From a virus: a stretch of DNA of 64,000 nucleotides. The DNA lies in IMG/VR virus record IMGVR_UViG_3300028800_000090, positions 1 to 64,000 of that record. One strand, 5' to 3'. The translations under genes and the position numbers were made by a program. This document shows positions 1 through 64,000 of this stretch, piece by piece. The notes beneath the pieces were generated by a model. It was not told the DNA's origin. It was given only the letters and a program-made list of their open reading frames with translations, and ran no database searches. Every line of letters begins with the position of its first letter. The first letter of the stretch is position 1.

Positions 1-240
1 AAGGACGCGGACCAGAACGCGACCCTGATCCCCTCTCCGGACCTGCCTGAGTCCACAGAGCGCACGCTGGCGGAGATTGGGTTCGGCAGCTTACAGGCTG
101 GGCTGGACTTCGTGTGGGGGCATCCTGGGATCGATAGCGTGCGGCCGAGTGATGAGTTCGAGAAGTTGGGACTGCAGCGCCAGCGTGAGGGCGAGAAGAT
201 CGAACGCAGGTGGGTTGAATCCTGGTTGCGGAGCGAGTGA
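1..240 (+). CDS. 3' end of an unrecognised gene (partial)
   Basis: The reading frame is open from the first base of the window to TGA at 238-240, giving 79 residues of a C-terminus. The composition is soluble and charged (FVWGHPGIDSV, then QRQREGEKIERRW near the end), with no membrane segment or cysteine motif. The stop overlaps the ATG of the next frame (TGATG), the tight coupling seen throughout this genome. No family is recognised. The true start lies outside the window. Confidence 0.55.
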   Translation, partial: KDADQNATLIPSPDLPESTERTLAEIGFGSLQAGLDFVWGHPGIDSVRPSDEFEKLGLQRQREGEKIERRWVESWLRSE

Positions 241-512
241 TGGGCGCCTACTACTCGGAGTTTGACCCATTCAAAGCCGCATGGCTGCGTGAACTCATCA
301 AGCGCAACCTGATTGCACCCGGAGTGGTGGACGAAAGGAGCATTGCCGATGTCCGAGCAGACGAACTTATGGGATACACCCAGTGGCACCTGTTTGCCGG
401 AATTGGCATCTGGAGTTACGCCGCAAGACTCGGAGTTCATCAAAGCGTATCTCGAAGCCCGAGGTTAGTGCATGACCAACAACCCCAAACTCGCCTCCGA
501 CCTCCTCTTTGA
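240..512 (+). pseudogene. Truncated N-terminus of a C5-cytosine DNA methyltransferase
   Basis: The first 60 codons from ATG 240 resemble the start of phage Dcm-type methyltransferases. They run from MGAYYSEFDPFKAAWLRELI to the SAM-binding motif I, seen here as HLFAGIGIWSY (residues about 51-61). Every later motif, including the catalytic PC dipeptide, is missing. After codon 60 the frame runs into unrelated sequence and stops at 510-512. In another frame, bases 421-468 read PQDSEFIKAYLEARG followed by TAG, which looks like the C-terminal tail of a gene. The simplest reading is an internal deletion that joined a methyltransferase head to an out-of-frame tail. The fragment cannot encode an active enzyme. 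That it is a remnant rather than a new peptide is inference from the family pattern. Confidence 0.6.
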
Positions 513-645
513 AGCCCTCATGGTTGCAGCGCTTGAGGTTGCGCACGACGACGAAACCCAAGCTGAGGCATGCGTAGAGCGCTGGCTTGAGCGTGCCATC
601 CAGATGGACTTGCACAGCAGGTTCCCGAATGCGGCGCAGGCATGA
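472..645 (+). CDS. Small hypothetical protein (57 aa)
   Basis: ATG 472 lies four bases after the TAG at 466-468, and the stop (643-645) overlaps the next start as ATGA. The product is acidic and alpha-helical (SDLLFEALMVAALEVAHDDE), with one cysteine and no membrane segment. It is kept because of the coupled overlap and the helix-like composition. No family is recognised and no function can be proposed. Confidence 0.5.
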   Translation: MTNNPKLASDLLFEALMVAALEVAHDDETQAEACVERWLERAIQMDLHSRFPNAAQA

Positions 646-1091
646 AGCCCTTTGCGTTGGAATCGCCCAGCCCGCCAGCAGGCTTTCACTCGTCCGAGTG
701 GAGCACCCCGCCCACACTATTTCAGGCCCTCGATGCAGAGTTCCACTTCACCCTCGACGTATGCGCGACCGCAGATAACGCGAAGTGCCCCAAGTTCTTC
801 ACGTTGGAGCAGGACGGACTCAAAGAGGATTGGGGCCGCGAGACGGCTTAGTGTAATCCCCCGTATGGGCCGGGGCAAATCAAGCGGTGGGCGCGCAAAG
901 CGTGGGAATCATCGAAGCTTGGAGCCACAGTCGTCATGCTCCTGCCCAGCGACACTGGAACTACGTGGTGGCACGACTACTGCGCGAAAGGCGAGTTTCG
1001 CTTCATTCGTGGACGGGTGAAGTTTGGAGGTGGGTCTGGCTCCCCCACCTTCGCCAGCGTGATCGTCATCTTTCGTGGGGTGCAGGCATGA
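642..1091 (+). pseudogene. DNA N6-adenine methyltransferase (phage Dam family) with in-frame amber codon
   Basis: The frame from ATG 642 to TGA 1089-1091 is 150 codons. Codons 19-68 match the N-terminus of phage Dam-type methyltransferases (EWSTPPTLFQALDAEFHFTL, then DVCATADNAKCPKFF). Codon 70 is TAG (849-851), exactly where the family usually has tryptophan before the catalytic NPPY motif. Translation resumes in the same frame with CNPPYG and continues to a normal-looking C-terminus (VKFGGGSGSPTFASVIVIF). The frame around the lesion is intact, so it is a single TGG-to-TAG change, a sequencing error, or a readthrough site. TAG works as an ordinary stop elsewhere in this genome. As written, the product is a 69-residue fragment lacking the catalytic motif. 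Start and stop overlap both neighbours by ATGA. Confidence 0.75.
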
Positions 1092-1327
1092 GCCCACACG
1101 CCTACCTGAACTCCACCGGCCGCCACTCTCACCCCGCAGTGCCGTGCATGAAAGCCCACTTCGACTCCCGGCGCCACGCCTTGAAGTTCATCAACGAGAT
1201 GCGCAAGAACAACGGGGGAATCAGCGCAGCCGAACGTCCAGGCAGCTTGTACCCGTATCGCTGCACACTATGTCCGAGGTCCCCGTGGCACGTTGGGCAT
1301 ACACCACGAAAGCGCAAGAGCCTATAA
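1088..1327 (+). CDS. Small protein with CxxC/His C-terminus (79 aa)
   Basis: Starts at ATG 1088 inside the stop of the methyltransferase frame (ATGA). The protein is basic. Near its C-terminus it has YRCTLCPRSPWHVGH, a CxxC followed by a His pair that resembles the short zinc-binding phage proteins containing C..C...WHLGH. It is probably a single-zinc nucleic-acid-associated protein, but that is inference from the cysteine/histidine pattern. No membrane segment is visible. The stop at 1325-1327 is followed by a purine-rich ribosome-binding region for the next small frame. Confidence 0.5.
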   Translation: MSPHAYLNSTGRHSHPAVPCMKAHFDSRRHALKFINEMRKNNGGISAAERPGSLYPYRCTLCPRSPWHVGHTPRKRKSL

Positions 1328-1349
1328 TCCTTGGGGAAGGGGTAAGGGG

Positions 1350-1496
1350 ATGGGGAGTGCGCACTTAGATGCAGCCACCTACCTCCACAACCGCCCGCAG
1401 AAAACCCCTCGTGATACTATTCTTCTCGGTTGTACCGATGCACCCAAAGGCAGTATGAGTAGAGACTTTGCCGCAGCCATCGACGAGCTGCGGTAG
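1350..1496 (+). CDS. Possible small ORF (48 aa)
   Basis: ATG 1350 is preceded by a strong purine stretch (AAGGGGTAAGGGG), and the frame runs to TAG at 1494-1496. The C-terminal third (MSRDFAAAIDELR, from an internal ATG at 1455) looks more like protein than the rest. A -1 shift at the stop would continue into VELRAWRHLAECVE before TAA 1535-1537. So the real gene here may be a short frameshifted one starting at 1455. No family is recognised; confidence is low. Confidence 0.25.
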   Translation: MGSAHLDAATYLHNRPQKTPRDTILLGCTDAPKGSMSRDFAAAIDELR

Positions 1497-1555
1497 AGTT
1501 GCGAGCCTGGCGCCACCTGGCCGAATGCGTCGAGTAAGAGCGGAGCCACCCCTAA

Positions 1556-1687
1556 ATGAGCATATCTGGCGCGTTGATAGCAATGGCGTTGAGTGTGTGC
1601 GCAGGGATGCTGGCTGGGTATGGGATTGGTGTGGCGCGGTTTGCACCATGGATGCGCAACCATCCCGAGGAGACGATAGAGCGATGA
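1556..1687 (+). CDS. Small membrane protein (43 aa)
   Basis: The frame from ATG 1556 encodes 43 residues with a single hydrophobic segment, LIAMALSVCAGMLAGYGIGV (about residues 7-26), followed by a short charged tail NHPEETIER. The stop overlaps the next start as ATGA (1684-1687), which supports translation. It would be an inner-membrane single-pass peptide with no recognisable family. No Shine-Dalgarno sequence is obvious upstream, so the start is supported mainly by frame and coupling. Confidence 0.5.
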   Translation: MSISGALIAMALSVCAGMLAGYGIGVARFAPWMRNHPEETIER

Positions 1688-1872
1688 GTGAGCACATCGA
1701 AGTCTCCGGTGGGAAGCGTGCGAGCAAGAGCGCGCAGATGTGGGATGAGGCTCAAGCTAAAGCAGATACAGGCATGGCTGTGCTTTGGGTGCAGCAATCT
1801 GGGATGATCTGGGTGCAACCGCGGCTTGAAGCGGTGGATGCGGTGCTGGCGAGGTTGGAGGCAAGTTGCTAG
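1684..1872 (+). CDS. Small hypothetical protein (62 aa)
   Basis: Starts by ATGA overlap with the small membrane protein gene. The 62 residues form a charged N-terminal half (MSEHIEVSGGKRASKSAQMW) and a C-terminal half with alternating hydrophobics (VQPRLEAVDAVLARLEASC) that suggests a helix. No conserved motif is recognised. Its stop overlaps a TTG start of the following frame, continuing the coupled chain. Confidence 0.5.
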   Translation: MSEHIEVSGGKRASKSAQMWDEAQAKADTGMAVLWVQQSGMIWVQPRLEAVDAVLARLEASC

Positions 1873-2219
1873 CTAACCCGGCCCGAGTCTTCAATCGCCC
1901 CAAACCCCTGATTTCCAAGCCATACGAGAGGCGCACCGTGTGCGTACTCCCTGCCCACCAGTTCACGGTCATGCACTGCGGCACGCACACCCACTTCACC
2001 CGGGAGAAGGTGCAGGACTCGATTGCACGCGGGGAGATGGTGTACCTGGATGCGCTGGGCAGGCCAACCGGCCGCAGGACGAACACGGCAGGGTTCACCG
2101 ACAAAGCGGCGGGCACCTGGCAGAAGACGCGCTCGGGCCCGGTGTGCACGATGCAGATGATTGTGGGGGAGAAGGGGAGAAGGATTCCCGCAACTCAAAA
2201 GGAGGTTGTAGAATTGTAG
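1866..2219 (+). CDS. Hypothetical protein (about 117 aa)
   Basis: The open frame starts with TTG 1866, overlapping the previous stop. A GTG at 1938 is a plausible alternative start. The central part, HQFTVMHCGTHTHFTREKVQ with a nearby upstream Cys, has clustered His and Cys, so metal binding is possible. The C-terminus contains TWQKTRSGPVCTMQMIVGEK. No family is recognised. It lies in the string of small left-end genes just before the HNH-AP2 endonuclease. Confidence 0.5.
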   Translation: MLANPARVFNRPKPLISKPYERRTVCVLPAHQFTVMHCGTHTHFTREKVQDSIARGEMVYLDALGRPTGRRTNTAGFTDKAAGTWQKTRSGPVCTMQMIVGEKGRRIPATQKEVVEL

Positions 2220-2258
2220 GAGTGCGGCCATCCCGCACGGCACCCGTAGGAGGGTGAC

Positions 2259-2786
2259 ATGCCTAAACGTGTTGTGAGACACGCCGTTGAACAGCCGCAG
2301 GATCAGAGTATCCGGCGAATCCCGTTGACGCAAGGCCAACACACGACCGTCGATGCCTCGGACTACGATTGGCTTATGAGGCACAACTGGCACGCGAGAC
2401 GGAAGCAGTGGGGCTTTTATGCCACGCGGAATGTCCCCTTGCCGGACGGACGACAGACTACGGTTGACATGCACAGAGAAATACTGGGGTTGAAGTTTGG
2501 GGCTACTCCCACTGGCGACCACATCAATCGAGACACATTAGACAACCGGCGGGCGAATCTACGGTTGGCCACGGCTAGCCAGCAGGTGATGAATCAGGGC
2601 GTCCGCGTCGATTCTTCTACGGGCTACCGAGGTGTGACGCAGAGAGGCAATAAGTGGCGGGCAAAGATCAACCTCGACGGGAAGCAGATAAGTTTGGGGT
2701 ATGGATCGACGCCCGAGGAAGTTCATGCGCTCTATCGCGCAGCGGCAGAAAAGTATTTCGGGGAGTACGCCGGCGTGCAGGTGTAA
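2259..2786 (+). CDS. HNH homing endonuclease with AP2 DNA-binding domain
   Basis: 175 residues with a good ribosome-binding site (GTAGGAGGGTGAC) before ATG 2259. The HNH core is at residues about 70-105, with the diagnostic run GDHINRDTLDNRRANLRLAT. A C-terminal AP2 domain (about 121-165) is recognisable from GYRGVTQRGNKWRAKI and the following YGSTPEEVHALYRAA. This is the usual two-domain plan of free-standing phage homing endonucleases: HNH nicks or cuts, AP2 binds the target. It sits among unrelated small genes with no intron around it. Such elements mobilise themselves between related phages. Family assignment is confident; the target site is unknown. Confidence 0.9.
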   Translation: MPKRVVRHAVEQPQDQSIRRIPLTQGQHTTVDASDYDWLMRHNWHARRKQWGFYATRNVPLPDGRQTTVDMHREILGLKFGATPTGDHINRDTLDNRRANLRLATASQQVMNQGVRVDSSTGYRGVTQRGNKWRAKINLDGKQISLGYGSTPEEVHALYRAAAEKYFGEYAGVQV

Positions 2787-2796
2787 CATCTGTTAC

Positions 2797-3240
2797 ATGG
2801 CAACTCTCAATCTTCGCGGTATCAGCCAAGAGCTTCACCAGGCATTGAAGGTTCGCGCAGCCGCAGAGTCGGTCTCGATCCAATCCCTTTGCGTGAGGTT
2901 CATGTGGCAGGGTCTGGAATACGAGGCCACGGTCGACAAGATGTCGTTTGGCACGGCTGGTCACAACTCAACGCGAGTAGGTGTGGGTTCGCAACCCAAG
3001 CCAGCCCCTAAGTCAAGCGGGTTCGAATCCCGCCCATCTGGCCCGGATGGAGGCTCGCTGGTGCGGGAAGGCAGAGCGACTGCCAGGGTAAAGACCGAAC
3101 GTATCGCCACCGGCGCAGCGGGCAAGGCGCTGGCAAGCCGGGCGGTAAAGGTTCTACTGGAGAAGCGACCGCACCTCAATCCAGTCTGCCCATCCTGCGG
3201 CGCGCTCAACGGGATGCACTTCAGAGGCTGCAAAGCATGA
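2797..3240 (+). CDS. Ribbon-helix-helix protein with C-terminal zinc-ribbon-like motif
   Basis: From ATG 2797 the first 40 residues, MATLNLRGISQELHQALKVR followed by AAAESVSIQSLCVRFM, fit the FitA/Arc-type ribbon-helix-helix DNA-binding fold. The C-terminus has CPSCGALNGMHFRGC, a compact Cys motif. The middle (residues about 55-110) is low complexity and includes SSGFESRPSGP, which is what a tRNA T-arm encodes when translated. That segment coincides with a perfect T-arm at 3017-3033. The gene may therefore have absorbed a tRNA-derived segment. The DNA-binding N-terminus suggests a transcriptional or antitoxin-like regulator, but no toxin partner is seen next to it. Confidence 0.6.
   Translation: MATLNLRGISQELHQALKVRAAAESVSIQSLCVRFMWQGLEYEATVDKMSFGTAGHNSTRVGVGSQPKPAPKSSGFESRPSGPDGGSLVREGRATARVKTERIATGAAGKALASRAVKVLLEKRPHLNPVCPSCGALNGMHFRGCKA
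3017..3040 (+). other. tRNA T-arm-like fragment (possible attachment-site core)
   Basis: Bases 3017-3033 form a perfect five-pair T-stem (GCGGG/CCCGC) around the canonical seven-base loop TTCGAAT, followed by seven bases like an acceptor 3' strand. No matching acceptor 5' strand, normal D-arm or CCA end is found upstream or downstream, so it is not a complete tRNA gene. Just upstream, GGCTGG 2955-2960 can pair with CCAGCC 3001-3006 around a GGGTT/AACCC hairpin (2985-2997). Fragments of this kind are typical of phage attP cores that match a host tRNA 3' end. No integrase is visible in the window. Confidence 0.4.
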
Positions 3241-3302
3241 TGTCCTAGCCTGTCCAACTTCTCACCAGACGCACCTAGGCCCTGCCACGAGGGGGTTTTA
3301 GC

Positions 3303-3689
3303 ATGAAATTGCAGCGCAAGCCTGTAATCCAGCCAATGTGGAACGAACCCGACAACGCCCCGGAAGCGCGGGTGCGGCACCTGGATGAGCTCGTGGATAT
3401 GCGCGCACACGCCAAGCGGCTTGAGCATTGCGAACTGCCGGCAGGCTTCCGATTGGTCACCCCGACCCCGAAACAGGCCTGGGTCGACCACCAGATGGTC
3501 TGGGTGTTCGTGCTGGGCTGGGCGCCGGTCGACTTGCAGGGCAACCGCTGGTGCGAGGACAAGTATCTGTCGGTCTGCCGGTATCACCAGGCCATCCCCG
3601 ACGAGATCCAGATGGGGTGGGCGATTCAGGACTTCCAGCGCGAACTTGAGTGTGCGGAGGTAGTCAAGCCGCAAAAGCGGGCAGCGTGA
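3303..3689 (+). CDS. Hypothetical protein (128 aa)
   Basis: ATG 3303 follows a GAGGGGG purine run. The protein is soluble, with an N-terminal charged region containing EARVRHLDELVDMRAHAKRL and a Trp-rich core (WVDHQMVWVFVLGWAPVDLQ). It ends QKRAA. No membrane segment, cysteine cluster or known motif is evident. The stop overlaps the GTG start of the next small gene (GTGA). It belongs to the left-end accessory string and no function is proposed. Confidence 0.6.
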   Translation: MKLQRKPVIQPMWNEPDNAPEARVRHLDELVDMRAHAKRLEHCELPAGFRLVTPTPKQAWVDHQMVWVFVLGWAPVDLQGNRWCEDKYLSVCRYHQAIPDEIQMGWAIQDFQRELECAEVVKPQKRAA

Positions 3690-3880
3690 ACCTCGGAGGC
3701 GTGTTGTGGCTTCTGTTCCTGGCGGCATGGGTCGCTCTGCTGGTGCGGGAGTACCGCAAGCGCGTAAACGTGGACGACGAGGAAACTGCCCCGAGGAACT
3801 CAGCGACCTCAACCGGCGGAGCATCAAGCCCTACTCCCACCTCCAACGGCAGGAACGAAAGGCCGTTCGGGACCGACTGA
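3686..3880 (+). CDS. Small single-pass membrane protein (64 aa)
   Basis: GTG 3686 overlaps the previous stop. The N-terminus is one hydrophobic helix, LGGVLWLLFLAAWVALLV (residues about 3-20). It is followed by a basic patch REYRKR and a Ser/Thr/Pro-rich tail, which suggests the tail is cytoplasmic by the positive-inside rule. Its 3' two thirds overlap, in another frame, the start of the following gene. The gene could be an accessory membrane protein; no family is recognised. Confidence 0.5.
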   Translation: MNLGGVLWLLFLAAWVALLVREYRKRVNVDDEETAPRNSATSTGGASSPTPTSNGRNERPFGTD

Positions 3881-4251
3881 GGTACAAGGGCATCAAACCG
3901 ACGCGCCGGCAGTGGATGACCTGCGTAGTGGTCACAGCGATCGAGATTCCCAGTTGGGCACTCGAGCGTGCGCACCCAAAGATGAGCCAGTCCGAGCGGC
4001 ATGTCTGGTTCGCAGGTCGGCCCAGGCGTCCGGCAAAGACGTTGATTGGGCTGGACAGGGATGCAGGTGGAGACCCCGAGGTTGTAACGGTCGAGTGGCG
4101 GCCGTGCCCGGTATGTGGCCGGATTCTGCTGGCGCTTGAGGCAGAGGACCGGCGTAAGTTGGACGAGACACGCGGGGGTTTGCAGATGCCCTGCGGTGCG
4201 GAGTGTGGCAGTACCGAGGTGGCACCCAATGCAAAAGCAATGCGCAAGTGA
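3706..4251 (+). CDS. Hypothetical zinc-binding protein (181 aa)
   Basis: GTG 3706 is six bases after a GGAGG site; ATG 3727 is an alternative. The first 58 codons overlap the small membrane gene out of frame, so one of the two N-termini may be wrong. Downstream, the sequence is clearly protein-like (RQERKAVRDRLRYKGIKPTR, then HVWFAGRPRR). Two cysteine pairs, PCPVCG (residues about 134-138) and PCGAEC (about 162-167), could bind one zinc. No family is recognised. The stop region overlaps the next start at 4229. Confidence 0.55.
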   Translation: MASVPGGMGRSAGAGVPQARKRGRRGNCPEELSDLNRRSIKPYSHLQRQERKAVRDRLRYKGIKPTRRQWMTCVVVTAIEIPSWALERAHPKMSQSERHVWFAGRPRRPAKTLIGLDRDAGGDPEVVTVEWRPCPVCGRILLALEAEDRRKLDETRGGLQMPCGAECGSTEVAPNAKAMRK

Positions 4252-4492
4252 CAACTGTGAAGAGATGTTCGAGACGATTGGCGCTCGCAAGTTCTGCGAC
4301 CTCCACACCCCTGCAAAGAAGAAGGGGAGCGGGAAAGCCAAAAAGGTACAGTCCGACGCACTTGAAGAGGTGACGGTGGTCGGCATCGACCTCAGCGAGA
4401 AGCAGTTAGACCGTCTCTGGTCAGCTTGCACGATCGAAGAGAAGGGGTTGGCCGTGCAGACCATCCTCGATTACCAACGCACCGAAGAGTAG
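4229..4492 (+). CDS. Small zinc-finger-like protein (87 aa)
   Basis: Starts at ATG 4229 with a GAGGTGG site nearby, overlapping the previous gene by 23 bases. Cys5, Cys10 and the CDLH pair (QCASDNCEEMFETIGARKFC) form a plausible Cys/His zinc site in the first 30 residues. A basic stretch (KKKGSGKAKK) and an acidic helix-rich C-terminus follow. This resembles short phage DNA-associated zinc proteins, but the specific family is not recognised. Confidence 0.55.
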   Translation: MQKQCASDNCEEMFETIGARKFCDLHTPAKKKGSGKAKKVQSDALEEVTVVGIDLSEKQLDRLWSACTIEEKGLAVQTILDYQRTEE

Positions 4493-4510
4493 CACCCGGA
4501 GGCACTACCG

Positions 4511-4813
4511 ATGGACAACACCGAAGTTGAAGCAACCCGAGGCCCAGCACTGGCCAAGGAAGACCCTCACCCCTACGAGCGCGACGATGCGCTGAACGAC
4601 CGGCTCTACAACGTCAGCCGCAAGGTGGACCGCATCCTGAACCGGGAGTCCGTCGAGAACCATGCGGCCATCCTCGGGTTTATCCAGGTGTCCGGCCAGC
4701 GGCGGGCGCACGAGTACGAGCTCGACAAGCAGAAGACGGCCAATGCCCAGCGTGACGCAGCGATGGAAGCGGCACGCGAGGCGCAGCGGCAAGCCCGGTT
4801 CGGCCCCGGCTAG
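4511..4813 (+). CDS. Hypothetical charged protein (100 aa)
   Basis: ATG 4511 is preceded by CCGGAGG. The protein is hydrophilic and largely alpha-helical. Residues about 25-70 (DDALNDRLYNVSRKVDRIL) look amphipathic, and the C-terminus (DAAMEAAREAQRQARFGPG) looks coiled-coil. No cysteine, membrane segment or known motif is present. It ends eight bases before the first signal-peptide gene, so it may be the first gene of that operon. Confidence 0.6.
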   Translation: MDNTEVEATRGPALAKEDPHPYERDDALNDRLYNVSRKVDRILNRESVENHAAILGFIQVSGQRRAHEYELDKQKTANAQRDAAMEAAREAQRQARFGPG

Positions 4814-4820
4814 GAGACTG

Positions 4821-6359
4821 ATGAAACTAAAGCGGCTTGCGGCGGTTCTGGTAGCGGCACTCACCTTATGCGGCACAGGACTCGCCCAATTCGCCACCAT
4901 CACCGGCACGCTGCAAGGCTCGAACGGCATGCCAGCCCAGAACTACATTTTGAGCTTCCAACTTTCGCAGTTTGGGTACGTCGCCGGAACCGGCGTGGTC
5001 TTGAATGTTGGAACTTATTGTGCGACGTCGACCGATGGGAGCGTGGTGGGCGTCCCAAACCCCCTCCAGGCCCCACCGGTCACAACTGGCTTTACCGGCA
5101 CCCTGCCGCCTGCGAACTACTACGTCAAGTTCGCCTTTTACGATGCAGCCGCGCACGTTACGCTGGTCTCCCCTGAACGAGTGATCAATCTGGGGTCGAC
5201 GGGCCAGATTCAGGTTGCAGCACCCTTGAGCGGCATGCCCGCCGGCGCCACCGGGATGAAGGTCTACATCTCGACCGCGCCCAACACCGAGACGTTGCAG
5301 GGCACGTCAGTCGGCTCGGCAGCCTACATCCAGTCCATTCCCCTGGTCACCGGCGCCGCGGTCCCATCGAGCAACACCACCCTCTGCAAGCAGGTAGCGA
5401 ACGACGCGATCTGGCCCACCGGGACCGGCTACACGGTTGCGTTGACTGATACAGGCGGCAACACCCTGCCCGGCTACCCGATGATGTGGCAACTTATGGG
5501 CCCGAACACGACCATAGACCTTTCGACCGGCTTGCCCTACTACCACGGCACGGTCTACTTTCCCACGCCGATCCTAGCCAGCCCCCTCAACCATGCCTTG
5601 CAGACGATCTCCGGACCGCTCGGGCTCTCAGGTTATGACCTGAACAACGTGGGAGCAATCGGCGTGGGGACCTCTCTCCCTGCGTGGCCGATCGATGTTG
5701 AGAACGGCCTGATCAATACCAACCTGGGGTACCTGGTCAACGGCGCTGGGCCGCTCAATCACCTCCTGTGCGGGGATGGCACGGAGTTTGTAGACTGCGC
5801 ATCGGTTCCCGCGGGCGCGATTTCCGGCCTGTTCTACCAGACGGTGCAGACCAACACGACGCCTGTGACGCAAAGGCAGGCGCTGAACTTCTCCCCGCGG
5901 TTCAGTCTTACCGATTCAGCGTCACCCTCGCGCACTACCGCAGACCTTGCCACAACCGCTGTGTCCCCTGGCAGTTACACCCGCACCAACCTGACCGTCG
6001 ACGCCTACGGCCGTATCACCGCAGCCTCGAGCAGTTCCAGCAACTTTACCTCGGTGCAGACTGACGTCACCGGATCTCGAGCCTTTGGGGGAGGTCCGTA
6101 CACCAATAGCAGCGGGGCACCGCTCGAGGTGGACGGCTGGCTCACGACGACCGCCGGCGGCGCGGATGGCAACATTACCTGCACCAATGGGCCATCGACC
6201 GGGACGGAGAATCAGGTCTTCCGAAGCAACCCGACAGCCACCGATGCAGGCGGCAACGCGGCCTTTCACCTCCCGGTGCCCTCGACTTGGAAATACCAGT
6301 GCACCATCACCGGGACTATGAACGGTGTCATAGGCAAGTGGTTCGAAACAACTCACTAA
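4821..6359 (+). CDS. Exported fibre-like protein with Sec signal peptide (512 aa)
   Basis: ATG 4821 follows TAGGAGACTG. Residues 1-23 form a classic Sec signal peptide: basic KLKRL, a hydrophobic core, then GLAQ before the mature start. The mature part is Gly/Thr/Ser/Asn-rich, beta-type and without long helices. It includes two small domains around residues 25-160 (ITGTLQGSNGMPAQNYILSF) and, near 392-404, TVDAYGRITAAS. That short repeat is common in phage tail fibres and receptor-binding proteins. So the body looks like a fibre but the N-terminus predicts export across the inner membrane, an unusual pairing for a tailed phage. It is the first of five consecutive signal-peptide genes. A secreted adhesin encoded for host use is an alternative to a virion part. 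Confidence 0.65.
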   Translation: MKLKRLAAVLVAALTLCGTGLAQFATITGTLQGSNGMPAQNYILSFQLSQFGYVAGTGVVLNVGTYCATSTDGSVVGVPNPLQAPPVTTGFTGTLPPANYYVKFAFYDAAAHVTLVSPERVINLGSTGQIQVAAPLSGMPAGATGMKVYISTAPNTETLQGTSVGSAAYIQSIPLVTGAAVPSSNTTLCKQVANDAIWPTGTGYTVALTDTGGNTLPGYPMMWQLMGPNTTIDLSTGLPYYHGTVYFPTPILASPLNHALQTISGPLGLSGYDLNNVGAIGVGTSLPAWPIDVENGLINTNLGYLVNGAGPLNHLLCGDGTEFVDCASVPAGAISGLFYQTVQTNTTPVTQRQALNFSPRFSLTDSASPSRTTADLATTAVSPGSYTRTNLTVDAYGRITAASSSSSNFTSVQTDVTGSRAFGGGPYTNSSGAPLEVDGWLTTTAGGADGNITCTNGPSTGTENQVFRSNPTATDAGGNAAFHLPVPSTWKYQCTITGTMNGVIGKWFETTH

Positions 6360-6385
6360 TCTCAAACCCTCAAGGAGCTTCCACC

Positions 6386-8002
6386 ATGCGCAATCGCATT
6401 CTTGCGTCCATCCTCGGGCTCGTCGGGCTGCTCACGGCTCCGGCAGCCTTCGCCCAGAACTCGGTTAGCCGCACTCCCTTCAATCAGACGCAGTACTATG
6501 CGACCGATTACGCGCAGTGGGCGATCCGCGGCCAGTCGGCAAACACCTACCTGTTCTCCCCTGGCGGGCTATGCAACGCCTCGGCCTCGGGTGGGCAGTT
6601 CTACGTGTTCAACACGAACGCGCCGGTGGCTATCATCGATGCGACCCCGGCAAACTCTGAGATCGTGACGCCCTCGACGGTGACCAATACGGGAAGCCAG
6701 TGCGGATTCACGGCATCGCCTGCGAACAATCACTACTCCTTCAACGTGATTTCCGGTACGGCTGGCCTGCAGGAAGCGATCAACTCGATCTCCGTCCTGC
6801 CGACCAACTACCCGGCGCTGGTCATCCTGGACCGCAACTTCTTCACGACCGCCGCGTCTCTGCCTGGTGCCCCAACGGGAGGCTCGATCGTCGCTTCGGT
6901 CACAGGCACGGCTGGCGTTATCCTCGAAGACGTCACCTCGGCGCCGGCGAAGTACTACGCATGGAATGGAACTGCCTATGTCTCGGTTGGAGCGACTGGT
7001 GCCTTTGCAGCGAACTACAAGGTGACGTCGAACACGGTTCTGACGGTTCCTACGGCAGTCTCGACGGCTGCGGCTACCAATGGGCTACTCACAGCCTCAG
7101 CTACAGGCGGCACCGTCCCGGCCAGCTCAACCTACCGCATGGCGCTGACCTACGTCGACGCAAGCGGCGGTGAGACGCTGATCTCGGTCGATACGGCCTC
7201 GACTGCGACCATCGCCACCAGTGCAGGATCCACCAACTCGATCTCCGTCACTTCGCCGGCAGCTTTGGCTGGGGCGGTGGGGTATCGGGTTTACCTCTCG
7301 GCAGCCAGCGGTGCGGCCGCATCGGAAATCCTCTACACCCCGACCTGCGTCAAGTCGGCGCTGCAAACTCAGTTGCCTGGAGTCTGCGCGATCGGTTCAT
7401 CGGCAACGATCACAGCTATTGTGACGGGGACCGCGACTATCCCGGTGGTTTCAACGGCCTACCCGCGCACAGCCGGGGTTGCGTCGTTCGAATATCCTCC
7501 GTTCACAGCCCTTGGCACGGTGGCGTCGACCGCGACGGGTACTTTGGCGGTCATCAACCTGCCTACCGGCTACCTGAACACGCTGGGTCGCACGCTGACC
7601 TTCTGCGGCAACGGGTACGCGACCAACAACAACACGACTGGAACGATTGCGCTCAATATGGTGGTCGCTTCGGTGCCTGGCGTGACCTCAATCACTCCAT
7701 TCACAGCCTCTTACACCACGGCGACGACTACCGCGGTGCAGGTGCCTCTCGACTTCTGCGTGACCACCACAACGGCGGCAACAGGAACTACGGGTACTCT
7801 CGAGGTGCATGGCTGGGTTACGACTCGGACAGCGACGGCAGCGGCTGGGCAGGCTGGGCAGACGTCGGTGGACAACATCTTTGCGGTGTCGTCTACGGTT
7901 GACCTGACCAAGCAGGATCAGTTGCAGTTCACGATCGTGCCGACCACGACCGGGCTAACGGCTGCGCAGATCCGGCAGTTGACGGTCCAAGTCAGCAACT
8001 AG
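6386..8002 (+). CDS. Exported beta-rich surface/fibre-like protein (538 aa)
   Basis: ATG 6386 has an AAGGAG site nine bases upstream. Residues 1-24 form a Sec signal peptide (hydrophobic LASILGLVGLL, cleavage after PAAFAQ). Residues about 25-215 form a module shared with the gene at 8367. Both contain an aligned pattern of HYSF, SGT/SAT-GLQEA-N, PALVI-like strands, ILxD/E and a final Y-W-G/S-AYV. The remainder is Ala/Thr-rich repeats (residues about 220-540) typical of extended beta fibres. The paralogous module suggests duplication inside this cluster. No catalytic motif is seen. It may be an exported adhesin or a fibre that passes through the periplasm. Confidence 0.65.
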   Translation: MRNRILASILGLVGLLTAPAAFAQNSVSRTPFNQTQYYATDYAQWAIRGQSANTYLFSPGGLCNASASGGQFYVFNTNAPVAIIDATPANSEIVTPSTVTNTGSQCGFTASPANNHYSFNVISGTAGLQEAINSISVLPTNYPALVILDRNFFTTAASLPGAPTGGSIVASVTGTAGVILEDVTSAPAKYYAWNGTAYVSVGATGAFAANYKVTSNTVLTVPTAVSTAAATNGLLTASATGGTVPASSTYRMALTYVDASGGETLISVDTASTATIATSAGSTNSISVTSPAALAGAVGYRVYLSAASGAAASEILYTPTCVKSALQTQLPGVCAIGSSATITAIVTGTATIPVVSTAYPRTAGVASFEYPPFTALGTVASTATGTLAVINLPTGYLNTLGRTLTFCGNGYATNNNTTGTIALNMVVASVPGVTSITPFTASYTTATTTAVQVPLDFCVTTTTAATGTTGTLEVHGWVTTRTATAAAGQAGQTSVDNIFAVSSTVDLTKQDQLQFTIVPTTTGLTAAQIRQLTVQVSN

Positions 8003-8013
8003 CTCACAACCAG

Positions 8014-8041
8014 CCGCGCCCGGCTTTGCCTCCGGGCGCGG
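8014..8041 (+). terminator. Strong GC hairpin after the 6386-8002 gene
   Basis: CCGCGCCCGG at 8014-8023 pairs perfectly with CCGGGCGCGG at 8032-8041 around an eight-base loop. It lies twelve bases after the stop at 8002 and before the next ribosome-binding site. There is no U-run after it, so it is more likely an RNA-stability, processing or weak pausing element than a complete intrinsic terminator. Confidence 0.5.
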
Positions 8042-8063
8042 CAGAATTACCGAGGAAATACCC

Positions 8064-8357
8064 ATGAAAAGCATCGCCCTCTTCTTTGCCCTCAGCCTCT
8101 CCGCCTTTGCGCAGTCAGCCCCCAAGCCAGCCCCGACGCCGCCAGCAGTCGCCGCACCCCAACCCCCGCCCACCCTGACCGAGTTGCAGCAGGCCAAGCT
8201 CGAGAACCTGTCGCTGAAGTTCACCCTACTCCAGCAGCAGCAAGCCCAACTGCAAGGCCAGTATCAGGCGCTGATTCAGTCGATCGTGGCTGAACACCCC
8301 GGATTCCAGTGGGATGCGCAGACCTCGCACCTCGTAGCAGTCCCACCGAAGAAGTAA
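8064..8357 (+). CDS. Small exported Pro-rich/coiled-coil protein (97 aa)
   Basis: ATG 8064 encodes a short Sec signal peptide (MKSIALFFALSLSAFAQS). A Pro/Ala linker follows (PKPAPTPPAVAAPQPPP), then a Gln-rich coiled coil (LTELQQAKLENLSLKFTLLQ and onward). There is no lipobox cysteine, so it is not a lipoprotein spanin. The layout of export signal, proline spacer and helix suggests a periplasmic linker or oligomerisation partner of the large exported proteins on either side. That role is inference only. The gene is only ten bases before the next ORF. Confidence 0.6.
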   Translation: MKSIALFFALSLSAFAQSAPKPAPTPPAVAAPQPPPTLTELQQAKLENLSLKFTLLQQQQAQLQGQYQALIQSIVAEHPGFQWDAQTSHLVAVPPKK

Positions 8358-8366
8358 AGGACGCCC

Positions 8367-11300
8367 ATGAAGAAGCTGCTCGCTATCGCCGTCGTGCTTA
8401 CCACGCTCGGCCTCCACGCGCAGACTCCCCCTGTCATCGGGCCGGCCAACATCGCCAACACCCTCTATGCCGCGAACTTCGCTGGCTGGACCGTGCCGAT
8501 GGGCAACAACGGTCCATTCTCATGGTCCAGCCCGCAGGTTTGCACCTCGGCCAACTCAGGTGGAGTGACGTTCAAGCCTTTTGTGGTCGGCTCGCCCATC
8601 CGGATCAACGACTCGGCCACCCCATCACACAGCGAGAACGTGACGGTTACCGCGGTCTCGATCATTGGGTCCGGCTGCTCAATTACGACGTCGACGCCGG
8701 CCTTCCCGCACTACAGTTTCTTCCTGAGCTCGGCCACATCCGGGCTGCAAGAGGCTTTGAACTACTCGCTACAGACCTTTGGCACCACCAACCCGGCAAG
8801 CCTGGTCATCGTGACCCCAGCATTCCTGGGCACGACAAGCACAATCACCTCTTCCGCAGGCTCGGCCGCAATCGGCATCCTGGATGAACGTGTTGCTTGC
8901 CCAATCGCCTACTCATGGTCGGGGAGTGCTTACGTGGGGACTAGCCTCTGTGGCGCTGGTAACGGCATCACCGCACTCACTGGGGATGTAACTGCAATGG
9001 GGCCAGGCAGCGCGCTAGCAACGCTGGCTTCCACTACGGTCACTCCCGGCAGCTATACAAACGCAGACATTACGGTGGACGCGAAGGGGAGAATCACAGC
9101 CGCGGCAAACGGCGCCAGCAGCGGGGGCACAATCGTTGCCTCCCTGGAGTTTCAGATTCCCTACTACAGCCTCTCGGGGACGCACCAGACAGTCACCGGA
9201 GACCCGAACTTTACGACGGATGGGAACGGCAACGTCACCGCAAAGAGTGGCGTGTACAACGGAACCGGAACCCCTCTTTCAATTCCTGCAAACGGTACAG
9301 TAACGCCCGCAGCAGGGGTGGCTGGGCTGGGCACGGATGATATGGGAAATTGGGTGCGCTCGAACAATGGGGGCGCTCCTTCAATCATGGCGGGACTTGA
9401 TACGTTCGCCGCTCCTCCTGCGATCGGGAACACGACCGGAGCGCCTGAATTGCGCGTCACGGCGACCAATTATCCCTACACCGGGTCTAACTTCTGGACG
9501 GCGCAGACCACGAGGTGCAGCCAAACACTTCTGCCTGATGATCCCGGTGCTGTCGGCGAAGGAAGCATCTGCATCACCATCTCACAAGACAACAGTTACA
9601 ACCCCGGATGGATGTATGGATCGCCGGGAACAGGCAGTGACGTTGCAGGTTTTGGGCATGGCACCCTTTCGGTGTTCCCAGTCAATAGCTACAGCAATGG
9701 CATCGATCAGGGGTTCGGGTTCTACGGAAATTACTTCAAGGCCGGGGATGTGCAGCTTGAGAGCCTTATTGGATATTTCAAACCTGCGGCTATCGCTGGA
9801 TCAGATGAAGGCGTCGTTCTGAATCGTTCCGTGATGTCGGAAGTCGATCCTTACACCGGAACAGTTGTCTCGACCACCGATGGAACGGGATACAAGAATG
9901 TCGTCCTGACATGCACAGCGAACTGCGCCGATATTGGACTGAACTCCCCGCTTATCGACACAACCAGCCCAGTCAGCGATACGGCTACCTACGTATCAAC
10001 GGGCACTTACGGCAACAACATCACCCTGACGACGACCTCAGTAACTTCCTCGATCACTGGAACGCTGGCAGCGGATATTGACGTTCCACGCACAGTTGGA
10101 AATTCTACCGGACGCCTTTCTGCGGGGACGGTGACGATCAACTTCAATGTGACGGGTGGCAGCCCAATCACTACCTCCACAACCTGTTCGATCATGGGGC
10201 CAGCGTTCTTTGAGACAGTGATTCCTTCGGCGGTGGGGAGCCTGGGTGGAGGAGTTCAGTCTGTCACGGCAACCTACCACTACTCACACTCAAGCGGCGC
10301 GACGTTCTATTGCGGAGGATCGGCAGGGCAATACATCGAAGAAACCGAATACAGTGTGGGCGCGAAGCGGTACGTTGAGAACATCTACGGTTCAGTATCC
10401 CCACACACTCTTCTCGTCGGGCATCAGATTCCGAACGCAGCGCAGTCGGTCTTTCCAACCACCGGAAGCCATGCGGTGAATATATATCCCGGCGGGGAAG
10501 TGGTTGGAGTGCTGAATCCTTCGAACTCGACTCCTGACGGAGCCTATCTTGCAGTTGAAATGACGGGTGCCGCATGGACTCCGACCGACACGGTAGAGAA
10601 CGTCAACAACATCGCGGCGGGATACGTTTGGGAGTTTTTCGGCGCGGGCGGCTTTCCAATCGACAATCCATTTGCATCTCGCATCGGACACTTGGACGAA
10701 TGGACCGGCTATGGCGGAGGCCAGGCCGAAGGTAACGGAGTCTGGGAATTTATCAATTGGAACACGACATCTGGATATTCGGGGGCTGGGGGAAATGAGA
10801 GCGCCCCCTACTTGATTCGCGTCCGTGGCGCTGTTGCCAATGGAATAGCATTTGATTTTCCTCCCCTTATATCTGGCAACAAAGGAACAGGCAATGGCGA
10901 TGGCTATTTACTCTCCATTGCAAATGGTCCTGTCGCAGGAGCGAGCAGTATAGAGGGGATTTTTAGCCAAGGGGATGCGGCGGGACAGTTCACCTATGAC
11001 CACGCAACGAGTAAGTTCAACTTCGCTGCATCTGATTTGACATTGAACGGCAACTCAGTCCTAACCACAGCATCTCCAGTGCTGACAGGAACGGGAACCA
11101 CAGATTGTCTCTCAAAATGGTCCGGTGCCAGTGCGCTAACTGATTCGCACATTTGTGAGTCTGGGGGGAATCTCAACGCCTCGGAGCAGGTTTCAATTTC
11201 CACTTCCACCCCAATCGCTCTTTCGCTGGCAACTTCAGCGACAAACTACTCCGGCATTGCGATTAACAATACCTCTGGAGGCGGCGACTACTGGTGGCTG

Positions 11301-11879
11301 ATTACCCGCGGCTCGAGTGTGTCTGTACCTGGGATTCTGGAATTTTTCGACGTATCGAAGGGATACAGTCTTGCTCAGGACGGGAATGGTACTGCTTACG
11401 TTCCGTCGATAGGATTCTTGGGGTTCTCAGGCGCTACAAACCCGGCTGATGCTCCTTGCGACACCGGATTTTCGCGTGACTCTGGTGGTGTGATCGACGT
11501 AGGGAATTGTACGGCAGGCAACAAGAGTGGCACGCTGAACGCAGCCAATGTCACCGCCAGCGCAACCGTACAGGGCTTGCAGGTCATCGCCACCTCCAAC
11601 TTCACCGCGACCGCCGCACCTCTGAGCGTGGCGTGCAGCACTTCGGGAAATATTCTGTGGTCTGCGCCTGAACGCGGGGCTTCAGATCAGAAAGTGATCA
11701 TCTACTTCAACGCCTGCCTCGGAACGGCGACGATCACATTTCCGGGGACGTATGCACAGACACCTGGCATCTACCCATCCTCGGCGACCACGGCAGGACT
11801 GGTAACGACTCTCAGCACCTCCTCAGCAACAGTGACGGGCGCGACCACAACCGGATTCTTATTCTTGGAAGGGTTCTAG
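8367..11879 (+). CDS. Large exported fibre/adhesin-like protein (1170 aa)
   Basis: ATG 8367 encodes a Sec signal peptide (MKKLLAIAVVLTTLGLHAQT). Residues about 20-195 repeat the module found in the 6386 gene (HYSF, then TSGLQEALNYSLQTFG). At about 233-246, TVDAKGRITAAANG is a tail-fibre-type repeat. The rest is a long Gly/Ser/Thr-rich beta protein with aromatic residues. The C-terminal 120 residues (ATITFPGTYAQTPGIY region) resemble knob-like domains of fibres. No catalytic motif is recognised. Its TAG overlaps the GTG of the next gene (TAGTGA frame sharing), so the two are translationally coupled. Either a receptor-binding fibre with an export signal or a surface adhesin. Confidence 0.65.
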   Translation: MKKLLAIAVVLTTLGLHAQTPPVIGPANIANTLYAANFAGWTVPMGNNGPFSWSSPQVCTSANSGGVTFKPFVVGSPIRINDSATPSHSENVTVTAVSIIGSGCSITTSTPAFPHYSFFLSSATSGLQEALNYSLQTFGTTNPASLVIVTPAFLGTTSTITSSAGSAAIGILDERVACPIAYSWSGSAYVGTSLCGAGNGITALTGDVTAMGPGSALATLASTTVTPGSYTNADITVDAKGRITAAANGASSGGTIVASLEFQIPYYSLSGTHQTVTGDPNFTTDGNGNVTAKSGVYNGTGTPLSIPANGTVTPAAGVAGLGTDDMGNWVRSNNGGAPSIMAGLDTFAAPPAIGNTTGAPELRVTATNYPYTGSNFWTAQTTRCSQTLLPDDPGAVGEGSICITISQDNSYNPGWMYGSPGTGSDVAGFGHGTLSVFPVNSYSNGIDQGFGFYGNYFKAGDVQLESLIGYFKPAAIAGSDEGVVLNRSVMSEVDPYTGTVVSTTDGTGYKNVVLTCTANCADIGLNSPLIDTTSPVSDTATYVSTGTYGNNITLTTTSVTSSITGTLAADIDVPRTVGNSTGRLSAGTVTINFNVTGGSPITTSTTCSIMGPAFFETVIPSAVGSLGGGVQSVTATYHYSHSSGATFYCGGSAGQYIEETEYSVGAKRYVENIYGSVSPHTLLVGHQIPNAAQSVFPTTGSHAVNIYPGGEVVGVLNPSNSTPDGAYLAVEMTGAAWTPTDTVENVNNIAAGYVWEFFGAGGFPIDNPFASRIGHLDEWTGYGGGQAEGNGVWEFINWNTTSGYSGAGGNESAPYLIRVRGAVANGIAFDFPPLISGNKGTGNGDGYLLSIANGPVAGASSIEGIFSQGDAAGQFTYDHATSKFNFAASDLTLNGNSVLTTASPVLTGTGTTDCLSKWSGASALTDSHICESGGNLNASEQVSISTSTPIALSLATSATNYSGIAINNTSGGGDYWWLITRGSSVSVPGILEFFDVSKGYSLAQDGNGTAYVPSIGFLGFSGATNPADAPCDTGFSRDSGGVIDVGNCTAGNKSGTLNAANVTASATVQGLQVIATSNFTATAAPLSVACSTSGNILWSAPERGASDQKVIIYFNACLGTATITFPGTYAQTPGIYPSSATTAGLVTTLSTSSATVTGATTTGFLFLEGF

Positions 11880-14800
11880 TGAGACTCATCGCCCGCATCC
11901 TCGGAACTGCGTTGCTCCTGCTGTACGCGGTGGGCGGGTTTGCGCAGACTGCTGTCGTCCTGCAGCAAGCCCCATCCAGCGGGGATGGTGTGTTTGTTGC
12001 GACCTTGCCAAGCCACACGGCGGGCGGGATGTCATGCGTTAAGTATTGGGACAACGGCGGCACCCCTCCTCCTGATCCCACAAACACCGCGGGCTTTGTA
12101 TGGACTTCACCGTTGGGATATGCCAATGGGAAGGAGATTTGGTGCGCACCCAAAACCGCCTATGGGTCTGCGGACACGGTGACGGTTGCATCCAGCGCAT
12201 ACCACGGCCAAATCATCTTCGCCGATTACTCTCTCGTCACAGCCTCGGACGGGAGTGCAACCGACACAGGCAATGGCACGACCCCGTTGGTCAGCTTTGC
12301 GATCAGCGGCAGCAACGACATCGTTATCGCTCTGTGCAGCACAGGCAACGGCGACGGGGTTCCGGGGGCTGGGTACACCGCCTTCACAGGGTTTGGGACG
12401 GGCTACTTTATAGCAGAGTACGGCACGACCTCAACCGGGCCTGCGGTCGCCACCTGCACCCAGGGCTACGCTAGTTGGAGTATTTATGCTCTTGCACTGT
12501 CAGCTCCAGGAGGCACACCGACTGCTGCGACTCCAACTTTCTCTCCGGCGGCGGGGACGTATAGTTCTACGCAGTCGGTGGCGATCTCGACTTCAACCAG
12601 TGGGGCGACGATCTGCTACACCTCGGACGGCTCAACACCCACAGCAGATGGGGCAGGCACCTGCACGCATGGAACGACCTACACGACGGCTGTATCTGTG
12701 GCAACCACCCTGACCCTCAAGGCGATAGCGTCAAAGAGCGGCTATACCGATTCAGGCGTTGCCTCCGCCCTCTACACGATCACTGCGCCGTCGATTGTAA
12801 TGACCCCGAACGTGCCTACCTATAACTTCCAAGTCCTGCCGGGTTCGACGCGCCAGATCAGCACGCAGATAGGCAACGGATCGGCTACCCCCTGCGGACC
12901 GGGCACAACCCCATCCTGCGTGGGAACTGTGGACTGGTCGGTTGTATCGGGAAGCGCGACCTTTACCGACCCAACCCACACCGCAGTCTCCTCGATCACA
13001 GGCGGACTGGCGACGATCCTGGTCAACATCGGCGCCACGACAGGAAGCTGCTCCATCACCGGAAGCGCGATCGGCACTTACGGGGTTACGTCCACGACGA
13101 CGGCCACGGTGCGAGCGACTTCCACCGATGATCCCACGCAACACGCTGACTTCCTTTTCAACGTTTGCGCCCAGACCACAACGGTAATCGTCGCGCCAGC
13201 CTACCAGCAGGCATTCCAAGGGCAGAAGATGACCTTGCAGTCGTGGGTTACTGGAGATACGGACGAAACCGGAACCTGGAGCATCCTCACCCAGCCCGGA
13301 GGCGGGGATGGGGCTTTGGCTGACACCGGCAACCGGGACGCACAATTCTCCGCCACCGTGACGGGACGCTACGTCATCAAGTACACGTCGCACTCGGACG
13401 CCAGCAAGAATGCAACCGGAATCGTCTATGTCTCGCCCAACCCTCTCCCCAGCTACGCAGTCACCCCACAGGGCACCCAGCCCCGCGAATGTTACGTCGA
13501 TCCCGCGCTGACTGGGGGAGATTACGAAGTCGGCCCCGGCCAAGCCTACACGACCATCCAATCGACTCCTGCGGCGAACACTCTGGCGGCTGGCTCAATC
13601 ATTCGCATTCATCCCGGCACCTATGCGGAGTATTACCAGATCCACAACTCTGGCACGGCAACTCAGCCAATGATCGTCTGCGGCGTGGCTGATACGGACG
13701 GGACTCTTCCGGTTGTCACAGGAAACAACGCCACCGGGCAGGCGGGAACATCGATCTATGCTGCGGCGGGGTGGGGCGTTCTCTCCCTCTGGGCAGGTGG
13801 TTATGGCAGTGGCACTCCCTATGGGTACTGGCAGGCGGGTTCAGCGGGACCATCCTACGTCTCTATCACTGGCCTGCACGTCATGGATGCGACCCCAGCC
13901 TTTACTTACACGCAGCCCGGTGGAGTGGCGGCAGGATGCCAAGGCTCTGGGCCGTCCTTGACCACCTGCAACTACATCGTTGGGGCTTCGGCCATCAACC
14001 TGCGTGGCGGGTCGTATATCGACATCGCCGGGGTTGAGATGGACACCGCTACCAACGGCATCTTTACCGCGACGAACACGAACAACGGATGGGCTAACGT
14101 CACGCAGGAGGTGACAGTAAGTGGCAGCCATATTACGAACTCTGGCTGGGCGACCGACTACACCGAGCACCAAGCTTATCTTCAGAGCTTCTACATGCTG
14201 TTCGAGGGCAATCTGGTAGACAACTACCTCAGCACGGCGGCGGGAAGTGAAATCAAATGGCGCGGACTCGAAGGCATCTTCCGCTACAACAATCTTGGCA
14301 CAGGCCCGCAGCGAGACTTTGATCTCGTTGAAAATCAGGACGGCGGGACGTACATGAATTTCGAGTGGTATCTCAGTAACCCCGGCCAGACCAACTGCGC
14401 TCAATCGCTCTATTGTCTGGGCGACACAGCCGGAGCGAACATCGTTGCTGGCTACCAGGAGTCACAACAGAAAGACTTCGTTTATGGCAACGCCATCTTC
14501 GGAGCCTCCGCCGTCTATCAGATTCATTATGCCGAGGATCACGATTCAGGCATGAGCGACCGCAACGGGACGCTCTACTTCTACTCGAACACGCTGGACA
14601 ATGCGCAAGTGGTGTTTGATCAGGGCAGCGGGGGAGGCTACAACCCGATCCTCACCCAGCGATTTGATGCGCGGAATAACATCCTTTGGCCTTCAGGCAC
14701 GGTTCCCGGCGTGGCTTTCAACAGGAATGAGATGATCATCCTGAATCCGACCACGAACCTGATGCGGACGAGCAGCTTCTCAATCACTACACCCATCACC

Positions 14801-15442
14801 GGAGGCAGCTATTCAGGCCACACGGCGAACGGCTGGAACGCGGGATGCGACTACACCTGCTTCTGGCCGCTGACGAACCCGATCAATCCGCACCTGTACG
14901 GCCTGACGAATGCGAACTATCTCTCGACGGCAACCCAGCCGTACGATGGCACGACGCTGATCCCTCCGGGCGGAAGCGCAGCAATCGGGGCAGGGACGCC
15001 CTTGAGTGGCGTTCTGGCTACAATGCCGGTCCGGTGGCAGTGGAACGTAGCGACGGGCAGCCTGACGCCACGGCTGTACCCTCTGACGATTGGGGCGGAG
15101 GATCAGGCGGGCAGCACCCCCACGGCAGCCACGCCAACCTTTAGCCCGGTCGCCGGCACCTACACGGGCACACAGAGCGTCACGACCTCGACTTCGACCA
15201 GCGCGTGCAGTGCGTACCTCTACACCGGAACGACCAACCCGCCGACCGTCAACACGAACACGATCAGCGTTGCGGCCTCCGAGACGGTCTATTCGTACGT
15301 GCACAGCTGCCCAGGGTATCTCGATTCAGCCATAGCTTCGGCTGCCTACACGATTACGGCTCCCAGCAGTCCGCAGCTCACCATAGGCGGGCATGGGGTG
15401 ACGATCAATCGCGGGTGCGTCATGACGGTGACGTGCCCATGA
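11879..15442 (+). CDS. Exported beta-helix protein with two chitobiase C-terminal-like domains (1187 aa)
   Basis: GTG 11879 overlaps the previous stop. Residues 1-22 form a signal peptide (ARILGTALLLLYAVGGFAQT). A CHB_HEX_C/Fn3-associated domain follows at about 214-305 (PTAATPTFSPAAGTYSSTQS, then CYTSDGSTPTADG). A second copy closes the protein at about 1081-1170 (PTAATPTFSPVAGTYTGTQS). Between them, about 330-520 is Ig-like. About 535-1070 has the rhythm of a right-handed parallel beta-helix (pectate-lyase-like: AYTTIQSTPAANTL, SIIRIHPGTYAEYYQI). Beta-helix folds in phages often bind or cut polysaccharide, so a depolymerase or sugar-binding role is possible. No catalytic residues are assigned. 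The CHB_HEX_C plus beta-helix plan is typical of acidobacterial secreted proteins. Confidence 0.7.
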   Translation: MRLIARILGTALLLLYAVGGFAQTAVVLQQAPSSGDGVFVATLPSHTAGGMSCVKYWDNGGTPPPDPTNTAGFVWTSPLGYANGKEIWCAPKTAYGSADTVTVASSAYHGQIIFADYSLVTASDGSATDTGNGTTPLVSFAISGSNDIVIALCSTGNGDGVPGAGYTAFTGFGTGYFIAEYGTTSTGPAVATCTQGYASWSIYALALSAPGGTPTAATPTFSPAAGTYSSTQSVAISTSTSGATICYTSDGSTPTADGAGTCTHGTTYTTAVSVATTLTLKAIASKSGYTDSGVASALYTITAPSIVMTPNVPTYNFQVLPGSTRQISTQIGNGSATPCGPGTTPSCVGTVDWSVVSGSATFTDPTHTAVSSITGGLATILVNIGATTGSCSITGSAIGTYGVTSTTTATVRATSTDDPTQHADFLFNVCAQTTTVIVAPAYQQAFQGQKMTLQSWVTGDTDETGTWSILTQPGGGDGALADTGNRDAQFSATVTGRYVIKYTSHSDASKNATGIVYVSPNPLPSYAVTPQGTQPRECYVDPALTGGDYEVGPGQAYTTIQSTPAANTLAAGSIIRIHPGTYAEYYQIHNSGTATQPMIVCGVADTDGTLPVVTGNNATGQAGTSIYAAAGWGVLSLWAGGYGSGTPYGYWQAGSAGPSYVSITGLHVMDATPAFTYTQPGGVAAGCQGSGPSLTTCNYIVGASAINLRGGSYIDIAGVEMDTATNGIFTATNTNNGWANVTQEVTVSGSHITNSGWATDYTEHQAYLQSFYMLFEGNLVDNYLSTAAGSEIKWRGLEGIFRYNNLGTGPQRDFDLVENQDGGTYMNFEWYLSNPGQTNCAQSLYCLGDTAGANIVAGYQESQQKDFVYGNAIFGASAVYQIHYAEDHDSGMSDRNGTLYFYSNTLDNAQVVFDQGSGGGYNPILTQRFDARNNILWPSGTVPGVAFNRNEMIILNPTTNLMRTSSFSITTPITGGSYSGHTANGWNAGCDYTCFWPLTNPINPHLYGLTNANYLSTATQPYDGTTLIPPGGSAAIGAGTPLSGVLATMPVRWQWNVATGSLTPRLYPLTIGAEDQAGSTPTAATPTFSPVAGTYTGTQSVTTSTSTSACSAYLYTGTTNPPTVNTNTISVAASETVYSYVHSCPGYLDSAIASAAYTITAPSSPQLTIGGHGVTINRGCVMTVTCP

Positions 15443-15912
15443 ACTTTACAAAAGAACAAACCGAAGCGATGTGCGTCAAGTACGGGCCCCAGGTCGGACC
15501 GCTGCCGGCTGGCGTCGACGGCACTCAACTCTTGTGGGGGATGGTAGGAACCGAATCATCCTTCGGAACCGACTGTACTCCGCGGCATGAGCCAGCCTTT
15601 GATGTTGGGGGACGGTACGGCAGCAGCCCGGTTATGGTGGCACTTCTGGCGAAGTATGGTCCTGCGGCCGCTTGCTCGTACGGACCTCTTCAGATCATGC
15701 TCTGCAACGCGACGGGAGCATCTCCGCAGGACTTTGATACTCTCGACCAGGCATTTCAATTGACACTACCTTTCCTCAACTCGCGGCTACGTAGATTCAA
15801 GCCGCAGAGTCTTGCGGAGATCGGGGAAATCTGGAACGCAGGCTCTATCCGGCCAGATCCCACTTACGTAGCAAAATTGCAGAGCAACTACGTTGTACCA
15901 ATGGGAGAATAA
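15439..15912 (+). CDS. Lysozyme/transglycosylase-like endolysin
   Basis: Starts by ATGA overlap with the large exported gene. The 157-residue protein has a goose-lysozyme/SLT-like pattern: catalytic Glu39 in WGMVGTESSFG, then RHEPAFD (residues 49-55) and SYGPLQIMLCNATG (80-93). ESSFG followed later by GPLQI is the usual signature of phage muramidases and soluble transglycosylases. There is no signal peptide, so it would need a holin to reach the wall. It is followed by two membrane-protein genes and a papain-fold gene, which supports a lysis module. The exact bond cleaved is inferred from the family. Confidence 0.75.
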   Translation: MNFTKEQTEAMCVKYGPQVGPLPAGVDGTQLLWGMVGTESSFGTDCTPRHEPAFDVGGRYGSSPVMVALLAKYGPAAACSYGPLQIMLCNATGASPQDFDTLDQAFQLTLPFLNSRLRRFKPQSLAEIGEIWNAGSIRPDPTYVAKLQSNYVVPMGE

Positions 15913-15917
15913 GCGAA

Positions 15918-16244
15918 ATGGCGGATTGCGCGGGCTATGATGCACGCTGGCACGAAGACTTGGGGGCACAAGTGGAAAAACACCACGAGGCTATCCACGG
16001 CAACGGCGACTTAGGACTAAAGACCAGGGTTAGCACAATCGAAACCTACATCGCCGACCGCAAGCACGACCGTATGTGGCTGATGGGCATTCTGGCGGGG
16101 ATTCTCGTTCTCCTGGGGCATCAACTCATCAACGACTTCATGGGGCGCTTCCAACTTGTTGCGCCGCAGGTCACGCAGACCTCGACCAGCACTGTAACCG
16201 ATACGACCAGCACGACCAAGACGCAGAAGCCAACAGGGAGGTAG
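15918..16244 (+). CDS. Single-TM protein, possible holin accessory
   Basis: 108 residues. The cytoplasmic-type N-terminus has many His residues (HEDLGAQVEKHHEAIHGNG). One membrane helix, MWLMGILAGILVLLGHQLI, follows at about residues 54-72, then a Thr/Ser-rich outer tail (TSTSTVTDTTSTTKT). Its position directly after the endolysin gene and before a two-helix protein suggests a lysis role, but no specific holin family is recognised. Confidence 0.55.
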   Translation: MADCAGYDARWHEDLGAQVEKHHEAIHGNGDLGLKTRVSTIETYIADRKHDRMWLMGILAGILVLLGHQLINDFMGRFQLVAPQVTQTSTSTVTDTTSTTKTQKPTGR

Positions 16245-16247
16245 AAG

Positions 16248-16448
16248 ATGAACGACTTGCGTACAGAACTGATCCGTAATCTTGTAGGCTTCTTCCTCGT
16301 TGGCGTCGGCATCACCGTTATCGTCCTCGGTGCGCATTGGCATATGGACGTGCTTATCACCCTCGGAACCGCAACGTTGATCCCCGCCGCGCTACTCTCA
16401 TTACAGAGCAAGCACACACCACCATCGGACCCAAACGACCCAAAGTAG
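16248..16448 (+). CDS. Probable class II holin (two TM, 66 aa)
   Basis: A short protein with two hydrophobic helices, LVGFFLVGVGITVIVLGAHW (about 12-31) and VLITLGTATLIPAALLSLQS (about 35-54), and a polar C-terminal tail (KHTPPSDPNDPK). Size and topology match class II phage holins, which form the membrane lesions that release endolysin. ATG 16248 follows GGGAGGTAGAAG. It lies four bases after the preceding gene in the lysis module. Assignment rests on topology and context rather than a diagnostic motif. Confidence 0.6.
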   Translation: MNDLRTELIRNLVGFFLVGVGITVIVLGAHWHMDVLITLGTATLIPAALLSLQSKHTPPSDPNDPK

Positions 16449-16477
16449 CAAGCCCGAAAGGGCAGGAGAGCAACACC

Positions 16478-16879
16478 ATGAACTTCCTCAAGGCTATCGC
16501 CAAGCCGTTCGTCAGCATCTTCCACTTCCTCGCTTCCCCCAAGGGGCAGGCTTTGATCTCCACCGGAGAGGCCATCGTGACCGTCATTGATCCTGCACTC
16601 GCCCCAATGATCTCCCTCGCAAACTCATGGATGGATAAGGTCTTGACCACTGAGCAGTTGGCTGTGACCGCCGGCCAAGCCACCGGAACCGGGACACAGA
16701 AGGCCGCTCTCGTCATGCAGGCAATGGCGCCGGAGATTGCAAAATACTTCCCGGCCGCAACCGCCGCAGAGATTATGAACGCGAACAATGCGATCGTGGC
16801 CTTCCTGCAGGCGTTCAGCACGCCCGCGACTCCTGCTGCAACACCAACCCCCGCTCCAGCTCCCGCACCAGCAGGCTAG
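16478..16879 (+). CDS. Hypothetical lysis-module protein (133 aa)
   Basis: ATG 16478 is preceded by GGCAGGAGAGC. The N-terminus is amphipathic (MNFLKAIAKPFVSIFHFLAS). The middle has weakly hydrophobic stretches (ISTGEAIVTVIDPALAPMIS), and the C-terminus is a proline/alanine repeat (TPAATPTPAPAPAPAG). It might associate with the membrane. Together with its neighbours it could modulate lysis timing, but no family is recognised. Confidence 0.5.
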   Translation: MNFLKAIAKPFVSIFHFLASPKGQALISTGEAIVTVIDPALAPMISLANSWMDKVLTTEQLAVTAGQATGTGTQKAALVMQAMAPEIAKYFPAATAAEIMNANNAIVAFLQAFSTPATPAATPTPAPAPAPAG

Positions 16880-16883
16880 ACCG

Positions 16884-17354
16884 ATGCAGAGCCTAGTCAT
16901 CCGCTTCATAGATGAGCCAGATTGGGTTAGTCGTGCAATTACCTGGACGACTAACTCTCTCTGGTGTCACACGGAAGCACTCAACCGTGCCGGCACTGGC
17001 TGGACCGGAGCTCATGCAGGACCTGGGGTGGAGACTCGCGCGCTGAACTGGTGCAAGCCATTACGGGAGCGTCGCTACGCCATCCCTGTATCGGCTAAAG
17101 ATTACTCGGCGGCGCACGACTTCTTAGAATCACAGTTGGGCATCTATTACGACTACCGCGACATCTTCGGACTACTGATCCACAAGCGTGTCTGGAGTCC
17201 GCAGCGGGTCATATGCTCGCAACTTATGACCGAGTTCATGCAGCACGCGGGACTCCAGCCGCTCAATGTCCTGCCGCAATTCTCGGCGCTGATTACACCG
17301 GAGACCTTGCACCTCTCGCCTATCTTCATCGGGCGGGGCATCTTCCATATTTGA
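16884..17354 (+). CDS. NlpC/P60-like papain-fold protein
   Basis: 156 residues with a permuted NlpC/P60 (YiiX-type) pattern. An N-terminal His sits in SLWCHTEAL (His29, Glu31). Later comes the catalytic-type Cys111 in PQRVICSQLMTEFMQHAG. In this fold the His and Cys form the active pair, acting on amide or thioester bonds such as peptidoglycan peptides. It follows the holin-like genes, so a second wall-degrading enzyme is plausible; other papain-fold hydrolases act on lipids or host proteins. No signal peptide is seen. Confidence 0.6.
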   Translation: MQSLVIRFIDEPDWVSRAITWTTNSLWCHTEALNRAGTGWTGAHAGPGVETRALNWCKPLRERRYAIPVSAKDYSAAHDFLESQLGIYYDYRDIFGLLIHKRVWSPQRVICSQLMTEFMQHAGLQPLNVLPQFSALITPETLHLSPIFIGRGIFHI

Positions 17355-17368
17355 TTCGAGGTACAACA

Positions 17369-17923
17369 ATGACCATCCGAAAGATGATGTGGTTATGCCT
17401 TCTTGCCTGCACGGTTACAGCCTCGGCGCAGTACACGCCAACTGCGTACCTGATGTTCGACGCATCGGGAAACCCATTTCCTGCAGGCAGTGGGGCGCCG
17501 CTAGGCTATATCCCTCCCAGTTTTACCTGCTACACGAACGTGACCGGCAGCGTATTGCCGTGCAACTTCTCAGGAGTGGGCACAACTCCTGTTCAAATAT
17601 CCTCCACTTTTGTAGGCGTGCCTGCTAATTCTCAGGTTCTTCTCTACATCCCCGCAACAGCAACACTAACCATTGCGGCCTCATGTGCGGGGTCGTACTT
17701 TCATGCGCTGGTGGCTGCCACAGGCTCAACTGCGTTTCTAGTAAAAGACCTGACTACCTCTGCCACGCTATGCACTGCGACGTTTGCCGGAAGCGGAACG
17801 GTCGCTACGTGGTCTGGGCCAGGGGGTACAGTTTCTCCGGGTGACGATATTGAGATTGTTGGCCCCGCTTCGGCAGACGCCACGCTCGCGACTTTGGGAG
17901 TAAGTATCTATGCGACTCGCTAA
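17369..17923 (+). CDS. Exported small beta protein (184 aa)
   Basis: ATG 17369 encodes a Sec signal peptide (TIRKMMWLCLLACTVTASAQ). The mature part is beta-rich with paired cysteines (FTCYTNVTGSVLPCNFSG; CAGSYFH; LCTATFAG), which could form disulfides after export. No known domain is recognised. It overlaps the start of the next exported protein by 14 bases, so they are co-translated and may act together outside the cytoplasm. Confidence 0.6.
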   Translation: MTIRKMMWLCLLACTVTASAQYTPTAYLMFDASGNPFPAGSGAPLGYIPPSFTCYTNVTGSVLPCNFSGVGTTPVQISSTFVGVPANSQVLLYIPATATLTIAASCAGSYFHALVAATGSTAFLVKDLTTSATLCTATFAGSGTVATWSGPGGTVSPGDDIEIVGPASADATLATLGVSIYATR

Positions 17924-20201
17924 ACTCCTGCTCGTGATGCTGTGCCCTACGATGGCGTGGGCGGCGGCATGTCCGACTGGATACAGCAACCGCGCTGAGT
18001 TCGTGGTTCCGTATCAAAGTCTCGCTTCAACGTTGACGAGTTTCCCTGTGTTGCTCGCGTTCAATGGCATCACGACCAGTTTGGATGGACTACCGACGAC
18101 GACATGGTTCAACGTGCCGGGATTGAAAACAAATGTGCTGTCAAGCGGAAACGACATCGTATTCTGTGATGCGGCAACATCAGGAAACCTGCTCAACTTC
18201 GAGCGGGTGTTCTGGACGAGCACCACCGGGGCGAGCGAGTTCTATGTGAGCCGCACCCTCAGCAACTCTGCGAATACCGCAATCTGGATGTTCTGGGGCA
18301 AGACTTCGGACTCCGACCATTCCTCAGCAGCGGCGGTTTGGAGTGCGGCGAATTACGCCTACGTCAACCATTTCGGCACCAATGGGTCTCTCTCTGTGGC
18401 AGACTCGGCAGGAAACTATACTCCGATAAACCACAGCGGCGTAACTGTCGCGGGCGTCGTTGGGGGTGGAATCAGTTTAGCCACTTCGCAGTATGTTGAT
18501 TCCGGAGCGTCAGTCGGGACGCTGGCTGGGAACATCACCGTTGAGTTCTGGTTGAACCCAGAGAATACCTCACAGGCTGCATCCGTTGTGGATGATCTGG
18601 ATGGAAGCTTAGTGGGCTATAACACAAACTTTACCAATACTTCTGGCGGTTCTCTCAACCTTTCATATCAGGTCGGAGTGCCGGGAAACATAAATAACAC
18701 TAACGCTACAATCCCCTTTGGCCCCCCATGGACCCATGTTTCTGGAACAACTCAAGGCACATCAAATGTTTTGTACTTGAACGGCGTGTCGGCTGCCACG
18801 TTCACACATGCTCTTGCTGCTGGTTCGTCAAATCTAAGTGTGGGGCGTTATACAGGCGGAAATAACTCTTTCTGCACCGCTTGCTATGTGGACGAGGTAC
18901 GCGTATCAAGAACAACAGCCCAGTCCGCTGATTGGGAAAATGCCGTCCACACTACAATTGCCACGCCGAACGGTTTTGCCATCATGCTCGATGCCTCCAC
19001 GCCTGCCGGAATGACTTCAGGCGCATACTGCGTTCCCGTTACAGTCGCTCATGCCCAAATCCCAAACACTGATCAGAGCAACTTTCCCCTCCTGGTGTTT
19101 GGCACGTATGGCTGGATGGCGGACACTACCCATAACGGCTTCGCAGTCAACGGAAACGCAGGCCACGATATTCGCTTTTATTCGAACAGTGGATGCACCT
19201 CATCGCTCGCGTTCCAGCGCGTCTACTGGACGAACACGACAGGCGAGTCGTCGTGGCGAGTTCGTGTTCCGACGCTTTCGCATACAAGCGACACGACGGT
19301 GTACGTGAAAATTGGAAGCTCCGCTGACACTTCCGACCTCTCAACTCTCTGGATGGGGACATATAACTACATCGGCGTATTCAATGGCGGTTCTCCGGTG
19401 AGCCTGAGTTCGTCGGACTCTGGAAGTGGGAATTTAGGTCTAGGCTGCGATGCGCAAGTCCAGTCTATCTATAGCCCAGTCGGGGGCGGGTTCTACTTCC
19501 CAGCCGGGGGCTACTCCTGCGGCTATGCACCTTCGACCACTGGCGAAAACATTGGGCAGTACGGTTATCCGGTAGGCAGCGCAGTCGGCCATATTCGCAT
19601 ATGGGCCAAAACTATAGCGGCAACGAACAGCGGTGCAGGTGTCAACTTCGTAGGCTATGGCAAGGCTAATAATAACGGTCAGCGCGGTTTTCAGACCGAG
19701 TACAGCGACTCTGCGCAATACACCGGAATGCAGACGCTTACCTTCCCATCGAACCCAGCAGTGACGTTCACACAGTCCACAACCAACGTGTCCACTCCAT
19801 CCTTCTACCTCGACAATAACTGGCACCTGTATGACTTCGACTACCCGACAGCGGCGGGACAACTCAGCACATCGAGCCTCTACATTGACGGCGTTCTGGC
19901 AAGTCCTCCCTACTACTACGCTGGGGCTAACACGACGGTTCTCAACACAGATAACGGAGCCTGCACCGCGACTGGAAGCTGCGGAACCGATGTAGCTGAG
20001 GTCAGAATCGGCAGGACCGCAGCACACGGTATTGATTACTTTGTTGGCTTGGCCGCGCAGTTTGAGGTCACCAATGTTTCTGAGAGTTCCGATATGGTCA
20101 ATGCCCGCTACAACAATGAACGTTTCCCCAACACCTTCTACTCGTTCGGGACTGCATCGCCTTTGTCGTCCGCGCAGCCCATCGTAACTGTGATTTTTTG
20201 A
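17910..20201 (+). CDS. Exported lectin-like protein: DUF2341 and LamG/concanavalin-like domains (763 aa)
   Basis: ATG 17910 encodes a signal peptide (LAKLLLVMLCPTMAWAAAC). Residues about 25-130 match the DUF2341 pattern (SFPVLLAFNG, DIVFCDAATSGNLLNFERVF). Residues about 150-350 look like a LamG/concanavalin-type jelly roll (YVDSGASVGTLAGNITVEFW; VDEVRVSRTTAQ). A second DUF2341 copy follows at about 365-475 (NFPLLVFGTYGW; DIRFYSNSGC), then another LamG-like region to the end. Tandem DUF2341-LamG pairs are carbohydrate-binding surface proteins in bacteria. Here it may bind host envelope sugar, either from the cell surface or the virion. No catalytic residues are seen. Confidence 0.7.
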   Translation: MRLAKLLLVMLCPTMAWAAACPTGYSNRAEFVVPYQSLASTLTSFPVLLAFNGITTSLDGLPTTTWFNVPGLKTNVLSSGNDIVFCDAATSGNLLNFERVFWTSTTGASEFYVSRTLSNSANTAIWMFWGKTSDSDHSSAAAVWSAANYAYVNHFGTNGSLSVADSAGNYTPINHSGVTVAGVVGGGISLATSQYVDSGASVGTLAGNITVEFWLNPENTSQAASVVDDLDGSLVGYNTNFTNTSGGSLNLSYQVGVPGNINNTNATIPFGPPWTHVSGTTQGTSNVLYLNGVSAATFTHALAAGSSNLSVGRYTGGNNSFCTACYVDEVRVSRTTAQSADWENAVHTTIATPNGFAIMLDASTPAGMTSGAYCVPVTVAHAQIPNTDQSNFPLLVFGTYGWMADTTHNGFAVNGNAGHDIRFYSNSGCTSSLAFQRVYWTNTTGESSWRVRVPTLSHTSDTTVYVKIGSSADTSDLSTLWMGTYNYIGVFNGGSPVSLSSSDSGSGNLGLGCDAQVQSIYSPVGGGFYFPAGGYSCGYAPSTTGENIGQYGYPVGSAVGHIRIWAKTIAATNSGAGVNFVGYGKANNNGQRGFQTEYSDSAQYTGMQTLTFPSNPAVTFTQSTTNVSTPSFYLDNNWHLYDFDYPTAAGQLSTSSLYIDGVLASPPYYYAGANTTVLNTDNGACTATGSCGTDVAEVRIGRTAAHGIDYFVGLAAQFEVTNVSESSDMVNARYNNERFPNTFYSFGTASPLSSAQPIVTVIF

Positions 20202-20258
20202 TATATCTCAACGAACCAAGGCATCCAGTAGCGGAGGAAAGAAAGTAAAGGAGCAATT

Positions 20259-20651
20259 ATGAGCAGACAGGGCGGCGGTAACTTCACCAAGACAATCATC
20301 GATGTGGGCGCTGCAGGTGCGCCGACCGCCATACTCGCAACCGGCCCGGTGGTTTACTTCGAGATTGAAGAGAGCCAGGAGACGGCGGCCGGAGCAGCTA
20401 ACGTTCCGCAGGGGCTGAACTACAAACTACCCAACGATGCCTTTGCGCATAAGATTCCCCTGATCCCCGGGGATGTTGCAGGCATTGGCGATCGCAAGGC
20501 CAGGACCGGAGAGCATGGTGGCGGCTCGATTCTCGGCAATGGAACGAGCTTCATCATCGGACTCGGAGCCACCGCAGCAACGACCATCGCCAAGATCGAG
20601 TCGCTCACTGCGACCCCAACCAGCGTGATCTTGACGCAGTATTACAGCTAA
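20259..20651 (+). CDS. Hypothetical structural-region protein (130 aa)
   Basis: ATG 20259 has a strong TAAAGGAG site. The protein is beta-rich and Gly/Ala/Thr-rich (TIIDVGAAGAPTAILATGPV; SILGNGTSFIIGLGATAATT) without a signal peptide. That style fits a small capsid decoration or tail-associated protein. It is the first gene of the head module, just upstream of the portal. No family is recognised, so the role is inferred from position only. Confidence 0.55.
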   Translation: MSRQGGGNFTKTIIDVGAAGAPTAILATGPVVYFEIEESQETAAGAANVPQGLNYKLPNDAFAHKIPLIPGDVAGIGDRKARTGEHGGGSILGNGTSFIIGLGATAATTIAKIESLTATPTSVILTQYYS

Positions 20652-20655
20652 ACGC

Positions 20656-20904
20656 ATGAAATGGCCTTGGATCGTCTCAGGCAACCGGCACCGCCGGCTG
20701 CTCAGGAAGTACCGCGAGTTGAGGAAGGCCAATAAAGCTCTGCTTACCGCGATGGATCCGGTCAATCTGGTCGAGCAGGCTTTGCCTGACCCAACCTCCG
20801 CCGATGCTGAGAAACTGACCGACTACACCGGCAAACTCACCAAAGAAAACCTGAAAGCTATTTTCCGCAGAGAGACGCAGCAGCCGCGCGTGGGAAGAGG
20901 GTAG
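20656..20904 (+). CDS. Small basic coiled-coil protein upstream of portal (82 aa)
   Basis: 82 residues with a basic N-terminus (KWPWIVSGNRHRRLLRKYRE) and helical character through the middle. The TAG at 20902-20904 is immediately followed by the portal ATG, so the genes are coupled. It shows no cysteine or membrane motif. It might be a small assembly factor, but nothing specific can be assigned. Confidence 0.5.
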   Translation: MKWPWIVSGNRHRRLLRKYRELRKANKALLTAMDPVNLVEQALPDPTSADAEKLTDYTGKLTKENLKAIFRRETQQPRVGRG

Positions 20905-23436
20905 ATGGACACACAGATGCTCGACGCGGCCACCGCTCCCAGTGCTCCTGAAGAGAAGCAGCCCGCATACTCCGTCGACAATCCCATGACGGTAACCGGG
21001 GACGAGCAGGTTGCGCAGCAGGGCATCACCGACGACGACAAGAAGAAGCTGGTCGACGTCATCACCGCCTACCGCACCCAGTGGGCCCCGGACCGGCTGA
21101 TGCGCTTCGCCAACTGGCAGAAGAACGGGATGTACTACCGCGGCCAGCAGATCATCGAGTGGGACTACCAGTCGAACACCTACGTTGACGTCATCGCGTG
21201 GTTCCGGCAGGAAGGTAAGGCGGCCGCCGGGCAGGAGATTGGGGCAGAGAAGTACATCAACAACATCACCCAGATGCTCGGCACGGGGTTTGTGGGCACG
21301 ATGTCCCGCGGCATCCCGCCGACCGTCATCCGGCCTGAGAACGCGCAAATCCTCGCAGACGTCACGACCGCCAAGGCTGCGCAGGACGCAATCACGATCA
21401 TCGAGCGGACGAACCACATTCGGGAGATGGTGCGCGAGCAGAACACTTTGCTCTACCTCTACGGGGTCTATTTCAAGTACACCAGGTTCGTGTTGGACGG
21501 GAACGCCTACGGCTGGGACGAGGATCCGCTGTACGGCGAGATTCAAGTACAGAAGCCCGACCGGATGCGCTGCAAGGCGTGCGGGATTGAGACACCTATC
21601 ACGCAGTTGCCGCAGCAGCAAGACCCGCCCTGCCCGGAATGCCAGGAACCTTTAGGCCCGGGGAACTTCTGGCCCGCGGAGTCCTCGACCGAGATCGGCT
21701 TCCAGGGCATGAAGAAGTCGCCCAAGGGCATGGTGCGCTGGACCGTGCACGGCCCGATGGAGATCGACGTCGACCCCCAGGCCAAGAGCCTGTGCGACAC
21801 CCCGCTTCTGGCGTTTGACCAGGAGATTGACATTGGCACGGCCAAGACCACGTTCGTTGCGAACTGGGACAAGATCACCGCCGGAGCGCAGAACCCCACC
21901 AGCCCGAACTCGGACTACGAGCGGTTGCGCCGGAACGACAACTACTCCTACGGATGGGCGTACACGTCCGACGTCGAGAACCAGAGGCCGACGTACTCGC
22001 AAGTCTGGTTGAAGCCGGAAGCCTTCGCGCGCACGGACGACGAAGCATTCTGGCAGAAAATGAAGGGGATTTACCCGCAGGGCTGCAAGGTCTCGATGAT
22101 CGGCCCGGAGGTGGTCGAGATTCGCCCGGCAGTGCTCATCAAGGAGTGGTCTTCCTGCAAGCTGCACCAGACGTTTGGAATGTACTCGCCCTCGATCGCA
22201 GACAACGTTGTGCCGTTCAATGAGCGGTTCAACGACACCATGCAGCGAATCGACGACCACATCCAGCGCTGCTCGGCCGGTGTAATCCTTGGCGATGCCT
22301 CCCGGCTGGATCGCAAGCAGTTGGCCGGCAAGGTGATGGATTCGGGCGTTATCAACTTTGTGAAGACCATGATGGGCGGGCAGAAAGTCGCTCTCTCGGA
22401 CATGCTGCACCAGTTCCAGTTCCAGATCGACCAGAACATCATGTCGTACCCGAACATGCTCCTGAACTTTGCGGAGCTCATCTCGGGAGTGACGCCGCAG
22501 ACCTTCGGCGCCGGCACGCAGGAGGGGATTGAGACCGCCAAGGGGCAGGCCCAGGCGCTGTCGACTGCGCAGGGAAGGCTGAACATCTTCTTCGACAACG
22601 AGAAGGAGGAGCACTCGGTAGCTGCGCAGAACGCGATTGAATGCCTGCAGGCCAACATGACCGAGGACATTTACGAGGTCATTCAGGAGCAGGGTTCGGA
22701 GTTCCGCAACCAGTACGTGCACCTTGACGAGATGAAAGGCCGGGTCAAAGTCTACCCGGATCTCGACCAGGGCCTGCCGCAGTCGCCGGAAGAGGTACGT
22801 GCAACCTTCGAGAAGTTGGTCGAGCAGGCCAAGGACAACCCAGTGGTGCAGGAAATCTTCAAGGAGGTTCCGAACCAGCAGGCGGCGATGGCATCGATCG
22901 GGACGCCGGATATGGTTGTCCCCGGCTATGCACAGACGGCAAAGACCGAGCAGGACATCAACACGCTCATGTCCAAGCCGAGCATCCCAGCAACCGACCC
23001 GCGCACCGGCCAGATGAGCATGCAACTCCCTGCCCTGCCCGAGAAGGATGCGACCGACTATCCCGAGCTCTACAAGACGGTCAAGCTGTTCAAGCAGAAG
23101 AACGCCGACTACAAGACCAAGAATCCTCGCGGCTGGGCGCAGCTCACCCAGTACGTCGAGGCTGCCAAGCAGATGGAGATGGAAGAGGCAATCGAGAAGA
23201 CCAAGCGCATGCAGCAGGTTCACCAGGCAGGGGCTCCGCCGTCTCCAGAGTCCAATCCTGCCGTCCAGCAGGCGCAGCAGTTACTCCTTCAGGACGCCGC
23301 AGACGAAGTAACGAACCTGACCCGCATCAGTCATATGCCTCCGCTTGGACCTTCTGGATCGATGGCCGCACAGGTGTCCGCAGGTTCCAAAATTTTGTCG
23401 GCAGCATTAGACGCACAGAAGCAGTCAGCAGCATAA
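20905..23436 (+). CDS. Portal protein (843 aa)
   Basis: A long portal-type protein. An N-terminal alpha/beta region (RTQWAPDRLMRFANWQKNGM, residues about 57-76) precedes a core with FNERFNDTMQRIDDHIQR (about 440-457) and a long helical C-terminus rich in Gln and Met. Length and gene position (upstream of scaffold and capsid) agree with podovirus portals, which form the dodecameric ring for DNA entry. Residues 223-246 carry an extra zinc-ribbon-like CKACG...CPEC insertion. Near position 535, FGAGTQEGIETAKGQAQALS is typical of the portal wing/crown region. The C-terminal tail ends SAA. No start ambiguity: ATG directly follows the previous TAG. Confidence 0.85.
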   Translation: MDTQMLDAATAPSAPEEKQPAYSVDNPMTVTGDEQVAQQGITDDDKKKLVDVITAYRTQWAPDRLMRFANWQKNGMYYRGQQIIEWDYQSNTYVDVIAWFRQEGKAAAGQEIGAEKYINNITQMLGTGFVGTMSRGIPPTVIRPENAQILADVTTAKAAQDAITIIERTNHIREMVREQNTLLYLYGVYFKYTRFVLDGNAYGWDEDPLYGEIQVQKPDRMRCKACGIETPITQLPQQQDPPCPECQEPLGPGNFWPAESSTEIGFQGMKKSPKGMVRWTVHGPMEIDVDPQAKSLCDTPLLAFDQEIDIGTAKTTFVANWDKITAGAQNPTSPNSDYERLRRNDNYSYGWAYTSDVENQRPTYSQVWLKPEAFARTDDEAFWQKMKGIYPQGCKVSMIGPEVVEIRPAVLIKEWSSCKLHQTFGMYSPSIADNVVPFNERFNDTMQRIDDHIQRCSAGVILGDASRLDRKQLAGKVMDSGVINFVKTMMGGQKVALSDMLHQFQFQIDQNIMSYPNMLLNFAELISGVTPQTFGAGTQEGIETAKGQAQALSTAQGRLNIFFDNEKEEHSVAAQNAIECLQANMTEDIYEVIQEQGSEFRNQYVHLDEMKGRVKVYPDLDQGLPQSPEEVRATFEKLVEQAKDNPVVQEIFKEVPNQQAAMASIGTPDMVVPGYAQTAKTEQDINTLMSKPSIPATDPRTGQMSMQLPALPEKDATDYPELYKTVKLFKQKNADYKTKNPRGWAQLTQYVEAAKQMEMEEAIEKTKRMQQVHQAGAPPSPESNPAVQQAQQLLLQDAADEVTNLTRISHMPPLGPSGSMAAQVSAGSKILSAALDAQKQSAA

Positions 23437-23445
23437 ACTTTATCC

Positions 23446-24165
23446 ATGCCATACGGTGTCATTTATTGCCTCACAAATCTCGCTAATGGAAAGTTCTACA
23501 TCGGGCAGACCTCGCAGGCTCCGACACTGCGGCTGTATCAGCATTTCAAAGATGCCGAGCGCAAAACGGGACCCCTGCAAGCCGCGCTACGAAAATATGG
23601 GAGGGATGGCTTCTCGTTCGAAGTTCTTTCTGAGGCTGATAGTGCTGACGACCTAAACCGACTTGAAACACTCTGGATACTGAGCACGAATGCTAATATC
23701 CGCGGGATCGGATACAACTGCGATAGCGGGGGAACTAGTAAGACGGCAAATGCGGAGACGCGAGAGAAATTGCGAGTAGCTCATTTAGGGAAAAAGCAGG
23801 GGCCTGAACAAATTGCCAAGCGTGTTATGTCTATGAAAGGGAAGAAACGTTCCGGGGTTGCCTTACAAAATCTTGTGAATGGTGCCCGTAAGCGCAGTGC
23901 CCAACTAACCCCAGAGCAGCGCTCCGCAATGGCGGACAGGTTCAGACTTTTCGCAACGGGCAGAGAGCCTCCTAACAAAGGCAAGAAGGGCATTCAGACG
24001 CCATGGAACAAGGGAATTCCGATGTCCGAAGAGATGAAATCTCGTCAGAGTGCCCTGCGTAAAGGAGTGAGTTTGAGTCCTGAGCACAAGGCTCGCATCT
24101 CGGCTGCGATGAAAGGTAAAATGCCGACAGTGAATTTGAGACGCAAAGCAGCTACCGCAGCATAA
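23446..24165 (+). CDS. GIY-YIG homing endonuclease with NUMOD3 repeats
   Basis: 239 residues. The N-terminal GIY-YIG nuclease is seen as GVIYCLTNLANGKFYIGQT (residues about 4-22), followed by a conserved Arg/His-bearing helix (LRLYQHFKDAE) and the Glu of RLETLWI. The C-terminal half carries NUMOD3-type DNA-binding repeats (TREKLRVAHLGKKQ, SPEHKARISAAMKGK). It is AT-richer than its neighbours and sits ten bases after the portal stop with no intron. This is a free-standing homing endonuclease probably targeting the portal region of relatives that lack it. Confidence 0.9.
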   Translation: MPYGVIYCLTNLANGKFYIGQTSQAPTLRLYQHFKDAERKTGPLQAALRKYGRDGFSFEVLSEADSADDLNRLETLWILSTNANIRGIGYNCDSGGTSKTANAETREKLRVAHLGKKQGPEQIAKRVMSMKGKKRSGVALQNLVNGARKRSAQLTPEQRSAMADRFRLFATGREPPNKGKKGIQTPWNKGIPMSEEMKSRQSALRKGVSLSPEHKARISAAMKGKMPTVNLRRKAATAA

Positions 24166-24175
24166 GGAGTCCCAC

Positions 24176-24760
24176 ATGAAACACAGAGATTTCGTAGTTC
24201 TCGTGCGCGGCGAAGAGGAGATAAATGCTCTCGTCGCTTCCTCGCACGTCGTCACCACCCCAGCAACACAAACCGTTCCTGCGTTCGATACGGAGCACCT
24301 GACGCTGGTGTTCATTGAACCTTCCGGTGCAGGGCAGACCACCGGCGAAGGACTGCGCAACTCGATCAAGGTGCAGATCGATGTGCCTCCGGTGGATGTG
24401 GGCAAGCACTTCGGATGGAAGGAAGTGGACGATGCCGAGCCACAGGTGGACCAGACCGCTTTCGACTCCGCGATTGCGTGGCGCGAGTACGCAGCGAAGC
24501 TCGAAACTGTTGTAATTACTGATGGCCATCCAATCGGACGCATAGCCTCTGATGAAACCCGCACAGAACCGCCTACGGCAAGCTATTGCCCAGTGATGAC
24601 GATCAGCCGAGAACCGGTGCCCGCCGAGCAAGTATCCGTCGCGACAGCGGATTCCGCACCTTCCGAGCCTGAAGTGATGCAGCCGGACCCCGCCGTAGTC
24701 GAAGCTGCACAGCCTGTCGTCGAGGCTGATCCTGCCGTCACGGAAGCCGCTGCAAGCTAG
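24176..24760 (+). CDS. Hypothetical head-region protein (194 aa)
   Basis: ATG 24176 follows TAAGGAG. Residues 1-120 are mixed alpha/beta (FVVLVRGEEEINALVASSHV; WKEVDDAEPQVDQTAFDSAI). The C-terminus is an acidic Ala/Pro/Val/Glu-rich tail. It lies between the homing endonuclease and a strong terminator, upstream of the scaffold gene. No family is recognised. By position it could be a capsid-assembly or decoration protein. Confidence 0.55.
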   Translation: MKHRDFVVLVRGEEEINALVASSHVVTTPATQTVPAFDTEHLTLVFIEPSGAGQTTGEGLRNSIKVQIDVPPVDVGKHFGWKEVDDAEPQVDQTAFDSAIAWREYAAKLETVVITDGHPIGRIASDETRTEPPTASYCPVMTISREPVPAEQVSVATADSAPSEPEVMQPDPAVVEAAQPVVEADPAVTEAAAS

Positions 24761-24785
24761 TCTCACAAACACGTTTACTGCACAA

Positions 24786-24816
24786 ACGGGTCACCTTCGG
24801 GTGGCCCGTACTTTTT
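24786..24816 (+). terminator. Intrinsic terminator before scaffold gene
   Basis: ACGGGTCACC 24786-24795 pairs with GGTGGCCCGT 24800-24809 (one G-U pair) around a UUCG tetraloop, followed by AC and five U. It is a textbook rho-independent terminator 26 bases after the upstream stop and only 17 bases before the scaffold ATG. It would limit readthrough from the portal transcript into the capsid genes. No separate promoter is evident in the short space after it. Confidence 0.85.
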
Positions 24817-24832
24817 GCCCCGAGGTCATACC

Positions 24833-26485
24833 ATGCCAGAAGGAACTGCCGTAGCTGCACCGCCCGCCGCCGCACCTGTTGCCGCGCCCGCTGCTTCCGC
24901 CCCCGTCTCTGCCCCGGTTTCTACCCCTGCCGCAGAACCAGCCGCTCCAGTCGTCGCCACGCCCGGCCAGAGCGAGGCTCCCCCCGCCGCGGCCGCTGCT
25001 GCCGCCGAGCCTTCCGCCGCAGCCGCTACAGCCGACGCCCCCAAGCGGGAAGACTTCCCCATGGACGCTGGAGGCATCGAGCAGTTCCTGAAGGCCCGCA
25101 ACGCCTGGGAGGAAGAGCACCCGGACGGCACGGTACTGACCACCGGAGACGAAGTCATTGATCCTGATGCCCCGGCTGCCGAAGCCGCTGCCGCCGCAGA
25201 AGCGGAGGACAAACCAGCCGCAGAGGCAGACAAGCCCGCAGACGCCAAGCCTGCGGAAGTCGACGCACCGACACCGGCAGCGCTGGCCAAGATTCTCGAA
25301 GACAACCCGGACCTGAAGACGGCGCTGGAGGCTTCCCCCGAGGCAAAGGGCGCTATCTGGTCGATGGCGCGGCAGAACGCCAAAGCCGCTCCAGTCCTCG
25401 AAATCTTCCCGAATGTAGAGGCTGCCAAGTTCGCGCAGACCAACGCCAACGATTTTGTCACGCTGAAGACCGCTTTCACCCTGGCCGACTCGCCGGAGAA
25501 GATTGCCAGCGCATCCGACCTGTTCCTCGAGCAGTTCAAGGTGGTGGACGACAAGGGCGCACCGGTGCTCGACGCAAAGGGCAATCCAACCTACGGCGAT
25601 GACCTCGAGCTTTTCACGAACCACATGACGACGCGCAACATCTCGGCGCGCATCGATGTGCTCAAGGAGAAGATCACCGCCAACCAGTTCACCACCGAAG
25701 AGGGCAAGGACAACGCAGAGCAGGCTCTTTCTGCACTGGAGTTTGGGCTTGCGTACCTCGAAGCTGGCGATGCGGACGAACTGGACAAGCCCAACCTCGA
25801 CGGTTTGACCCCCGAGCAAAAGGCATGGCAGGAGCGCGAGCAGAAGAAGATCACCGATGAAAAGGAGCGCCTTGGGATCAAAGACAAGCAGATGTCGAAG
25901 CAGCAGGTTGCCGCGGCGCGCGAAGCCAACCGCACCGAGTACCGGAAGCAGTTTGGCGGATCGGTCGGAAAGTATCTCGGCAACTACCTGAAACAGAAGG
26001 AAGAGGCAGGCGTAGCCATTCCGAGACTTCTGGTCACGATGACGGATAAGTCCGGTCTTTCCCTGTTCGCAAAGACTGCGCTCGACCGGCTGAACGACAA
26101 GCTCGAGAGCATGCCCACGGTCCGGTCGAACTCTGCAACGTTCGAGATGAACGCCATCAACGAGGAAGGGCTGAAAGCCCGGCTGAAGTACGGTGACGAC
26201 CTCAAGGACGAATACCTGCCCACCATCATCGATGACCTGCTGAGGGAGGCAGGCGTGACCCTGAAGGATGAGGCAGACGACAAGATTGCGAGCCGTGACG
26301 CGCGGCGCGCAGATGCACGGACTGAGCCGGCGGGTGGTTTGCCGTCCAGCCCGCGGCACATGAGCGATGAGCAGTTGATGAAGGAAGCGTACAAGAACGT
26401 CGACACCAAGTTCCCCGGCATCGATGGTGCTCAACGCATGCAGAAAGCACTTATGGAGCGCGACCGGCTACAGAGCGGACGCTAA
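24833..26485 (+). CDS. Probable capsid scaffolding protein (550 aa)
   Basis: The ATG at 24833 is preferred over the in-frame TTG at 24815, which lies in the terminator tail. Residues 1-140 are extremely Ala/Pro/Glu-rich and unstructured. The rest is highly charged and alpha-helical, with coiled-coil stretches (AWQEREQKKITDEKERLGIK, EANRTEYRKQFGGS). The C-terminus is helical and basic (RMQKALMERDRLQSGR). This is the usual profile of podovirus scaffolds located between portal and capsid genes. They build the procapsid and bind coat protein by a basic C-terminus. No sequence motif proves it. Confidence 0.65.
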   Translation: MPEGTAVAAPPAAAPVAAPAASAPVSAPVSTPAAEPAAPVVATPGQSEAPPAAAAAAAEPSAAAATADAPKREDFPMDAGGIEQFLKARNAWEEEHPDGTVLTTGDEVIDPDAPAAEAAAAAEAEDKPAAEADKPADAKPAEVDAPTPAALAKILEDNPDLKTALEASPEAKGAIWSMARQNAKAAPVLEIFPNVEAAKFAQTNANDFVTLKTAFTLADSPEKIASASDLFLEQFKVVDDKGAPVLDAKGNPTYGDDLELFTNHMTTRNISARIDVLKEKITANQFTTEEGKDNAEQALSALEFGLAYLEAGDADELDKPNLDGLTPEQKAWQEREQKKITDEKERLGIKDKQMSKQQVAAAREANRTEYRKQFGGSVGKYLGNYLKQKEEAGVAIPRLLVTMTDKSGLSLFAKTALDRLNDKLESMPTVRSNSATFEMNAINEEGLKARLKYGDDLKDEYLPTIIDDLLREAGVTLKDEADDKIASRDARRADARTEPAGGLPSSPRHMSDEQLMKEAYKNVDTKFPGIDGAQRMQKALMERDRLQSGR

Positions 26486-26634
26486 CTCGGACTCTTCCCA
26501 CTGTGTATCCGCCTACCAGGGGCGTTAGGGGACAAAAGAGAACGAAGCAGCGCGAGCGACAAGCCAGAACGCCCACCCAGGCCGCACAGCTAACTCCTGT
26601 TGCGAAACCGCGGGAAGTACCATACACGGCTGCC

Positions 26635-26644
26635 CCTTATAAGG
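26635..26644. other. Palindrome CCTTATAAGG in the leader of the capsid gene
   Basis: The 175-base gap 26486-26660 has no convincing gene. Near its end the ten-base perfect palindrome CCTTATAAGG, flanked by CTGCC/GGCGGC-like arms, can form a short hairpin just before the AAGGAC site of the capsid gene. It could influence translation or RNA stability. No good promoter is seen in the gap. Confidence 0.3.
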
Positions 26645-26660
26645 CGGCAAGGACAAACAC

Positions 26661-27962
26661 ATGTCAGAGCCCAATTATGGCGCAGCCGCACAGCAAACCG
26701 TGCTGATGCTGCAGAAGGTCAACAAAGACGTCCAGCTCGTCGAATCCCTCGACACCGGCCTCGACAAGATGTTTAGCTCGGTCGGTCCCGGCGACGAGAT
26801 CGGCTTGCAGAACTACCGTCTTCCCCTGCAGTTGGAAGTCGGCGGCATCGGCGGGTACTACAACCCGGACGGCGGCACCTATCCCCAGGGAGCTGCAGCC
26901 CAGTACGACCAGATGATCCTGGCGCCTCAGCCCATCATCCTGGCGTTCACCGTGACCGAACTTGCGCGGCGCATCTCGAAGGCCGGCATGGACGTCACCG
27001 TGAAGAACTGGGTGGCGAAGATGATTGCGGACGCCAAGAAGAAGGCTTCGCACTTCCGCAACGCATACCTGCAGGACTACAACAACGGCCTCCTGGCAAC
27101 GGTCGATGCGACCTACGCCGGCGGCGGCTCCACAACCGTCCCCCTGGCCTCGAACCCCTTCGGCGGCCGTCTCATCAACCGCGGCGATCAGTTGCAGGCG
27201 ACCGACGCGAACTTCAACGTCATCGGCACCGTCAACGTGCTCGACATCCAGAAGAACGGAATCGGCACGCCTGACGTCATGACGATCGACATCTGCCCCG
27301 CAGGACTGGCGATCGGCTACCAGTTCATCCCGTTCGGCCTTGCTTCCGGCAACCCCATCGCCATCAATGGACTGAAGTACCTCGTCAGCCCGTCCGTGAC
27401 TGGGGAACTCTGCGGCATCGCGCGCGCGAACTCCTACGTGCAGGCTCCTGCATGGAACGCCAACAACGCCTTCTTGACCAACGCCGGCACGGAGATTTTC
27501 CTTGCTCGCATGGAACAGGCCCTTGGCGCTGACCGCTTCGCTTCCGGCGCGGCCAACAACAAGTGGTACGGGCACCAGGCGCAGTGGACCAGCGTCAAAA
27601 TCCTCGGCTTCGGGAAAATGGTCTATTTCTCGAATGACGGCAAGACGATGGACTTCGACATCGCCGGGTCGACCAAGGGCAAGCGCATGCTGGCAGGTTG
27701 CGAGTACACGTCGGATTCGATGGCGTCGATTGCAGACCTGTACTTCCTCGACAAGAGCACTCTGAAGCGGGTTCGTTACCCCGACTCCGAGAAGTTCCTG
27801 CCCGGGCCGCTCGAGGGCATGTTCTGGCCGCGTATGTCCGGGGGACTCTGGTCCTCGCAGTCGGACATCCTGTACCAGGACTCGACAAATTACACCGTGA
27901 ATAACCCATTTGCAAACGGCGTGATGTCGAATTTGTCTATCCAGCCTGGTTTCTCGAACTAA
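26661..27962 (+). CDS. Major capsid protein (433 aa)
   Basis: ATG 26661 is preceded by GGCAAGGAC. The protein has a capsid-like build. It has a helical N-terminus (LMLQKVNKDVQLVESLDTGL), a G/Y-rich loop (GGIGGYYNPDGGTYPQGA, about residues 73-90), a long spine-like helix around 105-150 (KMIADAKKKASHFRNAYLQD) and a beta-rich core. The family (HK97-fold coat) is inferred from size, order (scaffold then capsid) and composition. The following gap to the minus-strand HNH gene holds a hairpin. This is the most heavily expressed type of gene in such modules. Confidence 0.8.
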   Translation: MSEPNYGAAAQQTVLMLQKVNKDVQLVESLDTGLDKMFSSVGPGDEIGLQNYRLPLQLEVGGIGGYYNPDGGTYPQGAAAQYDQMILAPQPIILAFTVTELARRISKAGMDVTVKNWVAKMIADAKKKASHFRNAYLQDYNNGLLATVDATYAGGGSTTVPLASNPFGGRLINRGDQLQATDANFNVIGTVNVLDIQKNGIGTPDVMTIDICPAGLAIGYQFIPFGLASGNPIAINGLKYLVSPSVTGELCGIARANSYVQAPAWNANNAFLTNAGTEIFLARMEQALGADRFASGAANNKWYGHQAQWTSVKILGFGKMVYFSNDGKTMDFDIAGSTKGKRMLAGCEYTSDSMASIADLYFLDKSTLKRVRYPDSEKFLPGPLEGMFWPRMSGGLWSSQSDILYQDSTNYTVNNPFANGVMSNLSIQPGFSN

Positions 27963-27977
27963 ATCAACAACTTACAG

Positions 27978-28012
27978 TTCATGGGGTGGAGTCAACTCGA
28001 TCCACCCATGAA
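27978..28012. terminator. Hairpin between convergent capsid and HNH genes
   Basis: TTCATGGGGTGGA 27978-27990 pairs with TCCACCCATGAA 28001-28012 (one bulged G). It ends in A-rich/T-rich sequence and overlaps the stop of the minus-strand HNH gene. It can act as a bidirectional terminator or stability element at the 3' end of the capsid mRNA. Confidence 0.5.
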
Positions 28013-28590
28013 TTTCCCACGCAGACGCTCCAAACCGTATGAGTTGAGATTTCGTAGAGCCTCGCGATATCAGTACGCCGCATCCCTTGGGCGTCAAGGT
28101 CTCGGATAGCCCTAGCTCTCTCTCTGGAGAGTTTCATGCTTCGACGTCGTTCATTATTGATTCTCGGGGTGACGGGTTCGTTATGGTCTGGATTGACGCA
28201 TGGAGGCTGGAAACAAAGATGGTCAAGGTCAAGGCCTTCTGGAATTGGCCCTTTAGCTTGCTCGTAGAACCAGCGATGCGCAGGCTGGCTCTTGCCGTCA
28301 CGACTGATTTTCCCGTACCCCATATGGTCGCGGTGCCATTGCCATATCCAGCATGGGGTCTTGTAGCCGCAGTCCTCGACGATGTACTGAGGAGTTTTCG
28401 GTCGAAGGCGATGGTGCTGTATCCACCGAACTGGATACCCAAGCAAAGTATTGTCGCGTTTCGACGTAGATTTCGCCAACGGAGTCTTTTCTCCGCAGTC
28501 GCACCAGCAAAGACCAGAGGGATTCGGCTGGTCGGTTATAGCGCGTTCACGAGTCTTTGCGTAGGGTCCGTACTTGGGTCTCTGTGGCAT
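27979..28590 (-). CDS. HNH homing endonuclease (203 aa)
   Basis: Start chosen at ATG 28590 (minus) because it has a GAGAGGA site; a TTG at 28605 is alternative. The HNH core is LDLDHLCFQPPCVNPDHNEP with the downstream PRINNERR. N-terminal Cys residues (GLCWCDCGEK) and an aromatic CWIWQWHRD precede it. The C-terminus is an HTH-like helix pair (RDLDAQGMRRTDIARLYEIS). It is the only minus-strand gene in the left half, inserted beside the major capsid gene. This is typical of a mobile free-standing homing endonuclease. The target probably lies in the capsid region. Confidence 0.85.
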   Translation of the reverse strand: MPQRPKYGPYAKTRERAITDQPNPSGLCWCDCGEKTPLAKSTSKRDNTLLGYPVRWIQHHRLRPKTPQYIVEDCGYKTPCWIWQWHRDHMGYGKISRDGKSQPAHRWFYEQAKGPIPEGLDLDHLCFQPPCVNPDHNEPVTPRINNERRRSMKLSRERARAIRDLDAQGMRRTDIARLYEISTHTVWSVCVGNSWVDRVDSTP

Positions 28591-28705
28591 CTTTGATCCT
28601 CTCAAGGTAGGACGGCAGCGGAGTCCTTGAGTTCTCCGCCACCTAACGCCGGGTAATTAGTCCGTCGCCCTTTACTGCACCACCAGAATACCAGAGGTTT
28701 TACCG

Positions 28706-29422
28706 ATGCAGATTGATTCCGCCGACCTCCGCACCCCCTCCGCAGTCCGCACCGAACTTGGCCGGTATGGAGGTCTGAACCCGTACAACCGCGCTAACTG
28801 GCGCATCGTGCTGGCCGAGGACCGCAGAGAACTCCGCGGGGGAGTCTTCAAGACGATGCCTTCAGGCGACGTCAAAAGTTTCGAGTTTGAGCCGGTTCTG
28901 ATCAACGGAAAACGGGTTTATCGCATGCACCACACGGAAGTCAAGCCTGAGAAGATAGTTACCGGCTTTCAGGAGGTGCCTAAATATCCGGTGAAGGGTT
29001 GGATACTCGAGCGCTGGTTTCCTGCGAGCAAGAAGGGCATGGGCAAGGCGGAGTGGGAGGCGGTGAAGTCGTCGGACGGCATTACCCCGATGATGGGCCC
29101 GTACCCGACCGAAGGCTTTTACTTCATGCTGGCGGGACCGTTTTCGCGCATCCCCGAGATGGAGGACCTGAAGAACGCCATTTCGATGCACATCCGGGCG
29201 GAGGAAGCGCAGCCGGCGAGCTACCAGCAGATGCTACTCGAAGAAATCAACGGAGACGAGGAAGAGAAGGCCAAGGCCTACGCGAAAGCGATGGAGGAAC
29301 TTGGGCACTTCTACGAGTCCGAGGTTGAGCCGGTGATGCGAGGAACGAGTCTCGGCGCCGGACGTATCCGCAACGAACTTGCAGAGTCAGTAGGCGACCG
29401 CAGCCACCACGGAGTCGCTTAG
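28706..29422 (+). CDS. Hypothetical head-module protein (238 aa)
   Basis: ATG 28706 follows CAGAGG. The protein is soluble with alternating short strands and an acidic helical C-terminal part (EEKAKAYAKAMEELGHFYES). The segment FKTMPSGDVKSFEFEPVLIN is conserved-looking but belongs to no family I can name. Located just after the capsid gene, it is likely a head-associated or capsid-fitting protein. Confidence 0.6.
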   Translation: MQIDSADLRTPSAVRTELGRYGGLNPYNRANWRIVLAEDRRELRGGVFKTMPSGDVKSFEFEPVLINGKRVYRMHHTEVKPEKIVTGFQEVPKYPVKGWILERWFPASKKGMGKAEWEAVKSSDGITPMMGPYPTEGFYFMLAGPFSRIPEMEDLKNAISMHIRAEEAQPASYQQMLLEEINGDEEEKAKAYAKAMEELGHFYESEVEPVMRGTSLGAGRIRNELAESVGDRSHHGVA

Positions 29423-29469
29423 GCACTACCACGGCAGTACCCACAGCACTACCCAAGGAGAAAACACCG

Positions 29470-30477
29470 ATGTTCGAAAACGAGCCAATCTCACAGGAAT
29501 CCCAAGGACTTGCCAGCGTCTCTGAGCAGGCGCGCGCCGCTATCCGCACCGTCACCATGGGCGCAGGCATGCAGCGTTTGACCGTACAGCGCCAGTCCGC
29601 ATACATGGACCTCAAGAACTCCGGGCGCCTCAAAGCTGCGACGGTGATCAACTTCAACCCAATCAGCCTGAAGGTGCACGACGGGCATGTGCCGTGGCGA
29701 ATCCCTGCGGGGACGGACGAGAACAAGAAGGGCGTCAAGGTGCCTTACGGCAAACTGATGTACGAGGCGTCCTACTTCACCGTGCGTGAGCCTGCCTTTG
29801 TGCCCTGGATCGAGGACGTCAAGAAGCCGGCAGCCGACGACGAGAACGCGGCGGGCATCTACAAGCCGGTGTTCCTGTTGCCGATCGAGCTTTTGAACCA
29901 GTTCCGCATCGAGTACACCGACCCCAGCCGCAACATGACCGGAGGCGTGCTCGTAATCGAAGGCGACATCCACTCCTTCACCAAGAGTAAGGGCATGATC
30001 CGGGTACCGAAGACTCTGCGTCTGCCGGATGGGACGATCAGCTATTCATCGGAGGAAAAGTCGCTCACCGAGGAGCTTGCTGCCTGCCTGGATATGCAGA
30101 AAACCCGCTGCGAGTTCATGATCCAGCAGGGCGACGAGTACAACCAGAACGAGCAGGAGCGCAAGAACATCACCCCGGTCCACCGTGCCTGGTACAAGTT
30201 TGCCATGACGATGGGCTGGAAGACGAAGGAAGCGGCGTGGATGAGCGCGACGATGGAGCCGGAGGAGACTTGCGTAGGCTGCGGCAAGGGCGTTCCCCCG
30301 ACTGCTGCTTTCTTCTGCGAGTGCGGACGTCCTTTCAATCCGCTGGCTGCGTTCCTGGCCGGTGAGAACGTTCCAGAGTCGTATCTGTTTGCGCTGCAAG
30401 GCACAGACCTCGATAAGGCGCTGGGCGAGATGGACCGGCGCGCGAAGATTCGCGCGAAGTTCCAGCCCAAAGCGTAG
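29470..30477 (+). CDS. Structural-region protein with C-terminal zinc ribbon (335 aa)
   Basis: ATG 29470 has a CCAAGGAG site. Residues about 50-200 are beta-rich (LKVHDGHVPWRIPAGTD; GVLVIEGDIHSFTKSKGMIR), followed by a helical region. Near residues 265-290, ETCVGCGKG and AFFCECGRP form a C-x2-C...C-x-C zinc ribbon. Such ribbons often mediate protein or DNA contact. The gene lies between capsid and head-tail adaptor genes, with no recognised family. A 47-bp leader holds three imperfect GCACTACC-type repeats. Confidence 0.6.
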   Translation: MFENEPISQESQGLASVSEQARAAIRTVTMGAGMQRLTVQRQSAYMDLKNSGRLKAATVINFNPISLKVHDGHVPWRIPAGTDENKKGVKVPYGKLMYEASYFTVREPAFVPWIEDVKKPAADDENAAGIYKPVFLLPIELLNQFRIEYTDPSRNMTGGVLVIEGDIHSFTKSKGMIRVPKTLRLPDGTISYSSEEKSLTEELAACLDMQKTRCEFMIQQGDEYNQNEQERKNITPVHRAWYKFAMTMGWKTKEAAWMSATMEPEETCVGCGKGVPPTAAFFCECGRPFNPLAAFLAGENVPESYLFALQGTDLDKALGEMDRRAKIRAKFQPKA

Positions 30478-30547
30478 GTAGGAGGGCGTCATCGACAACA
30501 CTCTGCTGGCCGTCAAGAAGAAGGTAAGGTCGCTCGTCGGGGATCCG

Positions 30548-31222
30548 ATGGCTGACTTTACCACCGATGCCTATCTGACTCCCATGATCAACATCGTCTA
30601 TGAAGCACAGACGACGAAACTCATGGCAGACACAGATAGCTCGTTTGACGACTGGGTCTTTGACGTCCCTGCCGTGCCTCTGGGAACAACAAACCTGCGG
30701 CAGTACCAGTCCTCGCAGATGCCGACACCGAACGGGAATGTGGCGGGGCCGCTCTGCGGTCTCGTCACCCCCTCAATCATCGAGTGGAAGCAGGTTGGGC
30801 AGCCGGACCAGAACTACGTGGAGGCCGGTCGCGTGGGCAAGCTGCCGAACGTCTCTCCGGCGGCTCCGCAGAACATCTTCCAGATGCAGTGGGAGTGGCG
30901 CGACATGGTCATCTACCTGGTGCCCATGACGTTCCCTGTGGACCTGCGGGTGCGTGGGGAGTTCTCGCCACCGTCTCTGGTCAAAGACACGGATGAGTTG
31001 ATCGTGCATCCCAGAATGGGGACGGCAACAGCCTTTGGAGTCGGTGCGCTGATCGGTGCAGAGCGCAAGAACCAGGGCTGGATCGACTCGTATACCCCTT
31101 CGGCCGCAGACGTTCTAGGGGACATTTCGAACCTGCTGACCAAGGGCGAGCAGGGTGTGACTACTCGCATTGGGCGGTACGGCGGCAACCGCAGTGGATA
31201 TGGTCGCGGCAACGGATATTAG
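30548..31222 (+). CDS. Probable head-tail adaptor (gp6-like) protein
   Basis: ATG 30548 begins MADFTTDAYLTPMINIVYEA, a pattern seen in gp6-like head-tail adaptors, which have a helical N-terminus that docks onto the portal. The same frame is open back to 30482, and its extra codons (IDNTLLAVKKKVRSLVGDP) look like the usual adaptor N-terminus. A strong AGGAGG (30480-30485) sits five bases before an ATC at 30491, so the true start may be this non-canonical ATC. The C-terminal half (LRVRGEFSPPSLVKDTDELI, then GALIGAERKNQG) is consistent with a neck protein. Order (capsid, adaptor, then nozzle) supports the role. Confidence 0.6.
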   Translation: MADFTTDAYLTPMINIVYEAQTTKLMADTDSSFDDWVFDVPAVPLGTTNLRQYQSSQMPTPNGNVAGPLCGLVTPSIIEWKQVGQPDQNYVEAGRVGKLPNVSPAAPQNIFQMQWEWRDMVIYLVPMTFPVDLRVRGEFSPPSLVKDTDELIVHPRMGTATAFGVGALIGAERKNQGWIDSYTPSAADVLGDISNLLTKGEQGVTTRIGRYGGNRSGYGRGNGY

Positions 31223-31253
31223 CTTCTAACCTCAACAATTCAAGGAGAATGAA

Positions 31254-31625
31254 ATGGCAAAGCTGCTTCTAACCGCTCTCAAACTGGTGCAGGCTCCGGG
31301 GCCGGACAACCGGCTCTACGTCAAGGCTGCAACCGCAGACAACGTGTATGTGACGGGTGGCGTAGCGCTCGACCTCTCCCCGGGCAAGATCACTGACCCG
31401 AATGCGCTGGGCGTTGTAGGCCCGTCGCAGGTTCCGGTCGTGACCCCAGGCGTCTTCACCGAATCGCTCGGCGGGTACAACGCAGCTGTGGTGCCGACTA
31501 CCGGAGGACTCAGCGGCTACAAGCTTCAGTACTGGACTTCCGGAGGCACAGAGCTTGGCGCTGGAGCGTATCCTGCGGCGATCTCGGGCGGAAACCTCGT
31601 GCTTGAAATCCCGTACGAGTCGTAG
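31254..31625 (+). CDS. Minor structural protein (123 aa)
   Basis: ATG 31254 is preceded by AAGGAG. A small beta-rich protein with many Gly/Thr/Pro residues (AATADNVYVTGGVALDLSPG; GLSGYKLQYWTSGGTELGAG), compatible with a capsid decoration or neck component. No known family. It is the last gene before the 697-base gap with the noncoding RNA. Confidence 0.55.
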   Translation: MAKLLLTALKLVQAPGPDNRLYVKAATADNVYVTGGVALDLSPGKITDPNALGVVGPSQVPVVTPGVFTESLGGYNAAVVPTTGGLSGYKLQYWTSGGTELGAGAYPAAISGGNLVLEIPYES

Positions 31626-31660
31626 GGTATACTCGGTTCACCATTCGAGTAAGGCAATTC

Positions 31661-31706
31661 GGCGCATCGCTCGCGGCATGACCGTTGACTGATGCGCCAG
31701 ATTTTT
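31661..31706 (+). terminator. Terminator-like hairpin after the minor structural gene
   Basis: GGCGCATC 31661-31668 pairs with GATGCGCC 31691-31698, followed by AGA and TTTTT. The 22-base loop is long for a terminator, but the stem and U-run are correct. The hairpin overlaps the promoter described next, so it may end the upstream transcript and mark the start of the noncoding RNA. Confidence 0.5.
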
Positions 31707-31714
31707 GCTACATT
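31685..31714 (+). promoter_or_regulatory. Sigma70-type promoter for the structured RNA
   Basis: TTGACT (31685-31690) is a five-of-six -35 match. An 18-base spacer leads to an extended -10, TGC-TACATT (31706-31714). Transcription would start near 31720. It is the only such promoter recognised in the window, placed exactly before a region with many long-range helices and a terminator. Confidence 0.55.
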
Positions 31715-31719
31715 GTTGC

Positions 31720-32207
31720 AAGTCGTGACAAGCGTTCCGTGAGGATATGGCTTGGTTCTCTCTGTAATGGGGGTAGCGACACAAGGTTATACATCGGGCA
31801 GCCGCAGTGGGTGTGCATACCTGCTGACCAACGGTTGAGGTATCTGGGCACAGTAACCCGATAGGGTGCCTGTCTGAGTGAGACGGAACAAGCCCAAGGC
31901 GGGAGGGGCAATTCTCACAACCCGCACTTGATTTTGCAGTGGCAGACATCGGCGCGACATGGGATATAAATGCTCGGGAGACGTGCTCGGGTATCCGCCC
32001 CCACGATGGACGCTTTCACAGGCTTAGGCCACTGCAAGTAACATTCCACCGACAGAGCAGTAGCCGTCCCCCAGGGCCCAGTAAGCCACAGTTTGCAACT
32101 GAGATCGTGCCGTACTCGGGAGTGGCCCAAGGAGAAGTGAGGTACAGGGGTTGCTCGCACATGAGCGCAGCAAAAGGGAGGGGCCTTCGGGCTCCTCCTT
32201 TCATTTT
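31720..32207 (+). ncRNA. Large structured noncoding RNA candidate (about 485 nt)
   Basis: This stretch lies between complete genes and has no credible ORF on either strand. It has its own promoter (31685-31714) and ends in a UUCG terminator (32174-32207). Helices can be read directly. A hairpin is 31812-31816/31848-31852 with 31817-31822/31838-31843. A closing helix is ATCGGG 31793-31798/CCCGAT 31857-31862. Others are 31870-31875/31881-31886, 31899-31903/31921-31925, and 32089-32093/32097-32101. A long-range ten-base perfect helix, TTGCAGTGGC 31934-31943 with GCCACTGCAA 32028-32037, encloses nested helices 31947-31951/32004-32008 and 31962-31966/31992-31996. Size and placement in a phage resemble the ornate GOLLD and ROOL RNAs, but no signature sequence of them was recognised. 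I also saw no tmRNA, RNase P or group I/II intron hallmark. Function unknown. Confidence 0.6.
32174..32207 (+). terminator. Intrinsic terminator of the structured RNA
   Basis: AAGGGAGGGGCC (32174-32185) pairs with GGCTCCTCCTTT (32190-32201) around UUCG, twelve pairs with two G-U, followed by CATTTT. It is strong on the plus strand. The AAAA before the stem gives a weaker U-run on the minus strand, so it may be bidirectional. Confidence 0.85.
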
Positions 32208-32310
32208 GACGTAGCGCGAGTTTCTGTCGCTTCCTCGCGCTGGTGGTGCACCGAAGGAGAGCGACGTCAGGTGCCCAGCACGGCCCCCAGAGATGGGGGC
32301 CTTACCTTTT
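32207..32310 (+). promoter_or_regulatory. Structured leader with terminator before the tail-nozzle gene (attenuator candidate)
   Basis: TGACGT 32207-32212 pairs with ACGTCA 32264-32269, enclosing the seven-base hairpin GCGCGAG 32214-32220/CTCGCGC 32234-32240. A second terminator follows: GGCCCCC 32282-32288 with GGGGGCC 32295-32301, then TTACCTTTT. The U-run ends one base before the GAGGGTG ribosome site (32311-32317) of the nozzle gene. This layout, an upstream structured element and a terminator abutting the start, looks like a cis-acting attenuator or riboregulator. No ligand-binding motif is recognised. Confidence 0.5.
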
Positions 32311-32322
32311 GAGGGTGAACGA

Positions 32323-35300
32323 TTGGCCAACTTTGCAGGGCAGCCCAGCATCTTTTCGAGATTCCTGGGCTACATGGACGAGGACGACCCGACCAATCTT
32401 CCCTCCGGGGTAGCCTCGCTTGCCCGCAATACCGACTTCACGTACACCTCCGCCAAGACCCGCGCGGGCGTGAACCTCACCATGCAGGGCGTCAACAAAA
32501 GCCCCATCACCGGCTTGTTCGGTCTCGTCTACACTCCCCAGACCGATGCGCCTGCGGACGTGATGTTCCAGTTGCCAACCATCTTCGACAAGACTGGAAC
32601 ATTGCAGTACGAGTCCCCACTGGGCACGGGCCGGATGAATCGCTACCCACTGACCTCCCTGTTCACTCCCCCAGCAAACGCTCATGCGCTTGGGTCACAG
32701 GCCTACAACCGGCTCTACGCTTCATTTTCAAATCTGATCAATCCACTCGCCCGCTGCGGAGTGATCGACCTCAAGACCAAGAACGTTGACCCCTACGGGC
32801 AGAAGCCTTTCGGGTGGGCATGGATTACGAATACGCAGTGCCTGGTCGGGGAGATGGCAACCCCGTCGGAGATTCAGAACGGCTCAACCGTCTCAGTCGG
32901 AAACGGGCACACCTACCGCTGCATCGTCGCCGGGACCACCGGAGCAACCCAACCTATCTGGCCGCTGACTGAAGGCGGGATCGTCGTCGACGGCACGGTG
33001 CACTGGCAGGAACTGACGATGGTTCTCGCCAACCGCATCCCCCAACCCGACGCTCCAGCGCTCACGCGCGACCCCGGTGCAGGAGCTTTTGCAGCCGGCC
33101 AGGACGTCTACATCATCATCACGCTCCTGAATCCCCAGGGCGAGACCATCGCCTCGATCGCTTCCGTGCTGGTCGATACCGACCTGAACGATGCGGTCGA
33201 CGTTGCCATTCCTGCGCTGGCGAGCTTCCCCAGTTGGGTGCAGGGACTGGTTGCTCCGTACGAAGTCACCGGCGCCAACGTCTACGAGATGGATGTGGCG
33301 ACCGGTGCAGAGCCTCCGCCGCTGACCGAGTACCAGCGGGTTGCGGGCAGCCCCTTTGCGCTTGGGGCAACCTTAGTCGTCACCGATACCGCAACTTCCG
33401 GCATCTTCCCCCCGACCCGCAACAGCGCGCGCATCACGCCGGGCATGATTCCAAACCCCGTAGTTGCTCCGGTGCTCACGCGGGATGCTTTGGGAGGCGC
33501 TTTCCCCGCCGGCCGCGACGTGTGGGTGCGGCAGACGTACACGAATGCGACAGGGGAAACGCTCCTCGGGCCTTCGAACTCCATCATCGACACCCAGGCC
33601 AACGATGCGGTGCAGGTGACAGTCCAAGGGCTGACGGGCTACACTCTCACCGGGGTAAACCTCTATGAGGCCGATGTCGCTACCGGAGAAGTGGAGCCGG
33701 ATCCAACTCAGTATGCACTTGTGGGCTCTTTCCAGCCAGGCGCAACCGCAACGATCACTGCCTCGGCTTCGGGGCCACCTGCACCCATTACGAATACGAC
33801 TGGGACGGGCGGCAACATTGTTGCTGACACGGAGATGGGTGGGCTAAATGACACTCAGGGATACCGATACGCTGTCTGTTCCTTCCAAAACCGCAACGGC
33901 TCAAACTCTGGCATCACTTCGGGTTCGGTTATCCAGTACATCGTCGACGAAGACGGTTGGGAGCTTGCTGTCTTCAATGTCGCTGTCGGCCCCCTCAACA
34001 TATCCAAACGGCTCATCGGCTTTGCTGTCGCAGACGGAGTGCCAGCCGGACCCTTCGGTTACATCAGTCAGTCTCAAATATCAGACGGTATTCAGGTGCT
34101 TGCCAGCGTCATCAACGATAACGTCACGACGCAAACGGTAGTCAACTTCACCGACGATCAACTCCTAGCGGCCATCGCCGCCGGCGACCAGCTCACCAGC
34201 TATTTCGACACCATCTGGCCTTTGCCGTGCGTCGACCTCTACTACTCCCCCTCGACCAACCGATTCTTCCAGACCGGGATGCCGGGGTTTGCTTCCAGCC
34301 ACTTTGTCTCGCAGGCAGGGGACGCAGAGACGTACCAGGGTTCGACTTGTGACATCCAGGTAGGGCAGGATGACGGCGAGCGCTGCATCTGCGTCCGAGA
34401 GTTCACCAACGGAACCATTTTCTCGCTGCGGGAGCGCTCGGGCTTCATCATCACTCCAAGTTCGGCGAACCCGATTCTCTGGAACGTGCAGAGGCAGTGG
34501 TCAAAGGTTGGCCCATGCGGTCCGCGGGCGGTCGACGTCGCCGGGAACTTCCTCATCTTTGTGCACCGTTCGGGTATCTATCGATACGAGCAGGGCCAGC
34601 CGGAACTGCTTACGAAGGAAATTCCCTACTTCTGGCAGACGATCAACTGGGCGGCGCAGCAGACCATTTGGCTGGAGATCGATGAGGAGAAGCGCATCGT
34701 GCGTTGCGGGTTGCCGGTGAACGGCAGTGCGGTGCCTAACGTCGAACTGACCATCTCCTATGTCGAAGGGTGGGCGTATCCCATTCATTTCTCGACCTAT
34801 TCGGGCAAGATGATCGCGGTGGACGCCTGCCGCAAGATCAGCATCAACGACATCGCGGCGAACTGCGCCGGGCGGATTGAACGGGCTTTGCCGCCTCCTC
34901 CTGATCCGCCGCAAGGGGTTACAGGCATCGAGCAGACCGGTGGGGACTTCTACCAGTCGCAGTTCGTGTACGGCTCGAGCGCTGCGGACGGGACGGTGCA
35001 GGCCATCACCCCCGGAATCTACTCGGACAATCAGGCTGGGATCGATTGGCACTACCGCACAGTGTCGACGCAGCAGATGCAGGCGCTTTCGAAGTGCGAA
35101 GGGCTGAACCTGAACGCAAGGGGCGAGGGATCGATCAATGCCACTTTCCTCTCAGGCAGGGATATGCTCACCGACTGGACGCCGGGCGCACCAACGACCA
35201 GGGCAGTGAAACTCAGGCCTTTCGACCTCAACCCCGGACAAAGTGCAGGGATTTCAAGGAATTGCGAGTCGAGGGTCAATGAGCACTGGATGTGTGAACT

Positions 35301-35397
35301 GGATAACGGAAAAGTACCCGGAGCATGGTGCGAGCTCAAGACCTTGATCGTCTACACCATCCCGATGTATGGAGCCAGGGACGGAAGTGAAGGATGA
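32323..35397 (+). CDS. Tail nozzle/tube-like protein (about 1024 aa)
   Basis: TTG 32323 is chosen because GAGGGTG lies six bases upstream. The in-frame ATG at 32293 lies inside the terminator hairpin. N-terminal residues (ANFAGQPSIFSRFLGYMDED) begin a tail protein. Residues about 180-235 contain a chitin-binding-like small domain (YRCIVAGTTGATQPIWPLTE). Two tandem copies of a beta domain follow at about 243-365 and 377-485 (APALTRDPGAGAFAAGQDVY and APVLTRDALGGAFPAGRDVW). The C-terminal half has beta-propeller-like segments (VAGNFLIFVHRSGIYRYEQG), as in T7-type gp12 or P22 gp10 nozzles. It probably forms the short tail tube for DNA passage. Confidence 0.7.
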   Translation: MANFAGQPSIFSRFLGYMDEDDPTNLPSGVASLARNTDFTYTSAKTRAGVNLTMQGVNKSPITGLFGLVYTPQTDAPADVMFQLPTIFDKTGTLQYESPLGTGRMNRYPLTSLFTPPANAHALGSQAYNRLYASFSNLINPLARCGVIDLKTKNVDPYGQKPFGWAWITNTQCLVGEMATPSEIQNGSTVSVGNGHTYRCIVAGTTGATQPIWPLTEGGIVVDGTVHWQELTMVLANRIPQPDAPALTRDPGAGAFAAGQDVYIIITLLNPQGETIASIASVLVDTDLNDAVDVAIPALASFPSWVQGLVAPYEVTGANVYEMDVATGAEPPPLTEYQRVAGSPFALGATLVVTDTATSGIFPPTRNSARITPGMIPNPVVAPVLTRDALGGAFPAGRDVWVRQTYTNATGETLLGPSNSIIDTQANDAVQVTVQGLTGYTLTGVNLYEADVATGEVEPDPTQYALVGSFQPGATATITASASGPPAPITNTTGTGGNIVADTEMGGLNDTQGYRYAVCSFQNRNGSNSGITSGSVIQYIVDEDGWELAVFNVAVGPLNISKRLIGFAVADGVPAGPFGYISQSQISDGIQVLASVINDNVTTQTVVNFTDDQLLAAIAAGDQLTSYFDTIWPLPCVDLYYSPSTNRFFQTGMPGFASSHFVSQAGDAETYQGSTCDIQVGQDDGERCICVREFTNGTIFSLRERSGFIITPSSANPILWNVQRQWSKVGPCGPRAVDVAGNFLIFVHRSGIYRYEQGQPELLTKEIPYFWQTINWAAQQTIWLEIDEEKRIVRCGLPVNGSAVPNVELTISYVEGWAYPIHFSTYSGKMIAVDACRKISINDIAANCAGRIERALPPPPDPPQGVTGIEQTGGDFYQSQFVYGSSAADGTVQAITPGIYSDNQAGIDWHYRTVSTQQMQALSKCEGLNLNARGEGSINATFLSGRDMLTDWTPGAPTTRAVKLRPFDLNPGQSAGISRNCESRVNEHWMCELDNGKVPGAWCELKTLIVYTIPMYGARDGSEG

Positions 35398-36479
35398 GCA
35401 CCATCAACCAGGGCACGATCAACAACGCGGCCGCAGGCGACAAAGAGGCCATGCGTGTCCTGCTCAACGCTTTCGCTGCGCAGTTCTTGGCTGGTGCGCA
35501 GGCCGGGGGACCTTCCTTACTCGAACCGACCAGCGGGGGCAAGACCCTTACTCCAACGACCGCCGCGCCGCCGGCGCCGCCGTTCACCGTCTCCGGCAAG
35601 AATGGAGTCTTCAGCTTCGCCATCACCCCGCAGAAAGCACCGTTCCGGTCCACACTCTACTTCGAAGTCACGTATTCCGAGAGTTCGAACTTTGGCAACG
35701 CCTCGGGCCTGCCGCTGACGCCGTCGACCAACTTCACCTTCCCGCTGCCCGGCGCCGTGCTCTACTTCCGCATCCGGGCAACGTATGACGGGGCAAACTT
35801 CAGCGCCTACCGTCCTTCGGCGGGGAATCCGGCGGTCTCCGCAGGCTTGCAGTCGAGCGCAGCAACGTCGAATGCAACCGCTTTGAATATCACCAATTAC
35901 GCGCTTTGCGATGCAGTACCGGTGGGGGGAACGCAGAATGTCCGGGTGTACGGTGCTGCGGGCCCGCAGACGATGTGGCCAGCAGTCAAGGGGGAGAAGG
36001 AAACGATTCTTCCCTCCGCGACGATCATCAACTCCGTACTCGGGTCGAAGCCCTTTGTGGCATGGGATCCAGAGACAGAGCAGTTTGTGGTGAGGGACAC
36101 GCTCCCCCAGGTCTTTGCAGACAATCTAGTACCAGTCGGGCAGGTGGGCACTCCGGAAGGGGGAGTGGTCACAGAACCAACCGTCACGGCCAACGTGGTG
36201 GCGGGCGGCATCACGAGCTACACCGTCACTGCGCCAGGGGCCAATCTGTCCGCACCAGTCACTTTGACGATCACCGACGCAACCGGGTCGGGGGCAGTTC
36301 CGGGTCCGCAAACCATCGTCGCAGGGCAGCTTACTGCGGTGGCGCCGGGGTTGCCCGGTAGCCTCTACACCGCGCCGACGGTTGCGGTGAGCGGCGGCAG
36401 GGCACCGGGTTCGCCGGGCGGGGGAACGATTGTCGGCAATAACGGTGGCAGATACCTAGCCAACGAGGGGAATCCATAA
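35394..36479 (+). CDS. Tail-associated protein (361 aa)
   Basis: Starts by ATGA overlap with the nozzle gene. The N-terminus is helical (AMRVLLNAFAAQFLAGAQAG). The rest is a Gly/Thr/Pro-rich beta protein with Ig-like strands (FEVTYSESSNFGNASGLPLT; VLYFRIRATYDGANFSAYR) and repeat-like C-terminal segments (TVTAPGANLSAPVTLTITDA). It may be a tail spike or tail accessory. No family is recognised, but order and composition fit a virion component. Confidence 0.6.
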   Translation: MSTINQGTINNAAAGDKEAMRVLLNAFAAQFLAGAQAGGPSLLEPTSGGKTLTPTTAAPPAPPFTVSGKNGVFSFAITPQKAPFRSTLYFEVTYSESSNFGNASGLPLTPSTNFTFPLPGAVLYFRIRATYDGANFSAYRPSAGNPAVSAGLQSSAATSNATALNITNYALCDAVPVGGTQNVRVYGAAGPQTMWPAVKGEKETILPSATIINSVLGSKPFVAWDPETEQFVVRDTLPQVFADNLVPVGQVGTPEGGVVTEPTVTANVVAGGITSYTVTAPGANLSAPVTLTITDATGSGAVPGPQTIVAGQLTAVAPGLPGSLYTAPTVAVSGGRAPGSPGGGTIVGNNGGRYLANEGNP

Positions 36480-36743
36480 ATGTGGAAGAAAAGGCACGAG
36501 ATAGTCGACACCCGGACGAAGATGCATGTGATCACTCTCCACGAGCCGGACTCGGGAGCCGAGCACAAATTGCAGATCATGATTGGGCACGACTCCTGTC
36601 CGCACTGCGGGCACATCACGCTGAAGGATGGCATCGATGCGGCCCAGCATGTAGCCAACGAGTTAGCCCTGCTCAACCAGAGCCATGCGGCGATGAAGGA
36701 GCACGCTGAGAGACACCGTGCACCGCTAAGGAAAGCGCAGTGA
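36480..36743 (+). CDS. Small zinc-knuckle-like protein (87 aa)
   Basis: ATG 36480 immediately follows the previous TAA. A single CPHCGH motif (residues about 40-45: GHDSCPHCGHITL) suggests zinc binding. The N-terminus is basic and the C-terminus helical. In the tail module this could be an assembly chaperone or a DNA-contact protein; no family is assigned. The 3' end overlaps the GTG start of the next gene. Confidence 0.55.
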   Translation: MWKKRHEIVDTRTKMHVITLHEPDSGAEHKLQIMIGHDSCPHCGHITLKDGIDAAQHVANELALLNQSHAAMKEHAERHRAPLRKAQ

Positions 36744-37180
36744 CCACCATCCGAGTAGCACGACATTCGGACTGGCCGCTGATTCAGGAGTTCCACAAAG
36801 AACAGAACCGCCAGCAGCAGACCAACTACGCGCTGCCCAGACTATTCTCCCCCGACGGGTCATTCGCTCCGAACATTGCCATGGCCTTCATGGTCGAGCG
36901 GAATGGTAAACCAGTTCAGAGCTTCTACTTCGAACTGGTCCCAGAGGTTTGCTTCGCCGGCTGCGACCCGAAGGCAACCGCTTACGCGCGCCGCGAGATC
37001 GATCGCATCGCCTTCGGACTGAGGGCCATGGGGTTTACCGGGATCAACTGCAAGGTGCCCGAGCATGTTGCTGAATCGATTCGCACGCCGCTCGAGCATG
37101 CAGGGTTTGACGAGGATCAGAAGATAACGCACTTTTTCAAAGACTTACGGCTACCTAAGCCGGAGGGGGAAGACCATTGA
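36740..37180 (+). CDS. GNAT-like acetyltransferase fold protein (146 aa)
   Basis: GTG 36740 overlaps the previous stop. N-terminal VARHSDWPLIQEFHKEQNRQ fits the first helix region of GNAT enzymes, and the C-terminal RTPLEHAGFDEDQKITHFFK fits the last strands (a Gly-Phe near the end of the fold). The acetyl-CoA-binding loop (Q/R-x-x-G-x-G/A) is not obvious, so it may be a catalytically dead fold used structurally. GNAT-fold proteins are found in phage tail modules. Assignment is by pattern only. Confidence 0.5.
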   Translation: MTTIRVARHSDWPLIQEFHKEQNRQQQTNYALPRLFSPDGSFAPNIAMAFMVERNGKPVQSFYFELVPEVCFAGCDPKATAYARREIDRIAFGLRAMGFTGINCKVPEHVAESIRTPLEHAGFDEDQKITHFFKDLRLPKPEGEDH

Positions 37181-37761
37181 GCCGCTCACAGCAATCCCAA
37201 GTTTTAGCGACTGCCCAAGCAAACAGCGGTGCCGACCAGACCACTGCGCAGAACGCACAGCAGGCGGAAGTTGCGGACATCGGCAACTACGAGAAGCAGT
37301 TGAGCCAGTACGCCGCGGACAACCCATACAAGGCAGGTGGGGAGTACGACACGGCAACGGACTCGAAGCTCTCAGGCGTTGCGGACGTGGGTTCCTCGGC
37401 TATCGCCAATCAGCTTGCGACCCAGGCCAAGCGCACCGGCGAGAACGCTACCGCGGCAAACGCTACGGCGGCGGAGGTAGCGCGCGCGAATGAGCGCGAA
37501 CTGGCCGCGGGCGAGGCTGGCGCGACTCAGACCCGCATCGGGGACGAGGCGAACTACAACGCCGGAGTCTTGCAGGATACGGCGGCGCCAGTGGCGATGG
37601 AAGCTGGAGTCGCTAATCCTGCGCTATCAGCTTCAAACTCTGCGCTGGGGATCGGCGGGGACGCAGCGAAGACGCCAGGGTTCTGGGACAGTCTCGGAAC
37701 GAGCTTTGCCCAACAGTTAGGGAAGACCGCCGGCGGCGGCAACATCGGAAAACAGGGATAG
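37177..37761 (+). CDS. Ala/Gln-rich internal virion-like protein (194 aa)
   Basis: TTG 37177 overlaps the previous stop (TTGA). The protein is rich in Ala, Gln, Thr and Gly, with long helical character (ENATAANATAAEVARANERE). It is typical of small internal core or ejection proteins encoded between nozzle and large core genes in podoviruses. No sequence motif is present; the role is inferred from composition and neighbours. Confidence 0.55.
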   Translation: MSRSQQSQVLATAQANSGADQTTAQNAQQAEVADIGNYEKQLSQYAADNPYKAGGEYDTATDSKLSGVADVGSSAIANQLATQAKRTGENATAANATAAEVARANERELAAGEAGATQTRIGDEANYNAGVLQDTAAPVAMEAGVANPALSASNSALGIGGDAAKTPGFWDSLGTSFAQQLGKTAGGGNIGKQG

Positions 37762-37770
37762 GGGAGACAA

Positions 37771-39288
37771 ATGGCGGATGAAATGTATGCAGACCTCCTC
37801 GACGCACTCAGCCCGGTTTCGAAGGCTGGGATGGACCCGGACGAAGCGGCCGCAGACCGCGCAGGCACCATGGCCAAACTTCTGGGGCCGGACGACACTC
37901 CGAAGCCGAAGTGGTACGAGCAGGATCAAGAGGTTGCACAGAATGATGTCCCGCCACGGCCAGGGACGAGCCAGAACGGGAATCCTTTACCTCCCGGCTT
38001 GCAGAGTCGCCAGGCACCGCAGGACGCGCCCGCCACTGATCCTACGCCCGCCGTTCCCGCAGGAGTGACGCCCACCGGCACAGCCACCAAGCCCGATCTC
38101 GCGGCAGGGAATGCGGCGACCATCGGGCTGATGCAGTCGGACTACGCGCGCGCCTCCCAGGATGTGCAGAACGAAGCCGCGCAGCCGGACGAGGCTACCG
38201 TATTGGCTCCGCTCGAACGCCAGCGCGTCAATGCGCAGGCACGGCAGGTGGAGCTTCAGACCCCCTACGGGCCCGACGGAAAGACCTTGCCCGAGTACAA
38301 GCCGAGCTTTGGGCAGAGACTTATGCGCGGAGTCGAGGGTTTTGCGGGCGGGGGAGTTCTCGGAGCCATTGACCCGAAGGTGGGCGGCGCGCAGCCTTAC
38401 GGCGCACCAAACAAGGAGTACGGCATCGACCAGGCGCAAGCCGCAGGACGAGTTGCCGGGGCGGACCAGCAGTTGAAGAATGCGCAGGACAACTGGAAAG
38501 CCACGTCTGACCGGCTGAAGCAGATTGCGCAGGAGCGGCGAGCGCTGGCGACCACAGGCAAAGATACGACCAGTTCCAGCATCGCGCAGCAGGACCAGCC
38601 GAACAAGGACAAGCAGGCCCAGGCCGACTTACTTCGCGCGCAGAACGAAGGACGCCCGAAGACGCTGGATGATGCCATTGCGCAATTCAACGCCGAGACT
38701 GATCCAGCCAAGAAGGCGCAACTCGGTCAAACCGTGAAGGATATGACGGATGCGGCGATGAAGTTGAAACCGCCGCGTCAACCGGGAGAGCAGCCAAGCG
38801 TCGGACTGGCAGAGTTCGGCGCCTATCGCGCTGCACGCCAGAAGGAGACCGGCAAACCTCTATCGTCTGACGATGTGCTCAACTTCATCCACAAGACAGA
38901 CCCCAATGCACCGGACGAGGTTGGGTCGATTGTGGCGCAGGCCATGGATGCGAAGGAGAAGTTTGCAAACCAGTGGACTCCGAACGATGACGGAACATAT
39001 AAATCTGTCGATCCAATGAATCTAAAGACGCTTACGGGTCCGGAGTTCCAGACGCAGATTGACAAGATTGGTCGTTCTGACCCGAACGTGAAGCTTGCCA
39101 AGAAGGGCTACACGATCGATGCGACCGGGAATCTGGTGCCGACTCATACCGGACCAGCCGCACAGGCAAAAACTCCGTTCGTCCCCAAAACTCCGCGCCC
39201 CCCTGGCGCCACCGGTACGGCACTCGTGGATGGAAAGCGGCACTGGGTCAACGCTCAAACGCATAAGGTTCTCGGGTTGGCAGAATGA
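37771..39288 (+). CDS. Internal virion/ejection protein candidate (505 aa)
   Basis: ATG 37771 follows GGGGAGA. N-terminal ADEMYADLLDALSPVSKAGM is amphipathic, followed by long charged, Gln/Ala/Pro-rich helical regions (QQLKNAQDNWKATSDRLKQI). Its stop overlaps the giant gene's ATG (ATGA). By analogy with podoviral core proteins of the injected head complex, it may be ejected with DNA and help the giant protein cross the envelope. This is inference from position and composition. Confidence 0.55.
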   Translation: MADEMYADLLDALSPVSKAGMDPDEAAADRAGTMAKLLGPDDTPKPKWYEQDQEVAQNDVPPRPGTSQNGNPLPPGLQSRQAPQDAPATDPTPAVPAGVTPTGTATKPDLAAGNAATIGLMQSDYARASQDVQNEAAQPDEATVLAPLERQRVNAQARQVELQTPYGPDGKTLPEYKPSFGQRLMRGVEGFAGGGVLGAIDPKVGGAQPYGAPNKEYGIDQAQAAGRVAGADQQLKNAQDNWKATSDRLKQIAQERRALATTGKDTTSSSIAQQDQPNKDKQAQADLLRAQNEGRPKTLDDAIAQFNAETDPAKKAQLGQTVKDMTDAAMKLKPPRQPGEQPSVGLAEFGAYRAARQKETGKPLSSDDVLNFIHKTDPNAPDEVGSIVAQAMDAKEKFANQWTPNDDGTYKSVDPMNLKTLTGPEFQTQIDKIGRSDPNVKLAKKGYTIDATGNLVPTHTGPAAQAKTPFVPKTPRPPGATGTALVDGKRHWVNAQTHKVLGLAE

Positions 39289-42200
39289 TCGATGGTGCTG
39301 TAGCGGAACCGCCCTCTGGGGCAAGTGTGGATTGGGGCACGTATGAGCCAACTCCCAGCCAGTCTGCCAAACCTGCGGCCGGAGTCGATTGGAGCAGTTA
39401 TCAGGATGAGCCCTCCGCCACCCCAACCCCACCCCCCGTAACCCCGCAGAGCATTCAGGAAGACAACGCGGACACGGCGAACTCACCGACCCCCCCGCCT
39501 GTAGGGGTGAGTGGTCCACCGGTGGGCATGCGGCAGTCTGGCCCCCCAGCCTTCGCCCCTCCAGGTATCGGAGACGGACCGGCGGTCCCTTCCGCCGGCG
39601 CCCCGCAGCGGATCATTTCAACCATGCCGCGCGAGACCGTTGCGGGAACCCTTCAGTATCGGTCCGAACCTCCGGTCCCCATGCATCACGAACAGACCGA
39701 GGGAGAGGCTATACGTGAAGCGCTATCCCATCCCATTGAAACCCTGACTGGAGCAGACCTTCCTTCGCAGCAGGAGGAAAAACAAGAGATGCTGGAGCGT
39801 GGGGCGAGCGAGACCGGAGACCCATTCCTCGCTACCGCTGTCAATATTCAGCAGTCTACGCAGCAACCCCTATTCAACCTCAGCGGTTCGAAGACATTTC
39901 AAGGCATCCTCGATCCCAAAAGTAAAAATATATTCTCGCGCGTAATCACCGGGGGCACCAAGGGCATCGAGGCACTATCTTCCCCCGACAACATTGGACT
40001 GCTCGCCGGGATGTACTTTGCTCCCGAGGAAGCTGGGCAACTCATCTCTGCCGTGTTTTCTGCACAGATGGCGCAAGGGGCAGGATCAGAAGGCGTTCAG
40101 ACTCTACGCGCTGCACATAGGGGAGATTACGGAGAGGCGGCAGAGCGCGGCGCCAATGCCCTTATAAGCGCTGCCTTTGCTGCTCAATCTGGGAAGCATG
40201 CGATGGGGATCGAGTCCAGCCCATCTTTCAGAGAATCAGCCGGGCAGGGTCTGGAAGAGGGTGTGCGGCAGGCGACCGGAGCAAAGGGTCCGTGGGCAGA
40301 TTACCAACCGATAGCGCCCGTTGCGCAGCCCAAGCAGCAGGTCGCACCCCAGGACACATCCCGCACCTTCACCGCGCCAGCCAACGCCGCTCGCCAAGCG
40401 GGGGTGAAGTTCGACACAGGCCCATTCGACTTCGACAAGTTCGACGCAGCCAAGAAGGGCGCCGTGCAGGGTTCGACCGATGGCGCCGCGATCCGTGCCT
40501 CTGCCGAGCAGCAGCACCCCACCCTCAAGGCCACTGTTCAAGGCGCAATCGCAGGCATCCCCGGTGCTGAACTGGAAGGCTCTCGCGTCAAGAGTGCCGA
40601 GTCGATGCAGACGAAAGCCGAGCGGGGGACTGCATTCGAGGGCATGAAGGACGTTCTCGGGCTGCGCATCTCGGTGGACTCCCCTCAAACTGGCAAACTG
40701 GTTGAGCAGGCCATCAAGCAGTCCCATCCGGTAGTCGGGGAAGAACCTCTCGACGCCAACGGGTTGAAGGGGCAGCAGCTATTCGTGCGCTCTGGCAAGC
40801 CCGGCGAGGCGCTGCAGGTTGCAGAGATTCAGATTCTGCCCAAGCCGCAAGTCGATGTGCTGGACAAGACGACCCCCATCTACGAGCAGCAGAAGGAAGC
40901 GGAGGCAGCGGGCGACGACAAAGCAGCGGAGGCACACAGCGACAAGGCGACCGAGATCCACGAAACTGCGCTGACCGGCGAGCTACCCACGAAGTACGAG
41001 TTCGGCAGCACCCAGGCGAACCTGCCGGCGAGCTCGGACGCAGCCAAAGCCGTCGGGGACATGCAGTCGCGCATCCCAGATACGGACTTGGCGGGTGACG
41101 GCAAGGATCTCGACAAATTCCACGTCACCGTGCGCTATGGGCTGAAGAGCGGCATCACGCCAGAACTGCGCAAGTTCATCGAATCGCAGGAACCTTTCGA
41201 GGCTTCGCTCGGTGCAACGACCAGCTTCCCCCCCAAGCCCGGAGCCGAAGCTTCGCCCATCATTGCCCCAGTGGAGTCGCCGGAACTGCACAAACTGAAC
41301 GCAGCGATCGAGAAGGCTGGGGACTTCCACCCGTCCGACTACCCCGACTACCGACCTCATGTAACTGTCGCGTTCGTGAAGCCAGACCTTGCAGACAAGT
41401 ACACCGGCATGACGGACGCCAAGGGCAAGACGTTTCCGATTGACAGCATTGCCATCTCAGACCAGAATGGCAAGCACACCGAGATTCCGCTGTTAGGTGG
41501 AAAATCCAAAGAGGGAAAGGAGACTGCGGAAACTTCCGGCTCCACGCAAGCCGGAAAAGAGCCAGTGGGGGGTAGAGCCGACGAAACTCTCCCCCCCACC
41601 GAAAACCATACAACCCCGCGGACTGTTCCCGAGCCCGGGGCAACGAGTCCAGCAGTACCTAAGTCAGAGGCAGCGCAGCCCCAAGAGGTTGCCCCAAAAC
41701 TCACCAAAGGCTCACAAGTCACTCTGCCCGACGGCCGCACAGGGACTTTACGCTGGACGCTAGGCAAGGATGCGCGCGTAGAGCTTGCGGACAAAGCGAA
41801 GACCCGGTGGGATGGCAAGCTGGCAGACCTCAAGCCTGCGGAAGCACCGCCGATTGGCAAGCCGCTAAATACCCGCATCGAGCAGATCAAGCAGGCCGTA
41901 GCCGATGGCACGCCCGTAAAGATATTTACGGCGCGCGCTGACGATCCGAGAGTGCCCATCTTCCTCAAGGAAAATGGCCTTGGCGAACTGCCTGTCACGA
42001 ACATCAAAGGGCACGACTTTGGTGGCCTGATCGACAACATCGTCAACGTTCCGACCAATTCAGACAAGCCGTTCGATATGCCTAAGATTCCAGCGGGGAA
42101 GACCCTTTACGTTGATCTCGACGGGACTCTCGCAAAAGAAGGAGGCACAGATGCAACCCCTAAGCCTACAGAAGCAGAAGGTAGCAAAGCCCCCGTCAAA

Positions 42201-45200
42201 GCCGCAGCAGAACCTGAGCGCGGCGCTGGCAAAGTGGAAGGGCAAGCGAAAGAAGCCAGTGCCCCCCAAAGCGACCTAGCCCAGAAGCGGGAGAAGTTCA
42301 AAGCTGGCAAGGGCACGAAGGCGGAGCGCGAGACTGCACAGCGCATGCAGGAACTGGCCGAACACTTTACCCCCGGCAACGTCATCCACTCTGCCTACTG
42401 GCGCGACTACGATAAGGTGCTGGCATTCACTCCTGCGACGACAGAACACAACTGGTCCGTCAAGGTGATCCACAGCGATAAGGAAGGAAACCCGCTCCCC
42501 GACGCAGACCCGCGTAACCACTCGACCTACCCGGATAAGGGCGATGTGATCGTGAAGCGCGGCGAGAAGCAGGCACCGCCAACCCCCGACGAACCCGCCA
42601 CCTTCGTCCGCAAGAGCCTCCAGACAGGCAAGGAAGAGACGTTTACGCTGCCAGGTGCGCAGACGACGATCAGCCGACCCGCAGAGATTCGTGAGGCGAG
42701 TGACCAGACGCTCGCGGAAGCAGCGAAGAAGTGGGCGAAGGCGACCCTTGAGGGAGGCGGCGACAGCGATGCAGCGGGCAAGATTCTTGGGGAGATTGAG
42801 GCCGAGCAGAGCCGACGCGAGGCTAAGGGCCGGGTAGTTCCCATCGAGGATGCCAGAGCGCCCAAGCCGAAGATTCCCCAGATCCCAGCAATGGCAGGCA
42901 TGACGCCGCTCGGCGTGAAACCTGTTGCCGAAACCCCTGCAAAGGAGGACAATACTGCACATGGCGACCGCGACCAGAACGGTGGACGTACCCCCAGCGG
43001 AGGACGCGCGCCTGCCGATCTACCAGGCGAAGATCGAGACGCAGTGGGAGCAGCACCTGCCCGACAAGGTGAAGGCGCTGAAGGCAAAGGGAACCTTCGA
43101 CCAGGAAGTGAAAGCGACGGCGCTCCAGTGCGTTCAACTCCTTCAGGAGTATCAGAAGCGGGGGTTGGGTCCGGACATGGGGCGGGAAGCGGCACAGGGC
43201 TTGATAATTCCCCCGCAGGACCAGTAGCAGAAAAGGCTGTCAAGGCGGCCAGCAAGACTCCGAAACTCAACAAAGACTGGTACACCCACCCTGACGACTG
43301 GGAACCTCCATCCGGCATCATGGGCAAGCTCGATGCGAACATGGAAGCGCTCCGCATCCTGCGCAACATCGAGAAGTTTCCCCGCCTCGCCACCCCCGAA
43401 GAACAGGCTGCGCTCGCCAACTTTGTTGGTTGGGGCGCACTGCCTAACGTCTTTGCTCCGTGGCGCGTCGGCTACTCAGAACGTCCGCGGTGGGAGAAGG
43501 CGAACGACGAACTCCATACCCTCCTGAACGAAGAAGAGTATGCGGCCGCAAGCCGGTCGACCCAGAACGCGCACTACACCTCCCCTGAACTCGTGCGCTA
43601 TATGTGGGACTTGATGAAGCGGTTCGGCTTCAAAGGTGGAAGCGTTATCGAGCCGTCGATGGGTTCGGGCAACTTCTTCGGACTCATGCCGAAGGCTTTG
43701 CGTGCCAACGTAGAAGCGGTGGGTAACGAGATGGACCCGGTAACTGCGGGCATCGCCAAACTACTTTACCCCGGCGCCACCATCTTCAACAAAGACTTCG
43801 TGCAGTTGATCCTGCCCGACAACTCCCTCGACCTCGCCATCTCGAACGTTCCATTCGGCGCAAAGGTCTACGACCCGAAGATGCCGAAGCTCAATGCGGG
43901 CGTGCATGACTACTTCTTCGTGAAGTCGCTGGACAAGGTTCGTCCGGGTGGCGTGGTCGCATTCATTACGTCGACCGGAACAATGGACAAGCAGAACGGC
44001 AACATTCGGGACATCATTGCTTCGAAGGCCGACCTCATCGGTGCAATTCGCATCCCCTCCGGCGCGTTCAAGAAGAACGCTGGCACCGACGTTACCACCG
44101 ATCTGGTCATTCTCCAGAAGCGTGCGCCTGGGCAGGAACCGAAAGGACCGCAGTGGTCCAAGGTTGTCGACATCCAGGTTCCGGGCAGGGACAAAGGTAC
44201 TATTGCCACCGTCAAGATCAACGAGTATTTCCACGACAACCCCGAGATGATGCTGGGCACCGGGGGTGTCAGCGAGATGTACGGGCGCGATGGCTCGTTT
44301 GCGCTCTACCCGCACGAGGGCCAGGACTTCACGCAACTCCTCGAGGACGCCAAGCGTTCATTGCCTCGCGGCATCATGCTTGCCGACGACAAACCTCTCG
44401 GTGTAGACCGAGCATCTACCGCGGCAGAGTTTGCCAAAGACAGCCAGCCTGAGGGTAGTTTCGCCATCGACAGCAAGGGCGTGCTCAAGCAGGTGGTCGA
44501 CGGCAAGCTCCAGGCACCCCCGGTAGTCGAGAACGCAGACGGCACCAAGAGCCCAGCCAAAGTTGAGCGCATCAAGCAGATGGTCGGTCTGCGCGATAAC
44601 CTCAATGGTTTGCTTGCCTCCATGACGGAACTGCCCGACGACGAGCCGAGCAACGCCGAGATTGCCAAGCAGCGCAACGAACTCAAGAAGGAGTACGACA
44701 AGTTCGTCAAGCGCAACGGCATCCTGAACGCTCCGGCCAACCGCATCTTCGATGACGACCCACATTTCCCCCGGCTGCTGGCGCTCGAAAACTACGACTC
44801 TGCCAAGCGTGTAGCGACGCCGGCGCAAATCTTTACCCAGCGCACCATCTTCCCCCGCGCTGAACTTACCAGCCTTTCGCCGGATCCACACGACGCGCTC
44901 TACCAGGTGCTCGCCGAGCGCGGCAGACCGGACATTGGCTTCATGGCGCGGCTGCAAGGTAAAGAGCCAGCCGAAGTTGCGAAAGGGCTACTCAAAGACG
45001 GGTTGATCTTCCGCGACCCGCACAGCGGCGACTACGAGATGAAGGAGAAGTACCTCTCGGGCTACGTCCGCGACAAACTGGACGAGGCCAAAGCCGCCGT
45101 CGCGCAGGGTTCGAAGGAGTACCAGGCCAACGTCGATGCGCTTGAGAAGGTTATCCCCGATACCGTGCCGATCGCCAAGATTGAGGTAAAGCTCGGCGCA

Positions 45201-48200
45201 ACGTGGATTCCCCTCCCGGCGTTCAGCGACTTTATCAGCGATGTGCTCAAAGCCAACGGGCGCGTAACGAATGATGGCGGCATCTGGAAAGTCTCGAACC
45301 TTGCTAACACCCCAGAGGTATCGAGCACCTACGGCACGCCCGCCGCTTCCGCCGACTGGATTCTTGAGCAATCCCTCAACCAGCGGGAGATGAAGATCAC
45401 CTACAAGGATTCAGACGGCGTAGTCCACGTCGATCCTCAAGCCACTCTGCTTGCTCGCCAGAAGCAACAGAAGCTGCGCGAGGCGTTCAACCAGTGGGCA
45501 GCCGACTCGAAGAAGTGGGGGCCGGTCCTCGAAAAGGCGTTCAACTACGCCTACAACAACATCGTCCTCCCATCCCGCGACGGTTCGCACCTGACGTTCC
45601 CGGGTATGAATGCCTCGGTAGACCTCCGTCCGCACCAGAAGGATGCGGTCTGGATGGTGATTCAGGAGGGCCGCGGGCTGCTGGCGCACGTCGTAGGTGC
45701 TGGTAAGACCTTCGAGATTGCCGCCTCGATCATGGAAGGCCGGCGCATCGGGGCGTTCCGTAAGCCCATGTTGGCCGTGCCGAACCATCTTGTCGACCAG
45801 TGGCGCTCCGAGTTCATGCACCTCTACCCTGGCGCCAAGTTGCTAGTTCCGACCAAGGGAGACTTCGATTCGAAGAATCGGCAGCGTCTGATGGCGAAGA
45901 TTGCGACCGGCGACTACGACGCTGTAATCCTAGCTCACTCGCAGTTCAACCTCATGGACATCTCCCCCGAGCGCCAGATGAAGACGCTGCAGGGCCAGAT
46001 GGACGAACTCGTCGAGACGATCCGTGCGATGAAGGGCAACCGGGACGACGAGCGCACTGTCAAGCAGATGGAGAAGTCGAAGGAGCAACTCCGCACCCGC
46101 ATGGCGAAGTTGCAGGATATGAAGGCTGACAAGGCTATCAGTTTCGACGAGACTGGGGTCGACGCTCTGTTCATCGACGAGGCTCACGCCTACAAGAACC
46201 TGATGTATTACACCAAGATGCAGAGGGTCGCCGGACTCTCGCAGGGAGACTCGAAGCGCGCGACCCGGCTGCTGATGAAGACACAGTACCTCCAGGACCA
46301 GAACGGTGGGCGCGGCGTGGTCTTTGCAACCGGAACGCCTATCCAGAACACGATGGCCGAGCAGTACACGATGACGAAGTACGTTGCCCCCGACGTGCTG
46401 GAGCGGGCTGGAATCAAATACTTCGACGACTGGGCTGCCAACTTCGGGGCCGTGCAGACGAAAAATGAACTGGCCGCGGATGGGTCGAGCATCAAGGCGC
46501 GGTCGAAGTTTTCACGCTTTACCAACGTGCCTGAACTCATGCAGATGTTCCGCTCCTTCACCGATATCAAGACGGCGAAGATGCTGAACCTGCCCACTCC
46601 TAAGCTCGAAGGCGGCAAGCCCCAGGCCAACTATGTGCAGCCGAGCGAAACCCTGATGGAGTACGTGAAGACGCTGGTTCACCGGGCCAAGAACATGCCG
46701 AAAGACCCGCGTGTCGACAACATGCTCAAGGTGGTTTCGGATGGCCGGAAGGCTGCGCTCGATATGCGGCTGGTTGATCCAGACGTAAAGGATGACCCGG
46801 ACTCGAAGATCAACCAGGTAGTCGAGGATGTGCTGCGCGAGTGGAAGGCGGGCAAAGCTGACAAACTGACGCAGCTCGTCTTCCTCGATATGTACCGCGC
46901 GCTGGACTACCCACCTTCGACCCGCAACCCACTCGACGACTCGGAGATCATCGGACGGCCAACTGAGCGCCTGAACCTCTACAACGATATGCGCTCGAAG
47001 TGGATTCGTGCCGGCATCCCTGCCGACCAGATCGCCATCATCGGGGACTACGACACGGACGTAAAGAAGAACGCTCTCTTTGCCGCGGTCAACAATGGCG
47101 ACATTCGCATCCTCATGGGCTCAACCGAGAAGATGGGCGCGGGCATGAACGTACAGCGTCGTCTCAAGGTGCTGCACCACGTTGACCTGCCATGGCGTCC
47201 CGGAGACCTTGCGCAGCGCACCGGCCGCATCGAGCGCCAAGGAAACACAAACGCCGAAGTGAGCGTCAAGTATTGGCTGACGCAGCGGTCTTTCGACACC
47301 TACATGCTCAATACGCTCGTGACCAAGGCCGAGTTTATTGAGCAACTTATGTCGGGCACGTTCAAGGGCCGGTCTATCGAAGACCTCGATTCAACTGTCT
47401 CGATGAACTTGCAGGACATGATGGTTGCGACCTCCGGCAACCCAGACATCAAACTCAAGTACGACCTTGAGATGGAGAAAGATCAGTTACAGGCGCTGGA
47501 GCGCGGGCACCGCCAGGAAATGCGTGAGAACGGCTTTCGCGCGCAGAACGCCAGCGACCGTGCATCGAGGATGTCAGGGCAGATCGTCGTCGAGAAGAAG
47601 GCTCTGGCCAAGTATCAGGCGGTCAAAGGGGAGGATGGCAAGGGATTCTCTCTCGACGTGGACGGCAAGAAGTTCACTGTGCGCAAGGATGCGTTTGAGT
47701 ATCTCGACGCGATGAAGGTGCCGCAAGCTAACTTCTACCTCACCCTAAACGGCATCGGAGTTTCGGTAAAGACGTTCTCTGAGGCACGCAACCAGGCGGT
47801 GCTCGAATACCAACTGGAGTACGAGGGCACCGAGCGCACTCCCCCGGAACAATCGATGGCTTCGCTGGGCCGGTCCATCGATGCACGGCTTGGCAATCTG
47901 AGCGACACCATCGAGAGCAACGAGTTCTCCGTCAAGACCAACAAGGCTGATGCCGAGAAGTATTCGAAGATGACCGACTTGCCGTTTGCCGAGGCCAAGC
48001 GCCTTGCGGACGTGAAGAAGGAAATCGACGAGGTAGACAAGCGGCTCGGCATGAAGGACGAGCCTCCGAAGGACGAGGTGACTGCAGACATCGCAGACGA
48101 GGATGGCGAGGCAGATCAAGAAGTAGGCGACCAAGATCAAGAAGACTCAGCTACCCTCAAGCCGAACAAGGCCGCGGAGGAGCGCGCAGCCAAACTCGGC

Positions 48201-50777
48201 TCTACCTTCTCCTCCGGCCTTGACCCCACCCTCTTCAAGGAGTTGTTCCCCGACATTGCGCAGCGTGTCTCCGACTGGATCGACAACCCCGAGACCAACG
48301 CCGACCGCATGAAGGCGACGATCCGCGAAACTCGCGGCACGATGGACCGGCGCGTTGCCGTCGTCATGCACAAGCTCGCTGACTCCCGCAAAGAGTGGTC
48401 GAAGCGCTCCCGCGAAGACTCGATGAAGTTCTGGAACGCCGTCGAAGATGGCAACGTAGCCTCGCTCGACCCGAAGGATCAGGCGCTCGCCAACCTGTTC
48501 AAAGGTGCTTTTGACAAGATGCGTGGGCAGATTCAGCAACTCAAGCCCGAAGCCCTGCGCAACTACATCGAGAACTACTTCCCGCACCTCTGGGAGCGCC
48601 AGTCCGATGCGCACTCCGTAGTCTCCCGGCTGATGAACGGCAAGCGTCCCCTGCAGGGCAAGGCCAGCTTCCTGAAGAAGCGCACCATCCCCACCATGCA
48701 GGATGGCATCGACCTTGGATTCAAGCCGAAGACGTGGAACCCGGTCGAGTCCTTCCTGACGAAGTACGCTGAAATGGCCCAGTTCCTGATGGCGCACCAG
48801 ACCATTGCGGTGATGAAGGCGGAGGGCAATGCCAAGTTCGTGCGCCTGGGTGCCCAGCCTCCTGATGGTTGGCAGCAGTTTGACGACCGCTTTGCCTCCG
48901 TCTACCGGCATGCCAACATCCTCGACGAGGACAAGGTAGAAGACAACACCTTCGACAAGACCTACGTGGGTGGCAGCAAGCCCATCCCCTCGATCGCCGT
49001 TGAGGACCTGCCCACCTACGGCGCCACCGTTCTGGTCGGGCACTACTACGGTCCCCCGGATGCGGTGAAGGTTTTCAACAACTTCGTCAGCCGCGGGCTC
49101 GCCGGCCGTTCGGGAATCTACGACACGCTGAACTGGATGAACCAGAACCTCAACGCTCTCCAGTTGGGCATCTCCGCCTTCCACGCGACGACCACGACCA
49201 TCAACGCGGCAGCGTCGGACATTGCGCTGGGCCTCGAACAACTCTTCCGCGGCGAGCCTCTGAAGGCTGGCGCCAGCTTCCTCAAAGCCCCGGCGACGGT
49301 GATCAACAGCTTCCGCAACGGCTCTAAACTGATGGAAGCGTACCTCTCCCCAGGGAGCATGGCCAAGCTCACCGAAGAGGCGCGCGCCATCGCGCAAGCC
49401 GGCGGCCGCATCCAGCAGAACACCCTCGAACTCCGCCCTATCGCCCAGATTGCGAACGCATGGCGCAACGGAGAAGTCTGGGAGGGCGTCAAGAAGGTGC
49501 CCGGCGCCCTGCTCCAGGCGTCCATCTACCCGGTGCTGAACTGGTACGTGCCTCGCATCAAGCTCGGAGCCTTCTACCAGATGGCCCACGACGTTCTCGA
49601 CCAGGCGCAAAAGAACAACTGGCCCAGAGAGAAGACCCGAGCTATGATGCAGCGGGCGTGGGACTCGGTAGACGATCGCTTCGGACAGGTGGTCTACGAC
49701 AACTTCTTCTGGAACAAGGCGACTCGGGACGTGCTCCAGGTCACCAACCGCGCAGTCGGCTGGAACTTCGGCAGCCTCCGGACCTACGCCGGCGCCGCCG
49801 AGGATACCGCGCGCGCCGCAGGAAAGGCCGCAGCGGGCGAGAAGCCAGAAGTTACCCCGCGCATGGCCTTCGCCTTCGCCTCCTTCATGGTGGCAGGACT
49901 CATCGGGGCCCTACTGACGAAGCTCTGGACCGGCAAGAACCCTCAGACGTGGAAGGACTACCTCTATCCGACCACTGCGGACGGAACACGCCACAATATC
50001 CCCGGGTACCCCGGCCAGGTGGTCTCCATGCTGCACGCTCCAGTGCAGACGACCGTCAACAAGATGGCACCTATCTGGGGCCTGATGTGGGATGCCGTGC
50101 AGAACCGCGACTTCTACGGCACCGAGATCCGGCACAAGGACGATCCGGTGATGAAGCAACTCCTGCAGTTTGGGACGTGGGCCTCCGAGCAGGCTATTCC
50201 GTTCTCGTTCTCTGGCGGGGCCAAGTTGCTCGAGAAGCGCGGCGCGGAGGATACCCTCGCAGGCCTGTGGCATGCAGCAAAGCAGAACCCCGGAGACGTA
50301 CTGCTCGGGCAACTGGGTTTCCAGCCGTCCGCAGCCTTCATTCAAAACGACTCAGCGCTGAACCTTGCACACGAATACTCGCTGTCCAACCGCACCCCTG
50401 GAACTCGAACCAAGGAACAGGCGGAGCACTCAAAAGCGCTGGCTGCGGTAGAGCAGATGTACCGAACGGGCAAAGTTGATCGTGCTGCGATTGACCGCTT
50501 GCGCAAGGAAGGCAAACTCCCCGGCAACTCTGTGTCTCGGGCGGCCATGGAGTCGCGCTTCCCGGCCATCGTTACTGCATCGCGCAGCCTGTCGATCGAG
50601 CAAATCCTGAACGTCTTCGAAAAGGCGACACCCGAGGAGCAGAAGCAACTGCGTCCGTATGTCGAGCGCAAGTCTGCGCAGATCGACGACATCCCCGACC
50701 CGGAGCGCAGACAGCAAGTCAATGACGCTTTCAACGCCGCCATGGGAACGAACCACACCCTGCGCGCTGCACGATGA
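39285..50777 (+). CDS. Giant polyvalent protein: RelA-like, 2H phosphoesterase, permuted HAD, N6-methylase, SNF2 helicase (3830 aa)
   Basis: Start by ATGA overlap. Modules in order: Pro-rich N-terminus (1-330); RelA/SpoT-like region (about 425-530) with GSRVKSAESMQTKAE (432), DVLGLRI (456) and EIQI (514); 2H phosphoesterase (about 560-740) with H-x-T pairs at His613 (HVTV) and His692 (HVTV); a HAD domain with motifs out of order (FTAR near 883, then DLDGT at 944); an N6-adenine methylase (about 1370-1640) with EPSMGSG at 1456 and NVPFG at 1521; a SNF2-type helicase (about 2100-2660) with GAGKT (Lys2141), DEAH at 2298, ATGTPIQN and RTGRIERQGN; and a helical C-terminal half with a hydrophobic segment near 3530 (FAFASFMVAGLIGALLTKLW). 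Methylase plus helicase is the P1 DarB plan. Such proteins are carried in the head and ejected to protect incoming DNA. Confidence 0.85.
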   Translation: MIDGAVAEPPSGASVDWGTYEPTPSQSAKPAAGVDWSSYQDEPSATPTPPPVTPQSIQEDNADTANSPTPPPVGVSGPPVGMRQSGPPAFAPPGIGDGPAVPSAGAPQRIISTMPRETVAGTLQYRSEPPVPMHHEQTEGEAIREALSHPIETLTGADLPSQQEEKQEMLERGASETGDPFLATAVNIQQSTQQPLFNLSGSKTFQGILDPKSKNIFSRVITGGTKGIEALSSPDNIGLLAGMYFAPEEAGQLISAVFSAQMAQGAGSEGVQTLRAAHRGDYGEAAERGANALISAAFAAQSGKHAMGIESSPSFRESAGQGLEEGVRQATGAKGPWADYQPIAPVAQPKQQVAPQDTSRTFTAPANAARQAGVKFDTGPFDFDKFDAAKKGAVQGSTDGAAIRASAEQQHPTLKATVQGAIAGIPGAELEGSRVKSAESMQTKAERGTAFEGMKDVLGLRISVDSPQTGKLVEQAIKQSHPVVGEEPLDANGLKGQQLFVRSGKPGEALQVAEIQILPKPQVDVLDKTTPIYEQQKEAEAAGDDKAAEAHSDKATEIHETALTGELPTKYEFGSTQANLPASSDAAKAVGDMQSRIPDTDLAGDGKDLDKFHVTVRYGLKSGITPELRKFIESQEPFEASLGATTSFPPKPGAEASPIIAPVESPELHKLNAAIEKAGDFHPSDYPDYRPHVTVAFVKPDLADKYTGMTDAKGKTFPIDSIAISDQNGKHTEIPLLGGKSKEGKETAETSGSTQAGKEPVGGRADETLPPTENHTTPRTVPEPGATSPAVPKSEAAQPQEVAPKLTKGSQVTLPDGRTGTLRWTLGKDARVELADKAKTRWDGKLADLKPAEAPPIGKPLNTRIEQIKQAVADGTPVKIFTARADDPRVPIFLKENGLGELPVTNIKGHDFGGLIDNIVNVPTNSDKPFDMPKIPAGKTLYVDLDGTLAKEGGTDATPKPTEAEGSKAPVKAAAEPERGAGKVEGQAKEASAPQSDLAQKREKFKAGKGTKAERETAQRMQELAEHFTPGNVIHSAYWRDYDKVLAFTPATTEHNWSVKVIHSDKEGNPLPDADPRNHSTYPDKGDVIVKRGEKQAPPTPDEPATFVRKSLQTGKEETFTLPGAQTTISRPAEIREASDQTLAEAAKKWAKATLEGGGDSDAAGKILGEIEAEQSRREAKGRVVPIEDARAPKPKIPQIPAMAGMTPLGVKPVAETPAKEDNTAHGDRDQNGGRTPSGGRAPADLPGEDRDAVGAAPARQGEGAEGKGNLRPGSESDGAPVRSTPSGVSEAGVGSGHGAGSGTGLDNSPAGPVAEKAVKAASKTPKLNKDWYTHPDDWEPPSGIMGKLDANMEALRILRNIEKFPRLATPEEQAALANFVGWGALPNVFAPWRVGYSERPRWEKANDELHTLLNEEEYAAASRSTQNAHYTSPELVRYMWDLMKRFGFKGGSVIEPSMGSGNFFGLMPKALRANVEAVGNEMDPVTAGIAKLLYPGATIFNKDFVQLILPDNSLDLAISNVPFGAKVYDPKMPKLNAGVHDYFFVKSLDKVRPGGVVAFITSTGTMDKQNGNIRDIIASKADLIGAIRIPSGAFKKNAGTDVTTDLVILQKRAPGQEPKGPQWSKVVDIQVPGRDKGTIATVKINEYFHDNPEMMLGTGGVSEMYGRDGSFALYPHEGQDFTQLLEDAKRSLPRGIMLADDKPLGVDRASTAAEFAKDSQPEGSFAIDSKGVLKQVVDGKLQAPPVVENADGTKSPAKVERIKQMVGLRDNLNGLLASMTELPDDEPSNAEIAKQRNELKKEYDKFVKRNGILNAPANRIFDDDPHFPRLLALENYDSAKRVATPAQIFTQRTIFPRAELTSLSPDPHDALYQVLAERGRPDIGFMARLQGKEPAEVAKGLLKDGLIFRDPHSGDYEMKEKYLSGYVRDKLDEAKAAVAQGSKEYQANVDALEKVIPDTVPIAKIEVKLGATWIPLPAFSDFISDVLKANGRVTNDGGIWKVSNLANTPEVSSTYGTPAASADWILEQSLNQREMKITYKDSDGVVHVDPQATLLARQKQQKLREAFNQWAADSKKWGPVLEKAFNYAYNNIVLPSRDGSHLTFPGMNASVDLRPHQKDAVWMVIQEGRGLLAHVVGAGKTFEIAASIMEGRRIGAFRKPMLAVPNHLVDQWRSEFMHLYPGAKLLVPTKGDFDSKNRQRLMAKIATGDYDAVILAHSQFNLMDISPERQMKTLQGQMDELVETIRAMKGNRDDERTVKQMEKSKEQLRTRMAKLQDMKADKAISFDETGVDALFIDEAHAYKNLMYYTKMQRVAGLSQGDSKRATRLLMKTQYLQDQNGGRGVVFATGTPIQNTMAEQYTMTKYVAPDVLERAGIKYFDDWAANFGAVQTKNELAADGSSIKARSKFSRFTNVPELMQMFRSFTDIKTAKMLNLPTPKLEGGKPQANYVQPSETLMEYVKTLVHRAKNMPKDPRVDNMLKVVSDGRKAALDMRLVDPDVKDDPDSKINQVVEDVLREWKAGKADKLTQLVFLDMYRALDYPPSTRNPLDDSEIIGRPTERLNLYNDMRSKWIRAGIPADQIAIIGDYDTDVKKNALFAAVNNGDIRILMGSTEKMGAGMNVQRRLKVLHHVDLPWRPGDLAQRTGRIERQGNTNAEVSVKYWLTQRSFDTYMLNTLVTKAEFIEQLMSGTFKGRSIEDLDSTVSMNLQDMMVATSGNPDIKLKYDLEMEKDQLQALERGHRQEMRENGFRAQNASDRASRMSGQIVVEKKALAKYQAVKGEDGKGFSLDVDGKKFTVRKDAFEYLDAMKVPQANFYLTLNGIGVSVKTFSEARNQAVLEYQLEYEGTERTPPEQSMASLGRSIDARLGNLSDTIESNEFSVKTNKADAEKYSKMTDLPFAEAKRLADVKKEIDEVDKRLGMKDEPPKDEVTADIADEDGEADQEVGDQDQEDSATLKPNKAAEERAAKLGSTFSSGLDPTLFKELFPDIAQRVSDWIDNPETNADRMKATIRETRGTMDRRVAVVMHKLADSRKEWSKRSREDSMKFWNAVEDGNVASLDPKDQALANLFKGAFDKMRGQIQQLKPEALRNYIENYFPHLWERQSDAHSVVSRLMNGKRPLQGKASFLKKRTIPTMQDGIDLGFKPKTWNPVESFLTKYAEMAQFLMAHQTIAVMKAEGNAKFVRLGAQPPDGWQQFDDRFASVYRHANILDEDKVEDNTFDKTYVGGSKPIPSIAVEDLPTYGATVLVGHYYGPPDAVKVFNNFVSRGLAGRSGIYDTLNWMNQNLNALQLGISAFHATTTTINAAASDIALGLEQLFRGEPLKAGASFLKAPATVINSFRNGSKLMEAYLSPGSMAKLTEEARAIAQAGGRIQQNTLELRPIAQIANAWRNGEVWEGVKKVPGALLQASIYPVLNWYVPRIKLGAFYQMAHDVLDQAQKNNWPREKTRAMMQRAWDSVDDRFGQVVYDNFFWNKATRDVLQVTNRAVGWNFGSLRTYAGAAEDTARAAGKAAAGEKPEVTPRMAFAFASFMVAGLIGALLTKLWTGKNPQTWKDYLYPTTADGTRHNIPGYPGQVVSMLHAPVQTTVNKMAPIWGLMWDAVQNRDFYGTEIRHKDDPVMKQLLQFGTWASEQAIPFSFSGGAKLLEKRGAEDTLAGLWHAAKQNPGDVLLGQLGFQPSAAFIQNDSALNLAHEYSLSNRTPGTRTKEQAEHSKALAAVEQMYRTGKVDRAAIDRLRKEGKLPGNSVSRAAMESRFPAIVTASRSLSIEQILNVFEKATPEEQKQLRPYVERKSAQIDDIPDPERRQQVNDAFNAAMGTNHTLRAAR
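42961..43227 (+). CDS. Gene nested inside the giant polyvalent gene (88 aa, other frame)
   Basis: ATG 42961 is preceded by AAAGGAGG (42942-42948) and is read in the +1 frame of the giant gene up to TAG 43225-43227. The product (start MATATRTVDVPPAEDARLPI; WEQHLPDKVKALKAKGTFDQ; end IIPPQDQ) looks like a soluble helical protein. It resembles small phage proteins with HLP...V..LKA.GT patterns. Across exactly these bases the giant frame turns into Gly/Ala/Arg-rich low-complexity sequence, as if constrained by an overlapping reading frame. Two genes may thus use the same DNA. Function unknown. Confidence 0.5.
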   Translation: MATATRTVDVPPAEDARLPIYQAKIETQWEQHLPDKVKALKAKGTFDQEVKATALQCVQLLQEYQKRGLGPDMGREAAQGLIIPPQDQ

Positions 50778-50802
50778 ACTACCTCAAGGAGTACCCCCAG
50801 CT

Positions 50803-51318
50803 ATGCCCAGAGCAAAACTCAAAGACCTCGTAGGAGAGGCTGATCTTCCGCCCGCACGCCAGGTGCAGGCGTTCATCTCGAAGTATGTGCACGGTGGGCG
50901 AGACCTCGAGCGCGCAGCCTGCCTTGCGAAGTTAGACCCGAAGCTCGGCAAGAAGCTCTATCTGGTGCCGAAGATTCGAGAGAGCATCGATCGGCAGATT
51001 GCGATGATCGAGTTTGAGCAGGCCAAGCTCACGGCGAAGGCTACCATGCTTGGGGTCGAACTGATTGACTCCGCAGTGGTTGAGTCGCTGACCCGAAAGA
51101 AGGACAGGCTGCAGCCGGAGATTGTGCGCATCGCCTACGGCAGAGTCGGGCTGATCCGCGACGGTGAGTTCTACGTGGCACCGGACCCCAGCCAGAACAA
51201 GAACGCACCGAGCATCTACCAGGCCGCGCAAACCTCAATGCGCCGGACGGTCACCGAAGAGGTCACGCATACGCAGGTTGTGGTGACTGACCCCATCTTC
51301 AGCGTGAAAGAATACTGA
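50803..51318 (+). CDS. terS: Terminase small subunit-like protein (171 aa)
   Basis: ATG 50803 is chosen over an upstream in-frame start because it follows AAGGAG and clears the giant gene. The protein is basic and helical (LKDLVGEADLPPARQVQAFI), with an HTH-like N-terminal region and a central helical region (KIRESIDRQIAMIEFEQAKL). It lies directly before and overlaps by one base the large-subunit ATG. In tailed phages this position is held by the DNA-recognition subunit of the packaging motor. Sequence motif evidence is weak; position is strong. Confidence 0.6.
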   Translation: MPRAKLKDLVGEADLPPARQVQAFISKYVHGGRDLERAACLAKLDPKLGKKLYLVPKIRESIDRQIAMIEFEQAKLTAKATMLGVELIDSAVVESLTRKKDRLQPEIVRIAYGRVGLIRDGEFYVAPDPSQNKNAPSIYQAAQTSMRRTVTEEVTHTQVVVTDPIFSVKEY

Positions 51319-52913
51319 TGGCACTCCTGCCCTGGATTCCTCCCGAGGAAGGAGTCAACCCGGTATGGTGGCCCCTCAAGCCCGAGCATTCTGACAAATC
51401 CCCGCAGCGCACCGGCCTCGAATCGCCAGCAACCCTCTTGCTGTACGGGGGCGGGTCAGGCGGAGGCAAATCGGATTGGCTGGTTGCCGACGCTGCGCAG
51501 GAAGTCTCGAATCCCAACTTCCGCGGCCTGCTGATTCGCAAGTCGTTCGTCGAGATGAACAACATCATCGATCGAATGAAGGCCATCTACAGACCCCTGG
51601 GTGGACGGTCGACGGATAAGGACCGCATGTGGCGCTTCCCCTCCGGCGCGCAGATCCGGCTCGGGTATATGTCGTCCGATGCGGACGTCGAGAATTATCA
51701 GGGCACCCCATTTAGCTGGCTGGGCGTCGATGAGGCAGGAAACCACGTCGAGTCTCGTATCCGCCGTCTCCTCCCCTGGCTGGCCAGCACAGACCCCACG
51801 CTCAGAGTCCGAGCACGGTTCACAGCCAACCCCGGCGGAGTCGGCGCTGACTGGCTCATGCGTTTGTTTCTCAGGGACAAGTGCCCCATCTGCCATCCCG
51901 AGGAATCGGTCGAGGGCGGTGCAGTCTACGCGGGCAAGAAACTTACCTGGTCGGACGGGCGCCCGCTCGACGAACTGGGTAAGTGGACGGTTAGCTTTAT
52001 CCCGGCACTGGTCGGGGATAACCCCCTCTACGGCGCGGATAAGGTTGCAGCTCTCCGCACGCAGGAAGCGGCGATTGCCGAGATGCTCCTAAAGGGCTGC
52101 TGGTGCCGCTTGGCTGGGCGGTACTTCTCCTTCATGCGTCCTGAGTTGAATCTGCCTTTGGCGGAGTACCCTGCCGAGTGGTGGAACACCTACGTGATTG
52201 CCACAGACTACGGCTTTGGCGAGTCGTGGGCCGCGGCGGGGCTGTTCTACATCACCGAGCCCACCTCAGCCTACCCAAGCGGCCGAGCGTTTCAGATTGG
52301 CGAGTATGTCGGATTGGACGAGGAGACGGGGGAGAAGCCGGGCTCAGAAGACTTTGCCCGCCAAATCCTCGAACGGTTCGTCGACTCAGGCGAAGGCCGA
52401 CGCACGTATGCCATGGCCATCTGTGACCCTGCAACGGACGGGCACACGGGTAACGGCCGCTCCAACATGGAGATCATGGCCGAGGTCTTTGCCGAGCGCG
52501 GCATCCCCGTCATGGGCGCGCACAAGGACCGCATCGCCAACTTCCAGAACCTCTACCGCATGCTCAAGAAGGGGCAGGTGGTCATCACCGATGCGTGCCC
52601 AGCAACGTTCAAGTCGATGAATACCAGGATGCACGATCCTGCGCGCCCAGGGGACATCAAGAAGATCAAAGGCAATAGCCTGGATGACCTAGCCGATATG
52701 TTGAGTTACTTCGCAAACACCTACTTCACTGGCGATGCAAAGCCCAAAGAAGCGGAGCGCGCAGAGAAGATGCAGGCCATGATCGCGTCCGGCCTGGACG
52801 AGCACAGCCTTGGCATGAACTCTTTGCGCATGATGATGCAGGCGCAGAACGAGCCGGATGAGGATGCACCGATCAGGATTACGGGCGTGGGGCGGAGGAG
52901 ACTGGGGCGGTGA
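51318..52913 (+). CDS. terL: Terminase large subunit
   Basis: 531 residues. Walker A is at residues 44-52 (GGGSGGGKS). Walker B is at 131-140 (PFSWLGVDEA, Asp138/Glu139). A nuclease region carries Asp297 (VIATDYGFG), Asp370 (MAICDPAT) and Asp456/457/460 (NSLDDLADML), as in Terminase_6C-type RNase-H nuclease folds. It packages DNA into the procapsid through the portal using ATP and cuts the concatemer. ATG 51318 overlaps the small-subunit stop by one base (TGATG). It is the last plus-strand gene and meets the minus-strand genes head-on at 52879-52913. Confidence 0.95.
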   Translation: MALLPWIPPEEGVNPVWWPLKPEHSDKSPQRTGLESPATLLLYGGGSGGGKSDWLVADAAQEVSNPNFRGLLIRKSFVEMNNIIDRMKAIYRPLGGRSTDKDRMWRFPSGAQIRLGYMSSDADVENYQGTPFSWLGVDEAGNHVESRIRRLLPWLASTDPTLRVRARFTANPGGVGADWLMRLFLRDKCPICHPEESVEGGAVYAGKKLTWSDGRPLDELGKWTVSFIPALVGDNPLYGADKVAALRTQEAAIAEMLLKGCWCRLAGRYFSFMRPELNLPLAEYPAEWWNTYVIATDYGFGESWAAAGLFYITEPTSAYPSGRAFQIGEYVGLDEETGEKPGSEDFARQILERFVDSGEGRRTYAMAICDPATDGHTGNGRSNMEIMAEVFAERGIPVMGAHKDRIANFQNLYRMLKKGQVVITDACPATFKSMNTRMHDPARPGDIKKIKGNSLDDLADMLSYFANTYFTGDAKPKEAERAEKMQAMIASGLDEHSLGMNSLRMMMQAQNEPDEDAPIRITGVGRRRLGR

Positions 52914-53034
52914 GTGTGAAGGTGATCTTGAAAACCTTCCGTAGTCCGCACGTCCTGCACACGTAAGTGTCTTGGAATAGAGGATCGTCGGGCCGGATAA
53001 CCTGTATCCAATCGTGAACGATGCACTCGCTCAT
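52879..53034 (-). CDS. Small zinc-binding protein (51 aa)
   Basis: ATG 53034 (minus) gives 51 residues (SECIVHDWIQVIRPDDPLFQ, then DTYVCRTCGLRKVFKITFTL). The CxxC pair plus upstream Cys and His residues could hold one zinc. It is convergent with the terminase large gene, overlapping its end by 35 bases, and overlaps the next minus gene by ATGA. No family is recognised, but the zinc-pair style is common in this arm. Confidence 0.5.
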   Translation of the reverse strand: MSECIVHDWIQVIRPDDPLFQDTYVCRTCGLRKVFKITFTLTAPVSSAPRP

Positions 53035-53390
53035 GGGAGTTTCACTCTGCCGTTGACAATAGGCCCATGCTTCTCGCGGTCGTACTCCACTGTAGGTTCT
53101 GGCTTCATTGTCCCGTCGTGATTGAACCGGTTGGCGTCGAGCATCTGCATGAACTCGATAGAGTGCTGGACGGCCTTGCATCCGCGAGCCTCGAACAGAT
53201 TCCAGTGCTCAGACTGTCGGGCGCACTGGATAGCAGCGTTCTTGGCAGCCTCGAATCCGGCACGGAAGGCATCGTCATAGTCCTCTGCGCGCACCCACTC
53301 CTTCTCAAACTCAAAGGGCTTCGAGGTATTGCCAAGGATGCTTACGTTCCCATCCTGCACGCGGAACTTTACGCGGTCTACGTGGCTCAT
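53031..53390 (-). CDS. Hypothetical protein (119 aa)
   Basis: Minus-strand gene with an N-terminus that looks like a small beta/alpha domain (SHVDRVKFRVQDGNVSILGN) and a helical middle (AFRAGFEAAKNAAIQCARQS). No motif is recognised. Its start is coupled to the stop of the HD-domain gene, making it part of the same early-type operon. Confidence 0.55.
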   Translation of the reverse strand: MSHVDRVKFRVQDGNVSILGNTSKPFEFEKEWVRAEDYDDAFRAGFEAAKNAAIQCARQSEHWNLFEARGCKAVQHSIEFMQMLDANRFNHDGTMKPEPTVEYDREKHGPIVNGRVKLP

Positions 53391-53881
53391 CGCTCCCCCT
53401 TGAGGTACTTGATCGCAGCCGAATACTTCGCCAGCAGGCGTAGGTAGGTTTCCTTGGGCAACTTCGAAAGCCGCTCTGGATTCATGTTGTCGTGCAGGTC
53501 GGCCAGCTTGATCTTTCTCGCCAGCGGATTCTCTGAGACGCAGCGGATGTAGTCTTCATACGGCTCGCCCTTGCAGTGACACAGCGCTTCGCAGCATCGC
53601 AGGACCTCGGGCGGAAACTCCTTCTCAATTATTCGCGCATAGGCACCTGGGTCGCTCGTATCCTCAAGCACGTCGTGCAGGAGCGCGCATACCTTCTCTT
53701 GCGGAGTTTCCACAGCGTCAGCCACCCGGGCGAGGTGAAACATATAAGACTCGCCGCTTTTGTCCTGCTGCAGCGCATGGACCTCAACGGCGATTCTCCA
53801 CGCCTTCGCCAGCATGATCTGATCAACCTCGGCGCCGAACTCACGGGTTGCGATGCTGCGAATGCTTTCCAGTTCGCTCAA
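53387..53881 (-). CDS. HD-domain protein, (p)ppGpp-hydrolase-like
   Basis: 164 residues; TTG start at 53881 (minus) overlaps the previous stop (TTGA). HD signature residues are in order: His49 (MFHLARVADAV), His69-Asp70 (CALLHDVLEDTS, with Glu73 and Asp74) and Asp128 (IKLADLHDNM). This is the pattern of MESH1/SpoT-type alarmone hydrolases, metal-dependent phosphohydrolases. It could hydrolyse host (p)ppGpp or related nucleotides during infection. It is notable that the giant protein has a RelA/SpoT-like synthetase-type region. Substrate is inferred. Confidence 0.75.
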   Translation of the reverse strand: MSELESIRSIATREFGAEVDQIMLAKAWRIAVEVHALQQDKSGESYMFHLARVADAVETPQEKVCALLHDVLEDTSDPGAYARIIEKEFPPEVLRCCEALCHCKGEPYEDYIRCVSENPLARKIKLADLHDNMNPERLSKLPKETYLRLLAKYSAAIKYLKGER

Positions 53882-54051
53882 AATAGGTCTCCAGACTTGG
53901 GTATTTCAGGTTTCGTTTTAGGAAGGGGTTTAGATTGGCAGACTTTGCAATGCATGGGCCTGCCGTCCGCAATCGCATGAGGCGTAGGCTTGCCGCATTT
54001 CGTGCACCAGATTGACGCCTCGACTACATTCCTCGTGAAGAAGTGCCGCAT
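53878..54051 (-). CDS. Small zinc-ribbon protein (57 aa)
   Basis: ATG 54051 (minus) encodes 57 residues with CTKCGKPTPH and HCKVC, a C-x2-C...H-C-x2-C set fitting one zinc ribbon. Its TGA overlaps the TTG of the HD gene. Upstream ACTAGGAGGCACC is a good ribosome site. Too short to find by length filters alone, but the cysteine set and coupling support it. It is probably a nucleic-acid-associated accessory of the replication operon. Confidence 0.6.
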   Translation of the reverse strand: MRHFFTRNVVEASIWCTKCGKPTPHAIADGRPMHCKVCQSKPLPKTKPEIPKSGDLF

Positions 54052-54059
54052 GGTGCCTC

Positions 54060-55451
54060 CTAGTAGGGGATACGCTCTTGTGTTGGCCCATCCGGTTCTG
54101 TGTCGTCGATCCAGGCGAGGATACTGCCCGCATACTTGACGTGGCAGGTGCCTATCTGCCCTTCCCGGTTCTTGGCGAGGATCATCTCGCCTTTGCCTTT
54201 TAGGTTGCTGTCGTCCTTGTCGAACAATTCCGGCCGATGCAGGAACGCGACTAAATCGGCGTGGTTCTTGAGCTTGCCAGATCCCGCAATGTCGGTAATT
54301 CTTGGCCGCGGGTCTTGCCGCTTCGCGCCTTCCTGTGTCATCTGAACTACCAGAATGACCGGCACATCGAGTTCCTCAGCCATCAGTTTGGCGAGAAGTC
54401 CTTGCTTGCCGATGCGTTCCTCGGTGCTGGAGTTGCGCCAGAGTCGCATCACGTCGCTCTCGTCGATGTGGCTCAACTGGTCCAGAACAATCAGGTCCAG
54501 CCCTGTAGGGTGCCCTTCGCGCATGAGCTTCCGTTTCAGGGCATAGCACCTGGCCTTGATCTGCGTCATCGTCAGGTAGGCATCGTCCATGTAGAGCGGC
54601 GCCGCCTTGATCTGGTCGATCTGATCCACCAGTTCGGCACGTTGGTAGGCGGTCAGGTCGTTGTCGCGGATTGAGCGATAGGGGACGCGGGCGGTTGAAG
54701 ACGCCATGCGCCGGATAGCCGATTTCTTCTTTTGTTCGAACGGGAAGAATGCGCATACCTTGCCCTGCACGACTGAGACGTTGTGGACGGCGTTGCACAC
54801 CCAGGCTGTCTTTCCTGTCATCGCCATGGCCGCGAGGATCATCAACTCCTGCCGCTGCAGTCCCCCGGTAAACTTGTCGAACTGCGTCCAGCCAAGTTTC
54901 AGCCCGTCGAGGGTCGCCATCTGGTTCAGCACGGTATCTGAGTCACCCTGCGAGGCCAGATATTCGCCGGCGGTCGCCATGGGCGTGCTGTCAGAAGACT
55001 CCAGCAGCCCCTTCCTGCTTTCAATAGCAGCCTCCAGGAGCGCCTGCGGGTCTTGGGAGGGGTCTGAGGCTCGCTGCTGGTCCTCGTACGCCAGCGCAGC
55101 CAGCCTGCGGGCCAGCGCCTTGTCCTTTATGACACGCACGTACCGGGAAACGTCCGGCTTCCCAGGCACGTCGTTCTCAAGTTGGATCACGTAGCCCAGC
55201 CCACCTACGGAGTCCAGTTCTGACGTCTTGCGCAACTGGTCGCAGACGGTCTGGTAGTCGATGCCTGCCTTGGCTTCGTGGAGTTTCGAGATTGCGCGGT
55301 AGATGCGCTTATGGGAGTCGAGGAAGAACTCAGAGACTTCGAGCGTGCTCACGGCGTCCGCTACGGCGTCTGGGTGCAAGAGGCATGATCCAAGTAGGGC
55401 ACGCTCGATCTCTGGTGCGGCGGGTAGCGTCAGGTCTTGAGGCTCTTGCAT
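54060..55451 (-). CDS. DnaB-like replicative helicase (463 aa)
   Basis: N-terminal helical domain (residues about 1-140) with LGSCLLHPDAVADAVSTLEV, as in DnaB families, then a linker, then the RecA-like core. The core has Walker A at about 207-215 (LAAMAMTGKTAW), a DEAD/B-type segment (LDLIVLDQLSHI, about 325-336) and a later Arg/Gln region (PRITDIAGSGKLKNHADLVA). It should form a hexamer loading on single-stranded DNA for replication. No primase domain is fused. It belongs to the minus-strand early operon. Confidence 0.85.
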   Translation of the reverse strand: MQEPQDLTLPAAPEIERALLGSCLLHPDAVADAVSTLEVSEFFLDSHKRIYRAISKLHEAKAGIDYQTVCDQLRKTSELDSVGGLGYVIQLENDVPGKPDVSRYVRVIKDKALARRLAALAYEDQQRASDPSQDPQALLEAAIESRKGLLESSDSTPMATAGEYLASQGDSDTVLNQMATLDGLKLGWTQFDKFTGGLQRQELMILAAMAMTGKTAWVCNAVHNVSVVQGKVCAFFPFEQKKKSAIRRMASSTARVPYRSIRDNDLTAYQRAELVDQIDQIKAAPLYMDDAYLTMTQIKARCYALKRKLMREGHPTGLDLIVLDQLSHIDESDVMRLWRNSSTEERIGKQGLLAKLMAEELDVPVILVVQMTQEGAKRQDPRPRITDIAGSGKLKNHADLVAFLHRPELFDKDDSNLKGKGEMILAKNREGQIGTCHVKYAGSILAWIDDTEPDGPTQERIPY

Positions 55452-55462
55452 AGAAGAGGGGT

Positions 55463-55483
55463 GCCCGGATAAGCCGTCCGGGC
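55463..55483 (-). other. Hairpin between helicase and upstream gene
   Basis: GCCCGG 55463-55468 pairs with CCGGGC 55478-55483 in the 50-base gap between the gene at 55502-56104 and the helicase gene. There is no U-run. It may affect mRNA processing or translation of the helicase. Minor feature. Confidence 0.3.
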
Positions 55484-55501
55484 TCGGGTGGGAGGGCTGC
55501 C

Positions 55502-56104
55502 TTACATCAACTGGAGGTTCTTTTTGGCGTTGGCGGTTGCTGCACGTTCTTCCCGGCGCTTCCGTTGGCGCACCTGCTCGTCGTCCTCTTCGGGTTCTTC
55601 CTTGAGGGCTTCGTCTGCGTCAACCTCGCCGGTCTCGTCCGCATCCTCTTCGGGTGCGTCGGTTACTTCGTAGGTGGAATCGAACTCTTCGGCCGCCATC
55701 TGTCCGCACCACCGCAACAGGTCAGTCGAGAACTGCGCAACCATCTGGAACTTGACCACCGTACTCGGGTCGTCCTCGCTCGCCATGTTCTCAACGGTGA
55801 AGTGCGAGAGCTTTGCCTTCGGCGCCTCGATCGGCGTTGGCCCAAAGAGCAACTGATCGGACATGATGACGTTGCAGTAGTCGATGGTCTGCGTGCACTT
55901 CACGACCTCGCCATTCTTCATCACGAAGTCGCGCGCATCCGCCAGCCATTCAGGAAAGCCTGTCAACTTCTGCCCGGTGATCGGCATGGTGCAGAGAATC
56001 TTCAGCCGCTTCTGCTTCGTGGGTGCCTTACCTACAAGGCCAGCATACGACCGGATGGTGATGCGCCGGATCGTCTTGGGGGTGAACCAGAGTCTAGGTG
56101 CCAT
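55502..56104 (-). CDS. Replication-arm protein with acidic-basic C-terminal tail (200 aa)
   Basis: Residues 1-130 are a compact alpha/beta region (WFTPKTIRRITIRSYAGLVG; LTGFPEWLADARDFVMKNGE). The last 50 residues are strongly acidic (DAPEEDADETGEVDADEA), then basic (RQRKRREERAATANAKKN). Such acidic tails are common in phage single-stranded DNA-binding and recombination proteins. No known domain is recognised. It sits between helicase and RusA genes, so a DNA-metabolism role is inferred. Confidence 0.55.
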   Translation of the reverse strand: MAPRLWFTPKTIRRITIRSYAGLVGKAPTKQKRLKILCTMPITGQKLTGFPEWLADARDFVMKNGEVVKCTQTIDYCNVIMSDQLLFGPTPIEAPKAKLSHFTVENMASEDDPSTVVKFQMVAQFSTDLLRWCGQMAAEEFDSTYEVTDAPEEDADETGEVDADEALKEEPEEDDEQVRQRKRREERAATANAKKNLQLM

Positions 56105-56131
56105 TGTCTTACCTCGGTATTGCAGATTGTG

Positions 56132-56560
56132 CTACCAGTCGTCTAGTGCTGCTACGGTGGGCATCGGCAAGTCTAACAACGACAACTGCCCGAGTGCCCG
56201 AATAAATATCTCTGTGCGGGGGTTCTCGCGGTCCCTCGCCTTGAATGCATGCAAGACCATCACTTTGTGGTCCGAGTCGATCGCCTCAGCCTTCACCAGC
56301 GCATCAAGTACACACTTCGCGTAGTTGTCGACATCCCCGCGTTCGTTCGGCCCCTGGTAGACCACGTAAGCTATCTCGTACGCATCGGCCGGCAGACGGC
56401 GCCCATCGTTGTACGCTGCTACCGTGCGCCACCAGGTCTTAGCCTCCTTCGCAGGGTAGGCGATCACCTGAGGCTTGCCGTGCATCGTGGCTACGCGGTA
56501 GCACATGTAGTGGTTCTGGCTCGGCGGGGTGAGGGGCACGATCAATTTCAATGCGCTCAT
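56132..56560 (-). CDS. RusA-like Holliday junction resolvase
   Basis: 142 residues with the RusA acidic-residue signature: Asp76 and Asp78 in RGDVDNYAKCVLDALVKA, and Asp95/Asp97 in AIDSDHKVMVL. RusA enzymes cut four-way DNA junctions symmetrically, resolving recombination intermediates or branched concatemers before packaging. Length is typical. It is in the minus-strand recombination operon with ERF and YqaJ-type genes. Confidence 0.9.
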   Translation of the reverse strand: MSALKLIVPLTPPSQNHYMCYRVATMHGKPQVIAYPAKEAKTWWRTVAAYNDGRRLPADAYEIAYVVYQGPNERGDVDNYAKCVLDALVKAEAIDSDHKVMVLHAFKARDRENPRTEIFIRALGQLSLLDLPMPTVAALDDW

Positions 56561-57114
56561 GGCTGGCTTCCAGGCTTCTGGGCGTTGAGGATGGCCCCTT
56601 CAGTTATAGATAATGCCGCTCGTCCCATCGCGCCAGTTCCAGGGAACAAGTCCACTACCTCATCCCCGATCTGCACATTCAGCAGCTCGAGTATCCAGCG
56701 GCAGACCTTCTCAGGCTTAGCTCCGACCAACCCTTTCTTGAGTGTGATCGGCTCCACGATAAAGTCCTTCGGCGTCGTCTGCTTTCCGTTTTTCTCAGGT
56801 GGGGCGTGCTTATGGCCGTTGCTGGGATTCCTACCTCCACAGAAGATGATCGGTTCCCACGCATAGCAGGGCCGGACGCCCTTTTTGAAAGCGCAGAACG
56901 ATTTGCACCACACAGCTATTCGCACTCCTGCTGGAAGCATTGGCATGATGATCGCCAAGGACGGAGCTGACGCCGATAGCGCCCATCCATCGGGAAACTC
57001 ACGGCAAAGTCGAGCAATCAACTCCGCATGGTCAACCTCAGCGCAGAGAGGATCGTGCGAATAGTGACGCTTTGCTTGCCCAATATAGGGCGGATCTGCA
57101 TAGGCAAACTTCAC
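56557..57114 (-). CDS. DNA methyltransferase (N4/N6 type)
   Basis: GTG 57114 (minus) is preferred because of a GGAGGGG site five bases upstream; an ATG at 57189 is less well placed. Motif IV FAYADPPYIGQ is at residues 3-13, and the SAM-binding motif I VVDLFPGTGAMGRAA is near the C-terminus, a permuted beta-class-like order as in N4/N6 MTases of MT-A70 or related type. It should methylate adenine or cytosine N4 in phage DNA, possibly for restriction evasion. Its 3' end overlaps the RusA ATG. Confidence 0.75.
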   Translation of the reverse strand: MKFAYADPPYIGQAKRHYSHDPLCAEVDHAELIARLCREFPDGWALSASAPSLAIIMPMLPAGVRIAVWCKSFCAFKKGVRPCYAWEPIIFCGGRNPSNGHKHAPPEKNGKQTTPKDFIVEPITLKKGLVGAKPEKVCRWILELLNVQIGDEVVDLFPGTGAMGRAALSITEGAILNAQKPGSQP

Positions 57115-57301
57115 TGTTTCCCCTCCAACTCCGCAATCCTTCCCCGTAGGGCCGCTGGGGCACATGAATATCTGACGTTCGTTCTTCACCGCAAACGCGA
57201 CAAGAATCTGTGCTCGTATGGTTGCCGTCTATGAAGACGTGTTTGCGACCATCGAAAGCGGCCTGGATGTTTTCTTGTTCCTTGCTCTTCTTGTGCGGCA
57301 A
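57038..57301 (-). CDS. Small Cys-rich protein overlapping the methyltransferase start (87 aa)
   Basis: TTG 57301 (minus) encodes a protein with SCRVCGEERTSDIHVP (a CxxC-Gly...His pattern common in phage zinc proteins) and FDGRKHVFIDGNHTST upstream of it. Its last 77 bases overlap the methyltransferase start. No family is assigned. The two frames make sense only if the real stop or start differs, so coordinates are provisional. Confidence 0.45.
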   Translation of the reverse strand: MPHKKSKEQENIQAAFDGRKHVFIDGNHTSTDSCRVCGEERTSDIHVPQRPYGEGLRSWRGNSEVCLCRSALYWASKASLFARSSLR

Positions 57302-57494
57302 CAGGAAGGCGGCTGGCTGCTAACCCCCATGCCTTCGATTCCGAGTGTTGGCTCGGTTCGATGATATTTGCATATCCCGGCCTATCGGCATCATCCCCGT
57401 AGACTACGTTCCATTTGCCGCGAATTATCTGCACGCACCGCGCATCCGGCCACACTTCCAACACTCTCTCTTTCGCTGTCTTATCTGCTGTCAT
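57186..57494 (-). CDS. Hypothetical protein (102 aa)
   Basis: ATG 57494 (minus) gives 102 residues. The first 60 (ERVLEVWPDARCVQIIRGKW, then NVVYGDDADRPGYANIIEPS) look protein-like, while the end (RKHPGRFRWSQTRLHRRQPY) overlaps the 57038-57301 frame. It may therefore end earlier by a frameshift. No family is recognised. Confidence 0.5.
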   Translation of the reverse strand: MTADKTAKERVLEVWPDARCVQIIRGKWNVVYGDDADRPGYANIIEPSQHSESKAWGLAASRLPVAAQEEQGTRKHPGRFRWSQTRLHRRQPYEHRFLSRLR

Positions 57495-58137
57495 CGGTTG
57501 AGTCCTCCCCGTTTGCAAATAGCCTTGGGCTTTCCTGTTCGTCGTAGATTCGTTTTCGCATCCACGAATACCGGCTGAGGCCAGTTCCATCAATCGAATC
57601 CGCACCTAGTTCCTCGAAATATTCAAACCGAGCCGGAGTATTTACGCGCCCTGCATGAACCCACTTGCCAAGGATCTTTGCGGCTCTAACTACGTCCGCA
57701 GCCGCCTTGCTCAACTTCCACGCCGTGCTGCCGCCAACGAACACAGCTGCGACACCATCCCACGGAATATGCATATCCTCAAGGCCGTCTTGAGCAACCA
57801 GTGCGATAGGCCATGCGGTCAACTTGTACCGCCATAGGTCGAAGCATTCTAGCGTCCTCCGGGCACTCGCTACCACGTCCGGCACGGCGACGAATCGGCA
57901 GAGGTGACGCCGGGGAAACTCCCGCTCCAACAGGGAAATGAACGCATCCGTACGGAATCCTGAGAACCCGCCATTGTCGATGCAGAAGTGCTCATCTGGG
58001 CGCTGTGGCGTAAATCGAGTGAGCGGAGTCAGCAACTGCTCGACCTTGCACCCAATCTCGCGCTCGGCCTCGTCTAAGTTGTGACTCGTATCCAGCATGG
58101 CAATCACGCTTTCGATTCCTCTCTCGCCATCTCTCAC
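57481..58137 (-). CDS. DpdA/TGT-like base-exchange enzyme
   Basis: GTG 58137 (minus) overlaps the previous stop (GTGA). 218 residues with tRNA-guanine-transglycosylase-like motifs in order. Asp54 is in CIDNGGFSGF (compare DSGGFQ of TGT), PDVV at 86-89, VFVGGSTAWKLS at 132-143 and Asp183 in GADSIDGTGLSR (compare the nucleophile Asp region). The usual CxCxxC zinc site of full-length TGT is not seen. Proteins like this are the DpdA family, which insert 7-deazaguanine bases into DNA. Here they could modify phage DNA. Precursor-synthesis genes (QueC/D/E, FolE) are not visible in the window, so the substrate must come from the host or from outside this window. Confidence 0.7.
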   Translation of the reverse strand: MRDGERGIESVIAMLDTSHNLDEAEREIGCKVEQLLTPLTRFTPQRPDEHFCIDNGGFSGFRTDAFISLLEREFPRRHLCRFVAVPDVVASARRTLECFDLWRYKLTAWPIALVAQDGLEDMHIPWDGVAAVFVGGSTAWKLSKAAADVVRAAKILGKWVHAGRVNTPARFEYFEELGADSIDGTGLSRYSWMRKRIYDEQESPRLFANGEDSTDDSR

Positions 58138-58370
58138 TCCACTTCTGCCCGGATTTGGGCCAACAGCATGTCAAGCGGGAGGTACCCATGTGCGGTTGCC
58201 TTCCTGTGGCCCTCCCACCTTGCGGCTCGTAGACAGAATCTACCGTTTTCAAGGTGGAAGCATGGAGGGCCACCGTTAGCGATTACCTGCCCCCAATCTG
58301 CGCCACTAGCGGCGGCAAGCCAAGCATCCATTTTCTTCTTCCTCACGGCTCTCTCGCGGGCATCAGTCAT
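58134..58370 (-). CDS. Hypothetical protein (78 aa)
   Basis: Starts at ATG 58370 (minus), overlapping the previous stop by eight bases. 78 residues, N-terminus TDARERAVRKKKMDAWLAAA, with CFHLENGRFCLRAARW in the middle. A 16-base segment of its start is repeated in the gene at 58551-58700. No family is assigned. Confidence 0.5.
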   Translation of the reverse strand: MTDARERAVRKKKMDAWLAAASGADWGQVIANGGPPCFHLENGRFCLRAARWEGHRKATAHGYLPLDMLLAQIRAEVE

Positions 58371-58554
58371 TGCGCGGTAACCTCGCTTTCTTAGCCTCTT
58401 CCTTCGTGTGGAACACCCTGCAACCCGGATAGCAGTCCCACCAGAGCTGCCCGTCCAGTGTGTACCCCTCGCCGTTTGGATAGAAAGGGTGACGATCCGG
58501 ATGATAATGCCGTTCGCGTACCTTGGCGGGAGTGACTTTGTGGAGGTCCTTCAC
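58363..58554 (-). CDS. Hypothetical protein (63 aa)
   Basis: GTG 58554 (minus) overlaps the preceding stop as GTGA. 63 residues rich in His, Pro and Tyr (RHYHPDRHPFYPNGEGYTLD; WWDCYPGCRVFHTKEEAKKA). The CxxxC pair and many His could bind metal. No family is recognised. Confidence 0.5.
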   Translation of the reverse strand: MKDLHKVTPAKVRERHYHPDRHPFYPNGEGYTLDGQLWWDCYPGCRVFHTKEEAKKARLPRND

Positions 58555-58700
58555 CCATACATTCTGGCCCCGCTTGAAACGGAATATTCCACGCGGCAGC
58601 GTGCTCTGAGTGGCTTGCCGTTTTTCATGAGGACATACATAACAGGCTGAAGTTCAATTCCTGCGTGGGCATTAGTTACGGCTCTCTCGCGGGGGGTCAT
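58551..58700 (-). CDS. Small hypothetical protein (49 aa)
   Basis: ATG 58700 (minus) gives 49 residues (TPRERAVTNAHAGIELQPVM, then YVLMKNGKPLRARCRVEYSV). Start and stop overlap both neighbours (ATGA and GTGA). Its N-terminal coding bases share a 16-base repeat with the gene at 58134-58370. No function proposed. Confidence 0.5.
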   Translation of the reverse strand: MTPRERAVTNAHAGIELQPVMYVLMKNGKPLRARCRVEYSVSSGARMYG

Positions 58701-58915
58701 GGGTGGGACTCCGGTTTGCCTAATGACATCGTGACCACGTTTTCACCTCGCGGAACCGCTTGTGTAGGGGACTCAACAACGCGCCTAATTGCATCACAAA
58801 AATTCATAGCCTCAAGATCGTTCATTGCGCAGTTGAACCCGTTGAGTTTATTACCGAAGCAAATCAGGACAGGGCCAGCGATGCTCCTTTGGACGCTTAC
58901 CGTGATTCGGCTCAT
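58697..58915 (-). CDS. Hypothetical protein (72 aa)
   Basis: ATG 58915 (minus). 72 residues, N-terminal SRITVSVQRSIAGPVLICFG beta-like, then LEAMNFCDAIRRVVES helical. It overlaps the following start by ATGA. No known family; small soluble protein in the coupled micro-gene chain. Confidence 0.5.
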   Translation of the reverse strand: MSRITVSVQRSIAGPVLICFGNKLNGFNCAMNDLEAMNFCDAIRRVVESPTQAVPRGENVVTMSLGKPESHP

Positions 58916-59070
58916 CCTCTACCTCCATTTCGTTCAAATCGGGAAAGCAATTCCCACCAGATCGCCGCTCCTGCTATCAGCATCGCTGCAAACCATTGAT
59001 AGTCAGGCGTTTTGATTGCACAGTACAAAAACATCAATATAAGCGCGCGACAGATAAGCGTTCTCGGCAT
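58912..59070 (-). CDS. Small membrane protein (52 aa)
   Basis: ATG 59070 (minus) is chosen because GGAGGT lies eight bases upstream. 52 residues with two hydrophobic stretches (TLICRALILMFLYC and WFAAMLIAGAAIWWELL), probably a membrane hairpin. No family is recognised. Confidence 0.55.
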   Translation of the reverse strand: MPRTLICRALILMFLYCAIKTPDYQWFAAMLIAGAAIWWELLSRFERNGGRG

Positions 59071-59071
59071 C

Positions 59072-59350
59072 TCACTTACCTCCATTCGTTGCGGACAGGA
59101 AAGCGGCGATCTTTCCTCTAGACTTGCCCTTTGGCATGTATCCCTGTTTCTCAAGAAGGGCGTCCAATTCGCGCAGCAACTCAATCGCGGTGGTCAGGTC
59201 GCATTGGAGGTCGATGGCGAGTTTGGTCATCCCGCTAACGTACGCGCTGGTAAGCCACTCCGCCATGATCCCCGGCAGGAAGTCTCCGGACTTGATTCCG
59301 GCCTCCCTTACAATCTCCGCCGCTGCTTTGCGTTCCTCTGGTGTGCTCAC
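59072..59350 (-). CDS. Hypothetical helical protein (92 aa)
   Basis: GTG 59350 (minus) overlaps the previous stop (GTGA). 92 residues, mostly helix (STPEERKAAAEIVREAGIKS; LTTAIELLRELDALLEKQGY) with a basic C-terminus. May be a small regulator or protein-interaction factor. No motif. Confidence 0.5.
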   Translation of the reverse strand: MSTPEERKAAAEIVREAGIKSGDFLPGIMAEWLTSAYVSGMTKLAIDLQCDLTTAIELLRELDALLEKQGYMPKGKSRGKIAAFLSATNGGK

Positions 59351-59706
59351 GGCTTCTCCTTGGTTGCGGGCTTGGGGATGGGCTTGTACCAGCAGTCCAT
59401 GTAGAACGACCCTCCATAGCGCACCTGAGAACAGTGCACTGGACGCGGCCCCGCATACTGGAACGTCAGTAAGTGGCAAGCCTTGAGGATGGCGTCATAG
59501 GGCGCACCATCATGGCACTGGCTGGTAGTAGTCGTAAATCGGTAGTATTGCCACACGACTCCATTGAGGTCTGACGTGATCCATCCCTGAGTCGGCGTCA
59601 CATCAACAGGCGCAGGACTCGCCGCCTTCTCTGGTTGCTTGGCTGTCTGCCCCAGCATCACTCCACTCAGCACCAGTGCGGCCCACGGTAAGGATAGGGG
59701 TTTCAT
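59347..59706 (-). CDS. Exported small protein (119 aa)
   Basis: ATG 59706 (minus) encodes a signal peptide (KPLSLPWAALVLSGVMLGQT), a Pro/Ala spacer and a mature domain with four cysteines (QCHDGAPYDAILKACH; VHCSQVRYGGSFYMDC). This pattern suggests a disulfide-bonded periplasmic protein. It is the only signal-peptide gene in the minus arm and might act in the envelope early in infection. Function unknown. Confidence 0.6.
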   Translation of the reverse strand: MKPLSLPWAALVLSGVMLGQTAKQPEKAASPAPVDVTPTQGWITSDLNGVVWQYYRFTTTTSQCHDGAPYDAILKACHLLTFQYAGPRPVHCSQVRYGGSFYMDCWYKPIPKPATKEKP

Positions 59707-59942
59707 TCGACGATCCTCCCCATATGCTCACAGACGCAGGGAATGCCGCCCTGGTTGGTGCAGAGGCCAATTTCCCGATAGTTCAAGACGCGCATCCCTC
59801 GAACACAACCGCACTCGTCCTGCGGAAACGCGAGATCGCGCATAACTCCGTCTGTCCATATCGCGGTTCCTTCAAACGCTTTGTACGGGCAATGCGTAAC
59901 TTCAAACTGCATCGCCTTTTCTGGTGGAATAAACGGGCTCAT
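59703..59942 (-). CDS. Hypothetical Cys-rich protein (79 aa)
   Basis: ATG 59942 (minus) has GGAGGGAGTAGAG upstream. 79 residues with Cys-rich segments (DECGCVRGMRVLNYREIGLC; GGIPCVCEHMG), possibly a zinc or disulfide protein. Its stop overlaps the exported gene's start. No family is recognised. Confidence 0.5.
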   Translation of the reverse strand: MSPFIPPEKAMQFEVTHCPYKAFEGTAIWTDGVMRDLAFPQDECGCVRGMRVLNYREIGLCTNQGGIPCVCEHMGRIVE

Positions 59943-59944
59943 CT

Positions 59945-60283
59945 CTACTCCCTCCCCTTCACTGCCAAAATGTCGGGCTTGCGACCCTTCCGGTGCATCT
60001 CTACGATGTGACATTGGAAACATCCGCCCGCCAGGTTAGCCCTACCCCACCCATGAACGCGCTTGGCCCTGAGGTGAACCAAGTGCCAGCGAATACGCAC
60101 GTTGCCCTCGGACGGGTAGACTCGATTGTTGGGTGGGTGCGCCAGGTTCAACTCGCATCGGCCTCCTGTCTCGGCGTAGACCTGCGCACGGATCGCGGAC
60201 TTCTCTGCCTTTGTGGGCTGGCCGCGGCGTGTGCCTGGGCGTATCTTGCGCACTGCAGTTCGGCGGATCACATCGGCCCCCAC
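59945..60283 (-). CDS. HNH-like endonuclease (112 aa)
   Basis: GTG 60283 (minus). The C-terminal 60 residues (RCELNLAHPPNNRVYPSEGN; VRIRWHLVHLRAKRVHGWGR; CFQCHIVEMHRKGRK) follow the HNH pattern of phage nucleases: His in WHLVH, Asn in GRANLAGGC and the Cys/His pair. Could be a packaging-related HNH or homing nuclease. It overlaps the upstream small gene by 16 bases. Confidence 0.6.
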   Translation of the reverse strand: MGADVIRRTAVRKIRPGTRRGQPTKAEKSAIRAQVYAETGGRCELNLAHPPNNRVYPSEGNVRIRWHLVHLRAKRVHGWGRANLAGGCFQCHIVEMHRKGRKPDILAVKGRE

Positions 60284-60432
60284 GGAACCTCTGGATGCTT
60301 CGCCCGGAACTTGACGCGCACTGCACGGACCTCGGCGGTCAGTTTGTCTGCCATGCGCTGCGCACGCTCAAACGAGAACGGCGCCACCAGAACGACGGCG
60401 ATAAAGCGCAGGGATAGGAGAAAGAGGTTCAT
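60268..60432 (-). CDS. Small membrane-anchored helical protein (54 aa)
   Basis: ATG 60432 (minus) overlaps the YqaJ-gene stop by ATGA. N-terminal hydrophobic helix (NLFLLSLRFIAVVLVAPFSF), then a charged helix (RMADKLTAEVRAVRVKFRAK). A 54-residue single-pass protein. Supported by start/stop coupling on both sides. Confidence 0.55.
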   Translation of the reverse strand: MNLFLLSLRFIAVVLVAPFSFERAQRMADKLTAEVRAVRVKFRAKHPEVPWGPM

Positions 60433-61211
60433 TTGCGCGCCCAGGCTGGCAAGTCTCGATCGGTGATTATCAGGTCGGGGTCTACATCCTCCACCGACTT
60501 GCGAAGTTGCTCCTTGAACTTCGGGGTCTGCATTTGCTCCCGAACCTGCTCAGGATTGCCGCAGCGGGCGAGTAGTTTCTGCACCACGGTCTCCGTCTCT
60601 TCGAGAAACCGCTCAACTCCATGTTCGATTTCCCCGATGCGCTTCTCGTCTCGGTAGATGCGGGGCGGGGTGAACAGTTGCAACTCCGGGTAGTTCTCGA
60701 TGCGAGGGTCGTAACTGACAAAATCATTCCACTCGCGCTCCCAGCACACAATCTGCGTGAGGCACTGATCCTTGTGCTCCTCGGGAACGACGCCCTCCAT
60801 CATCCACTCGACATGGGTGACGGTGTTCGGGCACTTCGCTTCGAATGTCCCATCGGTGCCTATCAACCCGTCAGGCGATGCCGCCAGGAGGTCAATCCTG
60901 GGATGGGTAGCGATGCCCACCTTCGAGTCCCGGCCGGCACAAGTCTCGACTTCGTTGCCGGAATGGATCTCGTAAGCCGCGCGAGCGTACTTCTCGTTGT
61001 CGGTGCCCCAGATCATTGCATCCGAAACGAAGTGATCGACGGAAAACCCAGTCAGGCGCTCGCAGACAATCTCGATCATGTACCGCTTGCGCTTCATAGT
61101 CGGCGTGCCCTTCTGGGTCAAGTCCATCACATCCTTGACGCGGGATGCAGTTACGCGGCCTACACGAAACGCCAACCACTCTGGAGTCTGCTGCTGAATC
61201 TGGTGGATCAT
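60429..61211 (-). CDS. YqaJ/lambda-exo-type exonuclease
   Basis: 260 residues. ATG 61211 (minus). The nuclease core carries Glu73 (IWGTDNEKYARAAYE), Asp114 (AASPDGLIG) and Glu124-Ala-Lys126 (DGTFEAKCPN), as in the lambda exonuclease/YqaJ family of PD-(D/E)XK enzymes. It resects double-stranded ends to give 3' single strands for the ERF annealing protein upstream. Together they make a recombination pair. Confidence 0.9.
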   Translation of the reverse strand: MIHQIQQQTPEWLAFRVGRVTASRVKDVMDLTQKGTPTMKRKRYMIEIVCERLTGFSVDHFVSDAMIWGTDNEKYARAAYEIHSGNEVETCAGRDSKVGIATHPRIDLLAASPDGLIGTDGTFEAKCPNTVTHVEWMMEGVVPEEHKDQCLTQIVCWEREWNDFVSYDPRIENYPELQLFTPPRIYRDEKRIGEIEHGVERFLEETETVVQKLLARCGNPEQVREQMQTPKFKEQLRKSVEDVDPDLIITDRDLPAWARK

Positions 61212-61220
61212 GGCCTGCTC

Positions 61221-62327
61221 CTAGTAGTTGATCTTGGTGTGCGCAATGAGGTTATTGGCGAGGTCGGCGGTGATGTTGCCAGCCATCTCAATACTGAGTC
61301 CGCGCTCGATGAGACTGTTCTTGACCTCCCGGTGAATCTTGGCGCAGTGCCGCTTGCTGGCCTCACGCTTCTCGGTGGCGGCTTCCTCGGCCTTGAGTGC
61401 ATCCTCGTGGATCTTCTTCTGCGCAGCAGTGGCACGCTCCCGCTCGGCAATGACGGCCGCATCATAGGCTTGCTTCGCTTTGACCGCCTTCTCCTCGGCT
61501 TCCTTCTCGCGGACTGCAGCCATCCGCTCAGATTCGACCCGCTGGGCCTCTGCCTGCTTCGCTTTGGCCTCCGCCTCAGCCTTCTCCAACTCGACGCGCT
61601 CAACGGCATTCCGTGCGACCTGCGCAGCCGCTTCCTCGCGTTGCTTGGCCTCCGCCTCGGCTTTCTCCTTCGCCTCGCGTGCAATGTGCTCCTCGCGCTC
61701 CTGCTGGTCACGCTTGGCCTGTTCTGCACGCAGCCGGGTCAACTCCTCCTGCTCGGCGTCGTACTTCTCCCGCTTGGCGATGGCGTCTTTGATCTGCCGG
61801 ATCGTCACTGTCACGGTGGCGACTGCACGCGAATGGAACTCCTGCCAGTCGTAGGTGCTTGCCATGATGGCCGCAAGGCGGCTGTGCGCCATGCCTACGT
61901 CCCACACTGGATTGTTCCAGTTCAACTCGCAGACCGCGCCGGCGTCGACCAGTTCTTTGAGCGCAGCCTCATGGTTGGCGACGCGCTCCTTCTCTGCGTT
62001 CTCCCAGTCGGTTAGAGGCTTGCGTACTTCCTCCTGCAACTTCTCAAGCTCATCCCAGATGCGCCCGCCCTCGGAGTCGATGACCTTCAGGCGCTCTTTC
62101 TCGCCCGCAACCAACTTCTTGCGCTGCGAGTCGATGAACGTCTTCGACTTCGCCACCTTGTAGGCAAGCGATGCCAGAGCCTTGCGGTTAGCGTCGGTTG
62201 AGATGTCGAGGCAGGCAGCTTCTCGGCGTACCTCGGCACAGATGCGCTCGAGGATGGGGTCCAGCGTGCCGGGCTTGAACAGTTCCGCCGGGGTGATGGT
62301 TTCGATGCGTGCCAGTTCCGTCGTCAT
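61221..62327 (-). CDS. Coiled-coil recombination partner (DUF1351-like)
   Basis: 368 residues with an N-terminal region (ELARIETITPAELFKPGTLD) and very long charged coiled coil (residues about 180-340: QREEHIAREAKEKAEAEAKQ). It ends with a short basic helix. Proteins of this shape are encoded next to ERF genes in many phages. It may bridge the annealing protein and exonuclease; no enzymatic motif. It overlaps the ERF stop by ATGA. Confidence 0.6.
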   Translation of the reverse strand: MTTELARIETITPAELFKPGTLDPILERICAEVRREAACLDISTDANRKALASLAYKVAKSKTFIDSQRKKLVAGEKERLKVIDSEGGRIWDELEKLQEEVRKPLTDWENAEKERVANHEAALKELVDAGAVCELNWNNPVWDVGMAHSRLAAIMASTYDWQEFHSRAVATVTVTIRQIKDAIAKREKYDAEQEELTRLRAEQAKRDQQEREEHIAREAKEKAEAEAKQREEAAAQVARNAVERVELEKAEAEAKAKQAEAQRVESERMAAVREKEAEEKAVKAKQAYDAAVIAERERATAAQKKIHEDALKAEEAATEKREASKRHCAKIHREVKNSLIERGLSIEMAGNITADLANNLIAHTKINY

Positions 62328-63139
62328 GCCGCTTCCTCCTGCAACTCAGCCTTGCGCTTCTCGTAGGCGGCAAGGATCGTATTCATTGCGTGCTTGTCGT
62401 TGAGCTTCTGGGCGGCCTTGTAGTTGCCTGCGTAGATGGTCTTCAACTCTTCCCGAGTCGCTGCGGCACCAATGTTATCGCAGGCGGCAACCAGTTCCTC
62501 ATCGGCCATCGTGGGTTTCGGTTTGGGGCCGGCCGCGTTGCCATCGTCGTCGAGGTTGCCTTCCTCAGTCGCTGCGAGTCCGCACGCGCTCTCAAACGTG
62601 CATGCCTTGAGGTAGGTGATCGTCGATTTGATCTGCTGAATGGGGTTCTTCGCGCCCGACCCATCCGGCGCCGCCGTCATGGACACACTCTTCGAGTGCC
62701 CCTGGGAGTGGGTGATGGTGCAGGTGACAGTGACCACGCCGGTAGCCGATTGCGCGATGTCCCAGCCCGCACTCAGTCCGTTCTGGCTAAGGAAGGGGGT
62801 TACAGTCTTCACCAGATTGCCCAGCGAAGTGTACCGAGCCACCTTCTGCGCAGTTGTGTACTGGCTGTTGACCATATCCTTGGTCACAACCACGTTGCAC
62901 GCCTTGAACGCGCTCATCGCCGCAACAAAGGCTTTCTCAGCATCCTTAGCCTCGATGCGGTCCTTGAGGTCGAGGAGTTGGTTGATCTGCTCGATGCTGG
63001 CCCCGCGCTCAACGGCCGCCTGGATCATGGACATTGGGGTTGCAGGGACAAGTTCAGTGGGCTGGACGGTTGCCAGTGCTGCGCCACCCTCCCCTGACTC
63101 AATGAGTTTCTGATTGCCGCTGGTGCGTTGCATTGCCAT
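62324..63139 (-). CDS. ERF-family single-strand annealing protein
   Basis: ATG 63139 (minus) is chosen (AAGGAG fifteen bases upstream). 271 residues; the ERF core spans about 75-205 (ARYTSLGNLVKTVTPFLSQN; GLSAGWDIAQSATGVVTVTC; GAKNPIQQIKSTITYLKACT), matching the family pattern of annealing proteins that pair complementary single strands. It works with the YqaJ exonuclease and RusA resolvase. C-terminal third is charged and flexible. Confidence 0.88.
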   Translation of the reverse strand: MAMQRTSGNQKLIESGEGGAALATVQPTELVPATPMSMIQAAVERGASIEQINQLLDLKDRIEAKDAEKAFVAAMSAFKACNVVVTKDMVNSQYTTAQKVARYTSLGNLVKTVTPFLSQNGLSAGWDIAQSATGVVTVTCTITHSQGHSKSVSMTAAPDGSGAKNPIQQIKSTITYLKACTFESACGLAATEEGNLDDDGNAAGPKPKPTMADEELVAACDNIGAAATREELKTIYAGNYKAAQKLNDKHAMNTILAAYEKRKAELQEEAA

Positions 63140-63186
63140 GGGTGAGGCTCCTTGTATTGCCGAGGGTGCTACTTGACGAAACAAAT

Positions 63187-63238
63187 ACTGCTGGGGGCCA
63201 CCATACGTGGGGCCGGATAGGTGATAAATCCCAGCAGT
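63187..63238. repeat. Inverted repeat upstream of ERF operon
   Basis: ACTGCTGGG 63187-63195 and CCCAGCAGT 63230-63238 are a nine-base perfect inverted repeat with a smaller CCAC/GTGG pair in the loop. It sits in the 139-base gap between the Arc-like gene and ERF, with no other gene. Could be an operator, an RNA leader hairpin or a regulator-binding site. Confidence 0.4.
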
Positions 63239-63278
63239 TCGAGTGGCAGAGTGAAGTGCGGCGATATGCGGAGCTTGC

Positions 63279-63428
63279 TCACTTCGCTCCATTCGGCGGG
63301 AAGAGACGGAAGCGCACTTCCGCTGACAGGTTCCGGCCGTTTGCTGCGCCGGTTCGTTTCAACTCCTCGCGCTCCTCCTTCGAGAAGCGCACCGAAACTT
63401 GATTCAAGACTGGTTTCTTTATTGCCAT
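63279..63428 (-). CDS. Arc-like ribbon-helix-helix regulator (49 aa)
   Basis: ATG 63428 (minus) with AAAGGAAGGG upstream. 49 residues: basic N-terminus (AIKKPVLNQ), strand VSVRF, then two helices (SKEEREELKRTGAANGRN, then SAEVRFRLF). This is the Arc/MetJ-type ribbon-helix-helix DNA-binding pattern. It is immediately upstream of the inverted repeat 63187-63238 and the ERF operon, so a repressor or transcriptional switch is likely. Too short for ORF length filters. Confidence 0.65.
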   Translation of the reverse strand: MAIKKPVLNQVSVRFSKEEREELKRTGAANGRNLSAEVRFRLFPPNGAK

Positions 63429-63446
63429 GGATATTCCCTTCCTTTA

Positions 63447-63620
63447 CTAACGGTTTTTGAGTACAGACTGCATGCGCTTCTCTTCGTTCCTGCGGTCCAG
63501 GTAGAAGCGGATTGCATCCCGGCTTACGCACACGATCACCACAAGGGCGATCCCCATGCAGCCGAGCGTAATCACCCAGCGTGCAAACTCAGCGAGAAAC
63601 TGCGGATCCATCTCAGGCAT
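63447..63620 (-). CDS. Small single-TM protein (57 aa)
   Basis: ATG 63620 (minus) with GTGGAGG six bases upstream. A hydrophobic helix at about 17-37 (WVITLGCMGIALVVIVCVS) is followed by a basic segment (RDAIRFYLDRRNEEKRMQ). Probably an inner-membrane peptide. No family is recognised. The stop is just before the Arc-like gene. Confidence 0.55.
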   Translation of the reverse strand: MPEMDPQFLAEFARWVITLGCMGIALVVIVCVSRDAIRFYLDRRNEEKRMQSVLKNR

Positions 63621-63864
63621 TTGAAGCCTCCACTTCATCGCAAATCTGCTTTATGTTGTAGGCGAACCACGCATCGACCAGCAGCTCACGGAACGCCCAG
63701 TACTCCAAACTGGACTGGTGCCCGGCCAGTTCGATCGACATCTCCACCACATCCTCATAGGTCTCGCACTTGGTGGCAGCTTCAGCCGCAAGTGCCTTAT
63801 TGTGGGCCTGCGCTTCTGCGGGTGGGAGCTTGATGAGGGTCTGTGTGACTGTGTAGTTTTTCAC
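63613..63864 (-). CDS. Hypothetical helical protein (83 aa)
   Basis: GTG 63864 (minus) preceded by GGGAGG. 83 residues, mostly alpha-helical (LPPAEAQAHNKALAAEAATK; SIELAGHQSSLEYWAFRELL). The stop overlaps the small membrane gene. No motif is recognised. Confidence 0.5.
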   Translation of the reverse strand: MKNYTVTQTLIKLPPAEAQAHNKALAAEAATKCETYEDVVEMSIELAGHQSSLEYWAFRELLVDAWFAYNIKQICDEVEASNA

Positions 63865-64000
63865 TGTGTTACCTCCCGGTTCGGCAAACCTTTCACAATC
63901 TGCTCCAGCCGTGCCCGCGCCTCATCCAGCACGCGGCCGGCATCCAGCGCATACTCATCTGCCCCACGCTTGCCCAACTCCGCAAGCCGGACAGCCTCAT
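63861..64000 (-). CDS. 3' part of a helical gene (partial)
   Basis: The minus frame is open from the window edge to TGA 63861-63863, giving the last 45 residues of a helical protein (EAVRLAELGKRGADEYALDA, then ARARLEQIVKGLPNREVTQ). Its stop overlaps the GTG of the next gene (GTGA), which supports that it is real. The start is outside the window. Confidence 0.45.
   Translation of the reverse strand, partial: EAVRLAELGKRGADEYALDAGRVLDEARARLEQIVKGLPNREVTQ

Follow-up and report, generated by a model that had tools for sequence, protein, structure and literature searches.

The locus analysed here raises a simple question: does a stretch of several hundred nucleotides without genes, located between two late genes of a phage, encode an RNA of its own, and if so, which part of it is under selection? 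The stretch in question (positions 31626-32207) lies in a window of 64 kb, i.e. the whole segment of DNA that was analysed, out of a virus record of 66,186 bases, and the genes around it encode late proteins that are all oriented in one direction. In the first-pass annotation it was interpreted as a large structured noncoding RNA equipped with a promoter and a terminator of its own, possibly representing a new class of phage RNA.

The gene-free stretch and its neighbourhood

The absence of genes proved to be real: codon-usage scores stay negative in each of the six frames between about 31600 and 32350, and the longest low-coding stretch in the window is 31591-32190, while the other ones reach 330-510 nt. 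The gene-free interval extends further, to 32322, and includes the known RNA CyVA-1 and a second terminator-like hairpin, both of which had previously been missed. The downstream gene is given as 32293-35397 in the list of ORFs, but its start is most likely the TTG codon at 32323. The region comprises the following features:

31254-31625, plus strand: upstream late gene, 123 aa, with synteny kept in relatives (tblastn)
31685-31714, plus strand: predicted sigma70-type promoter with an extended -10 element (TTGACT-18-TGcTACATT) and a predicted start at about 31721 (consensus scan)
32174-32207, plus strand: intrinsic terminator with a 12-bp stem, a UUCG loop and a broken U tract (from the sequence)
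32208-32284, plus strand: CyVA-1 RNA (RF02965), with loop-loop pairing GUCGCUUC / GAA...GCGAC (cmscan)
32282-32301, plus strand: second terminator-like hairpin of 20 nt and 8 pairs, which shares bases with the 3' end of CyVA-1 (terminator scan)
32323-35397, plus strand: downstream late gene, about 1024 aa from the TTG codon (relatives' loci found by tblastn)

None of the ORFs within the stretch matched Pfam, and ARAGORN predicted neither tRNA nor tmRNA here, the window being devoid of tRNA genes. A cmscan search of 31500-32400 against Rfam 15 at E<=5 revealed no large-RNA family, with CyVA-1 as the sole known family in the region; the earlier statement that no known signature is present thus holds for 31626-32207 but overlooks the RNA immediately downstream. 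A resemblance to RNase P motifs, noted by eye, was dropped, as the order of the motifs is scrambled and Rfam gave no hit.

Both transcription signals proposed earlier were found. The extended -10 promoter is one of only two TG-extended sites of such score on both strands of the 64 kb. The twelve-pair UUCG terminator is present as well, with a weak U tract, and it was not listed by the automated terminator pattern because CA interrupts the T run. As nearly identical hairpins are found in genomes of Acidobacteriota, it resembles a terminator of the host type.

Relatives of the downstream gene were found at about 30 loci in IMG/VR (37-58% identity; some of them are repeats of the same contig) and in two GTDB contigs, one binned as Acidobacteria and the other as Proteobacteria. 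Among the cultured phages of INPHARED neither this late protein nor the 433-aa protein encoded at 26661 had a match. Considering this split between the two phyla and the lack of a cultured match, the host of this virus of soil bacteria is probably an acidobacterium, albeit not with certainty. Two free-standing genes for homing-type endonucleases, of the HNH and GIY-YIG type, are also present among the late genes (window 27979-28605, minus strand, and 23446-24165, plus strand, respectively).

A homologous 3' domain in a second phage

Comparison of the stretch with all fetched CyVA-1 loci yielded a single match, in a contig of 5074 bases referred to here as L127 (IMGVR 3300014160_000252). The similarity covers window positions 32037-32169 and amounts to 83% identity over 133 nt (blastn E 3e-30; nhmmer 7e-21), whereas the 5' part of about 320 nt could be aligned to L127 neither by blastn nor by nhmmer. 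The stretch can accordingly be divided into the following parts:

31715-32036, plus strand: variable 5' region of the noncoding RNA, with no coding signal, unalignable to L127, fold z -0.28
32037-32171, plus strand: conserved 3' domain of the noncoding RNA, about 135 nt, matching L127:4666-4534 (minus strand)
32085-32089, plus strand: 5' strand of a covarying helix, GCCAC (CCUAC in L127), pairing with 32122-32126
32099-32119, plus strand: hairpin CUGAG...CUCGG inside the covarying helix, present in both phages, with a single pair changed from U-G to C-G
32122-32126, plus strand: 3' strand of the covarying helix, GUGGC (GUAGG in L127)

In L127 a copy of CyVA-1 is followed by the homologous domain, by a terminator directly after it, by a gene for a protein of 264 aa and by the gene for the terminase large subunit, which is 39-42% identical to that of the window. 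Four tRNA genes (Thr, Pro, Ala, Ser) are located downstream of the terminase gene, at L127 1396-1904 on the minus strand. The position of CyVA-1 differs, as it is upstream of the domain in L127 and downstream of it in the window, hence the architecture of the unit is not conserved. A cmscan search of L127 4470-5074 at E<=5 matched no Rfam family.

The substitutions between the two phages do not follow the pattern of a protein. The 23 mismatches are distributed as 9, 6 and 8 over the codon positions, and in each of the six frames 13-16 of the 16-19 altered codons change the residue; the even distribution and the excess of nonsynonymous changes in all frames therefore indicate that the 3' domain is not protein-coding. 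We conclude that there is no protein gene across the interval on either strand, given that the six frames are free of a coding trace, Pfam is unmatched and the L127 homologue exhibits this pattern. Antisense ORFs common to the window and L127 (EQPLYLTSPWATPEYGTISVA-like) were rejected too, since nonsynonymous changes far outnumber synonymous ones.

The 5-bp helix 32085-32089/32122-32126 retains pairing through two double compensatory changes, which is matched by just 0.2% of column shuffles (p = 0.002, for two sequences). Covariation is thus found for one helix, in an alignment of two sequences. The conservation of a noncoding block at 83% identity in phages whose terminases are only about 40% identical suggests either strong constraint or recent exchange.

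Folding of the stretch

The first-pass annotation described a large RNA of at least ten helices. Folding energy does not support this description: the fold of 31721-32207 is no better than that of shuffled sequences (MFE z -0.2), 31721-32170 has an MFE z of +1.2, most sub-windows also fold like shuffles, and covariation supports a single helix. The 3' domain on its own exhibits no unusual stability either (z +1.5 in the window and +0.4 in L127), neither strand being thermodynamically structured. The 589-nt unit of L127, whose 5' side is cut by the end of the contig, does fold better than its shuffles as a whole, with a z of -3.8, and of -2.8 without the terminator.

The most prominent helix proposed earlier was a perfect long-range pairing of ten bases:

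31934-31943, plus strand: 5' strand of the 10-bp helix, TTGCAGTGGC (from the sequence)
32028-32037, plus strand: 3' strand of the 10-bp helix, GCCACTGCAA, immediately ahead of the conserved domain (from the sequence)

The pairing exists, but it does not attest to structure beyond chance, as a perfect helix of at least 10 bp occurs in 10% of dinucleotide shuffles; with the 3' strand fixed, p = 0.003. Its pairing probability is about 0 in the whole RNA and about 1 only in a short local fold. Conservation of this helix was rejected, for its positional counterpart in L127 (a 7-bp helix) is no better than chance (p 0.77), and a pattern search for it gave two matches without further similarity, which were taken as chance.

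Distribution among related phages

The gap between the two late genes measures 697 nt in the window (31626-32322); where a relative has the upstream gene in full, it ranges from 0 to about 220 nt. About two dozen related phages share the gene order and lack the insert at this site, and searches of the related records did not recover the DNA of the stretch. Most relatives with the same terminase lack the RNA with the 3' domain.

A covariance model gave convincing matches only to the window and L127 among 35 phage records; weak matches in G007, G011, G015 and G019 were rejected because they lie inside coding ORFs or overlap them. An exhaustive search with this model beside the other copies of CyVA-1, with filters off, reached a best E of 0.12. 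Patterns derived from the core of the 3' domain retrieved only L127 and two chance matches. BLAST of 297 Acidobacteriota genomes returned mostly terminator-like and other short matches, while the covariance model found no match in 396 Acidobacteriota genomes, a set that held no positive control. No convincing match to the stretch was obtained in INPHARED or PLSDB.

The adjacent CyVA-1 RNA

CyVA-1 is the best-supported structured RNA at this locus. In the window it begins directly after the terminator, scores 43.0 bits in cmscan (gathering cut-off 41.4, E 2.2e-6) and possesses both hairpins and the conserved loop sequences UUUCUGUCGCUUC and CGAAGGAGAGCGACGUCA. Among 24 related records, CyVA-1 exceeds the cut-off in two and falls short of it in a further four at E under 1e-7, in other places of the genome. 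An intrinsic terminator directly upstream of CyVA-1 is seen in L105/L108, L110, L123 and the window, which are of the same lineage.

A first sequence pattern for CyVA-1 was discarded, as all of its 31 matches look like chance within coding sequences. A two-loop pattern, on the other hand, identified CyVA-1-like elements at 36 phage loci in IMG/VR; it allows a spacing of 14-24, and every match has 17-19 with complementary stems flanking. Rfam confirmed most of the 20 pattern loci that were tested. In the alignment of 34 sequences the helices of the hairpins are 86-92% paired, and base pairing between the two hairpin loops, the first with the second, forms a pseudoknot (columns 25-29/60-64, 99.4% paired), with two-sided changes in four of the five loop-loop pairs. 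The consensus of this pairing is GYYGY-UUC with GAA-GNNGA-RCRRC (window 32208-32284; L103-L138; L083-L088; L099, L100), and the Rfam structure line does not include it. The pattern fixes UUC/GAA and the Y/R classes, which limits the evidence of covariation at those positions; unpaired C-A combinations are permitted by it and occur in no match, and the pattern-independent sequences L086, L099 and L100 contribute further types of pairs. CyVA-1, a little-studied Rfam family, is therefore common in phage contigs, and its covarying pseudoknot is missing from its model.

In L116, L137, L109 and L112 promoter-like sequences (e.g. TTGTCA with TATAAT) lie upstream of CyVA-1 and reach to within a few bases of its first stem, which suggests that CyVA-1 may be a free-standing sRNA.

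Interpretation of the stretch

The stretch is noncoding, it has a homologous 3' domain in L127, one covarying helix, and promoter and terminator signals, and it is an insertion with respect to its kin. A noncoding RNA with its own signals is supported by the L127 homologue, the non-protein substitutions and the helix with two compensatory changes, and judging from the sequences we are probably dealing with a genuine, new phage RNA with a conserved 3' domain, of which two members have been found. That it represents a new class, as suggested earlier, is possible, with two sequences as its basis.

We consider it fairly probable that the locus is a gene for a trans-acting noncoding RNA of about 490 nt, with a selected 3' domain and a variable 5' scaffold, gained with CyVA-1 or beside it. 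Transcription would start from the promoter at 31685-31714 and stop at the terminator of 32174-32207; as this terminator stands between the RNA and the following gene, which could be reached only by read-through, the RNA would be a free one that acts in trans and not a leader. The functional portion would be the 3' domain (32037-32171), where selection may act on sequence and tertiary contacts more than on stable nested helices; conservation of sequence combined with weak nested helices suggests binding to a protein, the ribosome or another RNA, or else folding via tertiary contacts. The 5' part of about 320 nt would be a fast-changing scaffold, and the whole may have been inserted as a cassette between two late genes, together with the CyVA-1 gene or next to it.

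Other explanations agree with part of these data. The conserved 135 bp might be an element acting at the level of DNA or of the transcript end (a binding site, a recombination or packaging signal, a site of RNA processing), with the rest as filler and without any functional trans-acting RNA. Conservation of sequence without thermodynamic structure on either strand, the lack of conservation in the 5' part and the location upstream of the terminase genes in L127 would suit such an element, but the compensatory helix, the promoter upstream and the terminator found directly behind the domain in each of the two phages are signs of a transcript, which makes this reading rather unlikely. A decayed protein gene or random intergenic sequence would explain why the window shows no excess of folding; it is very unlikely, however, as it leaves no coding trace in six frames and no Pfam match for any ORF, and a noncoding block of 133 nt that is 83% identical in a phage with an only about 40% identical terminase speaks against it.

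A cis-acting leader, in which the stretch, CyVA-1 and the overlapping hairpin attenuate transcription into the downstream late gene, could be proposed since the 3' end of CyVA-1 overlaps the hairpin 32282-32301 just before that gene and CyVA-1 lies between late genes in close relatives. We regard it as quite unlikely, as a strong terminator already closes the noncoding RNA ahead of CyVA-1, and CyVA-1 adjoins unrelated genes in different phages, several of which have a promoter-like sequence just ahead of it, in line with a free-standing sRNA. The gene of pRNA, an RNA of phage phi29, is located close to packaging or structural genes, and our stretch has a similar position, with head and packaging genes around it in the window and terminase genes immediately downstream in L127. 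An RNA that works with the packaging motor or the capsid is nevertheless most improbable here, because the stretch is absent from most relatives with the same terminase, differs from phi29 pRNA in size and location, and has no Rfam match to a phage packaging RNA.

Relationship to known large phage RNAs

To our knowledge, the functions of GOLLD and ROOL are not known, and few independent classes of large phage RNAs are available for comparison. A homo-oligomeric nanocage is a feature of GOLLD. GOLLD, a large noncoding RNA carried by phages and often found near tRNA islands, is conserved at its 3' side and variable at its 5' side, and ROOL is a large RNA of phages and prophages, with an example of 659 nt (PMC12286853). 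The likeness of our stretch to these RNAs, pointed out in the first-pass annotation, does not extend to membership, as their Rfam models are unmatched at E<=5 both in window 31500-32400 and in L127 4470-5074. With GOLLD it shares the layout alone, i.e. a conserved 3' part (133 nt, 83%) and an unalignable 5' part, and L127 also carries its four tRNA genes; it differs in its shorter length, in the lack of an evident ornate fold, in the absence of tRNA genes from the window and in having no Rfam match. ROOL is of similar length, but no extensive fold is evident in the stretch and Rfam gives no match at E<=5. CyVA-1 adjoins the stretch in the window and its homologue in L127, but it is a separate RNA of 77 nt, unrelated in sequence and outside the 490-nt stretch.

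A more far-reaching proposal, which we consider unlikely, is that the two members represent a new class of large phage RNA without sequence relationship to either GOLLD or ROOL. Its conserved 3' module would be combined with an exchangeable 5' sequence (CyVA-1 is within the same gene-free region in L127), and it would work as an RNA-based assembly or RNP when hosts of the Acidobacteria type are in the late phase of infection. Another class with such a 3' module would reveal whether the combination of a conserved 3' part with a free 5' part is a common design.

Terminases of related phages

Two kinds of unusual terminase genes were observed among the relatives. In G002:C1:5476-8181 (minus strand) and G021:C1:24003-26729 (plus strand) the large subunit is interrupted, at one and the same position, by about 1.1 kb of inserted in-frame sequence, and the frame remains open (931-939 aa), as expected from an intein. 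In G004:C1:11616-13160 (minus strand) and G003:C1:15142-16728 (plus strand) the match to the large subunit contains one internal TAG and one internal TGA, which may be due to sequencing error or to recoding.
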